NCBI RefSeq assembly: GCF_003173355.1 | Contig: NZ_QGMY01000014.1 | Location: forward strand, 1-64,000 | Length of the DNA stretch: 64,000 nucleotides | Direction of reading: 5' to 3' | Origin: Methanospirillum lacunae | Lineage (GTDB): Archaea; Halobacteriota; Methanomicrobia; Methanomicrobiales; Methanospirillaceae | Part shown: positions 1-64,000 of the stretch, in pieces | Numbering within the stretch: position 1 is the first letter of the stretch | Layout: each line of letters opens with the position of its first letter | Notes under the pieces: model-generated | What the model was told of the DNA's origin: nothing | The model's database searches: none | The model's input: only the letters and a program-made list of their open reading frames with translations | Made by a program: the position numbers and the translations under genes

Positions 1-185
1 TATTTTGGAGGATTCAAACATCACTAATAACACATTTATTTTGATTAGTGGCAAAGTTGGGTTCTAATATCCCCATACATTGCATATCGTGAAAAATCCG
101 GGTAAATTTCTCTTATTATCTGAATCCAGATACAATATTTGATTATATCAACGGAGTTATTTTAAAAAATACTGGTGAGGACTGG
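1..185. other. Intergenic left edge with small inverted repeat
   Basis: No convincing coding sequence is visible. CACTAAT at 22-28 is matched by ATTAGTG at 44-50, giving 7-bp arms around a 15-nt AT-rich spacer. It could be a weak hairpin at the end of an upstream gene outside the window, or a protein-binding site. The stretch lies downstream of the leftward HxlR gene, so it probably holds that gene's terminator. Confidence 0.3.
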
Positions 186-539
186 TTAACAGACATCCAT
201 TGTCATTCCTTCAGACTCCAGATACTCAGCCCCCCAGACTCTGATAGCATCAAACACCGGAAAGAGGGCTTTTCCATGTTCAGTCAGGGCATATTCTACC
301 CGGGGAGGGATTTCAGGAAATATGGTTCGTGTAATGATCTTCTGATTTTCAAGTTCGCGGAGATTGAAGGTGAGGGTATTTGAATTCACATTATGCATCT
401 TTTTCTGGAGGTCAGTAAATCTCAGCGGGGAATTTCGAAGGTGCCAGATGATGAGGATCTTCCATTTGCTCCCAAGAGTTTCAATAAACAATTCAACCAG
501 GCATTTTGATTTAATTTCATGTTTTACCGATGATTCCAC
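186..539 (-). CDS. HxlR-family winged-helix regulator
   Basis: A 117-residue protein, the usual length for the HxlR family of small dimeric winged-helix DNA-binding proteins. Family marks are the N-terminal cysteine followed by LGSKWKILIIWHL (about residues 22-34), RFTDLQKKM, the recognition-helix region NSNTLTFNLRELE (about 52-64), and the wing ending in VEYALTEHGKAL. It is divergent from the DUF1847 gene with about 100 bp between them, so it probably controls that gene and itself. HxlR proteins often respond to reactive electrophiles or redox signals. The conserved N-terminal Cys (about residue 13) fits that, but the ligand cannot be read from sequence. Confidence 0.9.
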   Translation of the reverse strand: MESSVKHEIKSKCLVELFIETLGSKWKILIIWHLRNSPLRFTDLQKKMHNVNSNTLTFNLRELENQKIITRTIFPEIPPRVEYALTEHGKALFPVFDAIRVWGAEYLESEGMTMDVC

Positions 540-636
540 AATAGTTATTTTTTGATTACTATATTAATTCTGTTTCTCTGCTTTGAATAAATAACTAAAG
601 GGATAATAAGAACGGTATTCTAAAAGGAGTCAAATC
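540..636. promoter_or_regulatory. Divergent promoter region, HxlR / DUF1847
   Basis: This 97-bp AT-rich spacer separates two divergent starts. It contains ACTATATTAATTC (about 559-571) and AATAAATAACTAAAG (about 586-600), either of which could supply TATA elements. AAAGGAG at 621-627 is a clear Shine-Dalgarno sequence for the rightward ATG at 637. An operator for the HxlR protein is expected here, but I see no strong palindrome. Confidence 0.4.
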
Positions 637-1287
637 ATGGATAAAAATAGCCCTCAATGTGCCAAGTGTCAGATGATGAGATGTGGGTCTCAGGATAAGA
701 CCGGTGGTGTCCCATCCTCCTGTCCAACAGTCCGGTATGCAGATCTCATCGAAGAAGTAAAAGAAAAATACCAGCTCTCTGAAAACCAGGCCGTTATCCA
801 GGGGTGGTATACATTGATGAGTACTATCCTGGATCCTCAAAAACCACGTGAGAAACTATCCTGGACAAGAGTCGATGAGATCATGGAGTATGCGAAAATC
901 CGGGGCATGACAAAAATCGGGATTGCGACGTGTTATGCACTGATGTTTGAATCGAAGTTGCTGACAGATATTCTGGAGATAAACGGGTTTCGGGTTGTTT
1001 CAGTCTCATGTCTCTGTGGAGAGATAGATCCAGAAAGCATGGGAATGCACGGGCCAGTGTTTTGTAACCCAATATTGCAGGCAGAAGTACTGAATAAAGA
1101 AAAAACCGAGTTAAACATCATGGTAGGCCTGTGTGTCGGTCATGATATTCTGTTTCTCCGGTATTGTACTGGAGAAACAACACCTTTGATTGTCAAAGAC
1201 CGGGCACTGGGTCATAATCCCGTTGCTGCTTTATATATGAGCCAAAATGCATTTTACCGGGATCGATTCATACGGAACCGTTCATGA
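637..1287 (+). CDS. DUF1847 cysteine-rich probable metal-binding protein
   Basis: A 216-residue soluble protein that I place in the DUF1847 family. The N-terminus holds CAKCQMMRC (residues 8-16), a CX2CX4C cluster, and further cysteines occur at SSCPTVRYAD, in ATCYAL (about residue 106), in VSCLCGEID and in GLCVGHD. This pattern fits an iron-sulfur or zinc site. GLCVGHDILF followed by the C-terminal KDRALGHNPVAALY is typical of this family, which occurs in anaerobes; the biochemical role is not established. The start has a good ribosome site ending about 10 nt upstream. Divergence from an HxlR regulator suggests induction by a redox or chemical signal. Confidence 0.8.
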   Translation: MDKNSPQCAKCQMMRCGSQDKTGGVPSSCPTVRYADLIEEVKEKYQLSENQAVIQGWYTLMSTILDPQKPREKLSWTRVDEIMEYAKIRGMTKIGIATCYALMFESKLLTDILEINGFRVVSVSCLCGEIDPESMGMHGPVFCNPILQAEVLNKEKTELNIMVGLCVGHDILFLRYCTGETTPLIVKDRALGHNPVAALYMSQNAFYRDRFIRNRS

Positions 1288-1396
1288 TCTACCCATCATC
1301 ACGGATTTGTATACTCAGTATCGGTCAGGTGAGCAGAATTGATCATAGTAATAGTGTCAGCTCAAGAGCCTATTAATCCTTGAAAAAGAAGTATTA

Positions 1397-3724
1397 ATGC
1401 AAATGTCCTTGTTTATATCTGGGGTAGTTATTTCTGATGAACGACCGCTAATGCCAGTAATACCCAGGTTTCACAAGAATTATTCTTATATTGTCAATAT
1501 CGGACTCATTATCTTTATCATTTTGGTTTTGATACAGGCATTATGTCCTGTAGTATCTGCAGAAGATCCAACTCACTTTCAAAACACATCACCAGTTTTA
1601 GATCATCCTAAAAAAACTATCCTCTTTGTAAGCGATACATCAAATAAATACCCTATATTCCAACTTTGGGAAAAGGGACTGGCACAAGGACTAGCAAAAG
1701 AGAAGGACTTTACAATTGATCTTGTTGTTGAACCCCTGGATATCATCCGATATAAGGACCCCGTATATATTGATCAGATGATCACTCTCTATCAATATAA
1801 ACTTGAAAAGTTGAAACCCGATGCCATATTTACATTTAATCAAGAATCACTGGATATTTTACGTCGCACAAATAGTACATACATACAAAACATTCCCATT
1901 ATCACCACTCGGATGAATGGTACAGATAATCCACCAAATATCCTCCTTATCCCATCATTTCCCATTTTTTTTAACCAAACCATCGAAATGGCTCTCTCAC
2001 TCTTACCTGATACCAGGCATGTTTACATCATCGCTGGAAATAACCCATCAGACAATGCTGATACCCTTCAAGTAAAACAGTCAATCGATCAAATGGAACT
2101 GAAAGTTCCTGTTGAGTATTTAACAAATCTTACACTTGAAGAGTTAGAACAGCGGGTATCCAGTCTGCCAGATAAGTCAATTATCTATTATATAAGATAT
2201 TCAGGTGATTCACAGGGCAATTATTACATCCCTACAGATATTGTTAGCAAAATCAGGGAGATAACAGATGTTCCGATATTTGGCGGAACTGATACATATA
2301 TTGGTAAAGGAATCGTAGGGGGTTATATCCCCAGTACTCCCATTAGGGGAGAAATGGTTGCACAGACCATTATTGATTATTTACATGGTAAAACTCCAGG
2401 AGATTCATATTTCCGTCCTTCTGAATATATGCAATATGTTTTCGACTGGAGGGAGATCAAACGGCTTGGGATTAATCAATCAAATCTCCCAAAAAATGCT
2501 CAGATATTGTATAAAGAAGACAATATCTACGAGAAATATTACGGCCCCATCCTTCTGGTCATTTTTATCATTTTCGTAGAGTCACTTCTCATAACCGGGC
2601 TTCTCATCAATCGAAGAAATCGTATTCTGGCAGAACGAAATCTCAAAGAAAGTGAAGAAAGGTTCCGTGTTCTTGTAGAACAGGCACCTGAAGCCATTAC
2701 CGTGATTGATATTGAGAATAACCAGTTTATTAATGCAAATAGGAATGCTGAACGATTATTTGGATATAATCGGGATGAAATACTCAAACATGGCCTGAAC
2801 CTGCTTTGTCCCCCTGACTCAACAGACTCCATACAGATCAACCGAAGTATACAAGACAAGATGGAAAAAGTAATGAGTGGGGAAGAAGTCATTTTTGAGC
2901 AGACTATCAGGAGTATAGATGGCGTCAGCACTCCCTGCGAAATTAGATTTGTCAAACTCCCTTCTCAAAAAGCACAATTAATCAGGGCTAGTTATATCGA
3001 TATCTCCAGTTATAAACAGACAGAGGCAGAACTTGAACATCGGGTACAAACCCGAACAAATGAGTTACAAATCGCTCAGGAAGCATTCAAACAGGCCAAT
3101 ATCAAGTTGAATCTGCTTTCAAGAATTACGAGGCATGATATCCTGAACGGGGTTACCGCTCTACTTGGATATCTTGAGATGTCCCGTGATTTGAAGCCAA
3201 GTGAACAAATTGATGAGTACCTGAAGAGTTGTCTCAATATCACGAAGATTATTCAGAGCCAGATTGATTTCACCAGTGTTTATGATAACATCGGAACAGA
3301 ATCCCCTAAATGGCAGAATATTGAATTAATTCTGGAAAAAATTAAGAGTAATTTTTCAACTCAACTCAATTTCCATGGTAATGTACATGGTATTGAGATC
3401 TATGCAGATCCGCTCCTGGAGAAGGTATTTTTCACATTTATTGAGAATACTATCAGACATAGTGTACATGCAACAGACATATGGGCATCATATGAATTGA
3501 ACAATACCGATCTCATCATACGGTATGAGGATAATGGCATTGGGGTGCCAAATTCAGATAAAAAGAAGATATTTAAACGAGGTTTTGGAAAAAACACGGG
3601 ATTTGGACTTTTCATATCTCAGGAGATACTTGCCATTACACAATTAAACATTGAAGAGAATGGCGAAGAAGGTAAAGGAGTACGATTTGAAATTACTGTC
3701 CCACAAAAACAGTATAAACTCTGA
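1397..3724 (+). CDS. Sensor histidine kinase with ABC-substrate-binding-like sensor domain
   Basis: A 775-residue membrane kinase. In order: an N-terminal signal/TM segment (about 27-50); an extracytoplasmic region (about 70-375) resembling the ABC_sub_bind (TrpX-like) fold, with a KTILFVSDTSNKYP start and a GGTDTYIGKGIVGGYIPS stretch; a second TM helix (about 381-403); a coil; one PAS domain (about 420-540); the archaeal phospho-acceptor helix RITRHDILNGV (about 573-583); and a HATPase domain with N-box ENTIRHS, G1 DNGIGV and G2 GKNTGFGLF. All catalytic boxes look intact. It probably senses a small ligand outside the cell. The neighbourhood offers no obvious cognate regulator; the nearest receiver is about 4 kb away. 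An internal ATG at 1451 is an alternative start, and neither has a strong ribosome site. A paralogue lies at 12086-14383. Confidence 0.87.
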   Translation: MQMSLFISGVVISDERPLMPVIPRFHKNYSYIVNIGLIIFIILVLIQALCPVVSAEDPTHFQNTSPVLDHPKKTILFVSDTSNKYPIFQLWEKGLAQGLAKEKDFTIDLVVEPLDIIRYKDPVYIDQMITLYQYKLEKLKPDAIFTFNQESLDILRRTNSTYIQNIPIITTRMNGTDNPPNILLIPSFPIFFNQTIEMALSLLPDTRHVYIIAGNNPSDNADTLQVKQSIDQMELKVPVEYLTNLTLEELEQRVSSLPDKSIIYYIRYSGDSQGNYYIPTDIVSKIREITDVPIFGGTDTYIGKGIVGGYIPSTPIRGEMVAQTIIDYLHGKTPGDSYFRPSEYMQYVFDWREIKRLGINQSNLPKNAQILYKEDNIYEKYYGPILLVIFIIFVESLLITGLLINRRNRILAERNLKESEERFRVLVEQAPEAITVIDIENNQFINANRNAERLFGYNRDEILKHGLNLLCPPDSTDSIQINRSIQDKMEKVMSGEEVIFEQTIRSIDGVSTPCEIRFVKLPSQKAQLIRASYIDISSYKQTEAELEHRVQTRTNELQIAQEAFKQANIKLNLLSRITRHDILNGVTALLGYLEMSRDLKPSEQIDEYLKSCLNITKIIQSQIDFTSVYDNIGTESPKWQNIELILEKIKSNFSTQLNFHGNVHGIEIYADPLLEKVFFTFIENTIRHSVHATDIWASYELNNTDLIIRYEDNGIGVPNSDKKKIFKRGFGKNTGFGLFISQEILAITQLNIEENGEEGKGVRFEITVPQKQYKL

Positions 3725-4107
3725 ATCGCACTACATATTCCTGAACTTAATGAATCAGGTAAAATATCAAGTATCTGGAGAAAAACCATAATCCATGAGA
3801 TGTCTTCCGATAACAAAAGGAAAAACACGCAATGGTATAATCTGGGCTGTATCCCCACCAGTCTTCATGGATTATGGAATTAAAAGTACTGATAGTGTTT
3901 CCTATTTTTCAATCAAGATAACATCACGTTAAATCTGTTTTAATGCAATATTTCACCGGTTGATAATCGTTAATTTGAGTATGTTCTTTCATAACATTTG
4001 AGCGTTCTGATACACAATTCAAAAGATTTAGTAAAAGATCTGTATTATATCTCATAATCTCATCATATACATTCAGAGCATTGAATTTCATTTCAGGGGA
4101 ATCTCAT
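3725..4107. other. Gene-poor spacer before the papain-like protease
   Basis: About 380 bp without a supportable gene. A 45-codon open stretch starting near 3797 has no ribosome site and I recognise nothing in it. The right half is AT-rich and presumably carries the protease promoter; AGGGGAATC just upstream of 4108 is the probable ribosome site. Confidence 0.35.
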
Positions 4108-5865
4108 ATGACCATCAAAATAACCACAAATCCCATTCAGAGTGGGCAGGTAATCCATAGAAAAAAATTCCCCTTCAATGAAAGAGTAATATCAAAATGT
4201 TTAGTTGTTTTTATACTCTTTATCCTTTCAGGCTGCATACTCCTTGTAGTATCTCCAGCAGCGGCACAAAACCCGGATAATAATAATACATCAGGAAGCA
4301 ATTTCAGTTTGAATGGTTTATCACAGGGTCTTCAGACAAACAATTCATCCATTGTCCCCCAGATTTCAAATCATACCAATGCTTCATCAATACCAGAATC
4401 ACAGGAGGATGTTTCTGAACAGACAATTCACAACTGTGTAAATTGCACGACCAGTAATGAATTGTACACCAGTTGGGATAAAATGCCCCGGATTAGTCAG
4501 AACGAAGAGACAGAGAAAATTGATGCGATAAATAAGAATATTACCAGGGAACGGAGGGACTGGGTGGCCGGTCATACTTCGGTCTCAAACCTGACACCAA
4601 AAGCATTCAACCAGTTACTGGGATTTAAACTTCCAGCAGAACTGAATAACACATTCTCCTCAAACTTAACCGTATCAACAGAGGCTGCAGATGATGTATC
4701 TTTTAGTTCACTCCCATCCTCTTTCACCTGGAGGGATAATGGTGGTGATTATACAACACCAGTCCGTAGTCAGGGTTCCTGTGGTTCCTGTTGGGCATTT
4801 GCCTCAACGGCAGTATTTGAATCATTTTATGAACGCCTATACCAAAACCCATCATTAAATCCTGATTTTTCAGAACAGTACCTGGTGAGTTGTTCAGATG
4901 CAGGATCATGTGCTGGGGGATATAATGCAATCAGATACTTCATTGACTATTCAGGAGGCGGAGGAGTCGGGACTGTCCTGGAGTCTGTCTATCCCTATAC
5001 AGCATCCGATTCAACGTGTATTAATTTGAATGGGTATACCCGATATAAGGCACCAAGCGGAACATTCTCAAGTGGGGCAACATTCCCCTCTGTTACTCAA
5101 CTGAAGCGGTATTTGTATACCTACGGCCCTCTCCTGATTTCTCTTGGAGTAGATAGTTCCTTTAGTGCATACACCGGGGGGATATACTCCAGTTCATATA
5201 GCGGAGAAGTCAATCATGTTGTCCTTCTTGTTGGATGGGGAACAACAAGCAGTGGTTCTACGTATTGGATCTGTAAAAACTCCTGGGGATCAGGATGGGG
5301 GGAATCTGGTTTTTTCAGGATTCTTGATGGTTCAAACTATATTGGCACGTATATTGCCTATATGGGATATTCCTCCCTGACTAAACCGACAGTTTCATCA
5401 ATCACACCACCCACAGGAACCACGGGAACAACAATATCAATAACAAATCTTTCTGGTTCGAATTTTTATACTGATTCTCATATAACGCTGACTAAATCAG
5501 GATATACTACCATTGATGCCACCGATGAATCATTAAGCTCAACAATGAAAATGACAGGGAAGATAGATCTTTCAGGGGCAGTCCCTGGTTCCAGGAATGT
5601 AGTGGTGACCAACTCAGATGGAACGACCGGGACACTGACTAACGGGTTTACCATACTCCCAAATATTTCTGCACGATTTTTCGGTGTTCCCGAGACCAGC
5701 GTCTATCCCTATACTGTGCATTTTTATGATGTATCTGAAGGTAATCCAATCTCCCGGATTTGGAATTTCGGTGATGGAAATACCTCGACCGAAAAAAATG
5801 TCACCCATACATACACGAAGGTAGGAAACTCTACAATCACCTTAACTGTGTATGATGGATATTAA
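4108..5865 (+). CDS. Secreted papain-like (C1A) cysteine protease with IPT/TIG and PKD domains
   Basis: The ATG at 4108 is preferred over an upstream in-frame TTG (4081) because AGGGGA lies about 9 nt upstream; this gives 585 residues. An N-terminal hydrophobic export segment (about 28-52) is followed by a Ser/Asn/Thr-rich linker and a propeptide-like stretch (KAFNQLLGFKLP). The C1A catalytic domain carries QGSCGSCWAFAS (active Cys and preceding oxyanion Gln), NHVVLLVGWG (His) and YWICKNSWGSGWGE (Asn). Next come an IPT/TIG-like Ig domain (PTVSSITPPTGTTG to GFTILP) and a C-terminal PKD domain (ARFFGVPET to ITLTVYDGY). There is no C-terminal anchor, so it is probably released or held on the S-layer through the Ig-like domains. 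The PKD domain closely resembles that of the subtilase at 43332. Confidence 0.9.
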   Translation: MTIKITTNPIQSGQVIHRKKFPFNERVISKCLVVFILFILSGCILLVVSPAAAQNPDNNNTSGSNFSLNGLSQGLQTNNSSIVPQISNHTNASSIPESQEDVSEQTIHNCVNCTTSNELYTSWDKMPRISQNEETEKIDAINKNITRERRDWVAGHTSVSNLTPKAFNQLLGFKLPAELNNTFSSNLTVSTEAADDVSFSSLPSSFTWRDNGGDYTTPVRSQGSCGSCWAFASTAVFESFYERLYQNPSLNPDFSEQYLVSCSDAGSCAGGYNAIRYFIDYSGGGGVGTVLESVYPYTASDSTCINLNGYTRYKAPSGTFSSGATFPSVTQLKRYLYTYGPLLISLGVDSSFSAYTGGIYSSSYSGEVNHVVLLVGWGTTSSGSTYWICKNSWGSGWGESGFFRILDGSNYIGTYIAYMGYSSLTKPTVSSITPPTGTTGTTISITNLSGSNFYTDSHITLTKSGYTTIDATDESLSSTMKMTGKIDLSGAVPGSRNVVVTNSDGTTGTLTNGFTILPNISARFFGVPETSVYPYTVHFYDVSEGNPISRIWNFGDGNTSTEKNVTHTYTKVGNSTITLTVYDGY

Positions 5866-5979
5866 TCGAGTATATGGATTTAAAGAGTTTTCAAGCCGTA
5901 TCCTAATGATACTCCTTTTTTAAATCCCTGAATAGATGCATTCCATACTCCTCTATCTCCAGTTTTATCGACTTGAAAA

Positions 5980-6732
5980 TTACTCCCGTACAATGGAGTC
6001 CTCTGCCTCTGTAAACGGATTTGTCCTGATTGCAAGTGAGAACAGGTATGGATAATCAGCCTTTAAGTATTCCAGATATGTTATCCATACCGGAACAATT
6101 TGGGAATAGATCCGTGTTATGTCACCTGAAAGGTGGATGAGATCACTATCAGGCAAGTCTTCACACATTCCACGGTGTTTTAATTCATCGGTCAGATGAA
6201 ACACTGCCTGCAGAACATCAGTGAACGATTCATGCTCTAATAGAAAGGGATTTTCCAGTAACCTGACGAGGAAATCCTCTTTGCTTATAAGCATCTCCCG
6301 AAGAATAAGAAGATCATTGCATGAGAACTGAACTTTGTATTGGGCCTTCATTGACTCTTTTTTCTTACGGACATATATAGAGTGATCCCAGGTTTTCAAT
6401 GATGAATAAAATTCCATTTTAGCCTGAAAATCCATGTCCCGGATTGAGAAAAATCTCATAAGAGGTGCTCCTATCTCTGAAAAAAACAAACCGATAACCA
6501 TATTGAGTTTATTGAGTTTGCTTTTTCGGGCCTGTCTTTCCAATAACTGGTGAAGAATGAGGGTGACAAGAAGAACCTCAATCGGGAGGAAGGCAAGATC
6601 ATGGAGAGTATATATCAGAATGTGATCAAGGTCATGAAATGCCAGGTAATGGAGAGCAAACAGCGCTAAAGAGGAGAAGAGAAGACATATTGCAAAAACC
6701 GTGAGCCAGTTTTTGTTTGATACCATGCACAT
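5980..6732 (-). CDS. Unrecognised protein with two N-terminal membrane helices
   Basis: A 250-residue protein I cannot assign. Two hydrophobic segments (about residues 9-28 and 42-63) flank a short loop with HYLAFHDLDH. A basic stretch (ERQARKSKLNKLNM) and a long, mostly helical cytoplasmic domain follow. The N-terminus can be read from any of two closely spaced ATGs (MCMV), and no ribosome site separates them. It is convergent with the protease to its left and divergent from the small secreted protein to its right. The layout resembles small membrane-anchored regulators, but there is no catalytic motif to support a function. Confidence 0.65.
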   Translation of the reverse strand: MCMVSNKNWLTVFAICLLFSSLALFALHYLAFHDLDHILIYTLHDLAFLPIEVLLVTLILHQLLERQARKSKLNKLNMVIGLFFSEIGAPLMRFFSIRDMDFQAKMEFYSSLKTWDHSIYVRKKKESMKAQYKVQFSCNDLLILREMLISKEDFLVRLLENPFLLEHESFTDVLQAVFHLTDELKHRGMCEDLPDSDLIHLSGDITRIYSQIVPVWITYLEYLKADYPYLFSLAIRTNPFTEAEDSIVRE

Positions 6733-6928
6733 ACATTAGGGTTAGCAAGTATGTTTCTTTCGATAATGGATGATCCGAACACCCATCAAATGTATCAGAG
6801 TTCTGTATGAATGCATATGTGGGTGGTGATGCAAAATAACAGGATTAATAATGTATTCAATTCTCATTATTATCTATAATCCTGATGTCGGTATCAGGAT
6901 GAATCCGTGTATATCAGATTGAGGTACC

Positions 6929-7390
6929 ATGAGTAATAATGCAATTAAAGTTGTAAGTATCCTTTTTGCTGTAATGATAATACTGCTCCCAATGAGTTGG
7001 GCATTTGTTGTAACTCAGACACCGGGACCGTATTTTGCAACCGAATCAAACCAGGTGCTTGATGCATTAAAGGCAGCAGGCCTCAATTATTGTGAACAGA
7101 CCGAATCAACCTGGCAGGTTACCGGAGCTCAGGGAGGAAAGAGTGTCCGTATCTCTTCTGACTGTTCCAAGAAGTCATCTGACACAACGATATTCATCCA
7201 CACTCAAAAGTTTGACTCAGCCCAGGATCGTGACGACGCGGTCAGATTAATACAGAAAACCATAAACATGAACGACCTCAACGGAGGAGTCTACACCTAT
7301 GGTTCATATGTCATTGCAGTTCAGGGACCAACCGGAGGAAAACCAATATCTGAAACACTGAGTCAGGTAAAGGCTGCATTACAGAAATAA
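6929..7390 (+). CDS. Small secreted protein of unknown function
   Basis: A 153-residue protein with a clear signal-like hydrophobic segment (about 7-27, VSILFAVMIILLPMSWAF), then a soluble domain with two cysteines (NYC and SDC, about residues 56 and 77) that could form a disulfide outside the cell. GAGGT at about 6921 precedes the ATG at 6929. The body has the look of a compact alpha/beta fold with repeated Gly-Gly turns (GAQGGKS, NDLNGGVYTYGS, PTGGKP). No family recognised. Confidence 0.65.
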   Translation: MSNNAIKVVSILFAVMIILLPMSWAFVVTQTPGPYFATESNQVLDALKAAGLNYCEQTESTWQVTGAQGGKSVRISSDCSKKSSDTTIFIHTQKFDSAQDRDDAVRLIQKTINMNDLNGGVYTYGSYVIAVQGPTGGKPISETLSQVKAALQK

Positions 7391-7396
7391 CACATC

Positions 7397-7406
7397 TTCT
7401 TTTTTT
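7397..7406 (+). terminator. T-rich terminator after the small secreted protein
   Basis: A run of T residues (TTCTTTTTTT) starts about 7 nt after the TAA of the small secreted protein. Archaeal RNA polymerase terminates on such U-tracts without needing a hairpin. Confidence 0.5.
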
Positions 7407-7617
7407 CTCAAAAACGAGTTTATTGTAAACCAACATCAGCCACAATATATTTGCTTTTCTATAAAAACCATTAACATCGAGACGATATGAGTTAAAAAGA
7501 AGAAAACAGGAAATATATTTGCATATATCAAAAAAGGGGACTATTCAAAGTTTTAATGCGGATCTGAGAAAATATAATTCTACTTAAAAGCAGAGTCACG
7601 ATCAAATTTAATACGGG

Positions 7618-8067
7618 TCATTCATAGGATAACCGACGATTAATACACCCTATCAATGTATCATACATGCACCGAGGTTCTGTCCCTTTCTCCAGAAACA
7701 GTATTTTCTCTGATATTGTGTGAATACTTTTAATTTCAGCCTCGGTTTTGTGTGAATGAATGACAAATGGAGTTGTATCACCTCTATACCTGATAGTTTC
7801 TAAAAATGCAATTCCATTTACCACTGGCATTTCATAGTCTGACATGATGACATCATACCTGCACTCCTTTAATTTTTCAAGACCTATTTGAGCTGAACAG
7901 GCAGTATCTATCACAAAAATGCTGAAACGTTCAAGTAAACGTTTTGTTATAAAGAGAATCTCTTCGTCATCATCAACAATGAGAAGGTGAAACTGAGGGA
8001 ACGGATGAATACGGTCATACATATGCATTGGATACAGGAAATCCCTGGAAGATGCAAATTCATCCAT
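7618..8067 (-). CDS. Stand-alone response-regulator receiver
   Basis: A single-domain receiver of about 149 residues. LLIVDDDEEIL gives the acidic Mg2+ pocket, IMSDYEMPVVNG the phospho-acceptor Asp, and FLEKGTEP the conserved Lys. The usual Thr/Ser after beta4 lies in FVIHSHKTEAEI and is not in canonical form. There is no output domain, so it must act by protein contact. I choose the ATG at 8067 because GGTGA lies 6 nt upstream; an in-frame GTG at 8079 and ATGs at 8028/8022 are alternatives. A short extension (about 25 residues) precedes the fold. It is the only receiver in a window with several histidine kinases, so it may serve more than one of them. Confidence 0.87.
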   Translation of the reverse strand: MDEFASSRDFLYPMHMYDRIHPFPQFHLLIVDDDEEILFITKRLLERFSIFVIDTACSAQIGLEKLKECRYDVIMSDYEMPVVNGIAFLETIRYRGDTTPFVIHSHKTEAEIKSIHTISEKILFLEKGTEPRCMYDTLIGCINRRLSYE

Positions 8068-8255
8068 GCAATTCACCACAGTCTCTATATATTATCTTCA
8101 AAGAACCCGGAGTTTTATTAGAGATACATGAAACAACAAAGGTATCATGATATTGGAGATGCAAAATGGGTTTTTTTGCATAATGATGAGATCATATTTC
8201 TCCCCTAAAAAACTTTCAATACTTTTTTGCAAGCCAAGTATTTATATTATTGACT

Positions 8256-8267
8256 AGTGGCGCCACT
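8256..8267. promoter_or_regulatory. 12-bp perfect palindrome upstream of the HTH-PAS gene
   Basis: AGTGGCGCCACT is a perfect dyad in otherwise AT-rich DNA, about 38 bp upstream of the ATG at 8306 and just after a TATA-like TTTATATTATTG (8241-8252). That position is where a regulator would block the transcription start. Autoregulation by the downstream HTH protein is a reasonable guess. Confidence 0.4.
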
Positions 8268-8305
8268 TAGCATTCAAGTATATATTGAATAATGTGGTTT
8301 ATCGT

Positions 8306-9796
8306 ATGGATACAGAACAGAAAAAAATATTTTCAATCTTATCATCTGCTACAAAACCGTTAATGATATCAGAAATCGCTAACATATCCTCAATGAACCG
8401 CCATACTGTTGCAAGAAAACTTGATTGCCTGGAGATACTCGGGAGGGTTAGAAAGATAGAAATTGGAAATGCCAAAAAGTATTTTGCAACCAAGGCAGTT
8501 CAAATCTCCAGTATCATAGATATCAGTACTGACCTCATCTTTATACTCAATGAATCCTGGGAGATTCAATATGTGAATCAGGCTGCACAGAACTTTTTTG
8601 AAATATCTCATACGATGGTGGGAGGAAAACGGTTTGATCTCCTCAATCTTGAGATCTTTTCATACCCTGAAATTATAAGAGAATTAAAACGGTTTTCATT
8701 CGAGAGAGTATCCAGAGTTCGTGTTCCTCATACAATACATGATGAAACGCAGTGGTATGAAATCTCTCTTATGAACATCTCACTCAGACCAGGATCAGTG
8801 TCTATCGCCTTGATTGCTTCCAACATAACAAAGGAGTATCAGACTGAACAAAGGCTTCGTGAAAATGAGGCTATGTATAGATCCCTTTTTCAGTATGCAC
8901 CCATAGCAATAAACGAAGCAGATTTATCCCAGGTTAAAATATACCTTGACAATCTTGAAAAAACAGGGGTCAATAACATCAGGTCTTTTATGGATACGCA
9001 TCCTGAAGTTCTGAAAGATTGTATGAACCTGATACGTATTAATAATATTAATCAAAAAAGTTTAACCGATTTTGATAACATCTATATAAGCCAAAAAAAT
9101 GTGTTATCCTATCTGTACCCGTATTACACTCCTGATACACTGGACAACTTCAAAGATTTATTTATAACTCTGAAAAATGGGTCGGAATATGCACATTTTT
9201 ACTCAGAAATCATCAGCATAACAGGGAAAATCTGGTATTTTTCAAATTATGTTTCGGTTGCATCTCCTGATCATGATCTTTCACGAGTATATATTTCATA
9301 TCTGGATATTACCAAACAGAAAAATGATCATCTTCAGGTACTCAAAACAAATAAAGAACTCATTGATGTTAGTGAAGAGATAATAGCAAGAGATCGTGAG
9401 ATAAAGGAACTCATCAATAAACAACAGACAGAGATACATAAATTAAGAACCTTTCATTCACTTTTCTCAGACATTCTCCATGCAACCAACCTCCCTATCC
9501 TTATCTGGGATTCATCCCTGACAATTATCTGGATTAGTGTAACATTGGAGAATCTCTGCGGATACAAGGAATTACATCTCTTAGGAAAACCAATATGGAA
9601 ATTATTCCCCAAGTCCCTCCAGACTTACCAGACTCAACTGATATCAAATTCTCCCAATAAAGATGAGATAGGGCTTGTCATAACCTTGACAGATAAATCA
9701 GGAAAAGAGAAAATGTGCCACTGGAAATGTATCAAAAAAATAGCAATACCAGATTCCAATGAAATGTCAGGAGCTATCCTGAAGGAAATTTCCTGA
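8306..9796 (+). CDS. HTH-PAS one-component sensor regulator
   Basis: I use the ATG at 8306, giving 496 residues; an in-frame TTG at 8285 is less likely. The first 55 residues form a winged-helix reader (ILSSATKPLMISEIA, then MNRHTVARKLDCLEILGRV with the recognition helix). A PAS domain follows (about 70-180). Next is an unusual PAS-type domain starting YRSLFQYAPIAINEADLSQ and ending YISYLDITKQK (about 195-345), then a coiled coil (345-390) and a last PAS domain (about 395-490). There is no kinase part, so the protein probably binds DNA directly under control of its PAS ligands. The shorter gene at 54079-55206 shares the HTH and the first two sensor domains. Confidence 0.8.
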   Translation: MDTEQKKIFSILSSATKPLMISEIANISSMNRHTVARKLDCLEILGRVRKIEIGNAKKYFATKAVQISSIIDISTDLIFILNESWEIQYVNQAAQNFFEISHTMVGGKRFDLLNLEIFSYPEIIRELKRFSFERVSRVRVPHTIHDETQWYEISLMNISLRPGSVSIALIASNITKEYQTEQRLRENEAMYRSLFQYAPIAINEADLSQVKIYLDNLEKTGVNNIRSFMDTHPEVLKDCMNLIRINNINQKSLTDFDNIYISQKNVLSYLYPYYTPDTLDNFKDLFITLKNGSEYAHFYSEIISITGKIWYFSNYVSVASPDHDLSRVYISYLDITKQKNDHLQVLKTNKELIDVSEEIIARDREIKELINKQQTEIHKLRTFHSLFSDILHATNLPILIWDSSLTIIWISVTLENLCGYKELHLLGKPIWKLFPKSLQTYQTQLISNSPNKDEIGLVITLTDKSGKEKMCHWKCIKKIAIPDSNEMSGAILKEIS

Positions 9797-9894
9797 TATC
9801 AACACAATCAGATCCATAATCTTCACTGCAACAATGAGGAAAAATCTTTTCTGCATATGAAAAGAGCACGAAAAAAGGAGCCAGGATGCGAAAA

Positions 9895-11943
9895 TCAGGC
9901 ATTGAGCCTTGACATGGATTCATTTATCCGGGTTGCAATAATTGAGAGATTTCGCACCACCGTGGAGACCTGGTGAATACCAGACGATGATCTCTCTGAT
10001 GCAGCAACAACTCCTTTTGCATCGGTGACCATCTCTCTTGAAAGACTATCCACTTCGGTAATACTGGCGGTGATCTTTTGAGCTGCAGCAGTTCCTTCTT
10101 CGGTCAGATCCGCAATTTCGGTCATATGATCTGAAATTTTCCTGACCTGTCCTGCTATACTATGGAAATTATTGATAGAATCAGTGATAGCCTTAGAGCC
10201 TTTTCCTACTTCAGAAGTTGCCAGATTCATGGCACTCGCTGCATGTTCAGACTGCTTTTGAAATGATGATATGATTGCTGCAATATTTTCTGATGAGTTT
10301 TGAGACTGCTGAGCAAGAACTTTGACCTCATTTGCGACTACGGCAAATCCTTTTCCAGCATCTCCAGCACGGGCAGCCTCAATTGCAGCATTTAACGCAA
10401 GAAGATTCGTCTGGTCAGCAATATCACTGATAATTTCAACAATATTTCCGATTTCATTCATTTGCTCTGTTATTTCATTGATGATAGTATCCACATCACT
10501 CACTGCACTATGAATCCCTTTGATCCCATCTTCAGCAATAGCTACCTGGGAGATTCCATTGGATGAAATGACATTCGCTTCCTGACTTATCCGGTTTACC
10601 ATCTCAACTTTGGATGCTATTGTAGAAACGGATGATGCCAGTTCATCCATTGCACTCATGACATGCTCTACAGAATCAAGATTGGTTTCAGCATTCGTAC
10701 TGACTGATGCTGAGTTCTGCATAACTGAGGTGAACTCTGTTGTCACCTGATCAACATGTTCTGTGACTTCCTGGGAAGTCGCACTCAATGTATTGATTTC
10801 ATGTGTTACGTCCCTGATTGCTGCTCCGAGTTCAGTTCCAACATGAATACCAATCTGATTTATCTTTTCTTTGAGCACCAGGAAATCTCCCTCTACTTGT
10901 AGGGATTCATCAAATCGTGCGCTAAAATCTACATGTGCATACCGTTCTGCTACCCTCAGAGTTTCATTGACCGGCTTGGTTACAGTATCAAGCAAATCAT
11001 TTACATTTTGCACTGTAACAAGATATTCTCCATCAAAATTCTGTGCCTCAATTTTTGTATCCAGAATCCCGCATTTTATGTCATGAGCCGTTTTCATAAT
11101 CGCTGCATTGGTCTGCTTTGACATCTCCATATTTCGTTTAATTTCGTTATTGTCTGCCTGAATCCGCTCGGCCATAGTATTAAACGATCTTCCAATCTGG
11201 GAGATTTCATCATTTCCGATAATATTAATCCTGTATGAGAGATTTCCGTCCCCTATCTCTTTCATACCCTGGAAAAGAGCATTGCATCTTCGTGTGAGAT
11301 TACGGATAATGAACCAGGAGATAAATAGGAGAAGTATTGAGCAGATGATGGTTATGATGATGGTTGTGACTATTAACGATTCGTATATGGAATGACTGTC
11401 ACTATAACTCTTGTATGCACTCTGATTGTTGAGTTGAATCAATTCCTGAAGTTTTCCATAGGCTTTCATCCGTGGTGGAATCGCTACCTGAGAATACTTT
11501 GCATTTGCTTCATCATCTTTCCCTTCAAGTCTGAGTTGGTTTATCTGGGAAGCTGCAGAGAAATATTCTGATGAGCCTTGCTTAAGATCGTTGAAGACTT
11601 GTTCCTCATCACCGGTCATTTGAACAGATTTATACTCATCCAACAGTTTCTGATATGAGATAACTTTAGGATCGACCTGAGTGGTAATGATATCCTTCTT
11701 TTTGGTCAGGTTTGGTTCCAAGGACATTTGATAGGCAGCAATCGCATATGAAAGCATTTCAGAATAGGTATTGAGCGCAACTGTAGAATGATAATATTTG
11801 TTTTGGTACAGTTCCTCCATCTGTGAGTTTGCTTGCTGGGTAGAGTATACTCCGAGTACCCCGACAATAACGATGACAATAATGGAAAAAGCTACCAAAA
11901 TGAAGAGTTTTTTCCGTAATGTCAGATCATCGATATGGATCAT
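9895..11943 (-). CDS. Membrane methyl-accepting chemotaxis protein
   Basis: A 682-residue MCP. TM1 (about 13-30) and TM2 (about 190-213) bracket a helical extracytoplasmic domain resembling the four-helix-bundle ligand domain. A HAMP domain (about 215-268, ending FNTMAERIQ) follows, then a helical linker containing a second HAMP-like segment ([19 protein letters not shown]), and the methyl-accepting coiled coil. The hairpin tip that contacts CheA/CheW reads [19 protein letters not shown] (about 505-523). The gene stands alone, with no adjacent cheW, unlike the other four MCPs here. It is convergent with the HTH-PAS gene to its left. Confidence 0.92.
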
Positions 11944-12085
11944 TACGTGAAGGTTTCGGTGTACTGGTATAATAGAAGATTGATTTTTATCTCTATCGTT
12001 ATATATATAATATAGAAAATCCTTACAAGTTTTTTAATTACTCCTCATCAGCCAGGAATCCGGGATCCGATGAGGAATTTGCCTA

Positions 12086-14383
12086 TCATGTGGTCAAATT
12101 AAAAATTACAGATTTCCATTTTCCTGTTGGAACAACCATCTCAAACCTTACCCCTTCTCCGGGTACTCCGAATTCCCTGATTGTCACTTCACTTATCGCC
12201 AGGATCTGTTTTGAGACGAACAGTCCAACCCCGGTATGCTTTCCAAATGACCAGTCAAAGATACGGGGTTTATCAGCCTCAACAATCCCAACTCCATTAT
12301 CCTCATATTCTATGATAAGATCTGAATCCCGGATTGTTGCTCTGAATGTGATATCAGTCACATGACCACCATGTCGTGATGAGTTTTCTACGAGAGTGTA
12401 GAACACCTTTTCAAGCATCGGATCAGCCAATATCTCGACAGGTACAAGATCAAGATGCCATTTGAATGTAATTGTTGGAAGAAGCAGGTGAACACGGTTA
12501 ATGAGTGTTTCCAGGTTTTGCCAGATTGGATCAGTTGTTCCGATGTTTTCATAGACCCTGGTAAATTCTATTTGTGCCTGAACAGCCCGGGTCAGATTCA
12601 TGCAGGATTGCAGGTATGATCTGATATTATCTTTGGTAGTATCCTCAAGACACAACTCCAGATATCCCAGAAGTCCGGTAATCTGGTTGAGGATATCATG
12701 ACGGGTTATACCAGTCAGGAGGTTTAGCCTGATATTTGCCTGTCTGAATGCTTCCTGAGTTGCATGAAGTTCCCTGGTTCTCTCTGATACAATGGTTTCA
12801 AGATCCTCATACAGTCGGGTCAATTTGTCTTCGGCAATTTTTCGAAGAGTGATATCAGTAAAACTTGCCCTGATTACTTTTGGACCAAGATTTGGGAGGC
12901 GAACAATGGTTACGTCACAATAGATCTCTTTTCGATCATATGTGGTTATGACCCGCTCAAAACCAACAACCTGTCCTGAAAAGATCTGTTCAAGATGCTC
13001 CTGAACAATTACCGGTAGATTACTATCAAGCTCTTGTGCTTTGGCATAAAATCCGGAATAATCCAGAGAGCGTAACTGCTCCATTGAGCATCCAAGCAGA
13101 CTCAATGCTTTGGGATTGGCTTCAATAAATCTATTCTCACCAAGATCATACACAATGATGGCATCAGGGGCGTTGTTTATAAGTGTCCGGTACCTCTCTT
13201 CGCTTTCATGAAGACGTTTTTCTGCTGATACCCGTGACCTCCGGTTTAGTACAAGTCCGGCAATAAGCAGAGTTTCAGAAGCGATGATGATGAGAATTAT
13301 AATAATCGGTAGCGAGTATTTATCCCAGACAGACTCCTCTTTGTCAACAAGGATGCTCTCCTTGGGAATGCGGGAGAGATCAATATTAAACCGGGACAGT
13401 TCTTTCCAGTCAAATTTGTATACTCTGATCTTATCAGGATCGACTATTTGTGATACCGGGAGCGTTCCAGATAATGATTCTAGAGCAAGAGACCCAACTT
13501 CATTTCCATACTTTTCTGGGCTGAGCAGGTACCCTCCGACTATCCCACGCTGAATATATGATTCGCTTGGCCCAAATATGGGAGCCCTGGACTTTGAATA
13601 TATCCGGATAAGAGAGTCTTCAGGGCTAAAATGGTTTCCTTCTATGTCCTGTGCGAAACTAATGTAATAGATTGCCGAATCAGAAGTAATATTTGATATT
13701 TCAGGCAATAATTCGTCATGGGTCTGATTAATGAGGTAGGTTACCGGAATTGACAGGTTCATCCCAGAGATCTGTTTTTGGAGTACTGTTAATTCATCAA
13801 TTTCATCACGACCGAATCCTGATATCACATAAATGTGTTTTACATGAGGAAGAAGAGATAAGATCACACGGATATTTTTACCAGAGTCATATCCTTTTTC
13901 AGTAACAACAGGGATAATCGTCAGGTTTTCTACAGGCCCTGGATCAACATCACTGATAATTGGAATACCTTTGACAAGTTCCGGTGGCATTCTTGATAAT
14001 AATTCAATAGCCAGAATATCTTTGGTAATGATTACATCAGGCTTTAGGGTTTCAATTTTATGCCGGTACAGATCATCAAGTATTGAAAGATTATTGTCGT
14101 TACGATAATCAGGAATATTCAGATATTCTGTTACGAATTTTAATTGTACCGAGGTATTTTTCTCAAGTTCTTCACTAATGCCTTTGATGAACAGTGATTC
14201 ATAAGGGCTCTTCCCATCAGTTGAAACAAGTAACAATACCGTTTTTGAAGAGTAATCCTGAAAATTCAGGGATTTTTGATTGTCAGATGGAATAATAAAT
14301 TCAGCTGATACCTGAAATGAAAAACTACAGAGTAAAATCAACACAAGAATAGTCTGCTTTATAGCCAGCGTATAGGGAATCAT
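12086..14383 (-). CDS. Sensor histidine kinase with ABC-substrate-binding-like sensor domain (paralogue)
   Basis: A 765-residue protein with the same plan as the kinase at 1397: an N-terminal signal/TM segment, a substrate-binding-like extracytoplasmic region (KTVLLLVSTDGKSPYES to GIVGGYLLSPEKYGN), TM2 (about 375-398), PAS (about 410-530), H-box GITRHDILNQI (about 560), then HATPase with ENSSRHG, DNGVGI and GKHTGVGLF. All catalytic boxes are present, so it should be active. The two proteins keep the membrane-proximal FDWKELSRFNI / FDWREIKRLGI motif but differ widely in the ligand region, so they probably recognise different signals. It runs leftward behind a decayed MCP remnant. Confidence 0.87.
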   Translation of the reverse strand: MIPYTLAIKQTILVLILLCSFSFQVSAEFIIPSDNQKSLNFQDYSSKTVLLLVSTDGKSPYESLFIKGISEELEKNTSVQLKFVTEYLNIPDYRNDNNLSILDDLYRHKIETLKPDVIITKDILAIELLSRMPPELVKGIPIISDVDPGPVENLTIIPVVTEKGYDSGKNIRVILSLLPHVKHIYVISGFGRDEIDELTVLQKQISGMNLSIPVTYLINQTHDELLPEISNITSDSAIYYISFAQDIEGNHFSPEDSLIRIYSKSRAPIFGPSESYIQRGIVGGYLLSPEKYGNEVGSLALESLSGTLPVSQIVDPDKIRVYKFDWKELSRFNIDLSRIPKESILVDKEESVWDKYSLPIIIILIIIASETLLIAGLVLNRRSRVSAEKRLHESEERYRTLINNAPDAIIVYDLGENRFIEANPKALSLLGCSMEQLRSLDYSGFYAKAQELDSNLPVIVQEHLEQIFSGQVVGFERVITTYDRKEIYCDVTIVRLPNLGPKVIRASFTDITLRKIAEDKLTRLYEDLETIVSERTRELHATQEAFRQANIRLNLLTGITRHDILNQITGLLGYLELCLEDTTKDNIRSYLQSCMNLTRAVQAQIEFTRVYENIGTTDPIWQNLETLINRVHLLLPTITFKWHLDLVPVEILADPMLEKVFYTLVENSSRHGGHVTDITFRATIRDSDLIIEYEDNGVGIVEADKPRIFDWSFGKHTGVGLFVSKQILAISEVTIREFGVPGEGVRFEMVVPTGKWKSVIFNLTT

Positions 14384-14589
14384 GTATCAATAAAAACGAT
14401 TTTTGAATTAATCAGAATCAATGGAGAGCTTTAATATCTATATTGAATGTAATCATTGTTCAACGATTTTTAAAAAGGTTGTTGTAACCATATTCCAGGA
14501 TACTTGGTTTCCCGGCAGGATCATCAGATGATAGTAAATGAATTCATTTGCCGTGAATTATTCTTAATTGATACCATTGTATCTGTAAT

Positions 14590-14860
14590 GGCCTTGGTTT
14601 ATCTGGTCAATTGAAGCTGTGACCTCTTTTGTTGCTACTGCTGATTCGTTTGCTTCTTCTGCAGTCTTCTGCACCGCCCTGTTCTTTGATCGATCTGATA
14701 TCTTCCATCATTTTGTAATCTACCTCTTTAATTATCCTAACTATCTGGTCAAAAAATTCAAGTACTTCAGTCACAGCATTGTTTCCTTCCTTGACTTCTG
14801 TTGCTTAAGTATTCATAGAGTCTGATACAAGTTGTAACATTTTCTGAAGGATTCCATTCA
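14590..14860 (-). pseudogene. Remnant of an MCP C-terminus
   Basis: On the minus strand, two frames together spell an MCP tail. From about 14860 down: GILQKMLQLVSDSMNT, then after a frame break EVKEGNNAVTEVLEFFDQIV, then after a deletion [18 protein letters not shown] and TASIDQINQ ending near 14594. This matches the end of the Cache MCP at 17553 ([59 protein letters not shown]). The hairpin tip, HAMP and sensor are absent, and the segment [19 protein letters not shown] is missing from the middle. It is a dead fragment of a once-complete relative. Confidence 0.75.
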
Positions 14861-15241
14861 TTTTTTTACAATATTTTTTAAGACTATATTAGTCCCCAAT
14901 CTAATATTTGATACTTATAACTACTACAAATGAACAACCATCTTCATCTACTTACCAAGTTTTGATGGTTACAAAAGGAACATGGTGAATTATAAGATCT
15001 GCAATATCGAGAATCTACACGATGGTCGATATCTTTTATCTTTTTTTTGAGCAGTGTAACACATTTCATTTTCTGAATCGTTACTTTATTCAATCTAAAT
15101 TTAAAGATCTAAACCACACGAAAAAATAATAATATATGAATATTATTATAATCAGTGCATTACCTAAAAAGATCGGATACCGCTATTTCAATCCGCATGG
15201 ATCAACAATTGATTTAAATACTAATAGTGGAAGGAATAGAT
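14861..15241. other. AT-rich spacer before the HTH/multi-PAS gene
   Basis: About 380 bp with no supportable gene. It contains T-tracts (ATCTTTTTTTTGA near 15040-15051) and an AT-rich segment (about 15120-15150) that may hold the promoter of the rightward HTH-PAS gene. GGAAGGA just before 15242 is that gene's ribosome site. Confidence 0.35.
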
Positions 15242-17476
15242 ATGGCCTCTTCGATGAAGGAGAATACCACCCCCCAAAGGATTCTCTCTTATCTGAAGGA
15301 ATGTCCAGAAGGGGCCAACATTATTGAGATATCAAAACAACTTGGTGTTGGGAGAAACCAGGTTGCCAGACATCTGGCTAACCTCAGTCAGGTTGGTCGT
15401 CTCGACCTTTTTACAGATGGGAATAATAAGATCTACCGGCTTGCCCACCGGATACCGTTTCATTTATTTTCCGTATACCCTAAGGGGGGAGCGATCGGGT
15501 TTAATCGTTCACTTCTTGTACAGGAAGTGTCAGAACGGGCTCTTACCATTCTTGGATGTTCTGAATCTGATCTTATCGGTACATGGATTGAAGATCTGCC
15601 TCAACCCCTGTTTCAGGAATTGAATCTTGGCTCTGTCACCCGGGGGATACTTGATGAAAAGATATCAACCCCACATACTGTTACCGGTGAAGTTGGGGGA
15701 AGATTTCTGGAAATTTCACTCTCCCCTTGTATCTTTGATGATTCAACAACAGGCGTAGTTGTTGTCATTTCTGATCTTTCTGATACTGAAAAGATACTGG
15801 AAACAGAGCGACTATTATCAGATCGGTTTGATGCACTCATGAGAGAGAGTGAGGAGTTTATAGCTGACCTTGATGCAAATGACCGGATTATCAGGGCAAA
15901 TTATGCACTTGCACGTTGCTTTGATACTGATCCCACCAATCTGATTGGTTTACTCGGGCTTCCATCTATCTCCCCGGAAGATTTGCTTTTAATTAAACAA
16001 ACAGCATTTTCAGATCCAAATACTTCAGGCAGGACCTCTGCCCCGGTTGAAGTCAGGGTTATCACACATGATGGAAAGATCAGATACCAGAAATGGCTTG
16101 CATATCGTGAAGAAAGGAATGGGATCCTCTGGTCATTACACTGTATCGGTTCTGATATAACAGAGCAAAAAATACAGGATGAACGAATCAGGCTCTATGA
16201 ATCCGGCTTATCTGCAATAGTAGATGAGAGGACGAATGAACTTCGGGAGATTATAAAAAATTTAAAGTCCCAGATTGATGGTCTACAGAGAATCGAACAG
16301 CAACAATACATAAACGAAAGCAGGTATTCGAGACTTACCGAAACCGTCAGTGAGATCATCTGGGAGACTGGTGAAGAACACCAGTTTACCTATGTAAGTG
16401 ATAAAGTTCAGGAGAGCATTGGGAAAACTTCCGAGAACCTGATTGGAAAACATTTCTTTGATCTCATAGACGATTCAGTTGGACAGGCCAGGGCGTTAGA
16501 TTTTGTCTCTCTTTTGATATCTGGCAAACCAATTGATCGGATGGTTACACCCATACGAAGTGTCGACGGTTCAACCCGCTGGTTCGAGATATCGGGTGTC
16601 CCGAATATCGGTCCTGACGAAAGTTTTCAAGGATATTGTGGAATTGCAAATGATATCACCGAACGGGTACTGCAAGACGAGTTAAAAACAGAACTTCTCT
16701 CAATTATTGAATCGGCAGCACATATTGTTGCAATTACACGCGAAGATGGTTTCTTTTCGTATCTCAACAAAGCAGGTAGGAAATTTTTCGGCCTCTCTAA
16801 TAAATCAGACATTACTAAGGCCTGTTTTTTCTCCTTTATTCCAGAATCAGATTACCAGGATTATCTTGCAAAGAGAGCAGAAGCCGTCGAGATTGGGTAC
16901 TGGATGGGCGATTCCACCATTATGTCATATGATGGAACATTGATCCCGGTTTCACAGATTATTCAGTATCACCGGCATGAATCAACGAAAAAATCCTATT
17001 TCTCAACGATAATCAGGGATATTTCCGATCGTCTGGCTTTTGAACAGGAACTCGCAACTGCATATGAATATTCACGGATGCTTACCGAAGTCAACCCTGA
17101 TCTCATAGCCACATTTAGTGTTGAAGGAAAAATCCTTGATGTGAATGCCGCTGTAGAGCGGGTTACCGGATATCATAGACAAAAACTCATAGGAAATGAA
17201 TATTTTCAGTTTTTTTCAGAACCTGAAGAGATTAAGACATTACATGGCAAGGTGCTTACCCAGGGTTCAGCAATTGAGTTCACAGCAGAGATTACTCATA
17301 AAAACGGGAGGAAAACTCCAGTAATCGGAAGATCTGTTGCATTCAGGGATCAGTCAAAAAACATGAGAGGGGTGTTTGCAACTGCAAGAATAATTCAACC
17401 CGGGTCTGAAGAAAAAAGCAGAGAGAAAGGACCTAAAAAACTAAAAGATAAACTCCGGAAACCTCCTCCCGGATAA
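15242..17476 (+). CDS. HTH-multi-PAS one-component sensor regulator
   Basis: The ATG at 15242 is preferred over a GTG at 15227 because GGAAGGA lies 6 nt upstream; this gives 744 residues. The N-terminal winged helix (about 10-65) reads IIEISKQLGVGRNQVARHLANL. At least five PAS-type modules follow, roughly at 70-185, 195-315, 360-480, 490-610 and 615-730, separated by a coiled coil (about 320-360, ERTNELREIIKNLKSQIDG). Most modules end in the PAC-type DIT/DIS motif (SDITEQK, NDITERV, RDISDRL). The C-terminus is a short basic tail (KKLKDKLRKPPPG). No kinase or MCP domain is present. It precedes the Cache MCP-CheW pair in the same direction, so it may regulate that pair. Confidence 0.8.
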   Translation: MASSMKENTTPQRILSYLKECPEGANIIEISKQLGVGRNQVARHLANLSQVGRLDLFTDGNNKIYRLAHRIPFHLFSVYPKGGAIGFNRSLLVQEVSERALTILGCSESDLIGTWIEDLPQPLFQELNLGSVTRGILDEKISTPHTVTGEVGGRFLEISLSPCIFDDSTTGVVVVISDLSDTEKILETERLLSDRFDALMRESEEFIADLDANDRIIRANYALARCFDTDPTNLIGLLGLPSISPEDLLLIKQTAFSDPNTSGRTSAPVEVRVITHDGKIRYQKWLAYREERNGILWSLHCIGSDITEQKIQDERIRLYESGLSAIVDERTNELREIIKNLKSQIDGLQRIEQQQYINESRYSRLTETVSEIIWETGEEHQFTYVSDKVQESIGKTSENLIGKHFFDLIDDSVGQARALDFVSLLISGKPIDRMVTPIRSVDGSTRWFEISGVPNIGPDESFQGYCGIANDITERVLQDELKTELLSIIESAAHIVAITREDGFFSYLNKAGRKFFGLSNKSDITKACFFSFIPESDYQDYLAKRAEAVEIGYWMGDSTIMSYDGTLIPVSQIIQYHRHESTKKSYFSTIIRDISDRLAFEQELATAYEYSRMLTEVNPDLIATFSVEGKILDVNAAVERVTGYHRQKLIGNEYFQFFSEPEEIKTLHGKVLTQGSAIEFTAEITHKNGRKTPVIGRSVAFRDQSKNMRGVFATARIIQPGSEEKSREKGPKKLKDKLRKPPPG

Positions 17477-17552
17477 AAATTATCATTGCCCAGGTCTGGA
17501 GGAAACCTGGCGTAGTCATTGAATGAAGAGGAGGCTTAGTGAGGTGGAAATT

Positions 17553-19961
17553 ATGAGGAAAATTGAATTCAAGTCTATTAAAACAAAATTAATCGTATCG
17601 ATGGTTGCCCTTGTGCTGGTCAGCTGTATCATCCTTGCATCGGTGAGTGCAATAAACGCACGGAACACTGTTGAAGGGAAGATGCACGGAACGTATAACG
17701 CTGTCGGGCTCAATTCTGCCGGACAGATGACCCTTATCCTGCAGGAAGGATTGGATCTCGTAAACATGGTGGCAACAAGACCAGCAAGCATCGACCTTCT
17801 TACAATAGAACAGAAATCCGGAATAAATCAGGAGAAACGTACAATCAGTAATACTGGATTTAAAACGTCTGCTGACAGGACCAGTGACGCATTTGACAAT
17901 GTCATGCTCGTCAACCTGGCAGGAGATGTTATCTCATCTAACAAGCCGGAGAACATCGGAAAAAGTTACAAGGATATTCCATTGTTTACCGAGGGCCAGA
18001 AAGGCAACTATATCTCAACCCCGTATCTTGACGATAAAAAGGTTCCAACACTTGGATACGCAACCAATGTCATAGACTCAGAAAATAAAACTGTAGGAGT
18101 GGTGTTAGTCACTACACCGATGGAATCGGTTGAAAAGATCGTCCTCGATCCATCGGGCTTAGGTTCAACTGGCAAAGGAATGATTGTTGATCTCAATCAG
18201 GGAGGTCTCATTATCAGTCATGTTAGTGGTTCAACTGATGCATTCCTGAACAAAAAAGCCAAGATAGACATGATCCAGGAAGGAAAACTCAATTACTGGA
18301 ACAATTTTATGGGTGAGAATGTTCTTGGGAGCAGATACGCGGTAAAAGAAAAACCCGGATGGTTCCTCGTGTACATGGAAGACCAGGGAGATGCTCTCAA
18401 AGATATCAATGCCATGATCATGATGATGATCATCATCACGATCCTGATCATCATCGCCGGCATTGCATTTGCCTATTATCTCGCAAGGAGTATCGCAACC
18501 CCGATCATCGCTCTTTCAAAAGCATCTGACGATCTCGCTCTTGGAGATGTCAACCAGGAGATCACATACGTTTCACCGGATGAACTAGGTACTCTGGCTG
18601 ATTCATTCAGACGAATGATCGAGAATTTTAAAGGAAAAACACAGGTCGCATCAGCCCTTTCAGTGGGAGATCTGAATGTTACGGTTCCGGTTGCATCAGA
18701 CAAAGACTCACTTGGCCTTGCCATGAGCCAGATGAAAGATACCATTACCGATATGGTCACCACCGTTAAGCGAATTGCAACCGAAGCAGAAGCAGGACAC
18801 TTACAAGAGAGAGGAGATACGGCTCTTTTCAACGGTGAATACCAAAACATCATTTCCGGCCTCAACAACACCCTTGATTCAGTCATTAATCCGGTTAATG
18901 AAGCCATGCGACTTGCCGGATCCTATGCAGAAGGTGATTATACAGATAGAATCGATGAAAACCTTGTGGTTAAAGGAGATTTCATTCCATTCAAAGAAGC
19001 CTTAAACCAGATTGGTATCGCAGGCAGTGTGGCGATTGGCGGAGTGAAGAGTGAAGTTGAGAGCCTCACTGCGGGAATGGAAGAGACCACTGCTAGTGCA
19101 GAAGAAGTGGCGGGCGCCACAAACACTGTTGCACAGAGTTCTACTACTGTAAGCACCCTTGCCGAAAGGAGTGGAAATGGTATTATCCAATCCCTGAAAG
19201 CAATGGAGGATCTCTCCAATACCGTGACCGAGGTTGCAACAAAAGCTGAGCAAGCTTCAGCACTGGCTAAACAAACTGTTGAACTATCAGAAAAAGGTGC
19301 AACACTTGCCGGAAAAGCAGAAAAAGGAATGGAAGGGATCATGCTGTCAGTTGATGAAACAAATGAGATCATCACTGATATCACCGGTCAGATGGAAGAG
19401 ATCGGCAAGATCGTGGACGTTATCACAGGAATATCAGAACAAACCGGACTTTTGGCCCTCAATGCAGCTATTGAAGCAGCTCGTGCCGGAGATGCAGGAA
19501 TGGGATTTGCAGTTGTTGCTGATGAAGTCAAATCCCTGGCTCTTGAGTCTCAGAAATCAGCGGAAAATATCGCTTCAATCATCGGAAACCTTCAGAAGAA
19601 GTCACAACTCGTATCAGACTCCATGAAGACTTCAGCTACTGAAGTCAAAGCAGGAAACAGTGCTGTCACTGAAACACTTGATGTTTTCAACGAGATCGTC
19701 ATGGCAATCAATGAGGTTCATCACAACATGATGGAGGTTGCCGGAGCAACTGAGGAACAGGCAGCTGCAGTTGAAGAGATTACTGCAAGTGTACATGAGG
19801 TTGGAAACCTGGTGCAGAAGACTGCAGAAGAAGCAGTTGGTTCTGCAGCAGCCACAGAGGAGGTCACCGCCTCAATTGATCAGATCTCAAGAGCCATTTC
19901 AGAAGCTTCTTCATCGATTCAGAGAATTTCAGAGGAGATGAATCGATTCACGACTGCCTGA
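17553..19961 (+). CDS. Membrane MCP with Cache-type sensor domain
   Basis: The ATG at 17553 follows GAGGTGG by 5 nt; an ATG at 17523 lacks a ribosome site. This gives 802 residues. TM1 (about 12-34) and TM2 (about 290-313, rich in Met and Ile) bracket a sensor domain with double-Cache character ([36 protein letters not shown]). HAMP (about 314-366) and one or two more HAMP-like linkers ([19 protein letters not shown]-type segments) come next, then a long methyl-accepting coiled coil with tip [19 protein letters not shown] (about 625-643). Cache domains bind small carboxylates or amino acids. A CheW starts 9 bp after the stop, so the pair is one transcription unit. A decayed relative lies at 14590-14860. 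Confidence 0.92.
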
Positions 19962-19970
19962 TGAAACAAG

Positions 19971-20537
19971 ATGAAACATATTACAGTTGAGAAGAGAGAA
20001 ATGGAGCAAATAATGCCTGAACCAGGTATAAACCGGGGGAGAGGTCTTACCTCCCGTTCCCGGATCAAAGATACTGAACAGGTGGTGGAATTTGTTATCG
20101 GGGATGAGATGTTTGCAGTAGACCTCTTTGATACCAGAGAAGTGATCACTACTCCTGATGTTACACCAATTCCAAATGTACCTCCTTTTATTACCGGGAT
20201 TATCGATCTCAGGGGCGTCATCACTACAATCATAGACCTTCGGGTGATGATGCATATCACCCGGGAATCAACAGGAAAGAAACAATCAAGGGTGATTGTT
20301 CTTGATAAAACGGTGAGTGAGAAGATGATTGGAATCCTCGTGGATGATGTCTATTCGGTTACAACCTATAGTAAGAAAGATATTGATCAGGAGGCTCATT
20401 CATCAAACGAGGGTTCACGTGATATTCTTGGAGTAATACGCAAACATCGCAAGGATGGGATGGGAAAAGATAAGAATATCCTTGTGATATGGCTTGATAT
20501 AAAAAAGATGATACAGCGAATAGAGACGGATCTTTAA
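19971..20537 (+). CDS. cheW: CheW-like coupling protein (partner of Cache MCP)
   Basis: A 188-residue CheW. The fold is marked by [41 protein letters not shown] (about 80-97) and [10 protein letters not shown]. CheW couples MCPs to CheA. It is longer than usual at the N-terminus. If the ATG at 20013 is used (GGAG 6 nt upstream) the protein shortens to 174 residues, closer to its relatives; the ATG at 19971 follows the MCP stop more closely. It is the most divergent of the four CheW proteins here, suggesting a dedicated partner for the upstream receptor. Confidence 0.9.
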
Positions 20538-20584
20538 TCATAGAGAACCAGGACGTTAAAAAAACCACAATATTAGGAGATATA

Positions 20585-22813
20585 ATGGATTTGAACAATG
20601 TTGATCTACTGAGCACTGAAGAATTAAAAGCAGTAATTTTAACCCTTCAGGAAGAACGTAAAGAATTAAGCATTTTTGTTGAAGAAATGGCCCTGATGAG
20701 GCAGAACCAGAAAGCCGGGGATATAGAGTGGTTCATGCCTGTAGACAGATTCACCGGTGTGTACCGCACCATGGCAGAAGGGGTGAATGAGCAGGTACGT
20801 GATCATATTGGGGTTAAAAAACGAATTGTAGAAGTAATACGACATTTCGGAGAAGGGGATTTCTCTGTTGAGATGGAACAGCTCCCAGGGAAAAAGGCAT
20901 TTATCACTCATGATGTCAACATGTTCAGATCCCGGATCCTCGAACTCTTCTCTGTTCTCAATGATTTAACCACCGCTTCAGCAGAGGGAAAATTATCAAC
21001 CCGGGCAGACATCTCAAAATTTGAAGGAGACTGGAAAAACCTCGTGCAAAATATCAACAAGATGCTCGATGCCATCCTTCTCCCTATTGGAGAAGGAAAC
21101 CGGATACTCCGGCAGATCAGGGGAGGAGATCTGCGGGAGCGGGTTGAGATTGAGTGTTATGGCGATCATGAGGAGATGAAAAACGCCATCAACGGAGTGC
21201 ATCAATGGTTATCAGAACTCATCGAGTATGTCACGAAGATCTCAGCCGGAGATATGACTGCCCAGATGAGTATGGCATCTGATAAAGATCAGATCTATGA
21301 ATATCTAATACAGATGAAAGAGAGCATCAAAGCACTTGTTGCAGATGCAAACATGCTCTCTCAGGCAACCATTGACGGAAAACTCGAAACACGTGCTGAT
21401 GCCACAAAACACAGGGGAGATTATAGAAAGATCATAGAGGGAGTCAATAAAACTCTTGATGCAGTCATTGGACCTCTTAATGTGGCTGCAAATTATGTAG
21501 ACCGAATCAGTAAAGGTGATATTCCGGTTAAGATCGCCGATTCGTATAATGGTGACTTTAACACGATCAAGGTTAATCTCAATATTTGTATTGACGCAGT
21601 CAATGCGTTGGTTGCTGATGCAAATCTGTTATCTAAAGCGGGAGTAGAAGGGAGACTTCAAACCCGTGCTGATGCTTCCAAACATCGGGGTGATTTCCGC
21701 AAGATCGTGGAGGGAGTAAACGAGACACTTGACAGTGTTATCATCCCGGTCAATGAAGCACTCAGAGTATCAAAAGAGTATGCAAACTCTAACTTTTCTG
21801 CACGGGTTGATCCCTCTCTTAATGTATCAGGTGACTGGATAGCATTCAAAGATGCCCTGAACAACATCGGAATCCAGGTATCAGAGGCAGTCGGGCTCAT
21901 CAATAAACAGGTAATAGATCTTGCTTCTAATGCAGAAGAGGCAACTGCAAGTACTGAGGAAGTGGCAGCTGGTGCACAACAGGTAGTGCGAATCACCGGG
22001 GAAGTCAGCAGTAACTCTCGGCAAGGAGAAGATAGTATCATCCAGGTACTTAAGGCAATGGAAGACCTGAATATCACTGTAGCTGAAGTATCAAGAAAGG
22101 CAGAACTAGTCTCCATGACAGCAACCCAGGCCAACGACTTTGCAAAGAACGGGGTAGAACTCGCTCAAAAGTCTGAAACTGCAATGAATGAGATTAAACG
22201 TTCATCGTCAGAGGTTGATCAGATTGTTAAAGACATTAATCAGAAGATGGATGAGATCGGTAAGATCGTCCGTTTGATATCTGACATTGCAAATCAGACC
22301 AACCTATTAGCCCTGAATGCTGCAATAGAAGCTGCACGGGCAGGTGAAGCAGGACGTGGATTTGCTGTAGTTGCAGCTGAAGTCAAATCACTGGCACAGG
22401 ATTCTCGCAGTTCGGCTGAGAATATCGCAGATATGATAACTGATCTGCAAAATAAAGCTAAAATGGCGAATACTGCAATGGGGCATGCAGGTGAGACAGT
22501 GGAGATGGGCAGTTCAGCCCTGCTTGAAACCCTGGATGCTTTCAACCAGATTGCATTATCGATTGATGAGATAACCAAAAATGCAACCGATGTAGCATCT
22601 TCATCTGAGGAACAGGCTGCATCTGTAGAGGAAGTCACTGCAAGTATCAATGAAGTGAGCAGTCTTATTCAGAATACTACAAAAGATGCAGGGGATGCTG
22701 CTGCAGCAACTGAAGAAGCATCAGACGCTATTGAACAGGTTAACAGAGTTATCGGGAATGTGAGCGGGATCGCAGATGTAGTCTCAAAGGAGATGGCAAA
22801 GTTCAGGATTTAG
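20585..22813 (+). CDS. Cytoplasmic MCP with tandem HAMP array
   Basis: A 742-residue MCP with no hydrophobic segment, so it is cytoplasmic. After a short coiled start, about eight HAMP-like modules of some 45 residues follow (about 57-450). Two types alternate: GKLxTRADxxKxxGDxxKxxxGVN, seen at about 113, 263 and 353, and [23 protein letters not shown], seen clearly at about 320. The methyl-accepting coiled coil has its tip at [19 protein letters not shown] (about 569-587). The C-terminus reads [16 protein letters not shown] sits just before the ATG. A partner CheW starts 8 bp after its stop. No ligand domain is recognisable; the first 55 residues (ending [15 protein letters not shown]) may play that part. 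Confidence 0.9.
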
Positions 22814-22821
22814 GAGCGAAG

Positions 22822-23328
22822 ATGGAACTTGCTAACAGCAGAACACAATCAGGAAAGGAGACTCAGGAAGATGAAGTACAGGTTGTCGAATTCATTATTG
22901 GAGAAGACAAGTTCGCGGTCAATCTTTTTGATGTCAGGGAGATCGTAGAGGCTTCAAAGATCACTCCTCTTCCTCATGCCCCATCCCATGTCAGAGGAAT
23001 TATTGATCTACGTGGTGAAATAACGACCATTGTTGATCTTCGGCAATTACTCAGAATAAAGGCATCTAAAGATACATCCACTGCTGACCTCAGGTTCATT
23101 GTAATGGACGATACGGTCTCTTCACAGAAAACCGGTATCGTCGTTGATGAAGTAACTTCAGTTCTGACTGTTCCGGTTACCGATATTGATCAAACTACGA
23201 AAGGTGGAACTAATGAAGGAGGACACATCCTCGGGGTAATTAAGAAAGAGGTTGGAGAGCGGGGAGAAAGTAGAAAAGAACTGGTTATCTGGATTGATGT
23301 CAGGGAATTAATCTCCAACATGGGATAA
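22822..23328 (+). CDS. cheW: CheW-like coupling protein (partner of poly-HAMP MCP)
   Basis: A 168-residue CheW with VVEFIIGEDKFAVNLFDVRE, HVRGIIDLRGEITTIVDLRQ and GIVVDEVTSVLTV. AGGAGCG precedes the ATG. It follows the MCP by 8 bp and is nearly identical to the CheW at 28046. Differences fall mainly in the N-terminal 15 residues and a surface loop (DQTTKGGTNEGG against DQATNGGADDRG), pointing to a recent duplication of the MCP-CheW cassette. Confidence 0.93.
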   Translation: MELANSRTQSGKETQEDEVQVVEFIIGEDKFAVNLFDVREIVEASKITPLPHAPSHVRGIIDLRGEITTIVDLRQLLRIKASKDTSTADLRFIVMDDTVSSQKTGIVVDEVTSVLTVPVTDIDQTTKGGTNEGGHILGVIKKEVGERGESRKELVIWIDVRELISNMG

Positions 23329-23361
23329 ACAGTGATGAGTCCGGGAAAACCTAGTTAATTC

Positions 23362-23369
23362 TTTTTTTT
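23362..23369 (+). terminator. T-tract terminator after MCP-CheW unit
   Basis: Eight consecutive T residues lie about 33 nt past the CheW stop, between two convergent genes. This is a typical archaeal U-tract terminator. Confidence 0.55.
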
Positions 23370-23410
23370 AATTGGCTCTATGAACAAAAAAAGGGACCAG
23401 GTTCTGGTCA

Positions 23411-24685
23411 TTATTTTTCTGGATAAAAAACTACTACCGGATTGGCACCAAAATTATACCAGAATGCAACTTCTGCAAGCACTTTCTGGCTATACTCTCC
23501 GTTATTCTTTACCATTCCCCAAAGAGCATAATGCCCTTCTCTACTATCTCCTGCTGAATTTTTCGCTGATAACCCTGCAACTCCCACATATGATTCTGAA
23601 AGATCAAGTATCTCATCGCGAAGTATCTTTGCATCGGTATTTCCATCCAGATTCAGAGCCATAAACGCAATTTTTGTTGCATCATAGCACCCATATGCAT
23701 ATCCATCAGGCTCTTTTCCAAGTGTTTTCTTCAGAGACTGGTATATAGGATTGTTTTTGAAATTAACTCTCGGGCTGATAGAAAGAGCGGTAAAGTTACA
23801 TGTATATGCATACTCAGGCACTTTACCTGAACCAGTCAAGGCAGGTGTCAGAGCATTACCATCACACCCAATCCATCTCACCTTATCAAGATATGGATAT
23901 TTATTTTCGGATGCTTCTTTCATAATCTGCTCTAATTCGCTAAAGGATACCACATACACGGCGACATTTTTACCGTCTGTTGTTTTCAGACTCTCTCCGA
24001 CTAATTTGTCGAGATTTTTGAGAGAATCAGCATATGATGTTGTGGTAGGATCATACCAGATTCCTTCCTCCATTGTCATGCCTTCTGAAAGATTCCCTTT
24101 CACCGCTTTTACAAGACCCTGACCCCAGATGTCATCTCTTGCGTAGGGAATTATTGCGGTGATACCATTCTGTTTGAATAGTTCAATGGTTGAGAGAGCC
24201 TGAACAGAATCATCAGGATTAAACCGAAGGATATTATCATCTGGTATTGATAATTCAGGAGCTGAGGATCCGGCTGAAAGTATGAGAACTCCGTTCGAAT
24301 CTGCATATTCTTTTATAGCCTCTACCTGTGCACTGGATATATACGAGATAACCATCGTAACACCAGATTCGTGAAGCTTTTTAATGGCTTCAAGGGCCGA
24401 ACTAGGATCTGAACCGACATTTGTCGCCACTCCATTTACATGGATTTTTGATCCACCCTTACTCAGGAATGTATTAATATCTGATATTGCAAGATTGAAG
24501 GCTGCCTGAGAGGATTCTCCACCAGAAGTCAAGGACCCGTTTGCCGGGAATACACCATTAAGAGTAATTGTCGAATTATCAGAACAGCCACTTTCCGCAA
24601 CACAAATGGAACATACACACATCCCAATAAGAAGAACTACTCCGGTGATTACCCGAAATGTGTGTTCCTTACTAAAAGATAACAT
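23411..24685 (-). CDS. Orphan periplasmic-binding-type (branched-chain amino acid-like) protein
   Basis: A 424-residue exported protein of the type I periplasmic-binding fold (Peripla_BP_6, LivK-like). An N-terminal signal (about 10-30, VITGVVLLIGMCVCSICVA) is followed by the usual ITLNGVFPANGSLTSGGESS start, VTMVISYISSAQVEAIKEYA, and RDDIWGQGLVKAVKG. A Cys in SGCSDNS just after the hydrophobic segment could be a lipid anchor, but the box is not canonical. No permease or ATPase is nearby. It sits between two duplicated MCP-CheW pairs in the opposite direction, so it might be a ligand-binding partner for signalling rather than transport; that is inference. Confidence 0.85.
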   Translation of the reverse strand: MLSFSKEHTFRVITGVVLLIGMCVCSICVAESGCSDNSTITLNGVFPANGSLTSGGESSQAAFNLAISDINTFLSKGGSKIHVNGVATNVGSDPSSALEAIKKLHESGVTMVISYISSAQVEAIKEYADSNGVLILSAGSSAPELSIPDDNILRFNPDDSVQALSTIELFKQNGITAIIPYARDDIWGQGLVKAVKGNLSEGMTMEEGIWYDPTTTSYADSLKNLDKLVGESLKTTDGKNVAVYVVSFSELEQIMKEASENKYPYLDKVRWIGCDGNALTPALTGSGKVPEYAYTCNFTALSISPRVNFKNNPIYQSLKKTLGKEPDGYAYGCYDATKIAFMALNLDGNTDAKILRDEILDLSESYVGVAGLSAKNSAGDSREGHYALWGMVKNNGEYSQKVLAEVAFWYNFGANPVVVFYPEK

Positions 24686-25256
24686 AAACTAAATCACGTG
24701 TTGAACATTTTATATTTTTGATTTATCCTTTTGATAACCGGCCTTGTCTGATGGTTCGATGCACACAAACACGAAAGAGGATAAAACAGAAAAACCGGTG
24801 CTCGTTGATTGATACGTACACCCTCGTTAAGGCTCCAAAAACAGGTGAGAATTGTCACCGATAAATCACTGAACTGATAAAAAAAGAGACGTTTTTCCAA
24901 AGATGGGGGTATGAATATAAAACACCACTATCCTGTGAACATTACTGACAGTGCGACAATTATTTATAAGGATCACGATATTGAACAGATACTCTGATCA
25001 ATCATTACACACCATAATCCTGACTGTATCATATTGAAAATTAAAAACCAAAACAATTTGCATTTTTAGATAGAATCCATTACTATCACTCTGAAAATGT
25101 TATCTTATCTCAAGATGCTTCGGATAATCCTAAAAAAAGTTCGTTCCATTTATATTGGAGGAGCAGAGAATATTACTCAAATGAGTCATTAACAATAAGA
25201 TCGTCCAAGAATCGCCTGAGTGAACATCAATTTCAGAACCTTTACCGCATAATATA
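24686..25256. other. Long AT-rich spacer between binding protein and MCP
   Basis: About 570 bp with no supportable gene; open frames here are short and unlike any family I know. TTATTTATAAGG at about 24959-24971 is a good TATA candidate for rightward transcription, and GGAGGAGC at about 25158-25165 resembles a ribosome site, but no reading frame follows it properly. The next gene begins at 25257 without a ribosome site, so a long leader is possible. Confidence 0.35.
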
Positions 25257-28037
25257 ATGAAAAATACATTTGCTGATTATATCACCGCAATTCGTGATGG
25301 AGATTACGAAGCAGAGATTAATATTGAAACTGTTACGGATCTGAGCCCAGACCTTGCTATACTAATCCGGGATACTATCTCAAAACTCATCGCAAAAAAT
25401 GAGTGGTATGAATCTATTCTTGATGCAGTCCCATTTCCTATGTCAGTAACTGACAGGGATATGAAATGGACCTTCATTAATCGTTCTACTGAAGATATGA
25501 TCCATGTATCACGGAAAGAGGTCGTTGGAAAGCATTGCAGTAACTGGGGAGCTAATATCTGCAACACCCCAGAATGCGGTATTGAATTGCTTAATAAAGG
25601 CAAATCATCTGGAATATTTAAACAGGGAGATGGATTTTACCAGACAAACGTTGCGTATGTTCAGGCAAAAGACGGGAGTCGAATCGGACACATAGAAGTT
25701 GTCACTGATGTTACTGATGTAACCAGGATGAATAACTACCTGCGAAAGGAGATAGATCATACCACTCTTAACCTATCTAAACTTGCAAAAGGAGAACTGA
25801 ATCTTGATTATTCACTCACCAAGGCCGATGAATACACAAAAGATGTATCAGATCTCTTTGTTCTCACTAATAATAGTCTGAAACAGGTTGTAGATGCCTT
25901 GTCTCTGATGACTTCAGATGCATTAATCCTTTCCAGGGCAGCAATTGAAGGGAAACTCGATGTTCGAGCAGATGCAACCAAGCACCATGGCGATTTCCGT
26001 AAGATTATCGAAGGGGTAAACGAAACCCTTGATGCAGTCATCAACCCCCTCAATGTTGCTGCAGAATATGTGGATCGGATCAGTAAAGGAGATATTCCGC
26101 AAAAGATTACAGACTCATATAATGGAGATTTTAATGAAATTAAAAACAATCTGAATGCCTGTATCGATGCGATCAATCTCCTTGTTACTGATACATATTC
26201 TCTTGTTAATACAACGATTGAAGGACGCCTTGATGCCCGTGCTAATGGTACAAAACACCAGGGAGATTTCCGTAAGATTATCGAAGGAGTAAATTCCACG
26301 TTCAACATTCTGGTAGGATATTTTGATAGAATGCCCCTTCCCTTGATGGCAATCGATCGTTCTTTTAGCATATTATTTATGAATAAAACCGGGGCAGATC
26401 TTCTCGGGACGAGTAGAGAAGACCTTATCGGGAAGAAATGTTACGACCAGTTCAAAACAACCGACTGCCATACCCAAAATTGTGCCTGTGCACGGGCAAT
26501 GGAGCAAAATACTGATGTAAACCACCAGACACATGCAAAACCAGCAGGAATGGATCTTGAGATCTCATATACCGGAATCCCGATACGAAACAACAGAGGG
26601 GAGAGTACCGGTGCATTTGAATTTATCCAGGACCAGACTGCTTCAGTCAGATTGTCTGATTATCTCAAAACTGAAATAATGAAGATTGGTGAAAACCTAA
26701 ACCGTCTCAGTAAAGGGGATACAAACCTTCAGACTGTCGTCACCGATGCTGATCAATATACCCGGGAAGCACATGAGAATTTCGTCGAGATTAATAAGAA
26801 ACTGGACCAGGTAAACGATGCAATAAAACTTCTTGTTTCAGATGCCCTATTGCTTTCAGAGGCGGGAGTTGCCGGAAAATTAGAGATACGTGCTGAAACA
26901 ACCAGACATCACGGGGATTATCGCAAGATTGTGGAAGGATTTAATGAAACGCTGGATAGTGTTATCCTTCCGGTCACCGAAGCACTCAGAGTTTCAAAAG
27001 AATATGCAAACTCAAATTTTACTGCCCGGGTAGATACCTCTATCGAGGCATCAGGAGACTGGATTGCATTCAAAGATGCTCTTAATGAGATTGGGATTCA
27101 GGTATCAGAGGCTGTCAGAGTTATCAATAAACAGGTGTTGGATCTAGCCTCAAATTCAGAAGAGGCAACAGCAAGTATTGAGGAGGTATCAGCTGGTGCA
27201 CAACAGGTTGCAAGAAGTACCGGAGAAGTTAGCAGTAACTCATTAAAAGGAGAAGATGGGATCATCCAGGTGCTCAAAGCAATGGAGGACCTGAATATTA
27301 CCGTTGCTGAGGTGTCAAGAAAAGCGGAACTTGTCTCGGTCACGGCAACCCAGGCTAACAACTTTGCAAAGAACGGGGTTGACCTCGCTAAAAAATCTGA
27401 AACTGCAATGAATGAGATAAAACGCTCAACTGCGGAGGCTGATCAGATCGTTAAGGATATTAATCAGAAGATGGAGGAGATTGGAAAGATTGTCCGTCTC
27501 ATTTCAGATATCGCAAACCAGACAAACCTCCTTGCCCTGAACGCAGCAATTGAGGCAGCACGGGCAGGTGAAGCGGGACGGGGATTTGCCGTTGTTGCAT
27601 CTGAAGTGAAATCTCTTGCCCAGGATTCCCGCAGTTCAGCAGAAAGTATTGCTGATATGATTACTGATCTGCAGAATCAGGCTAATATGGCGAATGAAGC
27701 AATGAGTCAGGCTGGTAAAACGGTTGAGATCGGCAGTTCAACTCTACTTGAAACCCTGGGAGCATTTAATCAGATTGCAACGTCTATTGATGACATAACC
27801 CGGAATGCAACAGATGTGGCATCTTCATCAGAAGAACAAGCTGCATCTGTTGAGGAAGTTACCGCTAGTATCAATGAAGTGAGTAGTTTGATCCAGAACA
27901 CTTCAAAGGAAGCAGGAGATGCAGCAGCTGCGACCGAAGAAGCATCGGCTTCTATTGAACAGATTGCTAAAGTGGTCGGGAATGTGAGTGGGATTGCTGA
28001 TGTTGTCTCTAGAGAGATGACAAAATTCAGGATTTAG
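25257..28037 (+). CDS. Cytoplasmic MCP with two Cys-bearing PAS domains and HAMP array
   Basis: A 926-residue MCP without membrane segments. PAS1 (about 50-160) contains [21 protein letters not shown]-like modules (about 165-350) repeat the [16 protein letters not shown] and [15 protein letters not shown] types. PAS2 (about 355-470) contains [16 protein letters not shown] then NCAC, a second cysteine cluster. More HAMP modules (about 475-640) lead into the methyl-accepting coil, with tip [19 protein letters not shown] (about 752-770). From the last HAMP module to the end it is very close to the MCP at 20585. The cysteine-rich PAS domains could hold a metal, cluster or redox switch. CheW follows after 8 bp. 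No ribosome site is visible at the ATG. Confidence 0.9.
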
Positions 28038-28045
28038 GAGCGAAA

Positions 28046-28552
28046 ATGGAACTTGCAAATATCAAAGCACAGTCAGGAAAGGAAGTAAAGGAAGATGAAG
28101 TACAGGTTGTCGAGTTTATCATTGGAGAAGATAAATTCGCAGTCAACCTGTTTGATGTCCGGGAGATTGTAGAGGCTTCAAAGATCACTCCTCTTCCTCA
28201 TGCACCATCCCATGTAAGAGGGATTATTGATCTCCGTGGCGAGATTACTACCATTATTGACCTTCGTCAGTTACTCAGGATAAAAGCAGCAAAAGATGTA
28301 TCAACTGCAGATCTCCGGTTTATTGTCATGGATGACACAGTATCTTCGCAGAAAACCGGCATTGTCGTTGATGAGGTAACCTCGGTGTTGACCGTCCCGG
28401 TGACAGATATCGATCAGGCAACAAACGGAGGGGCCGATGATAGAGGGCATATCCTCGGGGTTATTAAGAAAGAGGTAGGAGAGCGTGGAGAAAGCAGAAA
28501 AGAACTGGTTATCTGGATTGATGTCAGGGAACTCATCTCAACCATGGGGTGA
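28046..28552 (+). CDS. cheW: CheW-like coupling protein (duplicate)
   Basis: A 168-residue CheW nearly identical to that at 22822. The junction GGATTTAGGAGCGAAAATGG is also conserved, including the 8-bp gap and the ribosome site, so the duplication covered MCP tail, spacer and CheW together. Core motifs are VVEFIIGEDKFAVNLFDVRE and [17 protein letters not shown]. Such similar copies can probably interchange between the two receptors. Confidence 0.93.
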   Translation: MELANIKAQSGKEVKEDEVQVVEFIIGEDKFAVNLFDVREIVEASKITPLPHAPSHVRGIIDLRGEITTIIDLRQLLRIKAAKDVSTADLRFIVMDDTVSSQKTGIVVDEVTSVLTVPVTDIDQATNGGADDRGHILGVIKKEVGERGESRKELVIWIDVRELISTMG

Positions 28553-28809
28553 GATCAGGTCAAAGGCTGAAAGACGAGTTGAACACCAGTCACATGTATG
28601 TACCAAAGAACATCATAGGTTCAACTGAATAGATCTCAATAGTAATGAAGGCATAACGAGAGATTTTTATAATACCACCGTGAGAACAGCAGGATAGGGT
28701 TTAAATTTAAATTTTTTATCCACCTTCTCTCACCTGTGACACGAGTCAGTTCTTGTTTTCTTAAATATATTACGAAAGGTATAGAAATACAAACTACCTA
28801 TGTGATGTC
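28553..28809. other. Spacer and likely promoter of corrinoid operon
   Basis: About 257 bp without a gene. TTAAATTTAAATTTTTTATCC (about 28700-28720) is a T-rich stretch that may end the upstream unit. CTTAAATATATTACG (about 28761-28775) is a good TATA candidate roughly 40 nt before the ATG at 28810. Confidence 0.4.
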
Positions 28810-29448
28810 ATGGCCCTTGATAAGATTGACAACCGGGTTGTAGATCTTATTACTGCCCTTATCAACATGGATCGATTGAAGATAAGGGAGATACTGAACC
28901 CTGAGGATGGGGTTATATTTAAGGAACAAATCATCGATACAATAATAGTTCCTGCCCTGGATGAGATTGGCAAAAGATGGGAAGAGGGAACGGTTGCCAT
29001 CTCACAGGTATATATGGCTGGAATCCTCATCGAAGAGATGATCTCCAGCATGGTTCCGGATATCAAATCTAACCTGAAAAATGAGAAGAAATTAGCTACA
29101 GTTGTTCTTGAAGACTATCATATGCTTGGAGAGCGGATCGTATCTGCGTACCTCATAGGTGCAGGATATACTCCTATTCGATACGGGCGACGAAATGTTC
29201 AGGAGGTACTCTCGCTCGTATCTCATGACAATATCAAATATCTTATTATTTCTACGCTTATGCTCCCTTCAGCTTTACGTATCAAGGAGGTTACGACCGG
29301 ACTTGAAGGAAAGGGAGTGAAGGTAATAGTGGGGGGAGCACCTTTCAGATTCGATCCTGAACTTGGGAAAGAGGTAGGAGCGGACAGGGTATGTTTTACC
29401 GCATCCGATGCTGTTACTGCAATTCGTGAGTTGGAGATAATGTCATGA
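28810..29448 (+). CDS. Corrinoid (B12-binding) methyltransferase-type protein
   Basis: A 212-residue protein of the MtaC/MtbC/MtmC type. The N-terminal helical cap (about 1-85) includes FKEQIIDTIIVPALDEIGKRWEEG. The Rossmann B12 domain follows, with the base-off cobalamin motif LEDYHMLGERI (DxHxxG; the His is the lower cobalt ligand), ISTLML for the nucleotide tail, and IVGGAPF. All key residues are present, so it should bind a corrinoid and could carry a methyl group. Its stop overlaps the next ATG (ATGA). Hydrogenotrophic Methanomicrobiales do not grow on methyl compounds, so a role in signalling or C1 scavenging is more likely than energy metabolism. Confidence 0.9.
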   Translation: MALDKIDNRVVDLITALINMDRLKIREILNPEDGVIFKEQIIDTIIVPALDEIGKRWEEGTVAISQVYMAGILIEEMISSMVPDIKSNLKNEKKLATVVLEDYHMLGERIVSAYLIGAGYTPIRYGRRNVQEVLSLVSHDNIKYLIISTLMLPSALRIKEVTTGLEGKGVKVIVGGAPFRFDPELGKEVGADRVCFTASDAVTAIRELEIMS

Positions 29449-30485
29449 CAATGACTTCCAGAGAACGAATTTTGACAACGCTCAGCCATAAAGAACCTGA
29501 CCGTGTTCCGCTTATTCTCAACCCTACCATGCATCCTGCACGTGATTTGGACATTCCATTAAGAGAATACTTCAAATCACCTGAACTCGTTGCCCAGGGG
29601 TTGATTACTTCCCGGGAGAAGTTTGGTACCGATGCATACATCGGATTCCATTACACTCCGGTAGAATACGAAGCATTCGGCGGGAACGTCATATTTAGAG
29701 ATGATGGCCCTCCAAACAGTGGAAGACCGGTTATCAATACCGGGGAGATAATTGACAACCTGCAGGTTCCCAATATCCATGAGACACCCTGTCTTCAGAT
29801 GGTTCTGGATATGATCCGGATCCTGAAAGCAACATCACCTGATGATGCACCGATATTTGGTGTGGCACTTTCTCCCCTCTCACTTCCGGTCATGCAGATG
29901 GGATTTGAAGATTATATCAAACTCATTTACACTGACGAGATTAGGTTTCAAAAGCTTATAGCCGCGAACAGCCGTTTTTTTCTGGGTTGGGCAACCGCAC
30001 AGATAGAAGCAGGGGCCGATGGAATTATCTATTATGATCCTGTCTCATCTCCTACGATTATTCCACATGAATTGTATCGGAAAACTGGGCTGAAAATTGC
30101 ACAAAACCTCATTCCTCAGGTACCAGGGCCTGTCGTTTCTGCTTTTGCTTCAGCCAGGGTACTTCCCATCATTGACGATGTTCTCACAACAGGGACTATT
30201 GGCGTCGCAGTTTGGGCCGGAGGAAATGAAGATCTCAACGAAATTAAAGTGAAATGTTCTGGAAAATTAACAATCATCGGAAATTTGAACGGCATAGAAA
30301 TGCGGCACTGGACCCGTGAACAGGTCTTTTCTATTGTAAAAAGAACGATACGAAGTCTTGCTCTGGGAGGAGGATTTATCATGAGTGATAATCATGGGGA
30401 GATTCCGCTCCAGGTACCTGATGAGGTGCTGTATGCTATCCGGGATGCAACTAGAGAATATGGGGGGTATCCGATCTCTGTCTGA
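29445..30485 (+). CDS. UroD-fold (MtaA/CmuA-like) protein lacking the zinc-ligand pattern
   Basis: A 346-residue protein of the uroporphyrinogen decarboxylase / methylcobamide:CoM methyltransferase superfamily. The start reads SRERILTTLSHKEPDRVPLI. Conserved fold elements include ADGIIYYDPVSSPTIIPHELY, IIGNLNGIEMRHWTREQV and IPLQVPDEVLYAIRDATREYGGYPI. Methyltransferases of this fold bind zinc through HxC and a later Cys. Here the expected HxC site reads AFASAR and the late Cys site reads SDNHGEI, so no zinc pattern is visible. It is also unlikely to be HemE, given the corrinoid partner. It may bind the methyl-corrinoid without transferring to a thiol. Confidence 0.82.
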   Translation: MTMTSRERILTTLSHKEPDRVPLILNPTMHPARDLDIPLREYFKSPELVAQGLITSREKFGTDAYIGFHYTPVEYEAFGGNVIFRDDGPPNSGRPVINTGEIIDNLQVPNIHETPCLQMVLDMIRILKATSPDDAPIFGVALSPLSLPVMQMGFEDYIKLIYTDEIRFQKLIAANSRFFLGWATAQIEAGADGIIYYDPVSSPTIIPHELYRKTGLKIAQNLIPQVPGPVVSAFASARVLPIIDDVLTTGTIGVAVWAGGNEDLNEIKVKCSGKLTIIGNLNGIEMRHWTREQVFSIVKRTIRSLALGGGFIMSDNHGEIPLQVPDEVLYAIRDATREYGGYPISV

Positions 30486-30492
30486 AGATCCA

Positions 30493-32703
30493 ATGAGTGA
30501 TCTTATACTCTTTATTTGTGAGACAGTTAAAGAGGAGATCACCAAAGTCGTTGCCGATATTCCTGTGCAAAACATCAAGATCTGTGTGTTTCCCCATTAT
30601 TGTACTTCTGGCACTCATCGGCCAGACAGTATCATCTCATTCATGAGTGAACAGATTCAGCCTGGTCAGACAGGGCTCTTCTTTGGTGATACGGATCTCT
30701 CAAGAAAAGGCCTGTTGCCACCCGGGATCTCTCATGTTGGTCCTCATACATGTTCAGGACTTCTCGCTCCGGAAGATTTTATTCAATCATTCATCTCCCA
30801 GGGATCATATGTCATTAATCCGGGATGGTTATCTTCCTGGGAGAGATATGTTACAGAAATGGGGTTTAATCCCCAGTCATCCACCTCTTACTATTCTTCA
30901 AACCTGAAAGAGATTGTTGTCCTTGATACAGGGCTGGTGCCTATCGCCGAAGAACGAATCGCCTCACTGAAGGTTTTTTCTGGACTGCCAATCAGAGTCA
31001 TTCAGGTTGGTATTTCTCATCTCTCTGGAATTATCCGTGCTGAGATCCTTCAGTGGCAGGCTGACCATATCCAGGCCGACTGCAAAAAAGAAGTCTCATC
31101 AGCATTAGAGACCACCGCTCGTCAGATGGCGGTGTTAACATTACTCAGTGATATCTCTCAGGTTAGTGAAGAAAAGGAGGTTATCTCCCGCATACTCACG
31201 ACCTGTCAATTATTGTTTGCACCTCATTTCGTGGGCTATCTTCCATTACAATCAGATGGTCCGGAAGAAATGATTCGTATGCCACCCGATTCAGAGAGTG
31301 GAATGAATAACGAACTGCTCTTCTCGGTTACTGATAAGGACTATCTCTTTTCTCCGGATGGAACCGGGTTCTGCGTTCCTATTATTAATCTCCAGGAAAC
31401 TGTGGGCATTCTTGAAATATCCGGGGTGTCAGTTCCTAGCCGGATCAAGGAGTATCTCAACCTGACTCTTTCATTTACCCGCTTCCTTGGTCTTGCGATC
31501 AAAAATGCCAGATCCTGGCAGGAGTTAAAACAAACCCGGGATGCCCTTGAGTCTGCAAATAGTGAATTGCATGATAAAAATGAGGAGTTACTTGCTATCT
31601 CCCAGGAACTCCAATCATCAAACCAGGAACTGATTACCAGTCAGAAAGAACTGAGGGAGAGTGAACAATTTATCAAAGGAATTGTAAACTCTGCACAGGC
31701 GGGAATTGCGGTTTTAGATCATGATTTTCGTATTTTGTTCTGGAATCCTGAGATGGAGAGGTTGTTTGGTATATTCTATACTACCATTATGGGAAAAAGT
31801 ATTTACGAGATTATTCCTCATTTTTTATTGGATCAGACAAAATCCCTTCTTATTCAGGGACTTTCAGGTAAAACAGTGCAGGCACCAGATTATGAACTTC
31901 CTGCATCCTCATCAGGAAAGACAACCTGGATATCAGCAATTTTTAATCCCATATTTGATATCAGTCAGAACATCATCGGAGTCATCATCAATGTCTACGA
32001 TATCACACAGAGAAAGGAATCTGAACATGATCTTGAACGTGCATATGATGCCATCCATATTGCTCAATCCAAACTTGCAATATTAAGTAGTGTCACAAGA
32101 CATGACATCCTGAACCGGGTAATGGTCATATCAGCTTACAGCGGAATGCTCTTAGAAAACGTCTCTGACGAAAAGGCATTAAAACAATTAAAGAGTATGG
32201 CGATTGCCAGTAAAGATATTCAACATCTCATTGAATTTACAAAGGAATACCAGGAACTTGGATATAAGAAACCTGCCTGGCAACTGATTCGTAATGTCAT
32301 TAACAGCCGTTCTATTCAGTCTGTTCTGACAGGAATCGAACTCTCGATTCAGGGTGATCCGGTTGAAATTTACGTGGATCTCATGCTTGAAAAAGTTCTG
32401 TATAATCTGGTGGAGAATTCAAAACGCCATGGAGAAACGGTTACTGTAATTACCATTAAAATTGAGGAGGCCGGAGAAGAACTGTTAGTAACGTATTCAG
32501 ATAATGGAGTCGGGGTGGCAGAAGATGAGAAGAAACTTATCTTCAAGCAGGGTCATGGAAAAAATACCGGTATGGGCCTGTTTTTGATACGAGAAATCCT
32601 GGGATTAACTCATATTACCATCAGGGAATGTGGAGTGCCTGGTGAAGGAGTCAGGTTCGAGATGAAGGTTCCAAAGGGTGGATGGCGCAGGATCACAGAA
32701 TAA
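30493..32703 (+). CDS. Histidine kinase with DUF1638-like N-terminus, GAF-like and PAS domains
   Basis: I start at the ATG at 30493, 7 bp after the previous stop; an upstream in-frame start at 30385 would overlap the UroD gene. 736 residues, no membrane segment. Residues 1-190 resemble DUF1638 (KICVFPHYCTSGTH; GPHTCSGLLAPEDF; GSYVINPGWLSSWERYV), a family usually encoded beside corrinoid/UroD proteins. A GAF-like domain (about 205-345), a coiled coil (345-390) and PAS (about 392-510) follow, then H-box SVTRHDILNRV (about 533-543) and HATPase with ENSKRHG, DNGVGV and GKNTGMGLF. This looks like an active soluble kinase tied physically to corrinoid chemistry. The DUF1638 assignment rests on recalled motifs. 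Confidence 0.82.
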   Translation: MSDLILFICETVKEEITKVVADIPVQNIKICVFPHYCTSGTHRPDSIISFMSEQIQPGQTGLFFGDTDLSRKGLLPPGISHVGPHTCSGLLAPEDFIQSFISQGSYVINPGWLSSWERYVTEMGFNPQSSTSYYSSNLKEIVVLDTGLVPIAEERIASLKVFSGLPIRVIQVGISHLSGIIRAEILQWQADHIQADCKKEVSSALETTARQMAVLTLLSDISQVSEEKEVISRILTTCQLLFAPHFVGYLPLQSDGPEEMIRMPPDSESGMNNELLFSVTDKDYLFSPDGTGFCVPIINLQETVGILEISGVSVPSRIKEYLNLTLSFTRFLGLAIKNARSWQELKQTRDALESANSELHDKNEELLAISQELQSSNQELITSQKELRESEQFIKGIVNSAQAGIAVLDHDFRILFWNPEMERLFGIFYTTIMGKSIYEIIPHFLLDQTKSLLIQGLSGKTVQAPDYELPASSSGKTTWISAIFNPIFDISQNIIGVIINVYDITQRKESEHDLERAYDAIHIAQSKLAILSSVTRHDILNRVMVISAYSGMLLENVSDEKALKQLKSMAIASKDIQHLIEFTKEYQELGYKKPAWQLIRNVINSRSIQSVLTGIELSIQGDPVEIYVDLMLEKVLYNLVENSKRHGETVTVITIKIEEAGEELLVTYSDNGVGVAEDEKKLIFKQGHGKNTGMGLFLIREILGLTHITIRECGVPGEGVRFEMKVPKGGWRRITE

Positions 32704-32931
32704 CATCCGTATCTGCCATACATATCACCAGACCTTCCACATAGAGTTGTGCATTCTGCTACTACCTGGAGATTTATCAGGATAAAACCCGGGGTTGTCA
32801 CTCCATCGGCATGCAGTTGTAAGGATATTCATGACATATATGTAATAAAGAATCTGAACTGTGGAGTCAGGACCCAATGAGAGTTCCAGGCATCAAAATA
32901 AGTATTATTTTCCTCTTGCTCTTTTCCTCTC
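32704..32931. other. Convergent spacer
   Basis: About 230 bp between the kinase stop and the end of the leftward flavoprotein gene. No gene, palindrome or clear T-tract is supportable. Confidence 0.3.
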
Positions 32932-33600
32932 TTATTTCATCCAGCCCCTATCAACATACCAGTCATACTCGTGGGCAAACCGTTCTTTATTGTATTTCAC
33001 TAGTTGACAGAAGTAATCCCTGGTTTGAGCATGCATCTCATCCTGTTCAGGATATGAGTGTTCTCCCCTGATTGACTGAACCAGTTTTTTCCCGAGATCA
33101 AAAGCCTCTTTTCTCGCTGGCTCAAGTGCAGCCGGGTTCCTTCCAATGGCAACTCCCACACCACCAACAACAGTTACTCCCAGTGTTGTCAGGACACTGT
33201 TCATGTACCCGACAACATCCATCTCATGTGCTCCACCTGCTGTGCAGACAGAACAGCCGTATTTTTTGTAAAACATCTGGCAATGGATTGCATCAGCCAT
33301 CCGATCAAACATTGCCTTCATCGGGGCAGATACCGAGTTGATGTAATTTGGTGAACCAAGGACGATACCATCAGCATCCATCATCTTATCAAACAGATCT
33401 GAGAAATCATCTAGAAGGGGACAGTCTCCTTTGGCATAACAGACCCCACAGTCGTTACAGTACAGAATTGTGTACTGATACAAGTCAAGAGACTCAATCT
33501 CAGCTCCTTCTGCTTTCGCCCCTTTCAACACTGCCTCGACGAGTTCAAGCGTTCTGCTCTCATTACCCTTTGGGCTGGCATTTATCCCGATAATTTTCAT
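32932..33600 (-). CDS. Iron-sulfur flavoprotein (Isf family)
   Basis: A 222-residue flavodoxin-fold protein. GINASPKGNESRTLELVEAV is the FMN phosphate loop. YCNDCGVCYAKGDC is the compact CX2CX2CX5C motif that binds the [4Fe-4S] cluster in archaeal Isf. GSPNYINSVSAPMKAMFDRM continues the NADPH-dependent FMN-reductase family. Known Isf proteins from methanogens pass electrons from ferredoxin and reduce O2 or H2O2. It is divergent from a flavin reductase-like gene with a 138-bp spacer, so the two may share control. Confidence 0.9.
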   Translation of the reverse strand: MKIIGINASPKGNESRTLELVEAVLKGAKAEGAEIESLDLYQYTILYCNDCGVCYAKGDCPLLDDFSDLFDKMMDADGIVLGSPNYINSVSAPMKAMFDRMADAIHCQMFYKKYGCSVCTAGGAHEMDVVGYMNSVLTTLGVTVVGGVGVAIGRNPAALEPARKEAFDLGKKLVQSIRGEHSYPEQDEMHAQTRDYFCQLVKYNKERFAHEYDWYVDRGWMK

Positions 33601-33738
33601 GGTATACCAGACAGAGGATCAGCTCTATCAGGAGAAAAAAGGATCATATTCTGTATGTTCCCCATTACTGGATAAATCAAAACGTTCAAAATAATTCAAT
33701 GATAAAACAAGAGATCACAGGCAGTTGAGGGAGAGTAC

Positions 33739-34308
33739 ATGGTAAAACTATCTGGAGGCAACAATGTTGCAATTTGTCCAATGCCCGTTACTTTGGTGGG
33801 ATCTATTGTTAATGGGCACCCCAATTTTATGGCTGTAGGTTGGATCGCAAGAGTAAACATGAGCCCCCCATTAGTAAGTCTGGGACTCAATCATGGATCT
33901 GCAACAAGGAGTGCGATTCTTGAAAATAAGGAGTTTAGTATAAATTTTCCATCATCAAAGATGGTCAGAGAAACAGATTATTGTGGGCTAACATCAGGAA
34001 AAAAGATTGACAAATCTAATATATTCACGGTATTCTATGGTAATTCCCACCAGGCACCCATGATCTCTGAATGCCCACTCTCACTAGAATGCACATTGAT
34101 AGAATCACATGATTATGCCTCTCACACTTGTATTATCGGGGAGATCATCGGTTCTTATATTGATGAATCCTGCCTTACTGACGGGAAACCGGATCAGATC
34201 AAAATAGACCCACTCCTTCTTACCATGCCTGATAATACCTATTGGCGGATTGGAGAAAAAGTCGGAAAAGCGTGGCATGAAGGGAAGTCATTGATTGATA
34301 AGGATTGA
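33739..34308 (+). CDS. Flavin reductase-like FMN-binding protein (flavoredoxin type)
   Basis: A 189-residue protein of the flavin-reductase split-barrel family. CPMPVTLVGSIVNGHPNFMAVGWIARVNMSPP is the typical N-terminal FMN-binding region (about 15-46). SLGLNHGSATRSAILENKEFSINFPS and DYCGLTSGKKIDK follow in the expected order, and CTLIESHDYASHTCIIGEII belongs to the dimer core. GGGAGAG lies 4 nt before the ATG. Its likely role is electron transfer through FMN, possibly with the divergent Isf. Confidence 0.9.
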   Translation: MVKLSGGNNVAICPMPVTLVGSIVNGHPNFMAVGWIARVNMSPPLVSLGLNHGSATRSAILENKEFSINFPSSKMVRETDYCGLTSGKKIDKSNIFTVFYGNSHQAPMISECPLSLECTLIESHDYASHTCIIGEIIGSYIDESCLTDGKPDQIKIDPLLLTMPDNTYWRIGEKVGKAWHEGKSLIDKD

Positions 34309-35011
34309 GAAAAACCCCTTGTAACGGGTGGTATATTATACCTGATAATTAAACATCAGACAAATTACAATTAGAATAGGATAACACCATAAGGACCTGA
34401 ACAAGAAGACAGAGAGAGAATCAAATTTCTGGATTCATAAGGCAGAATTTACTTGCTAAAGTGAAATGGATGGTTAATTATTTGGTTTTTTTCATATGAG
34501 ACAATCCATTTCACAGGTGTATTAGAGTTGCTTCTGGTTATAGATAGGTTCTTTGTTTGTTCTGTGCCTCCTTGCTTTTTTATAACACAGTTGCGGAACA
34601 AAACTGGTTCACCTGGACTTTGTTCAGATGACCACAATACATATGTAAAGAACATTTTACATATACTTTCTTCTCAAGGTACAAATATTCAAAATGCAAG
34701 ATCGTTTCTAAATTTGTGATAAAAATTACATGAGTTATAATTCCTAAATTCAATTTCTTACTTGGTTTTTCACTGGATCTGTATTTGGGATTCCCAAAAA
34801 TATTTTGTTTTATTATTTTTGATATCCACATATCGGGCAGTTTTTTATAGTGAGTTATACGTTTTCAAAATATTATGAATTGTGTTCATTTTTACTTGAA
34901 TAAACACTCGGGGATTTTTTTCAAAGATTTATTATTTTAAGTTTTTTTATTAATATTAATAGACTGATTTATTAATATGAATCAACTAAAAAAGTACACG
35001 GTATTTTTATA
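34309..35011. other. AT-rich gene-poor stretch upstream of binding protein
   Basis: About 700 bp with no supportable gene. GTGAAATGGA (34461-34470) is inverted as TCCATTTCAC (34505-34514), with 10-bp arms and a 34-nt spacer. Open frames of 60-80 codons exist but resemble nothing and are low in complexity. The last 100 bp are extremely AT-rich and contain TTATTAATAT twice, about 22 bp apart (near 34948 and 34970), possibly TATA or operator elements for the next gene. Confidence 0.4.
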
Positions 35012-36067
35012 ATGAAACTAAGATCTTTGAGCAAAACTAAAGTATTATTCTTAATTCTCATTTTGTCTGTTTCTACATCAGTATATGCTGATGGTTCTCA
35101 ATCTCATAACGAACGGACAATTACTGATATGGACGGAAATATCGTTACTATTCCAATTACAATAGAACATACAGGGACATCATGGCCAGGATTCACCGAT
35201 GTTTTACTTAGTATTGGAGCATATCCTAAAATTGTAACAATTTCAAGTGCTGAAAATAATTATCCCTGGGCTCTAAAGATATTCCCAGATCTGAAAGATG
35301 AAACAAAACAGTCGTTTGCAACAGATGGGGCTAATATCGAACAATTAATTGCAAATAAACCTGATGTGCTCTTCTTGCGATCAAGTGATCCAGTGGATAA
35401 AGTGAAAGCTACTGGTATCCCAGTAATTATGATAAATAACACCAATAGTCTGAAGACAATGGCCTCTTCTCTCAAACTTGCAGGTGAAGTTCTCGGAAAG
35501 GATGAATTAGCCCAGGCTACATCTTACACTGATTATCTCAATAAAACAATCGACGATATTACCTCAAAGACAGGTGGAATTTCATCTGATTCAAAACCTA
35601 AAGTGCTTTACGTTTCGATTAAATCAGGAAAAATTTCAGTATGGGGTAAAAATTTACTTCAGGATGAAATGATTACGAAAGCAGGAGGAGTTAATATTGC
35701 TGCAGGTGATGTAACTGGTTCGAAAGAGATATCACCAGAAATGCTATTAAAATGGAATCCAGACATCATTATAGCGGATAATCCCCAAACATCCAAAGCT
35801 TTATTTGAAAATGCAGATTACGAGAACAGTTTATCAGCACTAAAAAATAACAGAGTCTATGTTGCACCAGCGGGAGTATTTTACTGGACTAATATGGGAG
35901 CAGAATGTGTCCTGCAACTTCCATGGCTGGCTCAAAAAGTTCACCCAGAATTGTTTACTGATATTGATATGGAAAACATAACGAAGAATTTTTACTCTAC
36001 ATTCTTTAAATACAATCTATCTGATGACGATACCCAAAAAATACTAGCAGGACAACCTCCAGAATAA
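35012..36067 (+). CDS. Orphan ABC-type metal/cobalamin-binding protein
   Basis: A 351-residue exported protein of the Peripla_BP_2 fold (BtuF/FepB type). The N-terminal signal (about 8-26) ends VYADG. ERTITDMDGNIVTIP is the characteristic start of this family, followed by NIEQLIANKPDVLFLRSSD, GIPVIMINNTNSLKTM, WNPDIIIADNPQ and NNRVYVAPAGVFYWT. Ligands are usually Fe(III)-chelates, haem, molybdate-like anions or corrinoids. There is no permease or ATPase next to it. Base composition is more AT-rich than the neighbouring operons, which may reflect transfer. Confidence 0.85.
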   Translation: MKLRSLSKTKVLFLILILSVSTSVYADGSQSHNERTITDMDGNIVTIPITIEHTGTSWPGFTDVLLSIGAYPKIVTISSAENNYPWALKIFPDLKDETKQSFATDGANIEQLIANKPDVLFLRSSDPVDKVKATGIPVIMINNTNSLKTMASSLKLAGEVLGKDELAQATSYTDYLNKTIDDITSKTGGISSDSKPKVLYVSIKSGKISVWGKNLLQDEMITKAGGVNIAAGDVTGSKEISPEMLLKWNPDIIIADNPQTSKALFENADYENSLSALKNNRVYVAPAGVFYWTNMGAECVLQLPWLAQKVHPELFTDIDMENITKNFYSTFFKYNLSDDDTQKILAGQPPE

Positions 36068-36078
36068 TCCTGTTTATA

Positions 36079-36095
36079 ATTTTTTTCTCTTTTTT
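36079..36095 (+). terminator. Double T-tract terminator
   Basis: Two runs of six or seven T residues separated by a short CTC follow the stop of the binding-protein gene by about 12 nt. This fits an archaeal U-tract terminator. Confidence 0.55.
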
Positions 36096-36220
36096 ACTAG
36101 ATTGCTATATCGTATTTCATAGTATACTCAAATATTCAGGAGGATATAGGATCCAATACAGCATTAGGTTTTCTGCACTTTTCTTCCCATCATTCCCAAT
36201 TATATTTAAATTTCAGGGTA

Positions 36221-36400
36221 ATGACCGTGATTGCGTTGACATTCTCACATTTTGGGGGTATTTCTATCATGCCTGTAATTCTTGCAATACTCGGGAAAAC
36301 CGAGGAAAAATTGGGAGATCCTTCTCCTGCTCTAAACGAAAAATTTATCGAACATATCACACAAACTCTGACGATTTATTATGAATTCAGGATAGAATAA
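36221..36400 (+). CDS. Possible 59-residue small protein
   Basis: An ATG-started frame of 59 codons in the 370-bp gap after the binding protein. The product begins MTVIALTFSHFGGIS, continues with a short hydrophobic stretch (MPVILAILGKTEEK) and ends in FIEHITQTLTIYYEFRIE. The only ribosome-site candidate is a weak CAGGG. It may be a small protein, a remnant of a larger gene, or chance. Confidence 0.25.
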   Translation: MTVIALTFSHFGGISIMPVILAILGKTEEKLGDPSPALNEKFIEHITQTLTIYYEFRIE

Positions 36401-36436
36401 GTTTAATTAGATACAATCATCAATAACAGCATATCG

Positions 36437-39400
36437 ATGCTGATATTTCTGAAACGCATTGAGGCAATCATCCAGTCAGGTCCAATGAAAATTTCAATAA
36501 TATACCTGACCATCGGCCTGCTCTGGATTTTTTTTTCTGATAGAATTGCCTTTATTATTGCCGAAAATGAACAGGATCGCTTTCTCTTTCTCTCAACTTT
36601 TAAAGGTTTTGGATATGTATTCGCTACGGCAATTTTGCTGTATACTTTGATACGATATTATTTTCAGAAATTTTCAGAAGAACAAGGTAAGGTTAAAGAA
36701 ACTCTCCGGACCAGTGAATCTCTTTTTAGAGGAATATTCAATACCATGCCATCAGGGGCGATAATCTATTCAGTCAAAAATGATGGTTCACGGGGCAGTG
36801 ACTATATCGTTACTGATATTAACCCGGCAGGTCTGTCTATTGAAGGGATATCAAGGGAAAAAATCATCGGAAACCCAATTACTGTCATCAGGCCGGGAAT
36901 CGAAGATTTTGGTATCATCACCATTTTTCAGAGGGTCTGGGAAACAGGTGAAACAATATATTATCCTACAAAGGTTTACCCGGGTAGCACCACGATAAAC
37001 TGGTTTGAAAATTATATCTTCAGGCTGCCTGATAACCAGATCGTCGCCATTTACAATGATGTAACAGAAAAAATGCGAACTGCTGAAGCCCTTTCAGCAA
37101 GTGAAGAACGGCTCCGTCTCTCACTGGAGGCTGCAAACGATGGCATATGGGACTGGGATATTAAAACCGGTTTAGTCAATTGCAATCCCCAATGGTATAC
37201 CCTGCTTGGATATGTTCCCGAAGAGATGCCCGCTACCTACGATACCTGGAGAAACCTCCTTCACCCGGAGGATCTGGAAGAGGCCGAGCAAACCATCCAG
37301 GAGCAAATCCACCAGGAAAACGGGAAATTTTCCCTCGAACTCCGGATGAAAACCAAACAGGGAGAATGGTCGTGGATCCTTACAAGAGGGAAAACAGTAG
37401 CATGGGATGAGGAGAACAACCCTATCCGGGTAGTCGGAACTCATACTGATATCTCAAATAGAAAAAATGCTGAATTGAAACTGATCGCAAGCGAAGGGAG
37501 GTTGCATACACTCATTCAGACAATCCCTGACCTGGTGTGGCTCAAGGATATCAATGGTGTCTATCTTGCCTGTAACCCGATGTTTGAACGATTCATAGGC
37601 AAGAAAAGTGAAGAAATTGCCGGAAAAAGTGATTACGATTTTTTTGAGAGAGAACTCGCTGACTTTTTCAGGAGTTATGATCAAAAGGCTATCGATGAAG
37701 GAGAACCATCTATCAATGAAGAATGGATAACCTTTGCCGATGATGGCCATCGTGCATTACTTGAAACAATAAAAACACCAATGTATGATTCTGAAAGAAA
37801 CCTTATTGGCGTCCTTGGAATCGGTCACGATATAACAGAACGAAATGCCAATAATTCTTTAAATCTCATTCAAAAATGGCGTTTAGAACAGGCTGAAACC
37901 ATCGGACATCTAGGCAGTTGGGAGTTTGATCTCAAAACCGGAACTATTTGGGGGTCTGATGAAGGATTTCATATATATGGGTTAGAACCTCCCGATGGAA
38001 ACCAGCTTCCAATCAGGGAAATTGAAGCATGCATACAAGAACGTGATCGCGTCCATCAGGCTCTTATTGATCTGATCGAGAACGATATTCCTTATAACCT
38101 TGAGTTTGAAATTAATCCTGCTGATGGTTCGCCACAGAGAACGATCATTTCCATTGCTGAATTGACAAGAGATGAGTCAGGGAATCCTAGCCGGGTAGTA
38201 GGTATAATCCAGGATATCACAACGAGGAAATTGATCGAAAAAGAACGTGAAACCCTTCTTGAAAACCTTGCACAAACCAATGAAGAGTTGAATGCAGCAT
38301 ATGAACAACTGAAAGGATCAGAAGAAGAACTGAAATATCAGTTTAATTCTCTTGCATTGACTGAAGAACATCTCAGAGAGACTACCCAATATCTTGAAAG
38401 CCTGATCGCTTATGCCAATGTTCCTATCATTGTATGGGACCCGGATTTTTTGATAACCAGGATTAACCATTCATGTGAAAATCTCATCGGCAGAAAAGCT
38501 ATAGAAGTCATAGGAAAATCAATAGAGATCCTGTTCCCACCTGATCAGATAGAACATTCAATGCGGCTGCTCAAAACTACCACGGCAGGAGTGCGGTGGG
38601 ATACTGTTGAGATGGATGTACAGCACCAAGATGGATCAATCAGGTCTGTCATCTGGAATTCATCTACAATATATGATGCTAATGGATCCCTTCCTATCGC
38701 AACCATTGCACAGGGCCAGGATATTACTGTAAAGAAGAGACTTGAACATGAAAATAATTTATCATTAGAACAGATTCAAAAAAATCTGGCTCAACTTGCG
38801 ATTCTTAATGACCAGATCCGAAATCCGTTGTCAATTATTTTATCCATTACAGAGAGTTCAAATGAATGTGATCTTTTTAAGATTATTTATGAGCAGATAA
38901 CCAGGATCGATGATATTGTTACCCATCTTGATCAGCGTTGGATAGAATCTGAAAAAATCTTAAAAATGCTTCAGAAAAATTATAATATCATCGCATCTCC
39001 ATCTGCCATCCAGGCAATTCAGACCTATACCAGAAGATCCGACGATAATGAGCATGAAGATAGAGAATTTTCACTGAAATCTGCAGGACTCCTTATTAAG
39101 GAGATGGAAGCTGAACTCTATACAATTCTCGATAGTATCGATTCATTTATATTTGTGGCCGATTATGAAACATATGAAATATTATATATAAACGAACGTG
39201 GAAGGAATCTTTTCGGAAATATTACCGGAAAAAAATGCTATGAGTTTATTGAGAAAGATCAAAACGAACCCTGTCCTTTCTGTACAAATCATCTTCTCAT
39301 GGATGAATTCGGTCCAATCGGTGTCCAAAAGGAAGAAAAAAGAAACACGCTAAATGGCAGGTGGTATGATTGCCGCAACCAGGTTATCCGGTGGAATGAT

Positions 39401-39862
39401 GGAAGAGTCGTTCATCTTCAGATTGCAACAGATATCACCGAAAAAAAGAAAACCGAAACTGAACTGAAGGAGAATGAAAATACCTTCAGGAAAATATTTG
39501 AAGAATCGCCAGATCCCATATTGCTGATGAAAGAAGACAGGTTTATTGAATGTAATCAGGCTTCGTTGGATCTATTGCAATTTGAAACCAAAGAGCAACT
39601 CATCGGTTTAAGTCCGTTGGATTTTTCTCCAGAGGTTCAGTCTGACGGCCGACTGTCTTCACAAGCATCTGTAGAATATATCAGAAGTGCTCATGAAAAT
39701 GGCAGTTGCCAATTTGAGTGGATGTGCTACAAAGTTGATGGTTCACCTTTACTTTTAGAAGTATCCCTTCTGTCGATTTTTTTTAAAGGCGAACGGATGC
39801 TTCATACTACCTGGCGGGATATTACCAGGGAAAGAAGCAGAGAAAGCAATCATCCGAAGTAA
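36437..39862 (+). CDS. Large multi-PAS membrane sensor, C-terminally truncated by frameshift
   Basis: 1141 residues. Two N-terminal TM helices (about 16-37 and 52-75) precede about seven PAS domains, near 95-215, 220-345, 350-470, 480-600, 645-765, 880-1010 and 1015-1130. Between PAS5 and PAS6 sits a dimerisation-helix-like segment, LNDQIRNPLSIILSI (about 790), where the usual phospho-acceptor His is Asp. PAS6 carries GKKCYEF then NEPCPFCTN, a cysteine cluster. The reading frame ends at RERSRESNHPK. Shifting frame at about 39832 continues into EAEKAIIRSKSKLTPKVD and, beyond, PocR and kinase remnants. The intact ancestor was evidently a longer sensor kinase. As it stands there is no catalytic domain. 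Confidence 0.85.
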   Translation: MLIFLKRIEAIIQSGPMKISIIYLTIGLLWIFFSDRIAFIIAENEQDRFLFLSTFKGFGYVFATAILLYTLIRYYFQKFSEEQGKVKETLRTSESLFRGIFNTMPSGAIIYSVKNDGSRGSDYIVTDINPAGLSIEGISREKIIGNPITVIRPGIEDFGIITIFQRVWETGETIYYPTKVYPGSTTINWFENYIFRLPDNQIVAIYNDVTEKMRTAEALSASEERLRLSLEAANDGIWDWDIKTGLVNCNPQWYTLLGYVPEEMPATYDTWRNLLHPEDLEEAEQTIQEQIHQENGKFSLELRMKTKQGEWSWILTRGKTVAWDEENNPIRVVGTHTDISNRKNAELKLIASEGRLHTLIQTIPDLVWLKDINGVYLACNPMFERFIGKKSEEIAGKSDYDFFERELADFFRSYDQKAIDEGEPSINEEWITFADDGHRALLETIKTPMYDSERNLIGVLGIGHDITERNANNSLNLIQKWRLEQAETIGHLGSWEFDLKTGTIWGSDEGFHIYGLEPPDGNQLPIREIEACIQERDRVHQALIDLIENDIPYNLEFEINPADGSPQRTIISIAELTRDESGNPSRVVGIIQDITTRKLIEKERETLLENLAQTNEELNAAYEQLKGSEEELKYQFNSLALTEEHLRETTQYLESLIAYANVPIIVWDPDFLITRINHSCENLIGRKAIEVIGKSIEILFPPDQIEHSMRLLKTTTAGVRWDTVEMDVQHQDGSIRSVIWNSSTIYDANGSLPIATIAQGQDITVKKRLEHENNLSLEQIQKNLAQLAILNDQIRNPLSIILSITESSNECDLFKIIYEQITRIDDIVTHLDQRWIESEKILKMLQKNYNIIASPSAIQAIQTYTRRSDDNEHEDREFSLKSAGLLIKEMEAELYTILDSIDSFIFVADYETYEILYINERGRNLFGNITGKKCYEFIEKDQNEPCPFCTNHLLMDEFGPIGVQKEEKRNTLNGRWYDCRNQVIRWNDGRVVHLQIATDITEKKKTETELKENENTFRKIFEESPDPILLMKEDRFIECNQASLDLLQFETKEQLIGLSPLDFSPEVQSDGRLSSQASVEYIRSAHENGSCQFEWMCYKVDGSPLLLEVSLLSIFFKGERMLHTTWRDITRERSRESNHPK

Positions 39863-40966
39863 AAGCAAATTAACACCGAAAGTCGATGCTATTCTTTCTC
39901 CAGAGGGGGATATTGGGACTCTGAATCCTTCGGATATTATAAGCATACCCGAAATACAGCACCTGATGGACGATTTTTTATTCCCTCACAAAAATCGGGG
40001 TAGGGGTTATTGATGTCCTGATATCTCCTGGTAACAACCGGCTGGCAGTACATGTTCTACATTTCACCGGGTAAATCCACAAACCTGTACAGACTGTATT
40101 GAAAGTGATATACTCCTTTCAGAACGTGTTACCCTCCGGTACCTTCAGAAAGTACCGATGTAAGAATTATATGTGGGATATCGCCACACCAATCATGGCT
40201 GGTGGAGTCCATCTGGGTAATCTCTTCTTTGGACAGTCTCCCTTTGATGATGATACGATTGATTACGATTTTTTCCGAAAAATCCAGGGATTATTGATTT
40301 GATGAAATAGATTACATGAATGCTCTTGAACAGGTTCCACGATGGAGTAAGGAGACAGTCGATACGATCATGATATCCTGAACCAGGTATATATCTTCCA
40401 GTGGTTACTCGAACTATACCATGAAACATCAGATTTAGATGATATTCATGGATATATTAGCAAAGCGCAAAATTCGGGAAAGAAAACTGAATCCATAATT
40501 GGGTTTATCCGTATTTATGAAGATTTTGGAACTGTTTCTTCCGGATGGCTTCAAACCTTCCAGATGGTTAATGATGCAGTGTAGGAAGTGACTCCTGGAG
40601 ATATGGTCGTAGAGAATCTTATTACTAAAAATATTGAGGTATACGGCGATCCCTTGATGAGAAAAGTCTATACAAATCTTATGGAAAATGCAATCAGGCA
40701 CGGGGGAGCGATAGCCTTTATCAGATTTGATATTAGTCAGGACAAAAACCAGATTAATTATTTCCTGTATTGATGATAAAGTCGGAATTCCTCCAGATGA
40801 AAAAGGAAAATTTTTCCCATGGTACGGTAAGCACACAGGAGTAGGCCTCTTTCTCTCCAGAAAAATCCTGGCTATTACCGGCCTTTCAATCAGAGAAACC
40901 GGAAAGGAGAGAGAAGGTGCACGGTTTGAAATTGTCGTTCCCGAAGGAAAATATCGTTATATTTAG
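39835..40966 (+). pseudogene. Decayed PocR-histidine kinase tail of the upstream sensor
   Basis: Fragments in several frames follow the truncated sensor. They are KLTPKVDAILSPEGDIG and IPEIQHLMDDF (39850-39990); FHRVNPQTCTDCIESDILL (about 40054-40112) and GTFRKYRCKNYMWDIATPI with GGVHLGNLFFGQ (40131-40238), which together make a PocR sensor domain; HDILNQVYIFQWLLELYHE (about 40370-40428), an RHDI-type phospho-acceptor helix; then ENAIRHGG (N-box) and, after another shift, DDKVGIPPDEKGK and GKHTGVGLFLSRKILAI (about 40770-40870), running to EIVVPEGKYRYI. There are at least three frame breaks and several stops, and the PAS region normally found between PocR and the H-box appears missing. Confidence 0.8.
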
Positions 40967-41063
40967 ATAATTTGAGGTTAAAGTGGCATTAATGTTTGAA
41001 TTAAAGCCAATCAAATTGTTCATTCGTTCTGATACTTGGTCATTATAATAGGACAGACGATTT

Positions 41064-43169
41064 TTATCGACACGACCTGACCAGTTCAACCCTGGCATTA
41101 TTCTTCTCTTCAATCAAGCGATCGATATATCTGGTCAGAATCTTCTCATCCCCGACCCCGTCTTCAAGATGCTTGTGAAGCTCAGAGATCATCCCTGCTC
41201 CGGCTGTTCTCTCAGCTATGAACGCACTAATATCCTTGAGACAGGGTGATGTTCTGACCGAATCAGACTGCACGTATGCTCTGGCATCGCTCTCGATTCT
41301 TTTGTAAACAGAAAGAGTATCCGCGATATCTTCGGTTTTCAGACACACAACTCCTGCCAGTTCACGCAGATACCGGGTTGTTGCTGATGCTGCAACCACA
41401 AGTGCAATGGCAATGAAGACCCGGTTCAAATCACTCCTTCTGGTAAGAAACCGTGAAATCCTACTTTCGGGAGCGATACGGTTGATGTACTGTGTCAACC
41501 ATCTCCTGAACCTGGCACCAGGTCCGACTTCACTCTTTCCCGGATGGTAATCTCCTGACTGGATCAGATCCTCCCTGGATGCTGCGTGAAACTGGAGTGC
41601 CGCATACACAGCAGGGAGGATTAACCCCTCATCATACATCAGTCTGTACTGTTTCTGCTCAAATCTGAGGGCTTCCAGCCAGAAGAGTCTGATAATTTCC
41701 TTCCGGTCAGGATGCTTCCTTATCTCACTCCAGAAATCTCGGATCTTCTCCATTCGGGATGCTGACATCTTCCTGTATTCCTTGATATATCTCATGCCAA
41801 TATCATGATCGATGATATCGCTCATCGGTGAGTTCTGCAGGCTTTTCTCTCCTGACCGGCAGGTGACGAGATCGGTGTAAATTTCGTGAAACTGTTTTAC
41901 GAGCCTTGTCTGGCCAAGACCAAGGTGATGGATCAGGGGACCGATTGTCAGGCCCTGGATGAGTATAGTAAACAGGACAACAGTTACAGAGAACTCAACG
42001 ATTATGTCACGATACGGGAACGAGTACGGAAGAGAGAGTGAGAGGGCGATTGCTACCGCTCCCCGCAGACCTCCCCAGAAACTGATCACCTGGTACGAGA
42101 ACGGAACTTTACGGGGAGTGAAGAGATTGTAAAAGCCGAATATGCCAAATACCGGGATAAGCCGTGCAAACGTAACCACTGCAACAAGGAGAATAACTCC
42201 GAGGATAGCTCCGCTCATGAACACGGAGAGATCCTGAAGTGATGCGATTGCTATTCCAACCAGGAGAAAAATCAGACTGTTAGCCAGAAATCCGATATAC
42301 TCCCAGAACCGGTTGAGATCCTCCCTACGGTCCGGCCCGATCCAGTCAGAAGCAGCTCGTGCAGCAAGACATCCACAGACCACAACGGCAATCACCCCGG
42401 AAAATCCGAGGATATGATCACTAATGAGATACGAGAGATACGCTGCAACCAAAGTTGCTGTCTGGTGAATGTGGGAATGGAGGGGGGTGCGTTTGAGAAC
42501 ACTCCTAATCAGGTATCCGGTGACTGCCCCGACCAGAATTCCACCGACAAATGAGATCAGCACCGAACTTGCAAACTGCATTGAAGTCTGTGAAAGTGAG
42601 ATCTTCTGATCAAGCAGCGATGCACCGATGAGAGCAAGAATCATTTGAAACATGACGATTGCAGCTGCATCGTTGAGAAGACTCTCTCCTTCAACCAGAA
42701 TCTGAAGTCGTTTGGGCACTCCTATCTCCTTGAAGATGGAGATGACCGCTGCAGGATCGGTTGCCGAGATAAGGGCACCGAAGAGGAGGGCATAAAGGAG
42801 GGGCAGGGGAGAGAAGAGAAAGAGCAGTACACCGATAATGACTCCTGATACTATCACCCCGATGATGGCAAGCCCTAGCACAGGAAAGAGATTTCTGCTC
42901 AGTAGCCTCGTGTTCAGGGCAATTGCTGACTCAAAGATCAGGAGAGGGAGGAAGAGATAGAGGATAATATCTGTGCTTGGGACCATCCCCTCAAACGACT
43001 TGAGCGAGGAGACATGAGGGACGATAATTGATGAAAAGACATAGCCTGTGATAACAAGGCCTATGGTATAAGGCATTTTCAGATGTCGCAGGGTTATTGC
43101 AGTTATTATGGCGATGAGCAGGAGCGTAATGACGATTGTTTCATCGGCTATGAGCAGGTTTTGATTCAT
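41064..43169 (-). CDS. CPA1-family Na+/H+ antiporter
   Basis: A 701-residue membrane protein. Residues 1-410 hold 12 or so TM helices with the CPA1 signature SATDPAAVISIFKEIGVP followed by VEGESLLNDAAAIVMF (the Asn-Asp pair of electroneutral exchangers) and FWGGLRGAVAIALSLSLP. The soluble C-terminal tail (about 410-701) is unusually long and rich in Arg/Glu, with a hydrophobic patch near 590 (NRVFIAIALVVAASATT) that may be a further membrane segment. It exports Na+ or H+ for pH and sodium homeostasis. GC content appears higher than in the flanking sensor genes. It is convergent with the decayed kinase. Confidence 0.92.
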   Translation of the reverse strand: MNQNLLIADETIVITLLLIAIITAITLRHLKMPYTIGLVITGYVFSSIIVPHVSSLKSFEGMVPSTDIILYLFLPLLIFESAIALNTRLLSRNLFPVLGLAIIGVIVSGVIIGVLLFLFSPLPLLYALLFGALISATDPAAVISIFKEIGVPKRLQILVEGESLLNDAAAIVMFQMILALIGASLLDQKISLSQTSMQFASSVLISFVGGILVGAVTGYLIRSVLKRTPLHSHIHQTATLVAAYLSYLISDHILGFSGVIAVVVCGCLAARAASDWIGPDRREDLNRFWEYIGFLANSLIFLLVGIAIASLQDLSVFMSGAILGVILLVAVVTFARLIPVFGIFGFYNLFTPRKVPFSYQVISFWGGLRGAVAIALSLSLPYSFPYRDIIVEFSVTVVLFTILIQGLTIGPLIHHLGLGQTRLVKQFHEIYTDLVTCRSGEKSLQNSPMSDIIDHDIGMRYIKEYRKMSASRMEKIRDFWSEIRKHPDRKEIIRLFWLEALRFEQKQYRLMYDEGLILPAVYAALQFHAASREDLIQSGDYHPGKSEVGPGARFRRWLTQYINRIAPESRISRFLTRRSDLNRVFIAIALVVAASATTRYLRELAGVVCLKTEDIADTLSVYKRIESDARAYVQSDSVRTSPCLKDISAFIAERTAGAGMISELHKHLEDGVGDEKILTRYIDRLIEEKNNARVELVRSCR

Positions 43170-43276
43170 GGCCAGTGTATCCTAATGATTCTTTGATTTT
43201 CGGGAGTTATGAACTATAGGATTGAGTAATCAGAGAGAACGGAGTACTGACTTCAAGAGAATGATTATATCCGAGA

Positions 43277-43284
43277 TATATAAT
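43277..43284 (+). promoter_or_regulatory. TATA box of the subtilase gene
   Basis: TATATAAT lies 48 nt upstream of the ATG at 43332. A start about 25 nt downstream would give a short leader, matching archaeal promoter geometry. Confidence 0.5.
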
Positions 43285-43331
43285 TCATCATATAAACTAA
43301 AAACAACAACAATTGAAGTGTATTCGAGATT

Positions 43332-44939
43332 ATGAAACCAAACTGGATCGCATATACAAATGTTCTTTTTATTTTTTTATTATTTATTCAATTTGCCATA
43401 TGGCCCACAGCAGGAGTTCTTAATCAAACCGGAACCAGTAATATCAGCATTAACAACACTATACCAGCGAATACTACAAATTCCTCTTATGCATCAGATC
43501 GGGTAATCGTCAAGTACCGGAGTAATGTAATTTCTGCCCTTGGATCTGTTGAACCAGTATCAGAAAGTGTAAACAGCGCAATAGGAGCAAATATCATTAA
43601 AAATGATACTGAATTAGGTATTTCTGGACTTCAGGTAGTGGAGCTTTCAGGTAACAAATCAGTATCAGATGCAATTACCCAGTATGAACAGAATCCACTT
43701 ATTGAATATGCTGAACCAGATTATATCGTTCATATAATCGATCCAGAGCCGGTAAACACGAATAATTTGAGTATATCCGCTCAGGAGGCTAGCTCAGGAG
43801 ATAATTCTGTATCAAGCAGTATAATTCCAAATGATACCTATTTTTACCGGTTATATGGGATGCATAACACCGGACAGGCATTTTATGGTTCTTTGAGCGG
43901 AACAACAGACGATGATGTTGATGCACCTGAAGCATGGTCATATTCTACAGGATCATCAAATGTCATTGTAGCAGTGGTGGATACAGGAGTTCAGACAGAT
44001 CACCCCGATCTTTCAGGAAATGTTCTTTCTGGATACAACTTTATTACTGATACTGCAGGACAGACCGATGATAATGGCCATGGAACCCATTGTGCAGGTA
44101 CAATAGGAGCTATTGGAAACAATGGAAAAGGAGTTGCAGGAGTATGCTGGAATGTAACGATTCTGCCATGTAAATTCCTTGATTCTTCAGGCTATGGTTA
44201 TACCAGCGATGCAATAGAGGCAATAAATTACGCAAAAGGAAAAGGTGCCTCAATTATATCAAATTCATGGGGAGGAGGTTCATATAGTTCATCTCTAAAG
44301 TATGCAATTGAAAATTCCGGTGCATTGGTTGTCTGTGCTGCAGGAAATGATGGAGTAAATACAGATTCCGATCCTCAATACCCTTCATGTTACGATTCCA
44401 GCAATATCGTTTCAGTTGCAGCAACCGACTGGAATGATAACTTGGCATACTTCTCTAATTATGGAAGTACTACAGTAGATGTCGCAGCCCCTGGAGACTA
44501 TATCTACAGTACACTAAAAGGAAGTACATATTCCTTTAAATCAGGTACCTCAATGGCAACCCCCATGGTTTCGGGTATTGCTGCCCTGATGAAGTCAGCA
44601 AACTCCTCGCTAACTGTGTCACAGATGAAAACCACCATCATGAATACTGTAGATACCAGATCATCATTAACAGGTACATGCATTACCGGAGGGAGAGTTA
44701 ATGCTTATCAGGCTGTAAAATCAGTATACACACCTTTACAAGCCAGGTTTTTTGGGATTCCCGGAACTGTAGTCAATCCATTATCCATACAGTTTCATGA
44801 CGCATCTACAGGTGATCCAACCGGCTGGCTTTGGAATTTTGGAGATGGAAACAGTTCAACAAGTCAAAATCCATCACATACATATTATACACCTGGAAAT
44901 TTTACGGTTCAACTGACGGTAAATAATTCAAGAGAGTGA
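43332..44939 (+). CDS. Secreted subtilisin-like serine protease with C-terminal PKD domain
   Basis: 535 residues. The signal segment (about 8-28) is followed by an I9-like propeptide (SDRVIVKYRSN to LIEYAEPDYIVHI). The S8 catalytic domain has VAVVDTGVQTDHPD (Asp), NGHGTHCAGTIG (His), SNSWGGGSYSS, AGNDG (oxyanion Asn nearby) and GTSMATPMVSGIAAL (Ser). A single PKD domain (ARFFGIPGT to FTVQLTVNNSRE) ends the protein without an anchor. This PKD domain is close to that of the papain-like protease at 4108. It probably processes extracellular or S-layer proteins or scavenges peptides. Confidence 0.93.
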   Translation: MKPNWIAYTNVLFIFLLFIQFAIWPTAGVLNQTGTSNISINNTIPANTTNSSYASDRVIVKYRSNVISALGSVEPVSESVNSAIGANIIKNDTELGISGLQVVELSGNKSVSDAITQYEQNPLIEYAEPDYIVHIIDPEPVNTNNLSISAQEASSGDNSVSSSIIPNDTYFYRLYGMHNTGQAFYGSLSGTTDDDVDAPEAWSYSTGSSNVIVAVVDTGVQTDHPDLSGNVLSGYNFITDTAGQTDDNGHGTHCAGTIGAIGNNGKGVAGVCWNVTILPCKFLDSSGYGYTSDAIEAINYAKGKGASIISNSWGGGSYSSSLKYAIENSGALVVCAAGNDGVNTDSDPQYPSCYDSSNIVSVAATDWNDNLAYFSNYGSTTVDVAAPGDYIYSTLKGSTYSFKSGTSMATPMVSGIAALMKSANSSLTVSQMKTTIMNTVDTRSSLTGTCITGGRVNAYQAVKSVYTPLQARFFGIPGTVVNPLSIQFHDASTGDPTGWLWNFGDGNSSTSQNPSHTYYTPGNFTVQLTVNNSRE

Positions 44940-45072
44940 TGTAAACCTACATCAACTCGTATTGTTTCAATAAATATAGATATTGGGGAGTGTCTACCGT
45001 TCATTCTCTTATTCCCCATTAACTGATTATTCGTTCATATTGTATAATTGAACCTAATTATGGGATGATGCA

Positions 45073-45100
45073 AAACATTCTGGAACAATTCAGAACGTTT
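45073..45100. repeat. Inverted repeat AAACATTC-N12-GAACGTTT
   Basis: Eight-base arms with one mismatch, in the convergent gap between the subtilase and the ABC operon. A closely similar element (AAACGTTC-N11-GAACGTTT, both followed by CTTA two bases later) lies at 52449-52477. It could be a shared binding site or a transcript-end hairpin. Confidence 0.4.
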
Positions 45101-45185
45101 GCTTAAAACTATGAAGCGATTATAGATAGTACGTTCAGAATTAATCTCCGTTTCTCTTCGAATATTTCAAAAAAAATGTTATACA

Positions 45186-45863
45186 CTATTCACTTTTTTT
45201 CTCAATTCTTCCGTCCCTGAACAGAATGATTCGGTCGAAAAATTCGGTGTGCCATGGTTCATGTGATACCATAACCACAGTCTGATTCTTCTCTTCGTTG
45301 AGATGCCTGAAAAGTTTGAGAATGGTTTGAGATGACTCAGTATCCAGGTTTGCACATGGTTCATCTGCAAACACAATCGCAGGACTGTTCATCAGTGAAC
45401 GTGCTATAGCAACCCTTTGTTGCTGTCCGCCTGATAATTCCTTCCTGAGGTGATCGGCCCTGCCTCCGAGCCCGACGTCATCAACTAGCCCACCGGCTAT
45501 CTCCATGACCTCATGATAGTCACGACCGAGACCAAGTCCCGGAATAGCCACATTTTCAAGCACTGTCAAGTCTTCAATAAGGGCATAATCCTGGAAGACA
45601 TACCCCATCTGATCCAGACGAAAACGGGCCTTTTGTTCTGAAGTCATCAACGATGTCTCCTGTCCATTGATACATATCGTTCCTGAACTCGGGGTGTCAA
45701 GAAGGCCGACTTGGTGGAGAAACGTTGATTTTCCGCTCCCACTCGGCCCCATAATCCCGACGAATTCGCCCTTTTCAATTCCGGTAGATACACCTCGGAG
45801 TGCGTGGACCTGGACATTACCCATGTGGTATGTCTTTGTCAGGTCTCCAGTCTTGACGATCAT
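45186..45863 (-). CDS. ABC transporter ATPase (LolD/MacB type)
   Basis: The start is the ATG at 45863, overlapping the permease stop as ATGA; longer readings run into the permease gene. 226 residues, normal for this family. Walker A is GPSGSGKST, the Q-loop lies in GYVFQDYALI, the signature is LSGGQQQRVAIARSL, Walker B is IVFADEPCANLD, and the H-loop is VMVSHEPWH. LolD-type ATPases drive FtsX-like permeases by mechanotransmission. It is the last gene of a three-gene operon under the TetR regulator. Confidence 0.95.
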   Translation of the reverse strand: MIVKTGDLTKTYHMGNVQVHALRGVSTGIEKGEFVGIMGPSGSGKSTFLHQVGLLDTPSSGTICINGQETSLMTSEQKARFRLDQMGYVFQDYALIEDLTVLENVAIPGLGLGRDYHEVMEIAGGLVDDVGLGGRADHLRKELSGGQQQRVAIARSLMNSPAIVFADEPCANLDTESSQTILKLFRHLNEEKNQTVVMVSHEPWHTEFFDRIILFRDGRIEKKSE

Positions 45864-47059
45864 CCATTCACCAACTCCAGAATATCGCGATTTGCCGTCC
45901 GGTACGCTGGAATCAGGCCAGCGACAATTGAAACAATTCCAAGAGCCAAGAACGACGGCAGGATTATCGTGAGATCCATCATCGGATACACGAAACCAGC
46001 CGGAAACTGAAGTGGTGAAGCCTTGAGATACTCCCTGATACAGGTAAAGATACAAAATCCAAGCAAGGCACCTGAACAAAAGATGAATAATACCTGGATC
46101 AGGTAATCCCTGATGATATCCCGCTCCGGAATTCCTACTGCCTTGAGAATTCCAATCTGTCTCCGCTGGTTGATCGTGTTGATATAGATAATGATGAAGA
46201 TGACAATACTCGCGATAACAAGCGAGAAGACAACCATGATCATACTCAGAAGGTTGAAACTCTTGATCGCGTCTCCAATCATTCCTTCCCCCTTCTGAGC
46301 GCTGGTTTTCACTTTATCCCTTATGCCATACTCAAGCAACCGATTCTTTCCCTCATCAGGATCAGTTCCGGGCGTAAGGGAGACGAGGATTGTGGATGAT
46401 CGATCGCTTTGACCAAGGACTTCAGTCATCTCTTTTCTGGTGATAAATGCCTGCGAATCAGTACTGAAGAACCCGGTTTCAAATACCCCGCTGACTGTCA
46501 TCTTTTTGATAACACCGTTAACAAATGTCACATCCAGACTGTCACCGGTATGAACACCGCCAAGTGACTCCATCTTGTCTTTACTCTCGTCTTCGTGTCC
46601 TGCAAGAATGCTTCCCATCAGAATGGTGTCAGTGTCCCCGTCTGAAAGATACCGCCCTTCTGTCATCTTTCCTACAAGGTTGATCACCTCCCGGTCATCT
46701 GTCGGAATGATGGCAACAATCCCGCGTGAAAGAGTCCGGGTATCAGATTCAAGAGAAGTACTGACCGATGCACGTGAACTTGCAGCAGCAACACCCGGGA
46801 TTTTTTTTATCATCCTGATCTTCTCATGGGTATCAGCAATGAACGTGTTATCATCATCGGGATCAATGACAAGGTTTCCATACTGGTAATCTGTAACCTG
46901 TTTTGTGTATGCACTGGTAATCCCACCAACCAGTGATGGAAGAAAGACCATGAGTACAAACGACATGGCTACGACCAGAATGGTTAACACGAGAGTTCCC
47001 TTGTTTCCCCGTCTGATGGCCCGGGATGCCAGGTAGAAGGGTATGGACACCTTCTTCAT
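45860..47059 (-). CDS. FtsX/MacB-type ABC permease
   Basis: A 399-residue membrane protein with one N-terminal TM helix (about 20-44), a large extracytoplasmic domain (about 45-270, with GKMTEGRYLSDGDTDTILMG as in the MacB periplasmic core) and three C-terminal TM helices (about 277-390). INQRRQIGILKAVGIPERDI is the conserved FtsX cytoplasmic loop. It overlaps both neighbours by four bases, so translation is coupled. The substrate is unknown. Confidence 0.93.
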   Translation of the reverse strand: MKKVSIPFYLASRAIRRGNKGTLVLTILVVAMSFVLMVFLPSLVGGITSAYTKQVTDYQYGNLVIDPDDDNTFIADTHEKIRMIKKIPGVAAASSRASVSTSLESDTRTLSRGIVAIIPTDDREVINLVGKMTEGRYLSDGDTDTILMGSILAGHEDESKDKMESLGGVHTGDSLDVTFVNGVIKKMTVSGVFETGFFSTDSQAFITRKEMTEVLGQSDRSSTILVSLTPGTDPDEGKNRLLEYGIRDKVKTSAQKGEGMIGDAIKSFNLLSMIMVVFSLVIASIVIFIIIYINTINQRRQIGILKAVGIPERDIIRDYLIQVLFIFCSGALLGFCIFTCIREYLKASPLQFPAGFVYPMMDLTIILPSFLALGIVSIVAGLIPAYRTANRDILELVNG

Positions 47060-48336
47060 TCAGTGTTCCTCTTGCGTTTCCACAGGAAAACCACGCCACC
47101 GAGAATAATGATGATCCCCAGGACAGGAAGAACCGGGAAGTCAGGTTTTTTTGATACCGTGATCTCTATTGTATCATTGAGTACATCAGTACTATTCCTG
47201 GTGTAGATAGAGATAGGAACCGGGATATCACCGGCTGGTGCATGCTGAATGTAAAAAACCGCAGGTGCATCATTATCCGGCTCTATCTTTCCAACAAATG
47301 CCTCTTTTGTTCCATTAAGTCCTGTCTCAATCCTGGCCCTTACCCCATCCGCATCACCGGTTCCTGTATTTTCAATCCTGACGATCAGGCTAAACTGGGC
47401 ACCTTCCTGGACTCTTACCGGATCGGTGGATACTGTAGATATTGATAACTCATGTTCTCCGGTAACCCTGACAGGAATCTCCTCTTTCTGCTCAATGATA
47501 CGGCCGGATGCAGTGTTAAACCTGATATGACATTGAACCGGATGAATTCCTTCGGTTACCTCCCTGCTTGTCAGTATGGTAATATCAACAGGGATCTCAT
47601 CTCCCGGACCAAGCCTGCCAATGTGAATGGAACCAGGACTTGCAAGTGATACCTCCCTGCTTTCTGAACTTAAATTCAGAATGACCTCATTAGCCGCAGT
47701 CTCACCGGTGTTCTTGATGACTAATTTTCCTGTCAGTTTCTGGCCTGGCACAACATGGTCAGGGAGAACTTTGTTGATGATCAGAGCCGGACTCTTTTGT
47801 ACGAGCCGGTCATCGTTGACATTTACCGGTATCGGATATTTCAGGCTCCGCCCTCCCTGCGTAGCGATATGGAGTTCTGGGAAGTAGATCCCGGTCTTCT
47901 GTGGAGCTTTAACGAGGAAAGTGAGCGGGATAGACTGCCCGGGCCCAACTTCACCAACCCGCCGATAGTCACCTGATATAACCTCAAGACCGTTTCCAAA
48001 GAGTTCAACATCATCGATATAGGCATTGATCTCTTTGGTTTCTGTGACTGATTCCATCGTTTCACTCCCGGTTTTTAATGTTGTAGAGGCGGCTTTCGCG
48101 GTGTTGGAGACGGTAGCCGTGATAAGTGCAGATCCCCCGGGCATGATTACCTCGGGCTGAACCTGGTATCCCGTAATAACAATGGTAGGTTCACTGGCCA
48201 AGCAGAATCCACAGAATAATGAGAGGAATAGCAGGCAGATGAATATTGAAGCTGGTCCTGTTCTTATGAACCGTGTTCTGGTTTTATGCAGGAATCTCCC
48301 GGAGCCCTGGATCTGTTCTGACACGCGTGTCAACAT
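47056..48336 (-). CDS. Membrane-anchored Ig-like (CARDB/NEW3-type) exporter accessory protein
   Basis: About 426 residues from the ATG at 48336 (an ATG at 48360 is possible). An N-terminal export segment (about 30-50, ASIFICLLFLSLFCGFCLA) is followed by four or so beta-rich Ig-like repeats with motifs of the type GKLVIKNTGETAANEVIL, SLIVRIENTGTGDADGV and IGRLGPGDEIPVDITI. A C-terminal TM helix (PVLPVLGIIIILGGVVFLW) and the basic tail KRKRNTE end it. It leads the operon with permease and ATPase. It is a plausible extracytoplasmic partner of the permease, comparable in position to MacA. A relative sits at 60985. The start coincides with the predicted transcription start, so the mRNA may be leaderless. 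Confidence 0.8.
   Translation of the reverse strand: MLTRVSEQIQGSGRFLHKTRTRFIRTGPASIFICLLFLSLFCGFCLASEPTIVITGYQVQPEVIMPGGSALITATVSNTAKAASTTLKTGSETMESVTETKEINAYIDDVELFGNGLEVISGDYRRVGEVGPGQSIPLTFLVKAPQKTGIYFPELHIATQGGRSLKYPIPVNVNDDRLVQKSPALIINKVLPDHVVPGQKLTGKLVIKNTGETAANEVILNLSSESREVSLASPGSIHIGRLGPGDEIPVDITILTSREVTEGIHPVQCHIRFNTASGRIIEQKEEIPVRVTGEHELSISTVSTDPVRVQEGAQFSLIVRIENTGTGDADGVRARIETGLNGTKEAFVGKIEPDNDAPAVFYIQHAPAGDIPVPISIYTRNSTDVLNDTIEITVSKKPDFPVLPVLGIIIILGGVVFLWKRKRNTE
48319..48332. promoter_or_regulatory. TetR operator site 1
   Basis: TGACACGCGTGTCA, a perfect 14-bp palindrome. It lies just inside the 5' end of the exporter operon's first gene, 21 bp (two helical turns) centre to centre from site 2. 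Binding here could block elongation or the start region. Confidence 0.75.
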
Positions 48337-48339
48337 AAA

Positions 48340-48353
48340 TGACACATGTGTCA
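48340..48353. promoter_or_regulatory. TetR operator site 2
   Basis: TGACACATGTGTCA, a perfect palindrome between the leftward TATA candidate (about 48360-48368) and the predicted start near 48338. Occupation should prevent polymerase loading on the exporter promoter. Confidence 0.78.
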
Positions 48354-48373
48354 GCATCATACATATACATTAC

Positions 48374-48387
48374 TGACACCCGTGTCA
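48374..48387. promoter_or_regulatory. TetR operator site 3
   Basis: TGACACCCGTGTCA: perfect six-base arms and a non-palindromic CC centre. It is 34 bp centre to centre from site 2 and about 31 bp upstream of the tetR-type ATG, placing it over the regulator's own promoter and start. Confidence 0.75.
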
Positions 48388-48417
48388 TTATTACATTCAG
48401 AATATAAATTACTGGGT

Positions 48418-48993
48418 ATGCCACGGGTTTTGCCCGACTATAAGGAAGAGTCACGAAAACAGATACTCCAGATCGCAACACGTCTCATACTCGAAAAGGG
48501 ATACAAAAATGTGAATATGGGTGATATCGCTGCCGAGGCTGGTATGTCACGCCCGACATTGTACCTTTACTTCAAAGATAAAAAGGACCTGCTTATGGCA
48601 ACATTGCAGAATCTAATCGAGGAGGTGGGCAACGCTCTTGAATCATCTCTGGCTTCAAGTGATACATCACCTGATGGCGGATTTTTTGATCATGTTCACG
48701 AATTGTATGGAGATAAATTTACCATTTTTTTGGAGATCTTCAATGCTACCGGCATTGATCCCGACCTGTTTCACGAGATAGGCAGACTTCACGAGAGGAT
48801 ACTGGAGCGGATGGCAATCCATATTGAAAAACGGATTCCGGCTTGCAAGGATAAAATGGATCCCTATATTGTTTCAAATGCTCTTCTTGCACTGTTTATC
48901 GGGCTCCAGTTCAGGAGAAAAGTCGGGCTTCCCCAGGATCAGGTGAGGGAGTCATGGAACACAGTGCTCCACGCCCTGATCGGTGATACATGA
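48418..48993 (+). CDS. TetR/AcrR-family regulator
   Basis: The start is the ATG at 48418; longer readings would translate the operator sites. 191 residues. The HTH domain (about 12-58) reads QILQIATRLILEKGYKNVNMGDIAAEAGMSRPTLYLYFKDKKDLL, classic TetR. The rest is a helical ligand and dimer domain (ESSLASSDTSPDGGFF, IFLEIFNATGIDPDLF). It is divergent from the exporter operon and surrounded by three TGACAC-N2-GTGTCA palindromes, so it very probably represses the operon and itself until an exported compound binds. Confidence 0.93.
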   Translation: MPRVLPDYKEESRKQILQIATRLILEKGYKNVNMGDIAAEAGMSRPTLYLYFKDKKDLLMATLQNLIEEVGNALESSLASSDTSPDGGFFDHVHELYGDKFTIFLEIFNATGIDPDLFHEIGRLHERILERMAIHIEKRIPACKDKMDPYIVSNALLALFIGLQFRRKVGLPQDQVRESWNTVLHALIGDT

Positions 48994-49121
48994 AAGATTC
49001 AACCAGACTGGATTTGAACGGGTATATTCCGGCCTATCAGCCCATATCCTGTAAATCCGGGCAATCTTTCCTTTCTGACTGATACCTTCACAAAGGGGAT
49101 GTTTCAGGTTAATTCCAAGTA

Positions 49122-50507
49122 TTAGGGGCGCTGAGCCTCTTTCAGCACCTTACTCTCGGAAAAGATCCTGGCATAAGATTGGACCATATGTTTTGACATC
49201 ATCGGTTTCACTTTCTTCTGAACCGGCCCAAAGCCCATCATCAGAGAGAAGAAGAATCGCGATAATCGCTTCCTGTATTGATACTGGGGGAAATCATAGA
49301 GACCATGTTTTTTGTAGTACCGGTGATCTGCTCTGAAGATTGGTCTCAGATCTCCCCATACGGCATCCCTGAGCACGATATGCCCAGCAACCGCGGGAAA
49401 CATTGGGGGTTTTTTATAGCCATCAAGTGAGGCCTGTACTGCCCGTTCTACTACTGACCTGATGCATTCATCGATAAAATCCGGATTCTTAGGTTCATCT
49501 GTGATGATATCTACGAGGTTACCTCCGCCAAGAAGACTGGTAAGGTTCTCTCTGAGCCCCGGAACCCTGGCAAGCGGGCCTTCGACCATGAGTACCTGTT
49601 GTTTATTTTCAAACCTGGGAACATGCCCAAGGAAAAAACTCCGGTCAAAGAACTGCTTCCAGGAAGCCGAGAGATAGCGATCCCTGACAGATCCGGCATA
49701 GATAATGATGTCTGCCTGCTCAACCTGGCTCTTCCAGAATGAACAGAATCCGTCAGAGTACACGCAATGATTATCAAATGCACACTGACAACAACCCAGG
49801 CATCCACCTTTCATCCCGGTTTCATTAAGGTGTACGGACTTTGCATCAGGAAATGCACAAGTCATTTGCCTGACCATTGCCTCAAGATTTGATCCCGGTC
49901 CTGCATCATGGAGGATCAACACCTGTTTCCCATGGGTTTCAACAGGGCTGATGGTGCCAGGAGTATATTTTGCCGATCCAGTAGGAAGTGGAGGGTACGC
50001 TGGAAGCTCCGGTCTCTTCTCATTGCAGGCCGAGAGAATATCCATACCAAAAAGTACCAGTTGATGTTGGTTCTTCTCTTCAAAAAGATCGTTCATCGCT
50101 GCAGAAAACGAACCTGCATAATTCATTCCAAGATCTTCGCTGATTCCCTGGAGATACTCGTGGACCTTCTGATCAAAGAAGTGGACAGAGGTACTGAGAG
50201 AAGCTGCATATTTTCCTGCAAACAGATCCCGGGTATTTCGCTCTAACAGGAGCTCGATAAACCGTTTATACTGGGCGGGGACATGCTGGAAGTACACCGG
50301 TGTAGCCCAGAGGATCAAATCTGCACTCCTGATGGCTGAACAGATCTCTTCCCACTCCTCTGGTTTCTTCTCAATTGCGACTATCTTTCTACTGATGTGA
50401 CGAGTGACAAAGGAATGATCAGGATTTGCCAGTTCAAGAAACCTGACATACTGCATGGTGACACTCGTTTCTCCTTTCGGACTTCCGTTCAGAACACATA
50501 TCTGCAT
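49122..50507 (-). CDS. Fused double flavodoxin-fold protein with one Isf-type cluster motif
   Basis: I start at the ATG at 50507, preceded by GGGGGAG; 461 residues. The N-terminal half (about 1-190) begins MQICVLNGSPKGETS, an FMN-reductase fold without a cysteine cluster. The C-terminal half (about 200-370) starts KQVLILHDAGPGSNLEAMV and contains GCLGCCQCAFDNHC, exactly CX2CX2CX5C as in Isf. A basic C-terminal extension (about 375-461) follows. A single chain may thus mimic an Isf dimer with only one [4Fe-4S] cluster. An AbrB gene is directly upstream (stop and start 1 nt apart), so they form an operon. Function is inferred as flavin/iron-sulfur electron transfer. Confidence 0.85.
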   Translation of the reverse strand: MQICVLNGSPKGETSVTMQYVRFLELANPDHSFVTRHISRKIVAIEKKPEEWEEICSAIRSADLILWATPVYFQHVPAQYKRFIELLLERNTRDLFAGKYAASLSTSVHFFDQKVHEYLQGISEDLGMNYAGSFSAAMNDLFEEKNQHQLVLFGMDILSACNEKRPELPAYPPLPTGSAKYTPGTISPVETHGKQVLILHDAGPGSNLEAMVRQMTCAFPDAKSVHLNETGMKGGCLGCCQCAFDNHCVYSDGFCSFWKSQVEQADIIIYAGSVRDRYLSASWKQFFDRSFFLGHVPRFENKQQVLMVEGPLARVPGLRENLTSLLGGGNLVDIITDEPKNPDFIDECIRSVVERAVQASLDGYKKPPMFPAVAGHIVLRDAVWGDLRPIFRADHRYYKKHGLYDFPQYQYRKRLSRFFFSLMMGFGPVQKKVKPMMSKHMVQSYARIFSESKVLKEAQRP

Positions 50508-50508
50508 A

Positions 50509-50751
50509 TTACTCCCCCTCATCGGTTTTTTCTTCGAACATCTGCAACATCTTTGCTGCAAGTGCACGAAATTTATCGGCTTTTACAAGAGCAATGCCAC
50601 GCTTCTCATCACCAAGAACCATCAGGGTATCTCCGGGACTAATCCCGAATAATTCCCGTGCATTCTTTGGAATGACAATCTGGCCACGCTCTCCAACTTT
50701 TACTGTTCCGAAGATGTGTTTTCCATCTCCACAACTCTCATCTTCATACAT
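50509..50751 (-). CDS. SpoVT/AbrB-family DNA-binding protein
   Basis: 80 residues. FGTVKVGERGQIVIPKNARELFGISPGDTLMVLGDEKRGIALVKA is a full swapped-hairpin AbrB domain (about 14-58), followed by a short helical acidic tail. Such proteins bind DNA as dimers or tetramers and often regulate their own operon. It is translationally close to the fused flavoprotein, and overlapping inverted repeats lie at its promoter. The acidic tail could also contact a partner protein, as in antitoxins, but no toxin-like gene follows. Confidence 0.92.
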   Translation of the reverse strand: MYEDESCGDGKHIFGTVKVGERGQIVIPKNARELFGISPGDTLMVLGDEKRGIALVKADKFRALAAKMLQMFEEKTDEGE

Positions 50752-50771
50752 CTGAATTGTTCAACTCACAG

Positions 50772-50805
50772 ATCACACTATTCATACCAGTGTGATTTGT
50801 ATGAA
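50772..50805. promoter_or_regulatory. Overlapping inverted repeats at AbrB promoter
   Basis: ATCACACT (50772-50779) pairs with AGTGTGAT (50789-50796) around a 9-bp spacer, and TTCATAC (50781-50787) pairs with GTATGAA (50799-50805) around 11 bp. The two dyads interlock. A leftward TATA candidate (CATTATATTC, about 50803-50812) overlaps them, placing them over the transcription start of abrB. Good candidate operator. Confidence 0.6.
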
Positions 50806-50887
50806 TATAATGAAATCCCCTGCCAACACCCGTGAACCAAACACCCATCAGGTCAGTCATTAATAAAATAATCACGAAACATTTCGT

Positions 50888-52414
50888 ATGAAGCACCTGT
50901 TCTCGTTTCAGATATTGACAGTTATCATTCTCATCATCTGTTTTCTGCCGGCGGTATGTGCAGTGGCAGATGCCACTGACGACACACCACAATCACTGGT
51001 GATTACCCAGCCGAGCGATAATGAGACGAATTTTGGAGAGAAGCGTGACTTCTATGTGTATGGCGTTTTCCCAGACCGCCTAGAATATCCGGGAGATATC
51101 AGAATTGAAGTGATGAAAGGTGACAATGCTGATGGAGAGCGGGTACGTCTCCTTGAGAGTCATGTTGATCCCAGTTCAGGTACAACTCCCATGAGTTCGA
51201 TAGAAACGAATTATTCTGAAGGGCTGGACTGGGGCAACAAAATGGTCGCAGACCTGGTGAAAGAACCCGGGGGGTTGTATGATCCTTCCAATAAACTTGT
51301 TGTGACCAACGATTACTATCTGGGCATGATTCTTGGAGGAGTTACCAAAGACTTTGATACAACATACCGTGACAATAACGGAGATCCTCTGGAAGATCTC
51401 ACTGCTGGAAATTACACCATTAAAGTAACAGGTCTTTCAGGAAACCTTTCAGGGCAGACTGTGGAAAAGAATATCACATTTGGTCTGACTGATTCATTGT
51501 TCGGGACAGATCGTCCTCCGGTTAACCTGCAGAACAGAATATCGTATGCAGGGATTCACCATCTCAGGATCGATCGTGACTGGTTCCCGGGATATTTCCT
51601 GTTTCCAGGGTATAATAACACCGGGTATTCTATTCCAAAACGATGGAACCCGAACAATGCGATTGAATCCATCAATGATCAGAATGGAACGGTAATTGAT
51701 ACACCAGTAGTGGCCAACAATTCACTGATTCTCTATAACATTAATGAGAAGAGCACAACATACGGAGTAGAACTATCTACAATACTCAAATACGGACTCG
51801 AAGACAACAGGAATACGACATTTTTATTATATGATATCGGTGAGCCATACCTCACCTATATTGATTCAGGTACCGGAACGAGGGTGAATGTAACCGGAAC
51901 CCTCACATCATTCCAGGAGGGTAATAGGATGGCATTTACCAGGGCAGAAATGTATCAGTCAGACTTCCCAGAGCATGAAAATACCTTTGATCCATGGAAC
52001 AACACAACTCTCATGCAGGTTGACTATAACCTCTCCGATGGAATAACGGTTCCTTCAGGTGATGTTTTTATGCTGTATGGGGTGACAAAGCCGATTCAGT
52101 CTTCAGTCAACGAAACAAACATCCCACACAGGTACACAATCAACAACCGGATTGCACATGTAACATATCTGATCCGCGATGAAGACGGAAATGATGTATA
52201 TAACTCAACCCGGAGTGTAAATCTTTCGCGGTTATTTAACCAGGGATCTTCTGATCGGTTCAACTCAATCTTCGAGTTCGGTCATGAGTTCAGGATGACA
52301 GATAAACCAGGACGGTATACGATCATTTCACAAGGGATTGATCTGGCAGGAAAGCCGGTAGAGGGAGCTGAAAATACAATTACGGTTACTGTTCAAAGAA
52401 CTGATAAAATCTAA
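50888..52414 (+). CDS. Secreted protein of unknown function
   Basis: 508 residues with a signal segment (about 5-25, ending PAVCAVADA). The remainder is beta-rich with Ig-like stretches (LTAGNYTIKVTGLSGNLSGQ; SGDVFMLYGVTKP; KPGRYTIISQGIDLAG), many Asn-X-Ser/Thr sequons and no anchor. Motifs such as FPDRLEYPGDIRIEVMKGD and NRISYAGIHHLRIDRDWFP are not ones I can place. It is probably an S-layer-associated or released protein. The ATG lies close behind an AATAAAATAA element (about 50861-50870), suggesting a very short leader. Divergent from abrB. Confidence 0.7.
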   Translation: MKHLFSFQILTVIILIICFLPAVCAVADATDDTPQSLVITQPSDNETNFGEKRDFYVYGVFPDRLEYPGDIRIEVMKGDNADGERVRLLESHVDPSSGTTPMSSIETNYSEGLDWGNKMVADLVKEPGGLYDPSNKLVVTNDYYLGMILGGVTKDFDTTYRDNNGDPLEDLTAGNYTIKVTGLSGNLSGQTVEKNITFGLTDSLFGTDRPPVNLQNRISYAGIHHLRIDRDWFPGYFLFPGYNNTGYSIPKRWNPNNAIESINDQNGTVIDTPVVANNSLILYNINEKSTTYGVELSTILKYGLEDNRNTTFLLYDIGEPYLTYIDSGTGTRVNVTGTLTSFQEGNRMAFTRAEMYQSDFPEHENTFDPWNNTTLMQVDYNLSDGITVPSGDVFMLYGVTKPIQSSVNETNIPHRYTINNRIAHVTYLIRDEDGNDVYNSTRSVNLSRLFNQGSSDRFNSIFEFGHEFRMTDKPGRYTIISQGIDLAGKPVEGAENTITVTVQRTDKI

Positions 52415-52448
52415 AATATTCATAGGTCACCCATTATATTGTAAATAC

Positions 52449-52477
52449 TAAACGTTCTGTATAACCCGGAACGTTTA
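52449..52477. repeat. Inverted repeat TAAACGTTC-N11-GAACGTTTA
   Basis: Nine-base perfect arms in the 153-bp gap between the secreted protein and the next PAS gene. Similar to the element at 45073-45100. Possible operator for the downstream gene, or a transcript-end hairpin for the upstream one. Confidence 0.45.
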
Positions 52478-52567
52478 CTTACTATTATAATTACATAATT
52501 GGTCTGTAGATACATATACAGACACATGAGATTGTCATTAAGAAATAATAAATTCTGGATTTAACCG

Positions 52568-54010
52568 ATGAAATTTGTTAAAGTATCAATTATTCTTGTT
52601 ACATGTATAATTCTTATCGTTACCGGGATGACCATCATCTCACTTGTGTATAATCAGCCAATACCACGCTCTGATATCAGTTCAACCCTCTCCAAAACTC
52701 AATATCTTACACCAATAGAAGAAGATAAGGAGTGGACAGTACATGTCCCGGTTCCATCAATAATGAATAAGGAATTATTATTTATCATTAGTACCATTTT
52801 CGGATTCCTCATTATATGCGTCATTGTCATTTTAATCAGGAATTACAAATATTCTGAAGCGTTAAAAGAAAAAATAGCCACAATATCAAGAGAACTTGAA
52901 ATTAATCAGCAGGATCAGGCTGAATTAACCACAAAAAAAATCGAGGTTGAAGTTGCATATGAGGAACTGACTGCTATCGAGAATGAAATGCGAAGTAATT
53001 TTTCATTACTTGAGAAAAAACAAGCTGAACTGGAGATCGCCCAAAAACAATATCATGATGTTGTGGAAGATCAAACTGAACTGATATGCCGGTATAAACC
53101 AAATGGCGAACTAATATTTGCAAACCAGGCGTTTTGTAAGTATTTCAGGATTGATTCCAATAATTACAAAGGAATTAAAGTTAAGGAAATGATCTCTCAA
53201 TCAGAACGTAAAACTCGTTCTGACCACTATGCATCGATAACAAAGGAATACCCGGTAAAGACTACAATACACAAGTCTTTGCTTCCAGGCGAGCAGTTCA
53301 GATGGCAGGAATGGGCAGACCGTGCCATATTCAATGAACAAGATGAAATTATTGAATACCAGTCAGTAGGGAGAGATATTACCGAACGGGTAATAATGAA
53401 TGAAAAACTTCTCCAAACGAGGTATTCTCTCGATCATATGAATGATCTCATGATCTGGTGCAGGAATGATGGAACGATCATTGATACCAATTCAGCGGTA
53501 ACCAGTCTTCTGGGGTTTTCCCAGACCGAACTCATCTCTATGAATATAATGGAGATAATGTGTGCAGATTGTAATCTGGATATGAAGCAATTCGGTGAAC
53601 AGGTCCTCACACAGGGTGGAGAAGGGTCTTTTGAAAAGGAATTACTGGCAAAAGATCAGACCCGGATTATTGTGGAGGTCTTCATGAGTTCCTTTAAATA
53701 TCGTGGTCATACGTTGTTTCTCCTCTGTGCACGGGACATAAGGGCAAAAAAAACTGATGAAGCGTTAATAAGGCAGGCATTTACACAGATTGAAAAAAAT
53801 ATTGAATATTTTTCAATCCTGAACGACCAGATACGCAACCCGTTAACCATCCTTTTAACATTATCCTCTGATCTAGATAATGACCAATTTGTAGAGTTTG
53901 AAAAACATATTCACAAAATTGATGAAATTGTGGATAAGTTAGACAAAGGCCTTATGGAATCTGAGAAGGTAAGATCCTTTTTAAGAAAACATTACTGGGA
54001 GGAGGAGTAA
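52568..54010 (+). CDS. Membrane PAS protein with histidine-less dimerisation helix
   Basis: 480 residues. Two TM helices (about 7-27 and 66-90) flank a short outer loop. A coiled coil (about 95-160) leads into PAS1 (about 160-280) and PAS2 (about 285-400). The C-terminus (about 405-480) reads FSILNDQIRNPLTILLTL and EIVDKLDKGLMESEKVRSFL, which aligns with a HisKA dimerisation helix except that the phospho-acceptor His is replaced by Asp (NDQIRNPL for SHELRTPL). No HATPase follows. The same segment lies inside the sensor at 36437. It is probably not a kinase; it may dimerise with or receive phosphate from another kinase (inference). Confidence 0.78.
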   Translation: MKFVKVSIILVTCIILIVTGMTIISLVYNQPIPRSDISSTLSKTQYLTPIEEDKEWTVHVPVPSIMNKELLFIISTIFGFLIICVIVILIRNYKYSEALKEKIATISRELEINQQDQAELTTKKIEVEVAYEELTAIENEMRSNFSLLEKKQAELEIAQKQYHDVVEDQTELICRYKPNGELIFANQAFCKYFRIDSNNYKGIKVKEMISQSERKTRSDHYASITKEYPVKTTIHKSLLPGEQFRWQEWADRAIFNEQDEIIEYQSVGRDITERVIMNEKLLQTRYSLDHMNDLMIWCRNDGTIIDTNSAVTSLLGFSQTELISMNIMEIMCADCNLDMKQFGEQVLTQGGEGSFEKELLAKDQTRIIVEVFMSSFKYRGHTLFLLCARDIRAKKTDEALIRQAFTQIEKNIEYFSILNDQIRNPLTILLTLSSDLDNDQFVEFEKHIHKIDEIVDKLDKGLMESEKVRSFLRKHYWEEE

Positions 54011-54078
54011 ACCGGTATCTCATCATATATTGAAGATGCGTAACTGAGGTATCCAGGCACAGAATCGGAGAATGAAGA

Positions 54079-55206
54079 CTAATGAAAAAAGTTAAACTTT
54101 TCTTTAAGTGTATAGTTTTCCTGGATTAATTCTTCAAGAATTGTGAACATTATCTCCTGTTTTTGAACTAATTCAGATTGTAATAATTTAAAATCGGTAA
54201 TATCCTGGAACACGGTAAAAACCCTGGACAGATCTGATATATCGTTTTTAATTACCTTTGATTGGATCAAAAAATACTGGCTTTTTCCTCCGCGATTATT
54301 CACAAATATCTCATACCGATGAGATGGTATTTTATTATACATAGAGAGAATAACCATTCTTAGAGCATCGTAACTATCTTGCGATAAATATGGGATCAAA
54401 TCCATTTTAACTGACAAAGGCATATTCATCGCTTTTTGATAATATATTCTACTCAATGCATTTGTGCGTAATATTTGTATACAAGAAATGCATTCAATCA
54501 ACATATCGGGATTATTCTGTAAGTACAGGTTCAGATCCAAAACTCCGTTTCTTGTTAAATTATCCAGATATTCCTTTACTTTTGACCAGTCCTCCTCGTT
54601 GATTGCAACCGGAGCAAACTCAAACAAAGAACGGAATCGCTCTTCACTTGCAAGAAGTTGTTTTTTTAAATTTACCTTTTCTGTAATATCGACAGCACAA
54701 ATGACGGTTGACATGAACCCAGGTTTAAAAGGAATACTCATTATTGATACTTCATAATACCTTTCAATTCCACGAACATCATACGATAATTCAATTTTTG
54801 AAATATTCTGATAATCAAATTTTTTTAGACCCTCAATTACGGGATGGGACGAAAATAGTTCCAATTTGAGATCATCAACCCGTTCACCAATAATCGGATG
54901 ATCGAGAAGATTGCATAATTTCTGAGCTGATTTATTAATATACTGGATTCGCCATTTATCATTGATAACAAGTATCAGATCTGAACAGACATCAATAAGA
55001 TTATTGGTTGATAGTGTATTGTTCAAAAAGTATCGCTTTGAATTTCCTATCTCTAATTTTCTTACCTGTCCAAGAATCTCCATACGGTCCAATCGTCTGC
55101 TAACAGTATGGCGGTCCAATCCGCATATTTGTGCTATCTCCTTGATCATGAGTGCCCGGTGTTGACCATAGAGTGACTTGATGATAAGGTCTTCAGCATG
55201 GTCCAT
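54079..55206 (-). CDS. HTH-PAS one-component sensor regulator (shorter paralogue)
   Basis: I use the ATG at 55206 (375 residues); an in-frame TTG lies 12 nt upstream. The winged helix reads IIKSLYGQHRALMIKEIAQI then LDRHTVSRRLDRMEILGQV (about 1-50), matching the regulator at 8306 almost position by position. PAS1 (about 60-170) and the unusual FAPVAINEEDWSKVKEYLDN sensor domain (about 185-345) follow. It ends in a short coil (QKEIMFTILEELIQENYTLKEKF) where the longer paralogue continues with a third PAS. It is divergent from the giant PAS-MCP, which it may regulate. Confidence 0.8.
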   Translation of the reverse strand: MDHAEDLIIKSLYGQHRALMIKEIAQICGLDRHTVSRRLDRMEILGQVRKLEIGNSKRYFLNNTLSTNNLIDVCSDLILVINDKWRIQYINKSAQKLCNLLDHPIIGERVDDLKLELFSSHPVIEGLKKFDYQNISKIELSYDVRGIERYYEVSIMSIPFKPGFMSTVICAVDITEKVNLKKQLLASEERFRSLFEFAPVAINEEDWSKVKEYLDNLTRNGVLDLNLYLQNNPDMLIECISCIQILRTNALSRIYYQKAMNMPLSVKMDLIPYLSQDSYDALRMVILSMYNKIPSHRYEIFVNNRGGKSQYFLIQSKVIKNDISDLSRVFTVFQDITDFKLLQSELVQKQEIMFTILEELIQENYTLKEKFNFFH

Positions 55207-55345
55207 GTTGATTTCCAAGAATGGTAATATTTATTTGTAGGGGTAGGGGTAACCGCATTCAATCAATACTTATAGAAAAAACCAGAGAGGTCAATTAACT
55301 TTCATTTTATCTGTTCAGCCCAGAGAGAATGAATGCGGTGAAACT
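55207..55345. promoter_or_regulatory. Divergent promoter region with spaced inverted repeat
   Basis: Between the HTH-PAS regulator and the giant MCP. GGTAATATTTATTTG (about 55223-55237) can serve as TATA in either direction. A direct repeat GTAGGGGTAGGGGTAA (55238-55252) follows. ACCGCATTC (55252-55260) is complementary to GAATGCGGT (55331-55339), which includes the GGTGA ribosome site of the MCP gene, so the leader might mask its own ribosome site. Confidence 0.4.
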
Positions 55346-58300
55346 ATGAGTATATCAGCCCTTCCTGCAACCTCGAAAGAACTAGAGTCTCTTCAGACAT
55401 TATACGACTCTATACCCTTTGCAGTATTTGTTATTGGATCAAACGGACTTTTTATTGATTGTAACAAGACAGCACTCAGCATATTTTGTGCATCCAGCCG
55501 TGATAACCTTATTGGGAAGCCTCCAGGAGTATTGTCGCCTCAAAAACAACGAAATGGTAATGATTCAGAGACAGAAGCAAAGAAACATATTCAAGATGCA
55601 CACCAATCTGGATTAGCCAATTTTTATTTTGATCATCAGACCCTTGATGGCAAGATATTTCCAGCAAAAGTAATCTTGAGCAAAATTGCCTATGTTGGTG
55701 AAGAATGTCTCTTAGCAACTATTGCAGATATAAGTGGTCAGGTGAGAGTGGAAGAAAACCAGGCTCTTATCGATGAAAATCCATATGCCTTGATCAAATT
55801 AAATCCTGATCTTACCATTGCAGATGTCAACCCAGCCTTTTTGCAGATTACTGGGTACAAGAGAGAGGAATGGATTGGAAGATCAGCAGGTGACTTCAAT
55901 GTTCTCAAGAGAGAGGGTCCAACTCCTCTTGATGCAATCAAAGCCAAGTCAACATTGAAAGGTAATTATGTTGCAGATTTCCCAAATGGTATCACTTCAA
56001 TGGAGTATTCATATATTCCAATATTTGATGCGGATGGAGCAATATTATATATTTATGCAATTTTTGCTGACAGGACCAAATTGGACTCGAAAATTAATGA
56101 GTCAAATACCCTCATAAAAGAAAACCCTGCTGCAATATTGTCTCTTGATTTGAATGGAAGAATACAGGCATATAACCAGGCATTCTTAGATTTTTCACAT
56201 ATATCTCAGGAAAAAATCCTCTTAATGAATGTCAAAGAGTTTAAAATACTTGAGAGGGTAGGCCAGTCAATATCAGAGGTAATTTCTTCAGGAAAACCTT
56301 CCAAAGGGAAAATGGTGGTTGACTTCGATTGGAGTGTACGAATTCTTGACTTTACCTACATACCAGTGTTTGATGCAAGAGATGAAGTTACCGGACTCAT
56401 AGGGATGTTTGTAGATGTGACTGACCAGGACAGTCGAATGAATGAGATGGATTCATTTCTTAGTGAGAATCCTCACGCTATTATGACTCTCAACCCAGAC
56501 ATGGCAGTCATGGATGTAAATCCAGCGTTTTGTAAGATATCCGGATATTCACATGACCAGGCAATTCGAATGCAGCATAAAGAATTCAAATCTACAGATC
56601 GCGTAGGTGCAACTGCTGCAGATGCCATTAACAATAAGAAAGCCATGGGCGGGAAGATTACGTGCCTCTTTCCGGCAGGAATCAGACATCTGGAATATAC
56701 CTACATTCCAATATTTGACAAAGCAGGAAGAGTCACAAAGGTCTTCGATATTTTTGCGGACGTCACATCACTTGTAGAAAAAATCAACGAATCAGAGAGT
56801 CTGATAAAAGCGAATCCGGCGTCGATTCTGACAGTTGAACCAAATGGAAAGATCCTATCCGTTAATCCATCATTTATTGCAATCTCACATTTGTCAGAGG
56901 AAAAACTTCTCTCAATGAAGTTACAGGAGTTTAACATTATCAGTCGGGAGGGTCTGCCATTATCTGAAATTTTAAGTAAAAAAGAAATATCTAAAGGGAT
57001 GCTGGTGGTTGATTTTGGATGGAGTGTAAGAACCCTTGATTTTACATATATTCCTGTCCGTGATGCAAATGAAACCGTGACCAGTCTGGTAGCGATGTAT
57101 ATTGACGTCACAGAGCAAGTTTCCCGCCTGGATGAGATGGAATCCTTTCTTGGCGAGAATCCTCATGCGATTATGACACTTAGTCCGGAAATGGCAGTGT
57201 TGGATGTAAACCCTGCATTTTGTAATATATCAGGGTTTTCTCATGGCCAGGCAACCCGGATGCAGCACAAAGAATTCAAATCTACTGATCGCGTAGGTGC
57301 AACTGCTGCAGATGCCATAAACAATAAAAAAGCCATGGGCGGAAAGATTACATGCCTCTTTCCCGCTGGAATCAGACATTTGGAATATACCTACATTCCA
57401 ATATTTGACAAAGCTGGAAGGGTCACCAAAGTCTTTGATATTTTTGCAGACGTCACATCTCTGATTGAGAAAATTACTGAATCTAATTCCCTGATTAAAG
57501 AAAATCCTGCATCCATCATGTCTCTGGATATACAAGGGAATATTCTATCAGTAAACAAGGCATTCCTTGAGGTATCTCACATATCTGAAGAGAAGTTGCT
57601 CACAATGAATGGGCGAGATTTGAACTGTATAAAAAGAGATGGTCCCTCCATTTCCGAAGTCGTATCTTCCAAACAGGCATCTAAAGGGAGAATGATAGTT
57701 GACTTTGAATGGGCCGTAAAAACTCTTGACTATACGTATATCCCGGTTCTAGATGCCAATGATGCTGTGACAAGCATTGTTGCGATGTATATCGACGTAT
57801 CAGACCAGGTAGCATATGTAAATGAAATAGAGTCTTTCATACGGGAAAATCCTCATGCTATTATGATGATGGACACGGATATGCGAATAACTGAGACAAA
57901 TCCTGCGTGCTCAAAGATGCTTGGATATAGTCATGAAGAGATCACCCGGATGAAACTATCCGATCTAAAGGTTATCGAACGTGAAGGTCAGACCATAAGG
58001 GATGCTTTACAAACAAAACAACCGGTAAGAGGAAGAGTTATTTCTGATACACCTGCAGGGATCAGGCATCTCGACTATGTATACATCCCAATTATGGATC
58101 AAAAGGGCACGGTAATCCGGTTCATCGAAATATTCTCTGATATGACCGCAATACGATCACTGGTACAGTACCTGAATAAGTCGGTCGAGGGGGTCCAAAG
58201 CAATATTAGTTCTCTTGCAAAAGGGGATACAACATTTAATGTAAAAATCCTTGATGCAGATGAGTACTCATCATCTGCAAGAGAAGAGTTTGTAAAAATT

Positions 58301-59548
58301 GGAAAGGCCATAGATACTGCCCGCAAAGCCATTACTCATCTTGTTGAGGATTCAAACGCTATTGCAAATGCTGCGATAGCCGGGGATCTCAAATTTAGAT
58401 CTGATTCTTCAGTTCATGAGGGTAGTTACAGAGAAATCATTGAAGGAATGAATAAGACCCTTGATTCCATAAACGTTCCAATTATTGAATCGATGAATGT
58501 TGCTAGTAATTATGCAAAATACAACTTTACTGCACACTTCGATCCAAAGATAGAGATAAAAGGTGACTGGATTCAGTTTAAAACAGAATTAAATAATATT
58601 GGCATTCAGATTTCAGAAGCGATATCACTCATCAACAAGAGTGTAAGTGACCTGGCATCAAGTGCAGAAGAAGCTAATGCAAGTATTGAGGAAGTTCTGG
58701 CCGGAGCACATCAGATTGCTGCAAATACCGGAAAGGTCAGCCAGAATGCTGATCAGGGAGGTGACGGAATTGTGCAGGTTCTGAAAGCAATGGAAGATCT
58801 CAATGAGACTGTGGCGGCAGTTTCACAAAAAACCGAATCTGTGTCAGCAGCGTCTAATGAGACAAATTCACTTGCAAAAGGGGGAATCACTCTTGCAAAG
58901 CAGTCTGAAAAGGCAATGGGAGATATTACAACTTCAACAAATGAAGTTGATTCTATTGTAAACGGAATTAATTCCCAGATGGATGAAATAGGAAAAATCG
59001 TTCGTTTAATTTCAGATATTGCAAATCAGACAAATTTACTCGCTCTCAATGCAGCTATTGAAGCGGCACGTGCTGGTGAAGCTGGAAGAGGGTTTGCTGT
59101 TGTTGCAGCAGAAGTCAAATCTCTTGCCCAGGATTCACGTAAATCTGCGGAAAACATTGCAGATATGATCGCAACTCTCCAGACGAAAGCAAACCAGGCA
59201 ACACAGGCTATGGGAAAATCGACAACTGCAGTAAAAGAAGGAAGTTCAGCGTTAGAGCAGACTTTGACCGCATTCAATAAAATTGCCGATACCATTGAAG
59301 AGATTAACCAGAATATTGTTGAGGTGGCATCTGCATCTGAAGAACAGGCTGCTTCGGTTGAAGAGGTTACCGCCAGCATCCAGGAGGTTGCAAACCTTGT
59401 GCAAAATACTTCACGTGAAGCCGGGGATGCTGCAGCAGCGACAGAAGAGGCAAGTGCATCTATTGATGAGGTTGGCAGAATCATGGGAGGGGTTGTCCGG
59501 ATTGTTGAAAATATCTCTGGCGAGATGACGAAATTCAAGGTAGCCTGA
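55346..59548 (+). CDS. Giant cytoplasmic MCP with eight PAS domains
   Basis: 1400 residues, no TM segment. One ordinary PAS (about 10-130) is followed by seven PAS repeats of exactly 115 residues beginning near 136, 251, 366, 481, 596, 711 and 826, each starting with an (L/F)xxENPxAI-type motif. Two kinds alternate, [22 protein letters not shown] and [20 protein letters not shown], making a 230-residue (690-bp) super-repeat. HAMP-like segments (about 940-1110) and the methyl-accepting coil follow, with tip [19 protein letters not shown] (about 1228-1246). GGTGA lies 5 nt before the ATG. CheW begins 4 bp after its stop. The long PAS chain suggests cooperative or multi-ligand cytoplasmic sensing. 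Confidence 0.92.
56441..57820 (+). repeat. 690-bp tandem repeat units inside the giant MCP gene
   Basis: Units 56441-57130 and 57131-57820 are collinear without gaps. A preceding unit (55751-56440) and a following partial unit (from 57821) keep the same 690-bp phase. The stretch 56570-56760 and its copy 57260-57450 are nearly identical at DNA level (shared GATCGCGTAGGTGCAACTGC and AAAGCCATGGGCGG), which points to recent duplication or gene conversion. Confidence 0.85.
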
Positions 59549-59552
59549 TACT

Positions 59553-60068
59553 ATGGCAGTAGCAGAAGCAGGAGCTCCTGCTCCGATTCATTCAATTTCA
59601 TCCCAGTCAGGCGATGAGATCCAGGTGGTGGAATTTCTTCTTGAAGAAGATCAGTTTGCCATCAATCTTTTCGATGTGAGAGAGATTGTTGAATATACCC
59701 GGATTACCCCGCTCCCGGGGAGTGCCAGATATATTAAAGGGATAATTGATCTCAGGGGAGAAATAACCACAATCATCGATCTTAAGGAAAAGATGGGGAT
59801 TTCTGCTCACAAAAAGAATCAGGAGCAGTCACGAATCATTGTAATTGATAGTTCTGTAACCAAGGGAAAGACCGGAATTCTCGTGGATGATGTAACCACG
59901 GTAATGTCAGTAACAACATCCCAGATTGATCAGAAAACCTGTGACAAGGATGATACATCATATATTCTTGGCATTATTAAACAAAAACAGGGAGATCGGG
60001 AGTCTGAAAAAACTGATCTCATCATATGGCTTGACATCCCAAGAATGCTCCGGGACCTGGGCCAGTAA
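59553..60068 (+). CDS. cheW: CheW-like coupling protein (partner of giant MCP)
   Basis: 171 residues: VVEFLLEEDQFAINLFDVRE, YIKGIIDLRGEITTIIDLKE and GILVDDVTTVMSV. It starts 4 bp after the MCP stop, so the pair is cotranscribed. It differs from the other CheW proteins in the loop EYTRITPLPGSARY, which may tune it to this receptor. It is convergent with the TrmB-type gene, only 7 bp away, with an A/T tract acting as a possible two-way terminator. Confidence 0.93.
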   Translation: MAVAEAGAPAPIHSISSQSGDEIQVVEFLLEEDQFAINLFDVREIVEYTRITPLPGSARYIKGIIDLRGEITTIIDLKEKMGISAHKKNQEQSRIIVIDSSVTKGKTGILVDDVTTVMSVTTSQIDQKTCDKDDTSYILGIIKQKQGDRESEKTDLIIWLDIPRMLRDLGQ

Positions 60069-60075
60069 AAAAAAA

Positions 60076-60897
60076 TCAATTCTCTGTCATGTGAAGATCA
60101 TCACCATCTTCCATAGTTTTTAGTGCTCCTGATATCATCATATCAAAGGTCATATTCTGCAGATAGAGGCTGATGGGTAGTGTATTTATAATTGCCATCC
60201 GTTCTCCGTTAACGGAATAGATATTCATCACCTCGGTATTCTCTGAAATCATCAGACATTCAAGGGTAAAGACCTGGTCTTTCCTTATGAGAGGACTGGA
60301 ATACGCCTTTTCAAAAATATTTTCACGGAAAAAATCGTTTAGTTTGTCTATTTTATAATAGACAACACCAGGAATCCGGGGACCTGAATATGATATGCCT
60401 GGTTTGAAAAGGAGACTTACCTCACCTTTTTTTACTGCTTCTTTAATCTGTGTATGATACCTTCCCGGAACTTCCTGATCCAGGACAAGAATTGATAAAT
60501 TACCAGTCATTCGCTCTATAAGAAGGTTGAAATGCCGCTTGATACTCCAGTCACCCTTCACATGCCAGAGAGGTACATATTCTTCATCTTTCTGTATCGA
60601 AAGAGTCTCAAGTATCGCGATGCTCTCTTCTGCAGCATGATTTAGTTCATTTTGAAGTTTTGGGATTACGATATCAGGAGGAACAGACCGGTAAAACAGA
60701 GGACTACCCTCTCTGACTTCGACAAATCCTTTTGCTGTAAGCTCATTGAGAATGTCATACACACGGGGACGTGGCACCCCGCTGATCTCATGGATCGTCC
60801 GGGCATTTGCTTCCCTGATTCCCACAAGTGCAACATAGATTTTCGCTTCATATTCCTTGAGACCAAGTTTTACTAGATTTTCAATGAGATTTGACAT
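60076..60897 (-). CDS. TrmB-family transcriptional regulator
   Basis: 273 residues. The N-terminal winged helix reads LVKLGLKEYEAKIYVALVGI, then ARTIHEISGVPRPRVYDILNELTAKGFVEV (about 30-60), diagnostic for TrmB. The short coil and sensor domain (about 75-260) follow, with LSILVLDQEVPGRY as in the phospholipase-D-like half of TrmB sensors. Known members respond to sugars or other small molecules. Divergent from the efflux operon at 60985 with an 87-bp spacer holding a palindrome over the promoter, so it probably controls that operon; a drug-like or metabolite inducer is inferred. Confidence 0.9.
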   Translation of the reverse strand: MSNLIENLVKLGLKEYEAKIYVALVGIREANARTIHEISGVPRPRVYDILNELTAKGFVEVREGSPLFYRSVPPDIVIPKLQNELNHAAEESIAILETLSIQKDEEYVPLWHVKGDWSIKRHFNLLIERMTGNLSILVLDQEVPGRYHTQIKEAVKKGEVSLLFKPGISYSGPRIPGVVYYKIDKLNDFFRENIFEKAYSSPLIRKDQVFTLECLMISENTEVMNIYSVNGERMAIINTLPISLYLQNMTFDMMISGALKTMEDGDDLHMTEN

Positions 60898-60907
60898 ATG
60901 TTACTCT

Positions 60908-60925
60908 AATAGTTACAACACTATT
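60908..60925. promoter_or_regulatory. Candidate TrmB operator at efflux promoter
   Basis: AATAGT-N6-ACTATT, an 18-bp dyad that runs into TTTTATAAG (60924-60932), the likely rightward TATA box. A start near 60957 would leave a leader of about 28 nt to the ATG at 60985. A regulator bound here would block TATA recognition. Confidence 0.55.
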
Positions 60926-60984
60926 TTATAAGTTGCTTCCGACACTATGCATCGCATCTGACTTAGCAATCGCCCAGGTGTATC

Positions 60985-62181
60985 ATGAACCAGACCTATC
61001 TCATCATCATTCTCATGTGTGCTTTGATGGCAGGAATTACTCCATCATCTGCACTTGAAACGCCGGTTGACCATGAAGCTGCCCAGATATCAGTCCAGAA
61101 TGTCACTCTTGACCCTGAGGTTCTCATGCAGGGTGACATAGGAAATATCGTCATTCAAATCAGAAATACCGGAAACCAGAGTGTGGCAATACGGCGGGCT
61201 GAACTATCCTGTGAGGACCTGACTGTTCTCAATGATCAGACATATGACTCAGTTGGGACTCTCGGTCCCGGGAATAATATGAAATTCGCTTTTTCAATAA
61301 AAGCTGATCATGAAGATGGGACCTATTACCTCAAGTTTTATCTTGATTTCATGGGATCAGGCTCCCTGCGTTATTACATACCGGTAACTGTAGAGAACTC
61401 TGAACCCCAGGTATCAGTCATCGACTCACCAGATACATATACAACAGATCGCAAGGACCAGATACATCTGACAATAGGAAATCCCAGGAAAGACAGTATT
61501 GATGGAGTAATTATTACTCCAAAAGGAGACGGGATTACATCAACCCAGTCATCGGTTTTTGTAGGAAGGCTTGAGCCTAATGGTCAAAAAAATGTAACCC
61601 TTGAGATTACTCCTCACACTGAAACTAATCTTACAGTAGATGCGTCATACAAGAATGGCAACAATAAACACATGGTCAGCCTGGAGGTTCCGGTTGAGAC
61701 AGGAGTTAGAAATATTCGTGCTGAACCTATCGTCAGCGATCTTGAGGTTATCAAATCCGGTGATTATTACACCTTGAAGGGGAATATCGTAAACAACGGA
61801 CTTGAATTTGCACACAGTATCATCCTGTCTGTAGGATCACCAGCCTCATCTATCGATCCAAGCCCGACGTACGTAGTTGGAAACTTGGAGCCAGATGAAT
61901 CAACAAATTTCAAGATATCACTCACATGCCCTGGAGAAACATTCCCTCTCACAATCAATTACAAAGACATTGAAGGAGATTCATGCTCTGATACAACTAC
62001 TATTAATCTTTCACATCCCGAACTGAATCCATTTCAAAAGCAGAAAAAGCCCGGAATTTTTGGTGATCCCATAACCCTGATCGGAATCATCATCGGTCTT
62101 GTTGTGTTAATCGGGGTAGTTATTTTAATAGCCCGAAAATTCAATTCAGGACGGAATTCATCAGATCTAGTCAGGAAATAA
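60985..62181 (+). CDS. Membrane-anchored Ig-like (CARDB/NEW3-type) exporter accessory protein
   Basis: 398 residues. A signal segment (about 3-23, ending PSSALE) is followed by three to four Ig-like repeats (GNIVIQIRNTGNQSVAI; HLTIGNPRKDSIDGV; FVGRLEPNGQKNVTLEI; YTLKGNIVNNGLEFAHS; VGNLEPDESTNFKISL), then a C-terminal TM helix (ITLIGIIIGLVVLIGVVILI) and a basic tail. It has the same plan as the protein at 47056, which heads an unrelated ABC exporter operon. First gene of an efflux operon; it may bridge the pump to the S-layer side or present substrates. Confidence 0.82.
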   Translation: MNQTYLIIILMCALMAGITPSSALETPVDHEAAQISVQNVTLDPEVLMQGDIGNIVIQIRNTGNQSVAIRRAELSCEDLTVLNDQTYDSVGTLGPGNNMKFAFSIKADHEDGTYYLKFYLDFMGSGSLRYYIPVTVENSEPQVSVIDSPDTYTTDRKDQIHLTIGNPRKDSIDGVIITPKGDGITSTQSSVFVGRLEPNGQKNVTLEITPHTETNLTVDASYKNGNNKHMVSLEVPVETGVRNIRAEPIVSDLEVIKSGDYYTLKGNIVNNGLEFAHSIILSVGSPASSIDPSPTYVVGNLEPDESTNFKISLTCPGETFPLTINYKDIEGDSCSDTTTINLSHPELNPFQKQKKPGIFGDPITLIGIIIGLVVLIGVVILIARKFNSGRNSSDLVRK

Positions 62182-62193
62182 TGGGTGGATGAC

Positions 62194-62886
62194 ATGGCCG
62201 TACAGGATGAAATTGTGAATCAGCCAGATCCATCTTCACCAGGTGAAGAGAATTCCAGAAAAAACCTTCTCCAGAAGATCAGGCACCACCGGTTGTTCTG
62301 GAAAGGAGTCATTCTCTTCCTGGTACTCGCTGTGATCTGTGGAGTTCTCGTCTATTACGAGATCCAGAGCACAGTCTATATCGAGGATAGCACAATTACA
62401 GCACCGGTTATCACTATAAGCCCGACAAATGTAGGAGTTCTTGAAAAGATCTATGTCACCGAGGGAGATATTGTCAGGCGAAACCAGGAACTTGCGAGAG
62501 TTAACAATGTGGCAATCCATTCAAAAGTCGCAGGGATAATCACAAAAATAGAAGACACACCCGGAATGGTAGTGGGCACACAGACTCCTGTCATCTCAAT
62601 GATAGACAAAGAAAAACTCCGGATCGTTGGCAGAATTAAAGAAGACAAAGGATTGAAGGATATTAATCCCGGACAGCAGGCACGGTTCACTGTTGATGCT
62701 TTTCCATCTGAAACGTTTTATGGCACAGTGGAAAAGGTGGCCCCTATCGCTCGGCAAGGTGACATTGTCTTTAGTATATCTGACAAACGCCAGGAACAGG
62801 AGTTTGAAGTCACTGTAGAGTATGATGTAGACGAATACCCGGACCTGAAACCAGGCATGTCAGCAAAACTCTGGATTATCAGGTAA
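62194..62886 (+). CDS. HlyD/EmrA-type membrane fusion adaptor
   Basis: The ATG at 62194 has GGGTGG 5 nt upstream and is preferred over a GTG at 62185; 230 residues. One TM helix (about 38-60, LFWKGVILFLVLAVICGVLVYY) precedes a split biotinyl-lipoyl domain (NVGVLEKIYVTEGDIVRRNQELARV and SKVAGIITKIEDTPGMVVG) and a beta-barrel (RIVGRIKEDKGLKDINPGQQARFTVDAFPSETF; the end DLKPGMSAKLWI). The long alpha-hairpin found in Gram-negative adaptors is missing, as expected in a cell without an outer membrane. It precedes the MFS pump, matching EmrA-EmrB order. Confidence 0.88.
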   Translation: MAVQDEIVNQPDPSSPGEENSRKNLLQKIRHHRLFWKGVILFLVLAVICGVLVYYEIQSTVYIEDSTITAPVITISPTNVGVLEKIYVTEGDIVRRNQELARVNNVAIHSKVAGIITKIEDTPGMVVGTQTPVISMIDKEKLRIVGRIKEDKGLKDINPGQQARFTVDAFPSETFYGTVEKVAPIARQGDIVFSISDKRQEQEFEVTVEYDVDEYPDLKPGMSAKLWIIR

Positions 62887-62948
62887 CCTTTTTATGAAAA
62901 ACTCGTCATCAGATCTCCTGAGCCAGAACCAGTTTCATGGAGGTTATT

Positions 62949-64000
62949 ATGAGTGGATATGATCGTCTGAAATGGATGATCCTTCTCACCGTGATCATTG
63001 GAACATTTCTGGGCAGGATGGATCAGACAATCGTCTCCCTAGCTGTTCCCAAGATCATGGATGATTTTGCAATCACCACTTCAGATGCCGGGTGGATATC
63101 CACCGCATATATCCTTGCAAACGCAGTGTTTGTGCCGATCTGGGGAAAACTCGGAGATACCAGGGGAAGAAAACGGGTGTATCTCTGGGGATTCGGGATT
63201 TTCATCTTTGGATCAATTCTGGCCGGGTTTGCCTGGGATCTTGGATCAATGATTGTATTCAGGGTAATCCAGGCGATTGCCAGTTCTGCTGACTACCCAA
63301 CCGCCATGGCAATCCTTACAATAACCTTTAGTGATCGAAAAGAGCGGGGGAAGGCTCTTGGTATCTGGTCTTCAGCATTTGCAGCTTCTGCAGTCTTCGG
63401 TCCCCTGATCGGTGGTCCATTAATCGATAATTTTGGATGGAGATCCGTATTTTTAATAAATCTCCCGATAGGCATTATCGGAATTATCATGGCTCTCACT
63501 TATATTCCTGAATCCATGTCTGATCAACGCAGTGAGAACTTTGACTGGTACGGAGCCTCAAGTCTAGGAGTGGCACTTGCACTTCTCGTGCTTGGTCTTG
63601 ACAGAGGGTATGACTGGGGATGGACATCACTTCCCATACTCCTCAGTTTTGCTCTTTCAGGGGTGTTTCTATACATATTCTACCTGATCGATTCACGACA
63701 TCCTGAACCGGTCATCGATTTCAGGTATCTGAGAATCCCTTCATTCACACATACCCTTGGCAACAATTTCGTGGTCTTTATGTGTATGATGGGAGTCATT
63801 TTTTTAATTCCGGTATTTGACCAGACATTTCTCGGATACACTGCAACGGAGACCGGACTACAGTTTATCCCGTTTGCCTGTTTCATGATTGTTGGAGCTT
63901 TATACGGCTCATCTTTTATCGGAAAGGTACAGACAAGATACGTGATTGCCGCAAGCACACTCTTTGCTGCATTCGGGATTTATCTTTTCACCGGACTGGA
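62949..64000 (+). CDS. MFS drug:H+ antiporter, DHA2/EmrB-QacA type (partial)
   Basis: GGAGG lies 5 nt before the ATG; the frame is open to the window edge, so at least 350 residues of a likely 470-550 are seen. TM1 carries LGRMDQTIVSLAVPKIMDDF, the DHA2 motif with the membrane Asp. GWISTAYILANAVFVPIWGKLGDTRGRKRVYLWG is motif A. RVIQAIASSADYPTAMAILT and AAFAASAVFGPLIGGPLIDNFGWRSVFLINLPIG-like motif C signatures follow. It probably exports hydrophobic or cationic compounds using the proton gradient, assisted by the adaptor upstream. Confidence 0.93.
   Translation, partial: MSGYDRLKWMILLTVIIGTFLGRMDQTIVSLAVPKIMDDFAITTSDAGWISTAYILANAVFVPIWGKLGDTRGRKRVYLWGFGIFIFGSILAGFAWDLGSMIVFRVIQAIASSADYPTAMAILTITFSDRKERGKALGIWSSAFAASAVFGPLIGGPLIDNFGWRSVFLINLPIGIIGIIMALTYIPESMSDQRSENFDWYGASSLGVALALLVLGLDRGYDWGWTSLPILLSFALSGVFLYIFYLIDSRHPEPVIDFRYLRIPSFTHTLGNNFVVFMCMMGVIFLIPVFDQTFLGYTATETGLQFIPFACFMIVGALYGSSFIGKVQTRYVIAASTLFAAFGIYLFTGL

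Follow-up and report, generated by a model that had tools for sequence, protein, structure and literature searches.

Three genes that run in the same direction at positions 28810 to 32703 of the window (the whole 64,000-nucleotide stretch of Methanospirillum lacunae DNA analyzed here) encode a corrinoid protein, a UroD-fold protein, and a soluble histidine kinase, and together they are a candidate sensor of methyl groups or redox state by way of the corrinoid protein. We give about an even chance to the reading that the cassette is a dedicated corrinoid-coupled two-component input module. In such a module, the UroD-fold enzyme would methylate or demethylate its partner corrinoid protein, and the cytoplasmic kinase would read the state of that protein, whether methyl-Co(III), Co(I), or oxidized Co(II), through its DUF1638-like N-terminus, its GAF domain, or both. 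The corrinoid state would alter autophosphorylation at His537, and the phosphate would pass to a response regulator whose gene would lie immediately upstream of the cassette in some species and at another locus in others. We infer contact between the kinase and the corrinoid protein, and likewise a ligand, a methyl donor and acceptor, a signaling corrinoid state, and a set of target genes. The reading draws on a conserved gene order and gene overlap, on invariant corrinoid-ligand and H-box motifs, on published ties between DUF1638 and corrinoids, on correlated divergence of the sensor domain and the corrinoid protein, and on a response regulator found upstream of some copies.

The coordinates and spacing of the genes, all on the plus strand, proved exactly as a sequence-only reading had given them. 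Gene 1 (28810 to 29448) and gene 2 (29445 to 30485) share a 4-bp ATGA overlap, and gene 3 has a possible start at ATG 30493, 7 bp past the UroD stop, and ends at 32703. The kinase frame opens upstream of that ATG, at GTG 30385, and the ATG is absent from M. stamsii; thus, the true kinase start may overlap gene 2. About 40 bp 5' of gene 1 lies a TATA-like element, TTAAATATAT (28761 to 28770, plus strand), a possible cassette promoter read from the sequence by consensus only. Five Methanospirillum loci yielded no convincing promoter motif, and the DNA just 5' of the start could be aligned only between the window locus and its closest relative, L023.

The cassette is not peculiar to this locus. 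A genome search, the check that the sequence-only reading had called for, bore out the linkage: the kinase N-terminus was present in 22 of 232 genomes of the class Methanomicrobia, and the order corrinoid-UroD-kinase was found in 21 of the 22, the remaining locus (L033) being truncated. Six further class genomes and 14 Methanosarcinaceae-like loci repeat the order, such that the linkage is far beyond chance. An all-species collection was scanned with the N-terminal domain alone, a scan that reached only close relatives. The stop/start overlap of the corrinoid and UroD genes was 4 bp in 29 of 35 relatives. No other neighbor recurred across families, and neither a transporter nor a second methyltransferase did so. 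An MCP-CheW pair upstream of the window cassette was ruled out as part of the system, as it is not a recurring neighbor of the other cassettes. A REC-MetOD2 response regulator lies upstream of the cassette in two genomes, in one of them 9 bp from the corrinoid gene.

Gene 1 encodes a protein of 212 amino acids with a helical cap and a Rossmann-type B12 domain. The earlier description of a complete B12-binding protein was sound, as both PF02607 (B12-binding_2; 33.7 bits) and PF02310 (B12-binding; 40.9 bits) scored above cutoff and the ligand motif was intact. The motif, EDxHxLG (residues 101 to 107; 29110 to 29130, plus strand), was invariant at E101, D102, H104, L106, and G107 among 21 aligned members, and the protein thus combines the B12 cap, the B12 domain, and the DxHxxG ligand motif of a methyltransferase corrinoid protein. 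Gene 1 is predicted to encode a corrinoid binder. Corrinoid proteins of the MtbC/MtgC type have the same two domains and B12 motif, but the cassette protein scored 50 to 53 bits against equivalog/exception cutoffs of 350 to 370, and by sequence it is a separate subfamily.

Gene 2 encodes a methyltransferase-like protein of 346 amino acids that belongs to the URO-D superfamily. PF01208 (URO-D) matched at 157 bits over 346 of 346 positions, and an AlphaFold model (pLDDT 90.9) formed a TIM barrel that superimposed on solved members with TM scores of 0.79 to 0.86, the highest being that to the methylcobalamin:coenzyme M (CoM) methyltransferase 4ay7. Assignment to the heme-pathway uroporphyrinogen decarboxylase HemE was ruled out (38.1 bits against 302.95), as was assignment to the CoM methyltransferases MtaA/MtbA. 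The latter share the fold and remote sequence similarity with the cassette enzyme, but the MtaA-type His-Cys-Cys zinc ligand positions are occupied by A233, A235, and H317. The zinc site is therefore absent, and the curated MtaA/MtbA score was 80.3 bits (range, 80 to 127 bits) against a cutoff of 235.4.

Loss of the zinc site is compatible with catalysis, and a rather unlikely alternative is that genes 1 and 2 are an ordinary metabolic corrinoid methyltransferase pair, with the corrinoid protein as catalyst rather than receptor and a cotranscribed kinase that regulates the pathway in response to a small ligand of its GAF or PAS domain. Zinc-free UroD-fold enzymes can be real methyltransferases: the chloromethane enzyme CdmB is a UroD-fold first methyltransferase that does not need zinc and works with a separate corrinoid protein (PMC13222342), and in these respects it resembles the cassette enzyme. 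Mean identity was 0.56 for the UroD protein, 0.47 for the corrinoid protein, and 0.25 for the sensor domain, and better conservation of the two enzymes fits an enzyme with its own regulator equally well. Moreover, the PAS content of the kinases varies, and most cassette genomes encode a RACo-type reactivase. RACo had no match in 6 of 29 cassette genomes, however, which rules it out as an obligate partner and suits a module in which catalytic turnover is not heavy. A metabolic pair also accounts poorly for a kinase that is third in essentially every cassette copy found, for the lack of a recurring transporter or second methyltransferase nearby, and for the fusion to DUF1638, itself an indicator of corrinoids (PMC5764234). 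In favor of the input module, DUF1638-domain distances correlated with those of the corrinoid protein when the other cassette parts were controlled (partial r, 0.43; P, 0.0002) and not with those of the UroD protein (0.03); counting against it, distances of the kinase core likewise correlated with the corrinoid protein, in a test that does not fully remove shared ancestry and saturation.

The N-terminus of the kinase (residues 1 to 195; 30493 to 31077, plus strand) is a divergent DUF1638 domain by sequence comparison. In the window it scored 21.8 to 24.6 bits to DUF1638 (PF07796), below the Pfam gathering cutoff of 27, whereas a relative, L093, reached 39 bits, and a DUF1638 match was found in 20 of 36 cassette kinases. 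A first hhalign comparison, between 22 kinases and 13 DUF1638 proteins, left the match ambiguous at 42 percent probability, and deeper alignments settled the matter: against 37 archaeal DUF1638 proteins, the profile-profile match was full length at 98.4 percent probability (E, 3.4e-14), with eight negative controls all at or below 0.1 percent. Homology is therefore clear despite the subthreshold score, as the sequence-only reading had supposed. A sequence search of the DUF1638 alignment against solved structures gave only chance-level matches (E of 1 or more). In one genus, represented by two genomes, the cassette kinase had no DUF1638 match, and only GAF and the kinase core were recognizable. 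Thus, DUF1638 is not an invariant part of the cassette, and its divergence, together with its lack of a recognizable match in a genus that keeps the cassette, counts against the input module.

The assertion that the family usually travels with corrinoid and UroD proteins was not borne out among 30 high-scoring stand-alone loci, none of which had a corrinoid or UroD match within 1.5-kb flanks. In Phaeobacter, however, a DUF1638 gene is reported to lie beside a B12-binding gene, and genetic evidence shows that a split B12-dependent methionine synthase depends on it; across the alpha-Proteobacteria DUF1638 tracks a RamA-like protein (PMC5764234). The domain has also been grouped with corrinoid recharging proteins (PMC12478193), and these studies independently tie DUF1638 to corrinoid state. 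The Phaeobacter-type proteins are homologous and share the corrinoid connection, but they stand alone, whereas the cassette domain is fused to a histidine kinase.

The domain might instead report redox. An improbable alternative is that DUF1638 cysteines, or the Co(II)/Co(I) couple of the corrinoid, sense a low-potential redox state (e.g., H2 supply) and not methyl supply. C9 and C37 are invariant in 22 Methanomicrobia domains, stand-alone DUF1638 genes adjoin thioredoxin genes at three loci of another family, and redox kinases associated with methyltransferases, MsmS and RdmS of Methanosarcina, have been described (PMC6944256, PMC11784639). Many Methanosarcinaceae-like copies, however, carry Glu at the C9 position and lack C37, and a pure redox sensor has no need of a UroD enzyme.

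The remainder of the 736-amino-acid kinase (30493 to 32703) is that of a sensor histidine kinase. The protein had been called soluble, and indeed, no membrane helix was predicted, the highest Kyte-Doolittle mean over 19 residues being 1.42. Pfam detected PAS (residues about 394 to 511; 31672 to 32025; PF08448, 53.4 bits; PF00989, 46 bits) and HATPase_c (residues 631 to 728; 32383 to 32676; PF02518, 48.8 bits), with DUF1638 below threshold. A GAF domain invisible to Pfam lies between DUF1638 and PAS (residues 202 to 352; 31096 to 31548): VIA-align matched it to the PDE5A GAF domain 3mf0 (Z, 17.8; rmsd, 2.6; 149 residues), and GAF filled the match list when a DUF1638-GAF model was used for the fold search. 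This GAF domain is possibly a ligand site of its own, and the true signal could be a ligand bound by GAF or PAS. PAS is missing in shorter relatives, and its content differs among cassette kinases.

The putative phospho-acceptor, His537 (32101 to 32103, plus strand), lies in the H-box TRHDILN, of which RHDI-N is conserved in the kinase alignment, and HATPase_c has its N and G boxes. The intact boxes predict autophosphorylation and phosphotransfer. A very improbable alternative is that the protein is a corrinoid reactivase or chaperone, with DUF1638 and the ATPase domain reactivating oxidized corrinoid in place of RamA/RACo. Such a role would suit the six cassette genomes that lack RACo and the tracking of a RamA-like protein by DUF1638 (PMC5764234). 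A conserved H-box and complete kinase core, response regulators beside some cassette copies, and RACo in most cassette genomes all speak against it.

Methyltransferase-associated kinases are already known. MsmS and RdmS of Methanosarcina acetivorans sense through heme and thiols, respectively (PMC6944256, PMC11784639), and like the cassette kinase they are cytoplasmic and archaeal with PAS/GAF domains; they regulate corrinoid methyltransferase genes. Kinases of this kind (MA_type 2) are defined by a missing H-box (PMC11784639), whereas the cassette kinase has an intact H-box and thus falls outside the class. Unlike MsmS and RdmS, it has a DUF1638-like N-terminus and shares one conserved cassette with a corrinoid protein and a UroD-fold protein of its own. 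We found no description of a DUF1638 kinase or of the corrinoid-UroD-kinase cassette in the literature searched, which did not include subscription papers.

What the input module would sense is a separate matter. A methylated corrinoid is a plausible signal. We tentatively propose, as a possibility we would not bet on, that the corrinoid protein is a two-component receptor that the UroD-fold enzyme methylates, from an external donor or one of the cell's own, and whose methyl-cobalt bond the DUF1638-GAF kinase reads in hydrogenotrophic and methylotrophic methanogens alike. The sequence-only reading had argued for sensing because the host does not grow on methyl compounds. That argument is weak: a second corrinoid cluster in this genome includes genes of the MtrH-like, RACo-type, and UroD-like kinds, and one of the families that carry the cassette abounds in methylotrophic CoM methyltransferases.

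To our knowledge, the input is established for only a small number of archaeal histidine kinases, the regulation of corrinoid methyl transfer in methanogens is largely open, and DUF1638 has no known role even though it is genetically tied to B12-dependent methyl transfer. The conserved three-gene unit gives a kinase a candidate input in its own corrinoid protein, and it lends itself to compact reconstitution and offers a first context for assays of DUF1638. If corrinoid state is the signal, the cassette would add to the known forms of B12-based sensing, which include light-sensing B12 regulators and B12 riboswitches. The candidate sensing system also occurs in species that have no known growth on methyl compounds.

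The three genes proposed from sequence, encoding a corrinoid protein (gene 1), a UroD-fold protein (gene 2) and a histidine kinase with a DUF1638-like N terminus (gene 3), are all present at 28810-32703. They look like a complete operon, as gene 1 is preceded, at about 40 bases, by a TATA-like stretch and the gene 3' of the cassette is on the opposite strand. Genes 1 and 2 overlap by ATGA (4 bases); 7 bases separate the gene 2 stop from the ATG of the kinase, at 30493. The window also carries two consecutive chemoreceptor-CheW pairs (20585-23328 and 25257-28552), in which HAMP_2 domains are repeated and the CheW proteins resemble each other closely, apparently through local duplication; no linkage of the pairs to the cassette was found in relatives.

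Linkage of the three genes in relatives was borne out. When 232 Methanomicrobia genomes were searched with the kinase N terminus, it was detected in 22, and in 21 of these corrinoid, UroD and kinase genes shared order and strand; the exception, locus L033, looks truncated, with neither a corrinoid gene nor the 5' end of its UroD gene. Moreover, 28 of the 29 strong UroD-profile members in the class adjoin the kinase, and the remaining one (genome G016) sits on a contig end. In a phylum sample of 393 genomes, the cassette was also found in Methanosarcinaceae-like genera g50, g65, g73 and g87, a family label we infer from CoM methyltransferase abundance (16 matches in genome G472), and gene order was kept in all 14 such loci inspected. 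M. stamsii is a named carrier. The 4-base corrinoid-UroD overlap recurs in 29/35 relatives, and besides the cassette genes no neighbors recurring across families were found. Distribution is patchy: roughly 29/232 class genomes carry the cassette, and one complete congeneric genome (G198) lacks it. Thus, the cassette is an accessory system. We note that in genome G496 a tandem pair of corrinoid genes precedes the UroD gene (L100:7973-9467) and a second full cassette lies on a different contig (L127), and that genome G111 encodes a DUF1638-like kinase (L107:5407-7173) with no corrinoid or UroD genes in the surrounding 13.5 kb.

The gene 1 product has a helical cap and a B12-binding domain, each above the Pfam cutoff, and the ligand motif E-D-x-H-x-L-G does not vary among 21 aligned members. 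It is similar to MtbC and MtgC, yet falls far under their curated cutoffs. The gene 2 product covers the Pfam URO-D profile end to end, and its predicted structure (mean pLDDT, 90.9) resembles the methylcobalamin:CoM methyltransferase of Methanosarcina mazei (4ay7; TM, 0.86). Aligned with five true MtaA/MtbA-family proteins, it has A233, A235 and H317 at the His, Cys and Cys zinc-ligand positions, with the motif NHGEIP in place of the third-ligand region. His-Cys-Cys is typical of S-methyltransferases of the superfamily, whereas O-methyltransferases have one or both Cys replaced (PMC10418091), and a working UroD-type methyltransferase without zinc exists (PMC13222342). We conclude that gene 2 encodes a UroD-fold methyltransferase-like protein and not a CoM methyltransferase. 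HemE was also ruled out. In genome G305, the cassette UroD gene (L126:6164-7204) has one in-frame TAG where the close relative L125 has Trp. The codon may be read through, as TAG possibly encodes pyrrolysine in this lineage, or it may mark a young pseudogene.

The kinase is soluble by hydropathy, and Pfam reports a PAS domain, HATPase_c and a subthreshold DUF1638. PF07796 matches 20 of 36 cassette kinases, reaching 39 bits in the L093 kinase (cutoff, 27). Moreover, profile-profile comparison of 35 cassette kinase N termini with 37 archaeal DUF1638 proteins gave a probability of 98.4 percent (E, 3.4e-14) over positions 1-198, with all eight control comparisons at or below 0.1 percent. Thus, the suspected resemblance to DUF1638 is real. 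By fold comparison, residues 202-352 make up a GAF domain that Pfam misses (Z, 17.8 against a PDE5A GAF domain). Both the ATPase boxes and the H-box, TRHDILN, which contains His537, are intact. The cassette kinase of genus g50 gave no DUF1638 match and retains the GAF domain and kinase core, so the signal could enter through GAF.

The conserved corrinoid, UroD-fold and DUF1638-GAF-kinase cassette, of which no description was found in the literature searched, stands, and its interpretation as a methyl/corrinoid sensing system is supported in part. Our preferred reading, given about even odds, is that the kinase reports on the state of the cassette's corrinoid protein, which the UroD-fold partner would charge or discharge. 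The best support is an independent link of DUF1638 to corrinoid state. In Phaeobacter, a DUF1638 gene adjoins a B12-binding gene and is needed for split methionine synthase, with no function proposed (PMC5764234), and a 2025 study grouped DUF1638 with cobalamin recharging proteins (PMC12478193). Caution is warranted, as none of 30 phylum loci with a stand-alone DUF1638 gene showed corrinoid or UroD matches in flanks of 1.5 kb, and the g50 cassette kinase lacks a DUF1638 match. In three loci of family f22 (L112:5876-6875, L103:6467-7455 and L111:6369-7349), a stand-alone DUF1638 gene adjoins or overlaps a thioredoxin-domain gene, a hint that DUF1638 cysteines are redox active.

With other cassette parts held constant, DUF1638-domain sequence distances correlated with corrinoid-protein distances (partial r, 0.43; P, 0.0002 by permutation) but not with UroD distances (partial r, 0.03), a hint of contact between the domain and the corrinoid protein. 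The test removes shared ancestry only in part, and the kinase core showed the same partial correlation with the corrinoid protein. The leading alternative is an ordinary methyltransferase cotranscribed with a regulator that senses something else. Mean pairwise identity is higher for UroD (0.56) and the corrinoid protein (0.47) than for the sensor domain (0.25), and thus both proteins are probably still catalytic. A class-wide search found no RACo-type corrinoid reactivase in G208, G047, G050, G120, G012 or G013, a result that would be acceptable for a low-turnover sensor but surprising for a high-flux methyltransferase. As to output, a REC-MetOD2 type response regulator lies upstream of the corrinoid gene in G120 (by nine bases) and G121, a REC-MetOD1 regulator lies near the cassette in G472, and several other genomes have a PAS kinase immediately upstream. 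Elsewhere the cassette kinase is an orphan, as are most Methanosarcina kinases (PMC11784639).

The sensing proposal had presumed an organism that does not grow on methyl compounds. The window's own genome carries a second corrinoid cluster (contig C2, ~160000-165400; L091:5281-10439), with a RACo-type reactivase and an MtrH-like gene on one strand and MtgC/MtbC-like corrinoid and UroD-like genes on the other. Thus, to presume that methyl groups are of no concern to this organism goes too far, and the second cluster suggests methyl transfer between a corrinoid and a pterin, in one direction or the other, in a supposedly nonmethylotrophic genus.
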